20,539 nucleotides of DNA from Mikrocytos mackini (lineage: Eukaryota; Endomyxa; Ascetosporea; Mikrocytida; Mikrocytiidae). Shown here piece after piece: positions 1 to 20,539 of the stretch. Every line of letters begins with the position of its first letter. Within the stretch, counting starts at the first letter, position 1. The notes below the pieces were generated by a model. That model was not told the DNA's origin and searched no databases. It saw only the letters and a program-made list of their open reading frames with translations. The position numbers and the translations under genes are program-made. The stretch is taken from positions 1 through 20,539 of the forward strand of contig JASNJN010000469.1 in the NCBI GenBank assembly GCA_030180075.1. The letters are read 5' to 3'.

Positions 1-272
1 CGTTCTGTTGTTTGTGTAAATGTTTCAATCGATTTAGCTGAATCAAATACCTCTAACTCTTCATAAATTATCTCATTGAATTCCAAACTACCAGACTTAA
101 CTCCAATATTGTTTTTGTGAGAAGTTAAATTGTCATTTGGGGCATTTATGTTATCCGGATGAATATTGATAGAAACACCAGGAAATATCTTCGTATGGTC
201 TTTCTCAAGACTATACTTTGTAATTTTGTTTTTTATGGTGGGTGAACTTATGGTAGAAGGCGAAAGAGACAT
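1..272 (-). CDS. Partial hypothetical protein, runs off left edge
   Basis: On the minus strand this frame is open from an ATG at 272-270 (a stop lies directly upstream at 275-273) to the window edge, about 90 codons. The residues are Asn/Ser/Lys/Glu-rich and low in complexity, with no motif I recognise. The first 10-20 codons lie antisense to the start of the neighbouring retrotransposon gag, so the natural start may be elsewhere and the retroelement may have truncated or landed beside this gene. An open frame of this length in AT-rich DNA is suggestive but not proof of a gene. Function unknown. Confidence 0.3.
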   Translation of the reverse strand, partial: MSLSPSTISSPTIKNKITKYSLEKDHTKIFPGVSINIHPDNINAPNDNLTSHKNNIGVKSGSLEFNEIIYEELEVFDSAKSIETFTQTTE

Positions 273-3200
273 TCAAACTCTAGAGGAGATAAATGAAATC
301 ATGTCTAGCTACTTTGGCGAGACAAAGACCCCTACATTTTGGAGAAGTGAGTTGTTCCACCGTATTCAGCGAGTAGGAGAAGACGCGCGCGCATACGGGA
401 TAGAGTTGCGGCGCATAGTAGCAAACTGTGAGTTAGGTCAATTAGAAGAAGTGCTTGTCAGGGATTGGTTTATTGCCAACTTAAGAGACCCGATAGCACG
501 AAGGACTTTAACCATGAAGCCTCCCGAGAAGTTCGAGGATACAATAAACAATGCCTTCCAGATTGAAAGCTCGAACAAACCCCAGGGACAGACGGGGAAT
601 CCTATAGCAGGAAGGTTCGATAGTATGGGGGAAAGGAAAAGGGATGACAGTTACCGGCAGATGATTAACTGTGGTAAGTGTGGACAAAGACACTCAAGTA
701 GTCGCAAAGCCTGCCCTGCTTACAATACCAGATGCAGCCGTTGCAACAGGAATAGACACTTTGCAAGTATGTGTAGGATGCCAGAAGCCGCACTTAGGAG
801 TCAAAGACCGCCAAGAGGTCCCAGATACAATGAACGTCCTCGTGACGGTCCTAGGAATAGATTCCTAGAAGAAAATTCAAGTGAGGACGAACGAAGGTTC
901 AGACAAGGCCCACCAAAAGATGACTACTCTCCATACTCCTTTAGTGGAGATAAAGACTATCGTACCTTCTCAGTGAAAGGTAAAAAGAAAAGAACTTCAG
1001 AGAAAACACTCTGGTATAGGAAGAGACCTATGAAAGTCATAGTAGACACAGGGTCGGATGTTTCCATACTAAGTACAGAGACTTTGAAGCGGGAGAGAAT
1101 CTCAGAGAAACTCACAAAAGCCCACACCGTGATAAGGTGTTATAACGAGGCTAAAGTAAATGTGATAGGTACCACCAAATTAAAGGTGAGTTTTGGAAAA
1201 AGAGAGGAATTGATTGAATTCTTAGTAGTGGACAAAGGAGCCACGATAATCGGAGCCGAAGATGGTTTGAAATTGGGATGTTACAAATGGAACCAACCAA
1301 AGGAAGTCAGCCCCCTAAATAAGTACAGGAATATAAGGGTCTTGAATTATTGTCCGAAAGTTAGGTTTAAAATATATCTCAAGCAAGGTTACAGGCCCTG
1401 TATAGCTCGCGAACGTCCAATTCCATACGCCTTAGGTAACAAAGTCAATGAAGAATTAGAACGACTTGTAGACCAAGGAATAATAGTGCCAACGGAAAGC
1501 AGTGATTGGGTAAGCCCCATTGTAGTCGTGGCCAAGAAAAGCGGAGAGGTGCGAATTTGCGGCGACTTCCGTATGCTTAACAAAGCAATACAGGACGACA
1601 AATATCCTTTGCCAAGGATAGAAGATCCCCTGGCAAAGATAGAAGCCGATAGCAGGTTTTATGCTAAAATAGACTTAAAGTCTGCATATCACCAGATAAA
1701 ATTATCTGAGGAATCACAACCTTTGACGACAATTATAACGGCAAAGGGTACTTTTAAATATACGCGTATGCCATTTGGAATCAAATCGGCCCCAAGCGCA
1801 TTCCAACGGATCATTACTGAACTGTTAGGAAACAACAAAGGAATTCTGGTCTATCTAGACGATATCCTCATTTCAGCAAAGACTGAGAAGGAATACAGAC
1901 AAAGAGTAGAGTTGGTACATCGCAAGCTCAAAGAGGCCAACATCACCATCAATGACGAGAAATCCGAGCATAATCTCAGGACGGTGGACTGGTTAGGATA
2001 TGAAATAAGTGAGAAGGGAATCCGACCATCGCCCAAAAAGACAGCCGCAATCCTTGAATTGCATGAACCGTCCACAAAGAAAGAAGTGAGACAGGTACTT
2101 GGAACAATAAACTATTACTGTAGATTTGTGAAGAATATCGCAGCAATAGCAACTCCTTTATATGCTCTTCTAAAGAAAGAAAAGAAGTGGGATTGGGGAG
2201 CAAAAGAAAAGGAAGCCTTCAAACAACTGAAAACGGCAGTCGCAAAGACGTCGGCCGTAGCACCGTTCCAAACTAGCAACGAATTCCCGATGCGCCTGAG
2301 TCGCGATGCATGTGATCAAGGTATGGGTGCAGTTTTAGAACAGGTTCAGAAAGACGGAAACTACCAACCGGTAGTATATTGGTCCTCTCAATTTAAGAAC
2401 TATGAGAAAAACTATTCCATAGGAGAGAAGGAAGCACTAGCTTGTGTATCAGCAGTGCTGAAGATGAAAAGATATCTTCTAGGAAGACACTTTACCCTCA
2501 GAACAGACCACCGTGCATTAGTCACCTTACTATCTCAAAGTAAGATCAAACGGACGATAGCACGAGTAGAAAGATGGAGAGAAAAGTTGGCTTGTTTCAA
2601 TTACTCCATCGAACACTTGAAGGGAGNAGAAAATCAGATAGAAGAACTGTTATCGAGATCCCTCGTCGAGTACAACAATCAGAGTAAAACGATATGGGAG
2701 GAAATAGTTATGAACAACATAACAGAGTCGGAGAAGATAAGTCATCTGACATATGAGACAGAAATGTCCAAAGTCAGTGGAGAAAGTAAGAAGGGAAATT
2801 GGAACGAGAAACTTCAAAACGATAATAAAGAATACTACAGGAATAAGGATAACCTTACTGAAAACGAAGGGTTCCTATTCTACAAACGATATCGTTTTGT
2901 CCCGGCGATGAAAGCAAGAATGAACATCATCGAGGAAGCACATAAGCTACACCAAGGCATAGAGAAATCAAAGGCCAGAATACGTGAAAGATTCTGGTGG
3001 CCTGGATGGTATGCGGAAACTGAGACATACATAAAAGAGTGCCCAGTATGTCAGAAATTAGGTAGGATAAAAATCACTCGAGAGCCACCTTTAATAACAG
3101 TTCCTCTTCCGGATAAACCTTGGGACAAAGCCGCAATTGATCTCAAAGGGCCACTTGGTGTAGGCAAATACAAATTTTTACTGGTAGTCATGGACTATTA

Positions 3201-3993
3201 CAGTAAATGGCCAGAGATCATCGGCCTAAACTAGATATCAAGTGCGAGTATCAAAAACGCACTGATCTCTATATTCATTAGGCTAGGCTTACCAAATACC
3301 ATTGTCTCCGATAATGNTAAACAATTCGTGTCAAAGGAAACATCCCAATTCTGTAGGAAACTTGGCATAGAACATAGGCCGGTAGCACTATATGCACCCA
3401 GGCAAAATGGACTTGTAGAAAGGTTCAACCGGGTTATAAAAGAAAAACTAGAAGAGGCTGTAGAAAACAAATGGAATATCCAAGACACAATGTCCGCTCT
3501 TCTTTATAACTACAGAAGCACCCCTCACTCAACCACCCAAATATCCCCATTCGAGGCAATGTATGGCAGGAAGATGAATAACGAACTAGGTAAGCTAGTT
3601 CCTAGGGGGAGAGAAGAGAAGAAGGATGTGATCGACCGCGAAATGGTCGAAAGAAAGCAGGCAAAAATGAAATACAACTTTGATAAAAGAAAAGCCGCTT
3701 ATGATAAAAATAAAAAGATTGGCCAGGAAGTCTATATCAAAGATAAAGATGGGAAGTATTCCGGTCCGAAAAAAATAGTTAATAAAGGCAAAACATCGGT
3801 ATACCTAGGCTCCAAACAGAAATGGCCAATGGACCGAATAGCCGTGATCAAGTCAAAGAGGAGGTTTAAAAATAAAAGGGAAAATAAAAAGAGCTTAAGG
3901 CCCACGCATACTCCCAATGATGAAACGTTTAAGAGGGGAGATGTAGCAATGGAGTACCTTATAAGCCGTTACCTCATTGATCATATGCCATAA
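235..3993 (+). pseudogene. Ty3/gypsy (mag-like) Gag-Pol polyprotein with one in-frame TAG
   Basis: This is the replication polyprotein of an LTR retrotransposon, all in one frame that is open from 166. In residues numbered from the TTG at 166: gag remnant to about 160; two zinc knuckles at 169-203 (CX2CX3HX6C with a CPA signature, then CX2CX4HX4C); aspartic protease with D294-T-G; reverse transcriptase with YLDD at 563-566; RNase H (SRDAC, GEKEA and RTDHR motifs); integrase with an HHCC finger and a catalytic D992, D1049, E1085 triad in D,D35E spacing. A single TAG at 3232-3234 interrupts the integrase core, and the same frame then runs on to 3993. Bases 2627 and 3317 are N. The knuckle pattern is that of mag-type elements common in animals. 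The RNase H tail reads E-E-L-L-S-R where A-D-A-L-S-R is usual. The real gag N-terminus is missing: in-frame ATGs at 235 and 250 are only the first available. Confidence 0.9.
235..3993 (+). mobile_element. Truncated Ty3/gypsy retrotransposon (element 1)
   Basis: The coding core of a Metaviridae-type element. No repeat flanks it: the sequence left of about 235 reads as a different frame on the other strand, and the bases after the stop at 3993 show no polypurine tract or TG-starting LTR before the pogo-type MITE at 4052. It therefore appears truncated at the 5' end and possibly at the 3' end. Exact borders cannot be set by eye; the left junction lies somewhere between about 150 and 255. Confidence 0.75.
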
Positions 3994-4051
3994 CTATTTT
4001 TAACTTTTTAAATTCTATAGAAAATATACTATTATTCTACACAATACAATA

Positions 4052-4678
4052 CAGTCAACCCTCGCCTATCCGAAAAATCACGAAAAATGACGATTTTTAT
4101 TTCGGTTATCAAGATATTTCGGTTATCAAGATATTTCGGATGTCAAGTATAGAGGTGGAGAATCGACGATTTGCCCGTCATTTTTTGTTTGAAATTTAAT
4201 TTATAAGCATAAAAACCACTATTTGTAACCTAATTTAAAAACTAACCCATGCAGTTGTATAAATAAATCCAAACAGGGTTCACAATAAAAAAATTTCGAT
4301 ATTTTCAAGAATTCGAATTTCCATGATGTTTCGGCCTAATTTTATTAATAAACCCCCATTTGGGCATTTCATTGGTGGTTTGTTGAATATAAACCCTTTA
4401 GTAACGCTATAGCCCCCAAAAAGTTGATTTTTTAAAATTTTGTAAAATTTAAAATTTCAAAATGTTTGATATAATGTTTTGCTACTCACGCTATAATACT
4501 ATATACAACATTCAACATAGCTTTATAGTTTGCTAACAAGTTTATAATTTATATTTTTAACCAATATAAACAAGCCTGAACATTTCAATTTTTCCAAAAT
4601 CACGGCCAACACCCCATAAATAATCACGGTTACGAAGATAGTTACGGATAGATATTTCGGATAGTCGAGGTTTGACTG
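4052..4678. mobile_element. Pogo/Tc1-mariner-type MITE, 627 bp
   Basis: The terminal inverted repeats match at 22 of the first 24 positions: the left end begins CAGTCAACCCTCGCCTATCC, and the right end reads CAGTCAAACCTCGACTATCC on the opposite strand. Both ends are flanked by the dinucleotide TA (4050-4051 and 4679-4680), the target duplication of Tc1/mariner/pogo transposons. A 17-bp unit (ATTTCGGTTATCAAGAT) is repeated at 4099-4115 and 4116-4132, with a degenerate third copy to 4147. There is no transposase frame inside, so it would need a transposase from elsewhere. The superfamily is inferred from TIR sequence plus TA duplication. Confidence 0.85.
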
Positions 4679-4706
4679 TACTTTATCTTAAAGATCATTT
4701 TTCTAT

Positions 4707-5509
4707 TTACTTATCACTCCCTCCTGTACCACTCACCAATATAAATACTATCCCCAGGAACAACAACCCTCCTAACACACTATAAATAACTATAGCTGCG
4801 GTACTTTTATACCAGGGGTTCAATTTGCTTATCACAAACTTATCATAAATTTTCTCCACTTCTGCACTTTTATCACTAACCACTTTATACGCATCATTTT
4901 TACTTTAAACGTGTATTTCTCATCCTTCAAAGGCGCCCCGAACCCACTTTCTTCCTGTCTCCAATTAACTCCGCTTATTTCCAAGCTTATCGTCCACAGA
5001 GGTGTGTTAAGCCACGGCTTATCACTCCCCACGCCATTTTCATTTTTGCTTAACGTGACCACTTTATCTATTGCGTCCGACTCAACGTCCTCAACCACAA
5101 GGGACTCCTTTTTAACCTTCTCTTTGAGTATCTGGTTCAACACTTCTTCGTTCGCTAAGTTTAACTCGGTGTTCCCTTTAAAAATTACGTCCTTGTTGGC
5201 TTCTGTTAGAGATAGCGTGAATTTGGCTGCGCTGAAAAACTTCACTTTGACCTCGTTCGCATTGTTTTCCTCTTGAAGCAGTGCTGGCTTTAAAGCTTCT
5301 GTGGCTATAATGATCTTGAAGACGACGTCATAATTATTTGTGGTGGAATCCTTTTGGAGACTGGAGAAAGAAGAAACGACTAAAACATAACCAAATTTCA
5401 ATTTGTCAATGTTCTTTATCTCAAACTGGTTTGATTCCTCTGTGCCCTCTTCGACAGCTCTGATGGCTAGAAGACAAATGTACGCTGAAAATAAAATTCT
5501 TGTTTTCAT
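4707..5509 (-). CDS. Putative type I membrane protein, frameshifted near its C-terminus
   Basis: The ATG at 5509 opens a 225-codon frame that starts with a hydrophobic signal-peptide-like stretch (residues about 1-18, ending near an Ala-Val-Glu-Glu junction). A mixed-charge domain of about 185 residues with a Glu/Lys/Val-rich middle follows. Around residue 205 the frame turns into unnatural basic sequence and stops at 4832. One extra base in the A5 run (plus-strand T5 at 4897-4901) would let translation continue to a TAA at 4707 through a Lys-Leu-Asn-Pro-Trp-Tyr segment and a roughly 23-residue hydrophobic helix, with a short polar tail. That gives a 267-residue signal peptide - lumenal domain - transmembrane anchor layout, probably ER or cell surface. 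I do not recognise the family. The break may be a sequencing under-call or a real mutation. Confidence 0.7.
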
Positions 5510-6291
5510 TGATATTTTATTTTTTATTTTTAAATTAAAATAAAAATGAATAGTGAAAGGGTGTTTCGAGTCAGAAATAGAAGAAGTGTTTAGAATAAGA
5601 TATGGTAGTTGTTTTTGCTTGATAAACTGAATATAAGAAAATTTTTTCAGTGAGAATCAGTTAGTGTTGTGATGAAAAGAAGAATGTTGTTGTGACATCT
5701 GAAATCTTGGCTCTAACATGCTTTAGAGAATTCCATAATTTCCATGGAGTATTTCTCGTAAGAAAAGGTCACAAATTCGGAGAGGATGATACTGTAGGCT
5801 GCTGTGTAGTTCGGTTCTATTGCGAAAGTATACTTTTTGAAAAATTAAAAATTAAATCTTTGAAACTCTTCGAATCCACAGCTGCTTACATTGGGCTTTG
5901 GACCATCTGATGTGATAGGGACATACACAACACATGCTTAATAATAAATAAGCTACCTAATTAACCTACATATTACCTATCAGAGGAGAAAGACGACAAG
6001 TTCGCTCATGGTTGTCAATTCTTGTTGTAGAACAGATTTAAAGTCTTCCACCGATTTATAAATCTAAACACGAAATTACAACTCACTTAGGAATTCTTAT
6101 GAATTTTACACACAATGAAGCACACAAACCCACAGACTACAATTTTTGTGTTTTAACGGGGTTTGAATTGATTCACCTCATTTACACACTTTCTTTATTT
6201 TTATTTTCTCTTTTCGTTTTTAACCATTTCCTATTTATTTTCAAACACAATTACAATTTCTATTTCCACCAACAAATCACAAAATAATTAC
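5510..6291. other. Intergenic region with no confident gene
   Basis: This lies between the 5' end of the membrane-protein gene and the 3' end of the kinase gene. On the plus strand a frame without an ATG is open for about 81 codons, ending at 5910 (Cys- and Lys-containing, no known motif), and a Phe/Leu-rich 62-codon frame ends at 6287. Neither has convincing composition. The segment 5685-5940 is less AT-rich than its surroundings and could be an old transposon or solo-LTR remnant, but I found no repeat partner in the window. Confidence 0.4.
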
Positions 6292-7290
6292 TTACTTACT
6301 ATTCTTTCCTTTCCTTCCATTTTTTGTTTCTTCTCTCACCAGCAACTCATGTCCTTCTCCAAACAGCACTTCCACCTTTTCTCCCACTCCCTCAAAACAC
6401 TCATACTTCAGCGCTTCTGCAGCCGTAATTCTCTTCTCTACGTCCGGCTGCAGCATATCTTCCAGAAGTTTCACCACACCTTCTTCAATCCATTCAAAAG
6501 TCTTCTTAATGGATTCTTTCTCAAAGTAGAACTGAATTCTCTTCAACACTTTAATCTCGCTGTCTCCTCTGAACAGTGGCTTTCCTTTCAACATCTCTGC
6601 CATTACACAACCGAGAGCCCAAGTGTCTATTTTAGAACAGTACTTCTTTTCTCCTTTTAGAAGCTCTGGAGGTCTATACCAAGAAGTAACTACACTACCT
6701 GTGTAGCCCTTTATGTGCTCGTTAGTTTGTCGTGCGAGCCCGAAGTCGCCCAGGAACACGCCGCCTTCGCTGCTTATCATTACATTCGCAGGCTTTATGT
6801 CTCTGTGTATTACTTGGCATCGCATATGTAGGAAAGAAAGCGCTTTTAAGACGTTGAATATAATACATTTTGTGTCAGCGACTGATAAAGCGCCTTTTTT
6901 CTTTAATATAATTCCTGCTAAGTCGTACGGGTAATAGTCAAAGACTAAACAAAGGTTTGTGTTGTCTGCTTTTAGTCCTAAAGAAACAGATGTGGGCTTA
7001 GTGGGAGATATTGGCGACACAACGGGTGAACTGTCCAAGGTCAGCGACTCGTCTACTTTGAGACTCGAAACGCCCACTAGAATGTCTATTAATGGTACAA
7101 TGTTTTGGTGTCTTATTGCTTTTAAAATCTTTAGTTCCCTGATTATGTTTAGAGGAATTCCATTTTTAGTTTGGTTGTAGGAAAGTTTTTTAATTGCATA
7201 GAGTTTGTTGTCGTTGCCTTTCGCTTTATATACAGTGGCGTAGGTGCCCTTTCCTATCTTCTTTTGTACGACGTAGCTATTTTGCCCCAT
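6292..7290 (-). CDS. Transcription-type cyclin-dependent kinase (CDK9/CDK12-like)
   Basis: A 332-residue serine/threonine kinase of the CMGC group. Visible parts: glycine loop GKGTYATV (13-20), ATP-binding Lys34 in AIKK, cyclin-binding helix GIPLNIIRE (44-52) with Glu52, HRDIKPAN (162-169) with catalytic Asp164, DFG (182-184), activation-loop Thr197 at the position phosphorylated in CDK9, and VVTSWYRPPE (200-209). The GIP-type helix and the Y-D-L-A-G segment (122-126) are closer to the RNA polymerase II CTD kinases (CDK9/BUR1, CDK12/CTK1) than to CDK1 or CDK7. An insert of about 40 residues (73-111), rich in Ser-Pro/Thr-Pro, separates strands of the N-lobe and could be phosphorylated or bind a partner. 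The C-terminal tail is short and basic. It diverges from RPB7 with 28 bp between ATGs, which fits a shared role in Pol II transcription. The cyclin partner is not in the window. Confidence 0.88.
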   Translation of the reverse strand: MGQNSYVVQKKIGKGTYATVYKAKGNDNKLYAIKKLSYNQTKNGIPLNIIRELKILKAIRHQNIVPLIDILVGVSSLKVDESLTLDSSPVVSPISPTKPTSVSLGLKADNTNLCLVFDYYPYDLAGIILKKKGALSVADTKCIIFNVLKALSFLHMRCQVIHRDIKPANVMISSEGGVFLGDFGLARQTNEHIKGYTGSVVTSWYRPPELLKGEKKYCSKIDTWALGCVMAEMLKGKPLFRGDSEIKVLKRIQFYFEKESIKKTFEWIEEGVVKLLEDMLQPDVEKRITAAEALKYECFEGVGEKVEVLFGEGHELLVREETKNGRKGKNSK

Positions 7291-7318
7291 TCTAATTTTC
7301 GAAAGTTAAAATTTGAAA
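7291..7318. promoter_or_regulatory. 28-bp bidirectional promoter between CDK and RPB7
   Basis: Only 28 bases separate the kinase ATG (7290, minus) from the RPB7 ATG (7319, plus). The spacer is AT-rich with a TTCGAAAG core and an AAATTT-like run and no obvious TATA box. Such a gap cannot hold two separate promoters, so transcripts must overlap, start within the neighbour, or share one element. The shortness itself is typical of compact microsporidian gene islands. Confidence 0.6.
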
Positions 7319-7837
7319 ATGTTTCGAGTCATTGTCAGGACGCAACAAGTGGAGTTACACCCTTCTTACTTCGATAAATCGGCTGAAAACACGATAAAGT
7401 CTAAGATAGTCTCGGAACATAAAGGAACAGTTGATTCTAAATTTGGATATTGCATAAGTGTAATTGATTTTTATGCTATAGAGCACATATCAGTGACTGA
7501 GGATGGTTGTGCACAATTCTACGTTCGCTTTATAAGTCTACATTACTTACCTAACATAGGGGACATTGAACTGGCCTTTGTAACAGACCTACACGAGCAT
7601 GGCTTCTTTTGTGAAGTCGGTCCTGCTTCCATATTTGTAAATAAAAGCAACATTGGTGAATATTATAATTTTGTAGAGACAAACGATGAAAAAATGTTCA
7701 TTAACGAGATTAACGGTTCAAAAATAATAAAGGGAGCTTTGGTGAGATTAAAGATTTGTGGGACAAGCTTTCACTCTGGTAGATATGCAATCATAGGAAA
7801 GGTAAATGAGAATTCATTGGGTAAAATAGTTAATTAA
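7319..7837 (+). CDS. RPB7: DNA-directed RNA polymerase II subunit RPB7
   Basis: A 172-residue protein, the normal length for RPB7, which pairs with RPB4 to form the stalk of RNA polymerase II near the RNA exit channel. The N-terminal half is the RNP-like (tip) domain: it begins MFRVIVRTQQVELHPSYF and includes the conserved E-x-KGTVDSKFGYCISV segment. The C-terminal half is the S1/OB fold (GFFCEVGPASIFVNKSNI, then IKGALVRLKICGT and the closing A-I-I-G). I chose the ATG at 7319 because it aligns with the usual start; an in-frame TTG two codons upstream is not needed. It diverges from the CDK gene across 28 bp. Confidence 0.93.
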   Translation: MFRVIVRTQQVELHPSYFDKSAENTIKSKIVSEHKGTVDSKFGYCISVIDFYAIEHISVTEDGCAQFYVRFISLHYLPNIGDIELAFVTDLHEHGFFCEVGPASIFVNKSNIGEYYNFVETNDEKMFINEINGSKIIKGALVRLKICGTSFHSGRYAIIGKVNENSLGKIVN

Positions 7838-8868
7838 TTGGATAATGGTTAATTTGAATTTATATTTAATGTTGAGTTTTGGGATTCGAATTATTATTGG
7901 TGAGTGTGGTGATTTGTATGTTTGAGTAATTATTAAGACAACAATCAAGTTTGGTTTGTATAGAAATGCGATGGGTGTAATTCTACTATATTTATATATG
8001 ATTTGGAGATGAAAATACTTAAATTTTTATTAGGGTATTGAAATTTTAACTTCGATTTTTTTAAATTTTTCTTCATAAAAGCTGGTAAAAATCAAGGACC
8101 GTGGTTTTGAGTATTTTGTGGAGGACATTTCGGGGTCGATTTTGATGTTTTATTTCTTCTTGATGAATTTGAACTTTTTATAAATTTAAATTTTAAACTT
8201 GGGAATCATATGGGTCTATAAGTTAACACAGCAAACTATAAGCCAACTAAACACCTCTATACTTATTATTTTATTGCATTCCTACATGCCTTGAGGGAAA
8301 AGACTTACTTTTGCGCGGGGTTCATATACATGAAGAAAGATGTTAATTACCACGCACGATTACAATCGAGGCCCGAAGTGTTCGTTACAGCTACAGCTAC
8401 ACCCTGGGGAATACCTGTTTAAAGCCATTCGGACTACATCAATTCGATAAAAAGCATACTTAGAACATGGAAAGAGAGTTAGCCTTCATGTGTAACAACC
8501 AAAATCATCGACTATAAGGAAAATATTGTACAGCTATTAAACAGGATTTGAAATTTGGATTGAGTATATTGGGTGTTTAAAGAATGAAATTTGTTATCAA
8601 GGAGTAATAACGAAGTTACTAAATAGAAGAATTTTCATCGGTAAAATATCTTGCCAATAATACTGAGCCCATATTTAACTCAAATCTAGATGAATTGGGT
8701 TACTTACGATACCAACAAACAATAATCAGTTAGCACTAGTAATGGAGATCTATAAAGGATTGTTGAATTTCGTGAAAACCAAATAAACCAGGGACATTGA
8801 ATACAGTTTAAATAACAATAACTTACAAAACAAAAATAAAATTGGCTATATAATAATTATTATTTCTT
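7838..8868. other. About 1 kb without a confident gene
   Basis: AT-rich sequence between RPB7 and the MULE remnant. Bases 8280-8440 are noticeably richer in G+C. A frame through 8289-8575 has few stops and could be a decayed coding piece, but I cannot match it to a family. No inverted repeat matching the other side of the MULE remnant was found by eye, and no tRNA-like B box is present. Confidence 0.5.
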
Positions 8869-10097
8869 TTATATTTTCTTTTGTTTTCTAGGTCTGCCTA
8901 TTGGTTTTTTATTGTGCTTAATTACACTGTTCAATATATTTTTTATAATCACATTTTTTTTCGGTTCGTTGTTTGTTTCTTTGTTTATTTTAACCAACAT
9001 TCTAATAAAATCATCTATATCAACATTCGACACTATGTGTGTCAATTCTTCAAATAATTTCCGAATTTTTACATCAGTATTTCCTAAAGATAATAGTGAA
9101 TTTAACTTTGTTGTCAAAACGGCAATGTCATTAAAGGTTCCGATTTTTGCTTATGAAAAGTTGAAGGAAGTTGGGGGACATTTTTAACATGGTTCATATC
9201 AAAATCGTGATCTAAACCATAATTTATCAACTCATTATCGTCCATTTCAAATAAATTCTGATTTTCATACATAAGACGTTCTGTCTGATTGTTTTCTACG
9301 ACAACTCCCTGATATTGATTTTCTTTTTGAATATCTATTTCAAAAAACATAGGGACAGTTCTTCTCCATCTATCATGTACATATGCTAACAAATTGTCGC
9401 CTACTTCTCTTTTAATTAAATGACAACATGGTAGCCTGAAAAATGTATAGAATTTGCAACATATTGTTTTCGAAATTCTATTATCTTCATTTGTATGTGT
9501 GTAATGATCTATATTTCGCTTCATTAACTCCATTGCTTTAATCGAAGTATTGTGAAATAAGAGTTCTGGTATTTCACTGTAGTTTTTCCTCAAAAGTCTT
9601 TTGTACATTTTGCTATCATCATCAACAAAACGCCCTCTCTTAAACAATATTAGTTCGCTTAATACATTGATACATTTTGCTATTGACATTTTCTTATATG
9701 TCTCGTCTTTAATCTCTGAAAACATGGACTCTGAGCGGGACGTTGTCTGTTGAAAGAAATTAAACGAATCGGGCTTAAAACAATGGACAAATTGTTCTTT
9801 AATCCCATCCCAATTATCCATAAAATAATGGTATACGTTTTCGTTTATATCCCTTATTTTGTTTAAATATATCGTATACTGCTCAGATGATTTAGAATAA
9901 CTTATGAGTTCTAATGTCCTAATTAATATCTCCCTATCCGAGCTCGTAACATTATATTTTCGCAATGTTATTGTGCGACGATAAATTTGATGCACATGAA
10001 AAAGACAAAGATTAGGGTGTGCAATTGGAAATATTTCTGATAAAACCCGACGCTCTTTAAGATCTTTATCAGTGTAATAATTTATCACAGTTTCCAC
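8869..10097 (-). pseudogene. 5'-truncated, frameshifted MULE transposase
   Basis: The C-terminal portion of a Mutator-like transposase. The first frame (10097-9114, GTG at its open end) carries the second catalytic Asp region (TDKDLKERRVLSEIFP) and the following L-C-L-F-H-V-H motif, an S-R-S-E-S-M segment, and a SWIM-type zinc motif (F-Y-T-F-F-R-L-P-C-C-H-L-I) near residues 222-234. The second frame (9117-8869) supplies the C-terminal tail ending in an AT-hook-like GRPRKQKK. They join if one base is added to the plus-strand A4 run at 9116-9119. The N-terminal half, with the first catalytic Asp and any FLYWCH or DNA-binding region, is absent: upstream of 10100 there is a T-rich run and unrelated sequence. 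It cannot encode an active transposase as it stands. MULE terminal repeats were not found. Confidence 0.82.
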
Positions 10098-10327
10098 ATT
10101 GTTTTTTTTTTTAATTCATGATAACATTTTAATTATTTAGTATAACCAATGTGACCATTTCTCGCCGTTATATCTGCTCGTGAAATTTAATATTTAAATA
10201 ACCTTTATGTTATTACTCCGCTTTAATTAAATAAGCCTTTCCAAAGGAGTTTAAACGAGACTTTGTCATTTGAACGGGATTGGTCTTCTGGCTCCATGCC
10301 TTAAATACTTCCCAATTTATTATAAAC

Positions 10328-10862
10328 AGATTTCATGAATCTTTTATATAACTTCCTATTAAACAGTATCCGATTTAATCGGATTTGTGTTTTTATTTTT
10401 GAAACTCTGGCACACATTCCCTTGTTTCAATTATAAGGGTGCCCCATACTGGTTTTTCTAACCGAGGCTATAGTGTGTTTTTTCAGATAAATGGTATGTT
10501 CCCATGTACCTTTTGCAACCTTGTGCCCTTTTATAGATTGTAGGGCTTTGTTGCTACTCAGTTATGGAACATACCATTTTTGGAAAGTTAACTTTCCAGT
10601 TTAAGGAATTTCCTGGGAAATGCTTAATACATGTTCTATTGCTTAGAACTTTGAGCACATTGCATTAATGTTTATTTTAGGCATGTTTTGCCATTTTCAA
10701 AACATCGGCTACTTAATGTAGCCTTGTAGCTTTTCAAAGACTGAATCCTTGTTTCAAAAATAAACAGTGTTTCAGAAATAGACTCACTTATAGTGAGGAT
10801 TACCTATTCAAAGTTTTGATAACATTATAGGATTTTTTAAAAATTAATCACTTGCAGTGATT
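10328..10862. other. Dense array of perfect hairpins, mostly five-base loops
   Basis: About 535 bp with no protein frame but near-continuous local self-complementarity. Hairpins with a loop of exactly five bases: AGATT/AATCT 10328-10342; ATCCGA/TCGGAT 10368-10384; GGTT/AACC 10451-10463 (inside a 6-bp outer stem, 10445-10477); GTTCTA/TAGAAC 10633-10649; ACATT/AATGT 10657-10671; GGCA/TGCC 10680-10692; GGCTAC/GTAGCC 10707-10723; CTCAC/GTGAG 10783-10797; AATCAC/GTGATT 10846-10862. Others: nested GGCA + CCCTT stems 10409-10443; a perfect 14-bp stem 10489-10502 with 10566-10579 enclosing GCAAC/GTTGC and GCCC/GGGC stems; a 16-bp palindrome 10582-10597; ATTTC/GAAAT 10608-10621; CTGAA/TTCAG around GTTT/AAAC 10741-10775; CCTAT/ATAGG 10803-10831. 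About 70% of bases fall in one of these units. Function unknown; either an RNA fold or a hairpin-bearing DNA element. Confidence 0.7.
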
Positions 10863-10881
10863 TATTGGCTTGAGACATTTG

Positions 10882-11126
10882 GATACATTCCACTCTGCCC
10901 TGTCGTATTAAGGTCATAGACCCTCGCGTTTTAGCGTTTACGGGCCGGTAGTTGTTATGTCCCCCTGGATTCGTGGAGCCGTTGGGCCCCTGTTTTCCAG
11001 GCTACTACGGTTCGACCGAGTTCGAACCTGCTTCAGCCGGTTTAGGCCTTTCGCCCAGCATTGACCCTAGCCCCTTTACGGTGGGGCTGTCAGGTGTGCT
11101 GGTATTCGTACCTCTCGGTTTTTTTT
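10882..11126 (+). ncRNA. GC-rich structured block ending in T8, candidate RNA gene 3' end
   Basis: A GC-rich island in very AT-rich surroundings. Stems: GGTC/GACC 10912-10922; CCTG(TTTTC)CAGG 10989-11001; GGTTCGA/TCGAACC 11009-11028; GGC(CTTTC)GCC 11045-11055; a long nested arm in which CCAGCA 11055-11060 pairs with TGCTGG 11097-11102, GAC 11063-11065 with GTC 11089-11091, and AGCCCC 11069-11074 with GGGGCT 11083-11088; and GGTA(TTCG)TACC 11101-11112, which shares GG with the preceding arm and has a UUCG tetraloop only when read on the plus strand. T8 follows at 11119-11126, as after many RNA polymerase III genes. I could not match it to rRNA, SRP RNA, RNase P/MRP RNA, a tRNA or a spliceosomal RNA. 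It may be the 3' part of the same unit as the hairpin array upstream. A GC-rich transposon end is an alternative. Confidence 0.4.
11119..11126 (+). terminator. T8 run, possible Pol III terminator
   Basis: Eight consecutive T's directly follow the GC-rich structured block and its UUCG hairpin. Runs of four or more T's terminate RNA polymerase III. In DNA this AT-rich a T run alone is weak evidence; its position at the sharp edge of the GC-rich island is what makes it notable. Confidence 0.35.
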
Positions 11127-11708
11127 AAATTTTAAAATTTCTCAACCTACAAACCATACCTAAAATCATTTATGAAATTTAATACGATATTAAATAATAA
11201 TGTGACTTAGTGAGAAAATTTAATACACCACAAAAAATTAGTTTAGATCTAAACCATGCTAAATGAGTGAAAAATGATATTTAACTACAATTATACACGT
11301 GCGCATATAAATTTAATCAAAAATTAACGAAAAAATTTGCACTAAATATTTTCTATTTATTAAAACTAACAGATTAATGTGATTAAAAGATAATATTTCA
11401 ATATCTAATCAAATAAATACACTGTAAAAAACTCAGATCTTCAACCATATGTCATTTTTGAACATTTTTCGTGACAAATTTAAGTTTTTTGTGTTTTTGC
11501 TACTCATGAAAATTTTAAAAAATATTTTTGAAAATATTTTTTTGTTCCCCAAAACAATGTCTACTTTTTCATTTTATTTAGAAAATTTTCTTTTCAAAAA
11601 TTTAACCACCAAAAAATCGACGGAACAAACCACGGAATTGACCCCCAAAAAACATTGAATTTTCGAACCCTGGTTCGAAATTAATAAAAGGGTTTGATAT
11701 GAATTTTT
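11127..11708. other. AT-rich intergenic region with palindromes
   Basis: No convincing gene. A 69-codon Phe/Lys-rich frame at 11449-11658 follows base composition only. Palindromes present: AAATTTTAAAATTT at 11127-11140, an 8-bp stem ATTTAATA(CGA)TATTAAAT near 11176, GTTTAGATCTAAAC near 11241, and a 9-bp stem TTTCGAACC/GGTTCGAAA at 11661-11680. The last lies about 30 bp beyond the stop of the minus-strand gene at 11709 and could shape its transcript 3' end. Confidence 0.5.
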
Positions 11709-12170
11709 TTATAAAAACTTAGTTATACTATAAAAAAACTTGTTGTAAATCTCAACTTGGTTTTTATCAAAAGATGTTTCAATTTCGTCTTTTTCTTTAT
11801 TCTCCCATTCAATCACAATCTCTCTCCCATTTGTAATGCTCTTAAGAATATAACCTTTATTATTAGATAGACAGTACCACTTTTTGGTGTAATAATCGCC
11901 TTTTATATACCATGTTCCCCAGAATAACCCAGATTCAAATTCGATTCCATCTCGCTCAACTGGCTCAAAACTATTATATGGTATTACAATTATTATGTTG
12001 TTTTCAAATATCACTCTATACCTCAAAAACCAATAAACAAATGCCTTTTCTTCGACCAATTCATGTGACAACTGGATGAATAACCATTGGCCTTGGTCAT
12101 TTTCTATATAACTATAACTCCAAAACATGCATGCTTCTTCTTCTTCTACTACTTCTTCTACTTCTTCCAT
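11709..12170 (-). CDS. Acidic-start hypothetical protein, probably the C-terminal part of the upstream RING gene
   Basis: 153 codons opening with a Glu/Val-rich stretch, then alternating hydrophobic/aromatic strands (many Trp, Tyr, Phe) of the kind seen in beta-propellers or beta-sandwiches. It begins with an ATG directly after the TAA (12173-12171) that ends the preceding frame, and is in the same frame as it. It is therefore either a separate small gene or the continuation of the RING protein interrupted by one nonsense codon. The similar composition favours the second view. No named family is recognised. Confidence 0.5.
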   Translation of the reverse strand: MEEVEEVVEEEEACMFWSYSYIENDQGQWLFIQLSHELVEEKAFVYWFLRYRVIFENNIIIVIPYNSFEPVERDGIEFESGLFWGTWYIKGDYYTKKWYCLSNNKGYILKSITNGREIVIEWENKEKDEIETSFDKNQVEIYNKFFYSITKFL

Positions 12171-13307
12171 TTATTGGATTCCTTCTTTTTCAATGAAATA
12201 CCGTTGTTTCATCCACTCTTCCTGATTGTTTTCCACAAACATATCCGCAATATCATTACTGTGTAGTTTGTATAGGGAATAAATATACACGCAGTCATCC
12301 CCAAACTCAACAAATTTTAACCTACCTCTATATTCTATCCCTAAAGTTCTTTCTCTAACAAATTCAAAGCAATGATATTCTCGATTAAGTTGGATTTCTT
12401 GTACTTTTTTATTCCTGTCGTTGTAACACAAAAGTACGTTATTGTTTTGCCAATTACCATCCAAAAATAATGTATGTTACTCTTATCTTGCAGGATGCTA
12501 CGAATAAGACCTGCTGTTATAAATTTCTTACTTATATTTCCTGTTTTCCAATTTATTGCCAAAATAATGTCTTTATCAGTCATATAATTTTTTGACTTGG
12601 CTACCATTATAAAGTAATTTGTATTTCTCAATATATAGTGGAATTTCATGTTAATCTGTAAACTTTCAAATGAAAATACTTTTCTTTCGTGGGTTAAAGG
12701 GTTAATAACTAGGAATTTGTTCTGTGTTACTAAATAACAGATATAATCTATTCCTTCATCGTGGGCTATTATTTTTCCGTTTACAAAGTTTGGTTGAATA
12801 GGCGATGGAATTGATTTATCCAAAGACCATGCTTGAGCAACACTGATCTCTGTAATGGTTTCAATATTTCGGGTTCTGGAATTTGTTGTTTGTTGGTGTG
12901 AGTCTTCAATAAACCTTAAACTGAGTGCTGGACATCGGCTGGTCAAAGTAGTAAGTGCTCTGTATCTTGTCTCTATATATTCCCGTTTCCTTTCTAGATG
13001 TGTTCTCCTGGTCTCTTCCTGTTCTATTAGATCGTCAATCCATCTTAGTACATTTACCCTTTCCAAACTAACAATCGGTTCATTCTCTTCGTTCTCCTTC
13101 CAATACCAAGGCACTGGGCTCATACCGTCACACATTCCACACAGGACACTCTACCTCCAACCCCGTATTCTTGTTCCAACACTCCTTACAAATTAAATCC
13201 CCACATCTTAACAACACAGGCTTTACTTTCTCTTTCTTACAGAACCTCCTGCCACAGCATTGCAGAGCGAAGTTTGGTTGCATGATGTAATGTTCTTCTG
13301 TTTTCAT
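12171..13307 (-). CDS. RING-finger protein with propeller-like domain, frames broken
   Basis: Starts at the ATG at 13307 (a GTG at 13319 is open but not needed). The first frame holds a degenerate RING finger: Cys pairs, then R-C-G-D-L-I-C-K-E-C-W (Asp where His is usual) and E-C-P-V ahead of the frame break. The break near 13138 lies in a TG repeat, and two added bases would supply the final Cys and join to the frame 13135-12341. That frame has a Glu/Arg-rich coiled-coil-like helix (residues about 28-60) and then short beta-strand repeats. A second break at the plus-strand A5 run 12463-12467 needs one base to join the frame 12464-12171. RING proteins are typically ubiquitin ligases; substrate and partners are unknown. 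It could be a pseudogene or an intact gene with sequencing indels. Confidence 0.65.
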
Positions 13308-13329
13308 TTTTAAGTACACTCACTCAAAA
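13308..13329. promoter_or_regulatory. 22-bp spacer between two divergent RING genes
   Basis: The ATGs at 13307 (minus) and 13330 (plus) are 22 bp apart. Both genes start with a RING finger but their sequences are different, so this is a head-to-head pair of distant paralogues, not an inverted duplication. The spacer holds an A/T run and a CACTCACTC repeat, with no TATA box evident. Confidence 0.5.
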
Positions 13330-13441
13330 ATGCAATTCACAACCTGTGCTATATGTGAGGAACAATTGGGCACCCCGCCATTCTACAAAGCCGTGTCTTT
13401 ATCATGTGGACACATAATGTGTCCTGCATGTATCAGTATAT
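13330..13441 (+). pseudogene. RING-finger gene, 5' part, split by an LTR retrotransposon
   Basis: The ATG at 13330 opens 37 codons containing C-A-I-C at 6-9, then C26-G-H28, C31-P-A-C34 and I-S-I, after which the LTR begins at 13442. The remaining RING ligands lie on the other side of the element: the last base before the LTR (T13441) plus GG at 17957-17958 forms a Trp codon, continuing to C-C-V-C. That gives the classical C-I-x2-W spacing and the final C-x2-C of a C3HC4 RING. The protein would be a ubiquitin-ligase-type factor; the insertion must inactivate this copy unless the truncated product is used. Confidence 0.8.
13438..13441. repeat. 4-bp target-site duplication ATAT (left copy)
   Basis: ATAT directly precedes the left LTR and is found again directly after the right LTR at 17953-17956. 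Four-bp duplications are normal for gypsy-type integrases. Four A/T bases could match by chance, but the RING frame restored across the two flanks supports a genuine duplication. Confidence 0.7.
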
Positions 13442-13654
13442 TGTCGTACATCGAAGTAAATATGAATCGATTATTTATAATTGATTAGGAGTTAAATAAG
13501 AATAAGTAATTATTATTAAGAAAAATAGAATACATAAATATATATAAATGTTTATAAATAATTATAATGACACAGCACAAGGCAATTTAAGTAGTCATAG
13601 ATCGTTATACGACAGTTTCATCATGACAGGGCACCTGCCACCCCTGCCACGGCA
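13442..13654 (+). repeat. Left LTR of element 2
   Basis: 213 bp, starting TGTCGTACATCG and ending CCACGGCA. AT-rich 5' half with a TATATATAAATG stretch near 13536-13550 that could serve as TATA box; the 3' third is GC-richer and contains CACCTGCCACCCCTGCCACG. The gag frame is open from an ATG at 13548 inside this LTR. Confidence 0.95.
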
Positions 13655-15602
13655 TTATGACGTCATAGCCGAGATAAATGCGGCTACCCCGAAGGGAGTA
13701 CCCTTCAGTCAACTGAGGATGAACACCAGTACGCTCTTATTGTCATCCTCATGTTCCCCCGCCGCCCTGATCAAGGAAATCGGCATATCTCCCACAATAA
13801 TAGATTTTAATTTCAAACACAAAAATGAGAAGGCGAATTTCACATACACACCGCCTAATACTACTATTAACATTCAGAAGTCAATGACTGTACTCAATTC
13901 TATCAGTGACCAGGATATCTTTCAATGGGAAGCGGAATTCCGCAATACAGTCACAGCGTGCCGTTGGGATGAGTCAACGTCGAACCACGTACTCGAATCC
14001 GTCACGGCTAACGAATCACACAGTCTATATCTTGACAAAGAAACCACAGAAGCTAAATTGGAGGCAATATTTCAGTATAAGTACAACGAAACGAGCGCCT
14101 TGAAGCTCCAAACCGAATTAAGTTCTGTGAAACAGTTTAAAGTGCCAACAGTAGCCATTTACATGACATGTTTAAGCGAACTAACTCGCAGATTGTCAAT
14201 AGTACACAACTGGTCAGAAAGCGACCGAGAAAACAAAATAGAAGAATGTTTCTATAATGGACTTACGCGTAGAACGCAGCTGGAAATGTCCAAATTGAAC
14301 GTAACAAACGTTGGACAGATGTACGAGACGATACATAAAACAGAGAATACAATACTCTCACAGTTAAGTACCCGAAGTCTACATCAACGAACTCAAGTTA
14401 TTCGTCCAGGTATGAGGAAGATAAAACCCTGGAACAACAGAACAGAGTTTGCGAACACTCACTCTAGCTTCTCCAGACAAAACACCAACGGACAGCAAAG
14501 AGGAAACACTTTCAGACCGTTTGGGAACTTCCAGAATAGAAACTCGGAGCACCCAAATGTCCAGAACAGACAGGGATACCGAAATTCTACATATGGACAA
14601 CAGGGACAAGCCTCATACAGACCTTGGAGTCACAATAATGGAAACAGATCAAATTTCCGAGGGCGTTACGGAAACCAGAGCCGGCAGAACCACTGGCATA
14701 ATGGTAACGGAAGCCAAGGAAACCAACAACAAGGTTCTGATAACAATAAAGATAACAAAAACGACTCATTCAACAGTGGAATAAACTGTATCAGGGAGAA
14801 ACCTAAGTCCCCTCGAGTCCTTTCAATTAGGACTACTCTTAAAGACACAAAGATTCACACCATAATTGACACAGGAGCAGCCTTCTCATACATACCCAGC
14901 GCTCTGGTCCCCAAACTAAAGATACAACCAAAGAAGGTGGACCCTCTAGAAGCCGAAATGGCCAATGGTGTCACAATCAGAGTAAACGAAGTAGCAGAAG
15001 AAACACTCTGCATCGCCAATGACAAAATACACCACTACAGAGTGTCTCTACGAGTCTTACATGCAAAAACGGAGTCAATCATATTGGGAATGGATTTCCT
15101 ACAGGCAAACAAGTGCCTTATAGACCTTGAAGGAAACAAAATAACCGTGGATGGAACGTACCACGAATTCAACACTCAACAAGATAAAACAATGGATTTT
15201 GACGCGGAATTGAGCAAAAGAACGAAAATCTACCAATGTACAGAGAAAGACAACTGCATCAATCCGAAAGAAACTTGCATGAACCTCATATCTTACTACA
15301 AGACCAATAACCCAGTTCTCGGGAGAATACCAGGAACGGAATTCCGGATAACTCTACACAGGCCCTTTACGCCGGTTCTAAAGCAATACCCAGTCCCGTA
15401 TAAACTCCAAGATGATGTTAAAAGGGAGATTACAAGACTAAAAGAACTAGGAGTAATAGAAGACTCAGAAGCTTTCCATTACTCACCTGCCTTTTCCATT
15501 CTGAAGAGAAATGGCAACATCAGGTTGGTAATCGATTACCGTGACCTAAACAGTTGTACAGACAAACTTCATTATCCGATACCAAAATACAAGAGAGTTT
15601 AG
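13548..15602 (+). CDS. Element 2 Gag-protease and start of reverse transcriptase
   Basis: A 684-codon frame. Gag occupies about residues 60-410. Its C-terminal nucleocapsid region (about 305-410) lacks any CCHC zinc knuckle and is instead a tract rich in Asn, Gln, Gly and Arg with RGR/FRGR-type motifs, presumably binding RNA through basic and polar residues. The protease follows with I-I-D441-T-G-A and an I-L-G-M-D-F motif. RT begins near residue 600 (P-V-P-Y, then R-L-V-I-D-Y-R-D-L-N and Y-P-I-P), and the frame ends at 15602 in the middle of the RT palm. Possible starts are ATGs at 13548 and 13623 (both in the LTR) or 13719 (first ATG beyond it). If the TATA-like site near 13540 is used, the 13548 ATG would be at or before the cap site, so 13623 or 13719 is more likely. 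Confidence 0.88.
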   Translation: MFINNYNDTAQGNLSSHRSLYDSFIMTGHLPPLPRHYDVIAEINAATPKGVPFSQLRMNTSTLLLSSSCSPAALIKEIGISPTIIDFNFKHKNEKANFTYTPPNTTINIQKSMTVLNSISDQDIFQWEAEFRNTVTACRWDESTSNHVLESVTANESHSLYLDKETTEAKLEAIFQYKYNETSALKLQTELSSVKQFKVPTVAIYMTCLSELTRRLSIVHNWSESDRENKIEECFYNGLTRRTQLEMSKLNVTNVGQMYETIHKTENTILSQLSTRSLHQRTQVIRPGMRKIKPWNNRTEFANTHSSFSRQNTNGQQRGNTFRPFGNFQNRNSEHPNVQNRQGYRNSTYGQQGQASYRPWSHNNGNRSNFRGRYGNQSRQNHWHNGNGSQGNQQQGSDNNKDNKNDSFNSGINCIREKPKSPRVLSIRTTLKDTKIHTIIDTGAAFSYIPSALVPKLKIQPKKVDPLEAEMANGVTIRVNEVAEETLCIANDKIHHYRVSLRVLHAKTESIILGMDFLQANKCLIDLEGNKITVDGTYHEFNTQQDKTMDFDAELSKRTKIYQCTEKDNCINPKETCMNLISYYKTNNPVLGRIPGTEFRITLHRPFTPVLKQYPVPYKLQDDVKREITRLKELGVIEDSEAFHYSPAFSILKRNGNIRLVIDYRDLNSCTDKLHYPIPKYKRV
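13656..13667. promoter_or_regulatory. 12-bp palindrome with CRE core at LTR/internal junction
   Basis: TATGACGTCATA is a perfect palindrome starting two bases after the left LTR, in the place where a primer-binding site is expected. TGACGTCA is the consensus for CREB/ATF-type bZIP factors. No TGG start of a tRNA-complementary site is visible there. Whether it works in priming, dimerisation or transcription cannot be told from sequence. Confidence 0.4.
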
Positions 15603-17737
15603 TAGGCGCAAGAGGTTCGAAAGTGTTCAGTCAACTCGACCTCAATATGGGTTATTACCAGGTACCCGTGAAAGAACGCAGTAGACCACTAACCTCCTTC
15701 ATTCTAGACGGACAAACGTTCCAATTCAAAAGAATGCCTTTCAGTCTGTGCAATGCTTCATTCTTCTTTCAACAAGCCCTTTCAAGGATATTTAGAGATA
15801 TGGAATACGTACAAGTTTATATAGATGACCTACTCATTTTTAGTCCCACAGAATACGACCATTACAAACACCTTACCGAAGTTCTAACCAGATTAAAGGA
15901 GAACAACATATCAATTAACTTCGAAAAGTCAGAGTTTACAAAGAAATCAGTGAAATATCTGGGAGTAATCTTAAGCGAGGAAGGAATCAAAGCCGACGTG
16001 AGTCGAGCAAGCGGATTAGACACGATAATCCCAAAAAATAAGCGACAGGTAGCAAAAGTTTTAGGGATAATAAACTGGTTCAAACCATACCTGGAGAACT
16101 GCTCCCTAATTACTTCATTTCTATCTGAAAAGCTACGAAAAGACGGAACTTTCTACTGGACAAACGAGGACACTTACGAGTTAGAAGAGATCACAAAGAC
16201 AATCAAACGTCAAACACTCCTAAATTTTCCCGACTTAGACGGCGAATTTCTTCTGAGAACGGATGCGTCAGAAAGAGGAATTGGCGCAATACTAACCCAA
16301 GGAAGTAAACTGATAGGGTATTTCTCGTACAAATTCTCACAAACAGAAGCCAATTATTCGATAGTGGAGAAGGAGAGCTTTGCGATAGTAAAAGCACTGA
16401 TCTACTTCAAACGAATACTCTTACTCGTCAAGGTTAGGATCCAAACGGATAATAGAAACTCAATTTTTCAGGGACCACTTACAAAAAGAATTAACCGTTG
16501 GAAAGTTTTACTGGAAGAGTTCGACATAGAGTTGGACACTATTAAAGGGATTGAAAATGTCGGAGCCGACGCCCTTTCAAGACTTTACCTCATTACGGAA
16601 CCAGCCAATAAGCTTTCTATAGATCACGAAAGGATAAGAGAAACTCAACAATCAGCGTACGACGAAATAAAGGGATACATAGCGTCGACCAAATCAGCTG
16701 ACGACTCTGATGTGGAGTTATACTATGATGACGCAGACCGGGTAATAATACCGGAAGGCTACGCCCCAGAGTTTCTACAAATACTCCACAACGAATTAGT
16801 ACACCCAGGAAGCACAGTGTTATACATGACAATCGGGAAATACTACAATATCCCAGGAATTAAGCGAAAGATTGACACACTTACAAGGAATTGCCTCGAT
16901 TGCCAACTAAACAAAGAACACAGAGCTATTTATGGCAAAGTTCAAGGAGGATTACACACAGAAGTTCCCTTTGAAATGATATCGACAGATATCGTCGGAC
17001 CATTCCAAACCAAAGATTTTATAACAAACAGAAAAGAAGAGAAGTTCTACATATTAACAACCTCAGACATCGCATCTCGCTGGACGGAGATAGCCTTAAT
17101 GTTTGATTTATCAAGTAACACCACGATAAAGACACTGGAAAGATGCTGGATAAAGGTGCTCGGAATGCCCACTAAAATCCTGAGCGATCGCGGCTCCCAA
17201 TTCACAAGCTCAAACTACGAAGACTTCTGTAGTGAACTAGGAATACAAATAAAGCTCTGCTCCCCACAGAACCCCACGGCGAATAGCGTCAGTGAAAGGA
17301 GAAACAAGGAGATAGGGTTAATATTGAGACTTGCAAAGAAAGAACCATTAGAAAAGATACCTAAACTGGTCAGAAGACGACTAAACTTCTGTGCAAACCG
17401 AATAACCAAGCTGTCTCCCTTCGAGATAATACACAAATTTAGCGCACTTGACTGCATGAAGAGAGGATTAACTGCAGAAATCGCAACATGTTTCGAGAGA
17501 CGGAAGGAAGCTATGGAAAAAAGCCAAATACAAAGAAACAAAAGACGTATAGACGGAAAGTTTTATGTAGGAGGAAAAGTTTTTAAGAGAGCAGTCACGA
17601 CTGATAAGACTCAGGCCAAATGGAAAGGGCCTTATGTGATAACGAAGATAATTAAACAGGACGTATTAGAAATCGATGAAGGCACCCGGATATGCCAACA
17701 CAATATAAAGAACTTCCGGCCATTCGAAGGAGAGTAG
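15554..17737 (+). CDS. Element 2 Pol: RT, RNase H, integrase
   Basis: Continues the polyprotein in the next frame; the TTG at 15554 is only where the frame opens, and the protein should be entered at the A4 run 15584-15587. Numbered from 15554: RT palm with Y-I-D-D at 89-92; RNase H with Asp237 (R-T-D-A-S), an E-K-E motif, Q-T-D and G-A-D-A-L-S-R; integrase zinc finger (H-N-E-L-V-H ... C-L-D-C), catalytic Asp479, Asp545 and Glu581 in D,D35E spacing, and a C-terminal basic and beta-rich domain ending K-N-F-R-P. All catalytic residues are present. The stop codon lies inside the polypurine tract. One base added at 15584-15587 makes the whole polyprotein continuous; the break falls mid-RT, where programmed frameshifting is not expected. 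Confidence 0.92.
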   Translation: MYRQTSLSDTKIQESLVGARGSKVFSQLDLNMGYYQVPVKERSRPLTSFILDGQTFQFKRMPFSLCNASFFFQQALSRIFRDMEYVQVYIDDLLIFSPTEYDHYKHLTEVLTRLKENNISINFEKSEFTKKSVKYLGVILSEEGIKADVSRASGLDTIIPKNKRQVAKVLGIINWFKPYLENCSLITSFLSEKLRKDGTFYWTNEDTYELEEITKTIKRQTLLNFPDLDGEFLLRTDASERGIGAILTQGSKLIGYFSYKFSQTEANYSIVEKESFAIVKALIYFKRILLLVKVRIQTDNRNSIFQGPLTKRINRWKVLLEEFDIELDTIKGIENVGADALSRLYLITEPANKLSIDHERIRETQQSAYDEIKGYIASTKSADDSDVELYYDDADRVIIPEGYAPEFLQILHNELVHPGSTVLYMTIGKYYNIPGIKRKIDTLTRNCLDCQLNKEHRAIYGKVQGGLHTEVPFEMISTDIVGPFQTKDFITNRKEEKFYILTTSDIASRWTEIALMFDLSSNTTIKTLERCWIKVLGMPTKILSDRGSQFTSSNYEDFCSELGIQIKLCSPQNPTANSVSERRNKEIGLILRLAKKEPLEKIPKLVRRRLNFCANRITKLSPFEIIHKFSALDCMKRGLTAEIATCFERRKEAMEKSQIQRNKRRIDGKFYVGGKVFKRAVTTDKTQAKWKGPYVITKIIKQDVLEIDEGTRICQHNIKNFRPFEGE

Positions 17738-17739
17738 GA
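17726..17739 (+). other. Polypurine tract of element 2
   Basis: GAAGGAGAGTAGGA ends directly at the TG of the right LTR. It is the plus-strand DNA primer site used in reverse transcription. It overlaps the last codons and TAG stop of pol. Confidence 0.85.
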
Positions 17740-17952
17740 TGTCGTACATCGAAGTAAATATGAATCGATTATTTATAATTGATTAGGAGTTAAATAAGAA
17801 TAAGTAATTATTATTAAGAAAAATAGAATACATAAATATATATAAATGTTTATAAATAATTATAATGACACAGCACAAGGCAATTTAAGTAGTCATAGAT
17901 CGTTATACGACAGTTTCATCATGACAGGGCACCTGCCACCCCTGCCACGGCA
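17740..17952 (+). repeat. Right LTR of element 2
   Basis: 213 bp, base-for-base the same as the left LTR by visual comparison. Followed by ATAT (17953-17956), the right copy of the target duplication. Confidence 0.95.
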
Positions 17953-17956
17953 ATAT

Positions 17957-18115
17957 GGATTCACCAAAAAAAGCATTGTTGTGTTTGTGGTTGGTCAAAG
18001 AATAGAAAGAAGATAACGAAAATAGAAGTCAACTTTACTTCCATGCTCCTCAATACACTACATAAAGAATACACACATGACAAATTACTAATAGACAAGA
18101 TAAACCAATNTTNAA
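17957..18115 (+). pseudogene. RING-finger gene, 3' part; also resembles a BED finger
   Basis: Joined across the retrotransposon, this supplies Trp38, then I-H-Q-K-K-H and the last C-x2-C of the RING. The following residues contain N-F-T-S-M-L-L-N-T-L-H and Y-T-H. Together with C-C-V-C these also fit a BED zinc finger (C-x2-C ... H-x4-H) of the kind found at the N-terminus of hAT transposases. The frame meets two N's (18110, 18113), and the hAT frame follows immediately, one reading phase away. So this piece is either the RING gene's C-terminal part cut by a hAT element, or a RING/BED overlap at the start of the hAT gene. Confidence 0.55.
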
Positions 18116-19735
18116 TACGAAGAATGGGCCAAAGCATTTGGTTATACACTTGCCCCACTCAGCATCGTTGAGAACAAAACGATAGTAACAATGTTAAAGC
18201 ATTTTAACAATTCCCTGTCAATTCCAACCAGGAAAACCCTTAACAAATACATCAGTACATATGCCGAAGATCTAGACTCACAATTAAGGTTTGAAATTGA
18301 CTTAGCTATGTTNTATTCATTTCAGCTCGATGTATGGGCAAAAGAAGACACAACGAGTACTCTAGGAATTTCTATAAAACTTATAGGTGGAGGCCTAACC
18401 GAATCATACAAATTATTAGCCCTGCAGCAAGTTGATAACCAAAAGGCAGATTATCTTACCAATTTTACAAAGAAATGGTTTGATGAATACAAAATAGACG
18501 AAAAAAGAATTGTAAACTTATGTACTGATAATTGCAATACTATGCGAAAAATGGTTCGGACTATTGAAGGTTTATATGAAGCAAATAAAAGCGATGAAGA
18601 TTTTTTAGACCAAGCCCAAAACATAGACTATTTAGACAACAACATAAACGAAAACGAGGAATATGAAAACCAAGAAGAATTAGACGATTCGATATTTATA
18701 AATGACACATACGAAAAGAAATATTTACTGAAAGGACAAGGATGTTTACAGAGTTGTTATGAAAGCGGGTGAAACTACTATAATACCACCCATTCCAGTT
18801 TAAACCAGTTAAAACCGGTTAATACCAGTTTACTCCACCCCTATTTTCGGTATAAATTAAATTTTTTGAAAATTTATTGATTAGGAATTTTAGAAACTTC
18901 TTTATAGGGTTGTATATACATTTAACAAATTATAGAAAAATTTTGGGGAAATTATTTATTTTCATGAAAAATATTTCTCCAAAATACGAATTTTTAAAAT
19001 TTTGGATTTTTCAGATTTTTCAAAAATTTCGCATTTTTAAATCAGCTGAAATTTTTTCCAGTATGTTGTTTTACAGTTATGACCGTTTGGACGAGTTTTT
19101 ATGTGTCGACGTATATCCCACACTATGTAACTCGAAAAAAGCGGGTTAAACTACCTTGAATTTTGGGTAAAACGTTAATGCCACCCAGTTTAAACATCGG
19201 TATTATCCACCGGTTTTAACCAGGTGGTTAAAACCGTAACAACTCTGGATGTTTACAACACTTGGTTAATTTAGCCATACAAGACACTATGAAAAAAGCA
19301 AAGATATGGCTAAACTATTTGATAATGTGATAGATATTATCAAATTTACACACAAACCCAATGTTTACAAAGAACTCAAGATAAAGATAAATTACCCCAC
19401 ACGCTTACGTTGGACATCTTATATTGATTCCCTAGAAAAGCTGATTAGCAATTGGAACGCGATAATAACGATGTACAATAATGAACAAAAAACAAACAAG
19501 AAAATAGAAACGAAATACATTGTAAAGCTAACAATAATATTCAAATTGATGCTACCATTGAGGATTATACTGAAGAAAATGGAGAATACAAGCTTTTACT
19601 TAGGGAACTTTTGGACATGGTATCAAGAGGTTGAAAACACATTATCCAATATAATGTCACACAAANAAATTGNGTGGAAAGAATGTAAACTTATTGCTAA
19701 ATGCTTAAAAAACAGTCTTCAACAACGAATACTTG
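18104..19735 (+). pseudogene. hAT transposase, split by a MITE and frameshifted
   Basis: Left part (18104-18748): A-P-L-S-I-V-E-N-K and I-P-T-R-K-T-L typical of hAT N-terminal helices, catalytic-type Asp in F-Q-L-D-V-W, second acidic motif C-T-D-N-C-N-T, an acidic loop, then G-C-L-Q at the MITE junction. Right part (from 19256): the His that completes the C-x2-H motif, H-L-V-N-L-A; after a break at the A6 run 19292-19297 (one base missing), the frame at 19306 carries Y-P-T-R-L-R-W-T-S-Y, the conserved hAT R-W segment, and a helical region. The C-terminus with the last Glu and the dimerisation domain is cut off near 19735, where antisense gag sequence begins. N's at 18312, 19665 and 19672 blur details. 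Not functional as it stands. Confidence 0.82.
18749..19247. mobile_element. hAT-type MITE, 499 bp, inside the hAT transposase
   Basis: The terminal inverted repeats begin CAGAGTTGTTATG on the left and CAGAGTTGTTACG on the right (read on the opposite strand). They are flanked by a perfect 8-bp target duplication GATGTTTA (18741-18748 and 19248-19255), the length hAT transposases make. The interior is AT-rich with no transposase. Direct repeats containing AAAGCGGGT/AAAGCGGGTT and CCAGTTTAAAC lie near both ends, as does an ACCGGTTTTAACC-type subterminal repeat. Confidence 0.9.
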
Positions 19736-20539
19736 GCTCTTTTTGTTTCTCAGCCCGTGAATAAACCAATCCTTTATTAGCTGATCTTCCATCGTTTGGA
19801 ACTCACACTTGGGCACTAAGTCCCTCAACATCGTCGAGTATTCTCGTATGGACTCGTTGGGTTTCTGTATTCGACAGAAAAATACGTTCCTTGGAAGGTT
19901 GGTGTCCTGGTTGGGTAAAAATGTGACTCCAACAATGATATAACCTGTTCCACTGTTTCTTTAGATCCATTTAAGGTATCTAAGACTCTTACTGCTTCTT
20001 GTCCAATACAGAGTTCTAGCAAGGCCATTTTTCTTTTCTCGGAGTCACTTTCTGCTCCACTAGCCACAATATAGCTGTTAAAAGATCTTACCCATGCTTT
20101 TAGCTACATCTCTGGTTTACCAGGTTTCTCTAAAAATTTCGGAGGATGTGGGATCTTCGCTGTCGTGCTCTGCACCGTGGAAACTACGGCGCTCTCTCCT
20201 TCTGTTTTTGCCATTTTCATGGAGAATTCCACAGCAATTCTTTCATGTTCGTTCTCCTCCTCACTGTCTTCTAGTACCTTCATTCCCATTATCTTTTCCT
20301 CGATATCTGCATAAGCTTCACACTTAAGTATGGCTTCTACAAATTTGTCTTTGCGTGCCGTTTTATCCATTGGGATTTCGTATTTGGCCGCCATCTCCTT
20401 TAGGGTGTTCAACTTCTCTATTTCTAGGGCCTTTGCCCTGTCTTTATATATTTTGCTTACTCGTTCAACCAATTGTTGCCTTGTAGCATATTTGCCTCTA
20501 TGCCTTTGGATTCAGCCAGACTTACCAGTGTGGACCCTG
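19735..20539 (-). pseudogene. Gag fragment of a second mag-like Ty3/gypsy element (element 3)
   Basis: Enters from the right edge. The frame from 20472 (first open codon TTG) is Lys/Glu-rich and helical, with an E-M-A-A-K-Y-E-I-P-x-D-K SAP-like segment. A TAG at 20106-20104 interrupts it, and the same frame then continues into capsid-like sequence (A-L-L-E-L-C-I-G, L-N-G-S-K-E) up to T-R-T-P-T-F. There a base is missing near 19890, and a new frame continues with R-I-Q-K-P-N-E-S-I-R-E-Y and D-W-F-I-H-G-L-R. Another missing base near 20491-20493 links it to the edge. It is homologous to, but clearly different from, the gag of element 1 (shared T-P-T-F and D-W-F-I). It stops abruptly at the hAT fragment, so one of the two was truncated by the other. 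Confidence 0.8.

What the first reader, a model, noticed from the sequence alone, without database searches (positions are those of the whole stretch)
10328..10862. Unrecognised tract of serial perfect hairpins with five-base loops
Nine hairpins with loops of exactly five bases, seven of them with 5-6 bp perfect stems, sit in 535 bp together with a 14-bp nested stem and a 16-bp palindrome. A random sequence of this size would give roughly one stem of 5 bp or more at that exact loop size (about 1 in 600-1000 per position), so the excess is large. Several stems hold G-C pairs (GGCTAC, ATCCGA, GTTCTA, CTCAC), so AT-richness does not explain it. The loops differ in sequence while their length is constant, which points to selection on shape. 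No protein frame is present. Candidates: a long structured non-coding RNA, a source of RNAi substrates, a hairpin-bearing DNA element (as in fungal mitochondrial double-hairpin elements or foldback transposons), or a remnant of an RNA replicon. I know of no described family with this layout.
Basis: partly seen in the sequence, partly recalled or inferred. Interest (0 to 1): 0.88.

Follow-up and report, generated by a model that had tools for sequence, protein, structure and literature searches.

The report
Jumping structured-RNA repeat in oyster parasite
The hairpin tract is the middle of a 1-kilobase non-coding mobile repeat, most likely copied through RNA to dozens of places in the genome of an oyster parasite, whose hairpins were kept by evolution while its sequence drifted.

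Summary
The hairpins are real and beyond chance (7 five-base-loop stems of 5-6 bp against 0.84 in shuffles; fold z -7.7), but they are the middle of a larger repeat of about 1,040 bp (window 10104-11142). The host is the rhizarian oyster parasite Mikrocytos mackini, not a microsporidian. The held assembly has 56 places with its core motif and 61 with its tail motif; the main subfamilies are about 75% identical. The repeat has sharp ends, no long coding frame, an oligo-A tail on the minus strand and, in 9 of 28 copies, target duplications of 9-16 bp. A nearly identical uninterrupted site exists. This points to target-primed reverse transcription: a SINE-like retroposon read from the minus strand. 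A fold predicted from one subfamily predicts compensatory changes in the other (sense strand: 21 seen, 6.0 expected; other folds weaker), so shape was selected. Probable helpers are the genome's REL-endonuclease LINEs, which carry similar short A tails but, in the ends sampled, no shared tail sequence. It is a new family, unusually long and structured: a new variant of a known kind.

The parts
10104..11142 (-). whole retroposon copy, subfamily A1 (sense strand = minus); ends good to a few bases, the left one being ambiguous within the T-run
   Evidence: in the full-length copies among loci L002-L030, matches stop within 10096-10124 and 11126-11146, with different flanks; the uninterrupted site in L065 departs after 10103
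10870..11118 (-). 5' head of the sense RNA; its inner part, 10904-11063, differs at 9 of 159 sites between the A1 and B majority sequences
   Evidence: bins; alignment; fold z of 10870-11125 is -4.3 on the sense strand and -2.0 on the other
11002..11038 (-). core motif used to count copies: 56 places in 13.6 Mb with up to 3 mismatches, 0 for the reversed control
10489..10579 (-). long hairpin: 14-bp stem 10489-10502 with 10566-10579, inner helices between
   Evidence: (I5)
10581..10598 (.). palindromic hairpin TGGAAAG-TTAA-CTTTCCA; its six innermost pairs do not vary in the 21 copies aligned
10707..10723 (-). hairpin GGCTAC-loop-GTAGCC; compensatory changes at 10711/10719 and 10712/10718
10633..10649 (-). 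hairpin with a five-base loop; compensatory changes at 10635/10647 and 10637/10645
10368..10384 (-). hairpin (7-bp stem, three-base loop); compensatory changes at 10369/10383 and 10371/10381
10328..10342 (-). hairpin with a five-base loop
   Evidence: sense sequences of the three subfamilies
10657..10671 (-). hairpin with a five-base loop in this copy
10783..10797 (-). hairpin (6-bp stem, three-base loop)
10846..10862 (-). hairpin (7-bp stem, three-base loop)
11127..11142 (.). near-palindrome at the sense 5' end (GAAATTTTAAAATTTC in most other A1 copies printed)
10136..10141 (-). ACTAAA at the place of a polyadenylation-signal-like hexamer A[A/C/T]TAAA shortly before the A tail; the signal reading is recalled and inferred
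   Evidence: found by pattern in 28 of 32 copies, 22-24 bases before the tail in 25 of them; the four ends printed without a pattern match also contain it
10104..10112 (-). oligo-A tail of the sense strand (T-run on the + strand)
9114..10097 (-). left flank: MULE-transposase-like ORF, cut in its 5' part by the insertion
   Evidence: PF10551, E 0.015, below the curated cut-off; same stretch uninterrupted in L065

Best explanation
The tract is the body of a non-autonomous, SINE-like retroposon of about 1.04 kb. Shown by sequence: copies at many unrelated sites, common ends, no long coding frame, an oligo-A tail on the minus strand, target duplications of 9-16 bp in part of the copies, and a fold kept with compensatory changes while the sequence diverged by about 25%. 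Inferred: the minus strand is transcribed and given an A tail; the RNA folds into a conserved 5' head and a chain of hairpins; the reverse transcriptase and REL-type endonuclease of resident LINEs take it, nick AT-rich DNA, prime on the A tail and copy it in. The fold most likely serves capture by the LINE protein (or ribosome docking, or stability of the RNA).
For: Copies: 42 and 45 matches from two query copies, both capped; 56 core and 61 tail motif places, reversed controls 0. Sharp ends, different flanks. Target duplications: own 5' and 3' flanks match at score 9 or more in 9 of 28 copies, against 22 of 1,376 other pairs. Uninterrupted site: L065 equals the window over 9966-10103 (99.3%), then continues differently. 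Coding: longest ATG frame 37-62 aa in seven of eight strand-copies checked, 108 aa in one. Fold: z -5.2 to -9.8 for four whole copies, both strands. Helpers: LINEs with an RT domain and a REL-like C-terminus (by eye); A7-A10 tails, counted by eye, in 10 of 12 LINE ends fetched; no APE endonuclease family found in the held contigs.
Against: The window copy lacks a matching duplication, as do 18 others of the 28 (19 of 28 score below 9); several 5' flanks match the 3' flank of another contig exactly, so wrong joins or recombination are common. No LINE with the element's 3' sequence was found. G-U and A-C mismatches are equally frequent (122 and 116; 8 and 6 between majority sequences), and whole copies fold equally well on both strands, so pairing alone does not name the strand and pairing in DNA is not excluded. 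In one search the A1-to-B fold without G-U gave only 10 against 5.7 (shuffle fraction 0.061), the A1-A2 comparison of the tract gave no significant excess of double changes, and 10104-10327 gave none. No transcript data. 1.04 kb is long for a SINE (recalled).
Confidence: 0.78

Rival explanations
1. A foldback or MITE-like DNA transposon, or an element moving as single-stranded DNA, whose hairpins act as DNA.
For: Symmetric G-U and A-C counts; both strands of whole copies fold about equally well; foldback-type elements exist in this genome, some nested in copies of this one (by eye).
Against: The ends are not inverted repeats of each other; one end is an oligo-A/T run; target duplications vary from 9 to 16 bp.
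Confidence: 0.08
2. Retrocopies of a cellular structured non-coding RNA (a processed-pseudogene family) whose parent gene lies elsewhere.
For: Structured, A-tailed, mostly full-length copies; the 5' head is very conserved.
Against: No Rfam match at gathering level and only weak ones far below the families' cut-offs in permissive searches; the four further core-motif places that I fetched are partial element copies. A parent outside the 13.6 Mb held is possible.
Confidence: 0.08
3. Genomic copies of an RNA replicon or satellite RNA that replicates as RNA and is now and then reverse transcribed by LINEs.
For: Global fold on both strands, no long coding frame, A tail.
Against: Nothing requires RNA replication; one exact 20-base pattern found nothing in viral contigs, which is a thin test.
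Confidence: 0.03
4. The hairpins are a by-product of AT-rich sequence with no selection.
For: The region is about 31-34% G+C.
Against: Dinucleotide shuffles and the covariation test.
Confidence: 0.01

Closest known systems
EhSINE1 of Entamoeba histolytica (PMC2996970, passages seen)
   Same: Non-coding, polyadenylated retroposon of a protist, no precursor small RNA identified, flanked by target duplications, with a variable number of short internal repeats (26-27 bp there; an 18-bp-like unit, 1-4 times, in subfamily B here), thought to use a LINE (EhLINE1).
   Different: 500-600 bp there, about 1,040 bp here; the term 'secondary structure' does not occur in that paper; no sequence comparison was made.
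SINEs in general (tRNA-, 7SL- or 5S-headed; recalled)
   Same: Head, body and A-rich tail; mobilised in trans; target duplications of varying length.
   Different: No tRNA or Rfam head; longer than usual; the RNA is structured over most of its length.
REL-endonuclease LINEs of the same genome (R2/R4/Dong-like; clade by eye, recalled)
   Same: Short A tails (7-10 A) after an AT-rich 3' end; LINE 3' ends run directly into element 3' pieces in contigs C709 and C591.
   Different: No shared 3' sequence in the 12 ends fetched; the LINEs code for RT.

Membership tests
SINE (non-autonomous LINE-mobilised retroposon) | dispersed copies with common ends and unrelated flanks | tested here: met
SINE (non-autonomous LINE-mobilised retroposon) | target-site duplications of varying length | tested here: met
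   9 of 28 own pairs at score 9 or more against 22 of 1,376 other pairs; 19 of 28 without one
SINE (non-autonomous LINE-mobilised retroposon) | A-rich or simple-repeat 3' tail | tested here: met
SINE (non-autonomous LINE-mobilised retroposon) | no coding capacity | tested here: met
   (one plus-strand frame of 108 aa in L054 only, among four copies)
SINE (non-autonomous LINE-mobilised retroposon) | length under about 600 bp (recalled) | tested here: not met
   32 copies of 947-1,078 bp, three of them incomplete
SINE (non-autonomous LINE-mobilised retroposon) | internal Pol III promoter and small-RNA-derived head | tested here: inconclusive
   no tRNA, no Rfam family; a B-box-like GGTTCGAACTC seen by eye only; runs of T inside the sense strand speak against Pol III
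SINE (non-autonomous LINE-mobilised retroposon) | 3' end shared with a partner LINE (stringent type only) | tested here: not met
   none of the 12 LINE ends shares it, nor do L062 and L063; other LINE families of the genome were not examined
SINE (non-autonomous LINE-mobilised retroposon) | mobilised by a LINE | not testable with these tools
   only indirect: similar A tails and two LINE-element junctions
Foldback / TIR DNA transposon | terminal inverted repeats | tested here: not met
LTR retrotransposon or solo LTR | TG...CA ends and fixed 4-6 bp duplication (recalled) | tested here: not met
Known structured RNA of Rfam 15, including self-splicing introns | match at or above a family's gathering score | tested here: not met
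   searches list only matches far below the gathering scores
RNA replicon / viroid-like RNA | replication through RNA, circular or multimeric RNA | not testable with these tools
   no RNA reads available
EhSINE family | sequence homology | not tested
   EhSINE sequences were not compared

The most novel reading that the evidence does not exclude
A retroposon class in which the whole 1-kb RNA is a selected three-dimensional machine: the nearly invariant 5' head and the hairpin chain together form a new functional RNA (for example a LINE-protein or ribosome trap, or a ribozyme-like module) without any cellular parent, so that the element is a structured RNA lineage of its own, spreading through borrowed LINE enzymes.
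Probability: 0.2. Interest if true: 0.82.

Novelty: new variant of a known kind. Interest (0 to 1): 0.5.

Why it matters
The M. mackini genome paper lists 17,843 unclassified repeats and no SINE row in its table, and the word SINE does not occur in it (PMC10245619, passages). This element fills part of that gap with a mechanism, looks recent (A1 copies 98-99% alike; an occupied and an uninterrupted version of nearly the same site), and offers a natural test of how RNA shape affects retroposition: two subfamilies, a quarter of the sequence different, fold kept. It also shows that serial hairpins in raw sequence can flag a mobile RNA that the ORF, Pfam and Rfam searches run here did not show.

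Tried and rejected
Rfam at gathering and permissive thresholds: nothing near a cut-off. tRNA scan: none. SRP RNA, group II domain V and HDV-like resemblances were considered by eye and dropped, since Rfam has such families and gave nothing. G-U versus A-C asymmetry to name the strand: no signal. LINE tail sharing: my first reading of C708 was wrong and was corrected. The LINE copies of C710 and C216 end in their own tail; C708/C709 hold a LINE 3' end followed by a piece of the element's tail, and C591 holds the same arrangement with another LINE. Template switching and insertion of a LINE into a truncated copy both fit; neither contig holds the core motif, but the fetched part of C591 ends inside the LINE at the contig end, and the LINE start in C709 was not fetched. 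Tail-only copies as 5' truncations: several look like later insertions of other elements (by eye), so no truncation count is claimed. A parent RNA gene: four further core-motif places fetched are partial element copies. Viral contigs, one 20-base pattern: none.

Papers: PMC10245619, PMC11069148, PMC9998036 and PMC2996970 were seen as passages found by terms; the others only as search listings. None of the listings of searches names this element; no search aimed at its sequence was possible, so this does not prove that none exists.

Full report
Observation. In window 10328-10862, 7 perfect stems of 5 bp or more enclose exactly five bases, against 0.84 in dinucleotide shuffles; 11 have stems of 4 bp or more, against 3.10. 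Three of the seven are longer stems with three-base loops, so the constant loop size is partly a way of counting. In seven copies from three subfamilies, loops of 3, 5 and 7 all exceed their shuffles; loop 5 ranges from 3 to 7 against about 1 and does not stand out in L012 and L059. Bases 10320-10870 fold at z -7.7 on the plus and -6.6 on the minus strand, with 0 of 100 shuffles as good on either.

Host. The kinase frame at 6292-7290 matches a protein of transcriptome GAHX01, listed at 100% identity over 332 aa (one residue differs in the sequence printed). PMC9998036 lists GAHX01000001.1 as the Mikrocytos mackini transcriptome (passage). Mikrocytos is a rhizarian (Endomyxa, Ascetosporea, Mikrocytida); M. 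mackini infects Pacific oysters (passage). The genome papers report 37% repeats and 346 genes with MULE-transposase domains (PMC11069148), and 17,843 unclassified repeats, 1,730 LINEs, no SINE row and no identifiable Argonaute or Dicer (PMC10245619).

The unit. A search of the window's own assembly (13.6 Mb in 733 contigs held; published assemblies are 15.4 and 49.7 Mb) gave 42 matches with the window copy and 45 with a diverged copy, the window or query itself included; both lists are capped. In full-length copies the match stops within 10096-10124 and 11126-11146, and the flanks differ. A 37-base core motif occurs 56 times and two versions of the tail motif 39 and 22 times, with 0 for the reversed controls; a few tail places are not element copies, for example those in C708 and C709. 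Among 32 aligned copies (29 full, 3 nearly full) there are two main subfamilies, 73-78% identical to each other: A (A1 98-99% within; one copy at 94%; A2 at 85-89%) and B (86-98% within).

How it moves. The plus-strand left end is a run of T, that is, an A tail of 5-10 on the minus strand in the 28 copies measured. The last bases of the 5' flank recur after the 3' end: score 9 or more in 9 of 28 own pairs, against 22 of 1,376 other pairs. The duplications are 9-16 bp, the right edge being ambiguous where the A tail begins. Of the 22 other pairs, two are in truth the two ends of one interrupted or split copy (L019; L028 with L061), and four are exact matches of 12-17 bases between different contigs (L006 with L002, L017 with L004, L023 with L018, L027 with L055). 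The flanks of many copies, the window copy included, are therefore probably joined wrongly by assembly, or were exchanged by recombination. A near-identical site without the element exists: C26 matches window 9600-10100 at a rounded 100%, and its fetched part L065 matches 9966-10103 at 99.3% and then continues differently. The left flank is a weakly MULE-transposase-like frame. Duplications of varying length, an A tail and common ends are the signature of target-primed reverse transcription (established knowledge), so the sense strand is taken to be the minus strand. In the sense strand a hexamer A[A/C/T]TAAA precedes the A tail in the 28 copies matched by pattern (15 AATAAA, 10 ACTAAA, 3 ATTAAA), by 22-24 bases in 25 and 26-31 in three, where some flank may be counted in; the four unmatched ends also contain it. 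Calling it a polyadenylation signal is inference.

Selection on the fold. To avoid circularity I predicted the structure from one subfamily's majority sequence and scored it on another's, with a null in which the same substitutions were placed at random 1,000 times. For whole copies folded on the sense strand, 17 pairs (A1 to B) and 21 pairs (B to A1) changed on both sides and stayed Watson-Crick, against 5.8 and 6.0; on the plus strand 13 and 11, against 5.7 and 5.8; without G-U pairs 10 (fraction of nulls 0.061) and 13. The head (10870-11125) gave 2 against 0.15 in five of six folds and 0 in the sixth, and its unchanged pairs do not exceed the null. Against the reading: 10104-10327 gave no excess of double changes, and between A1 and A2 the tract gave 2-4 against about 2. 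In helices found on both strands by alignment folding (a circular set), 34 of 291 sites differ between A1 and B, against 104 of 328 positions unpaired in all three structures. G-U and A-C mismatches are equally frequent, so that test leaves the strand open. The sense strand is favoured by the A tail, the hexamer, the better fold of the head (z -4.3 against -2.0) and the higher compensatory count. Whole copies fold at z -5.2 to -9.8, with neither strand consistently better (four copies, 40 shuffles each).

The head. Window 10904-11063 differs at 9 of 159 sites between the A1 and B majority sequences; the nine 80-base bins from 10104 to 10823 differ at 14-46%, the bin 10824-10903 at 20% and the bin 11064-11143 at 13%. 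No Rfam family or tRNA matches it. Four core-motif places that were not in the first lists (L066-L069) are partial element copies; none looks like a separate parent gene.

Helpers. RT domains are abundant (150 scored matches); the APE-type endonuclease families PF14529 and PF03372 gave no match in the held contigs. A 246-aa LINE C-terminus with a PD-(D/E)xK-like pattern (by eye) has 151 matches from 150 scored candidates. A 1,167-aa frame in C710 has RVT_1 at E 1.9e-20. Ten of 12 LINE 3' ends fetched carry a run of 7-10 A, counted by eye, like the element; L080 is interrupted and L089 shows none. Another LINE family (L062, L063) ends in AAAT-like repeats and has no significant similarity to the element. 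In C709 (and C708, apparently the same site) and in C591, a LINE 3' end runs directly into a 3' piece of the element. This fits template jumping by the LINE enzyme from element RNA to LINE RNA, or LINE insertion into a truncated copy; I cannot decide.

Verdict. A SINE-like retroposon family of unusual length with a selected RNA fold, most likely mobilised by REL-endonuclease LINEs. Shown: family, ends, A tail, duplications in part of the copies, uninterrupted site, fold conservation between subfamilies. Inferred: transcription of the minus strand, the LINE partner, the role of the fold. It works like EhSINE1 of Entamoeba as described in the passages seen; no kinship is claimed.

Noticed in passing
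window 166-3993 and 13548-17737, + strand: Two LTR-retrotransposon polyproteins (RT, RNase H and integrase-type domains; protease clear only in the second), each spread over two frames in this copy.
   Followed up: partly
window 11425-11679: A short interspersed repeat of about 255 bp right of the element, with 38 further places listed at 77-90% identity, most starting at the same base (capped list).
   Followed up: no
L014, L018, L019, L021, L022 (inserts inside element copies): Inserts of 0.6-1.1 kb, foldback-like by eye, with inverted ends made of short repeats in the first three, are nested in copies of the retroposon.
   Followed up: partly
L030, L055, L059 and other B copies: An internal unit like TTATTTTTGAAACACTG occurs 1-4 times, varying between copies.
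   Followed up: partly
G000:C709 (L078) and G000:C591 (L099): LINE 3' ends joined directly to 3' pieces of the retroposon, same orientation both times; possible template-switch products.
   Followed up: partly
L071 and L091 (C225, C298): A 38-41 base piece of the element tail sits at the end of a stretch of 516 aligned bases, 96% identical between the two, of unknown kind.
   Followed up: no
window 6292-7290 (-) and 7313-7837 (+): A protein kinase frame and a frame with an Rpb7/Rpc25-type N-terminal domain, head to head about 22 bp apart.
   Followed up: partly
window 13128-13319 (-): A short frame with RING-like zinc-finger matches below the Pfam cut-offs.
   Followed up: no
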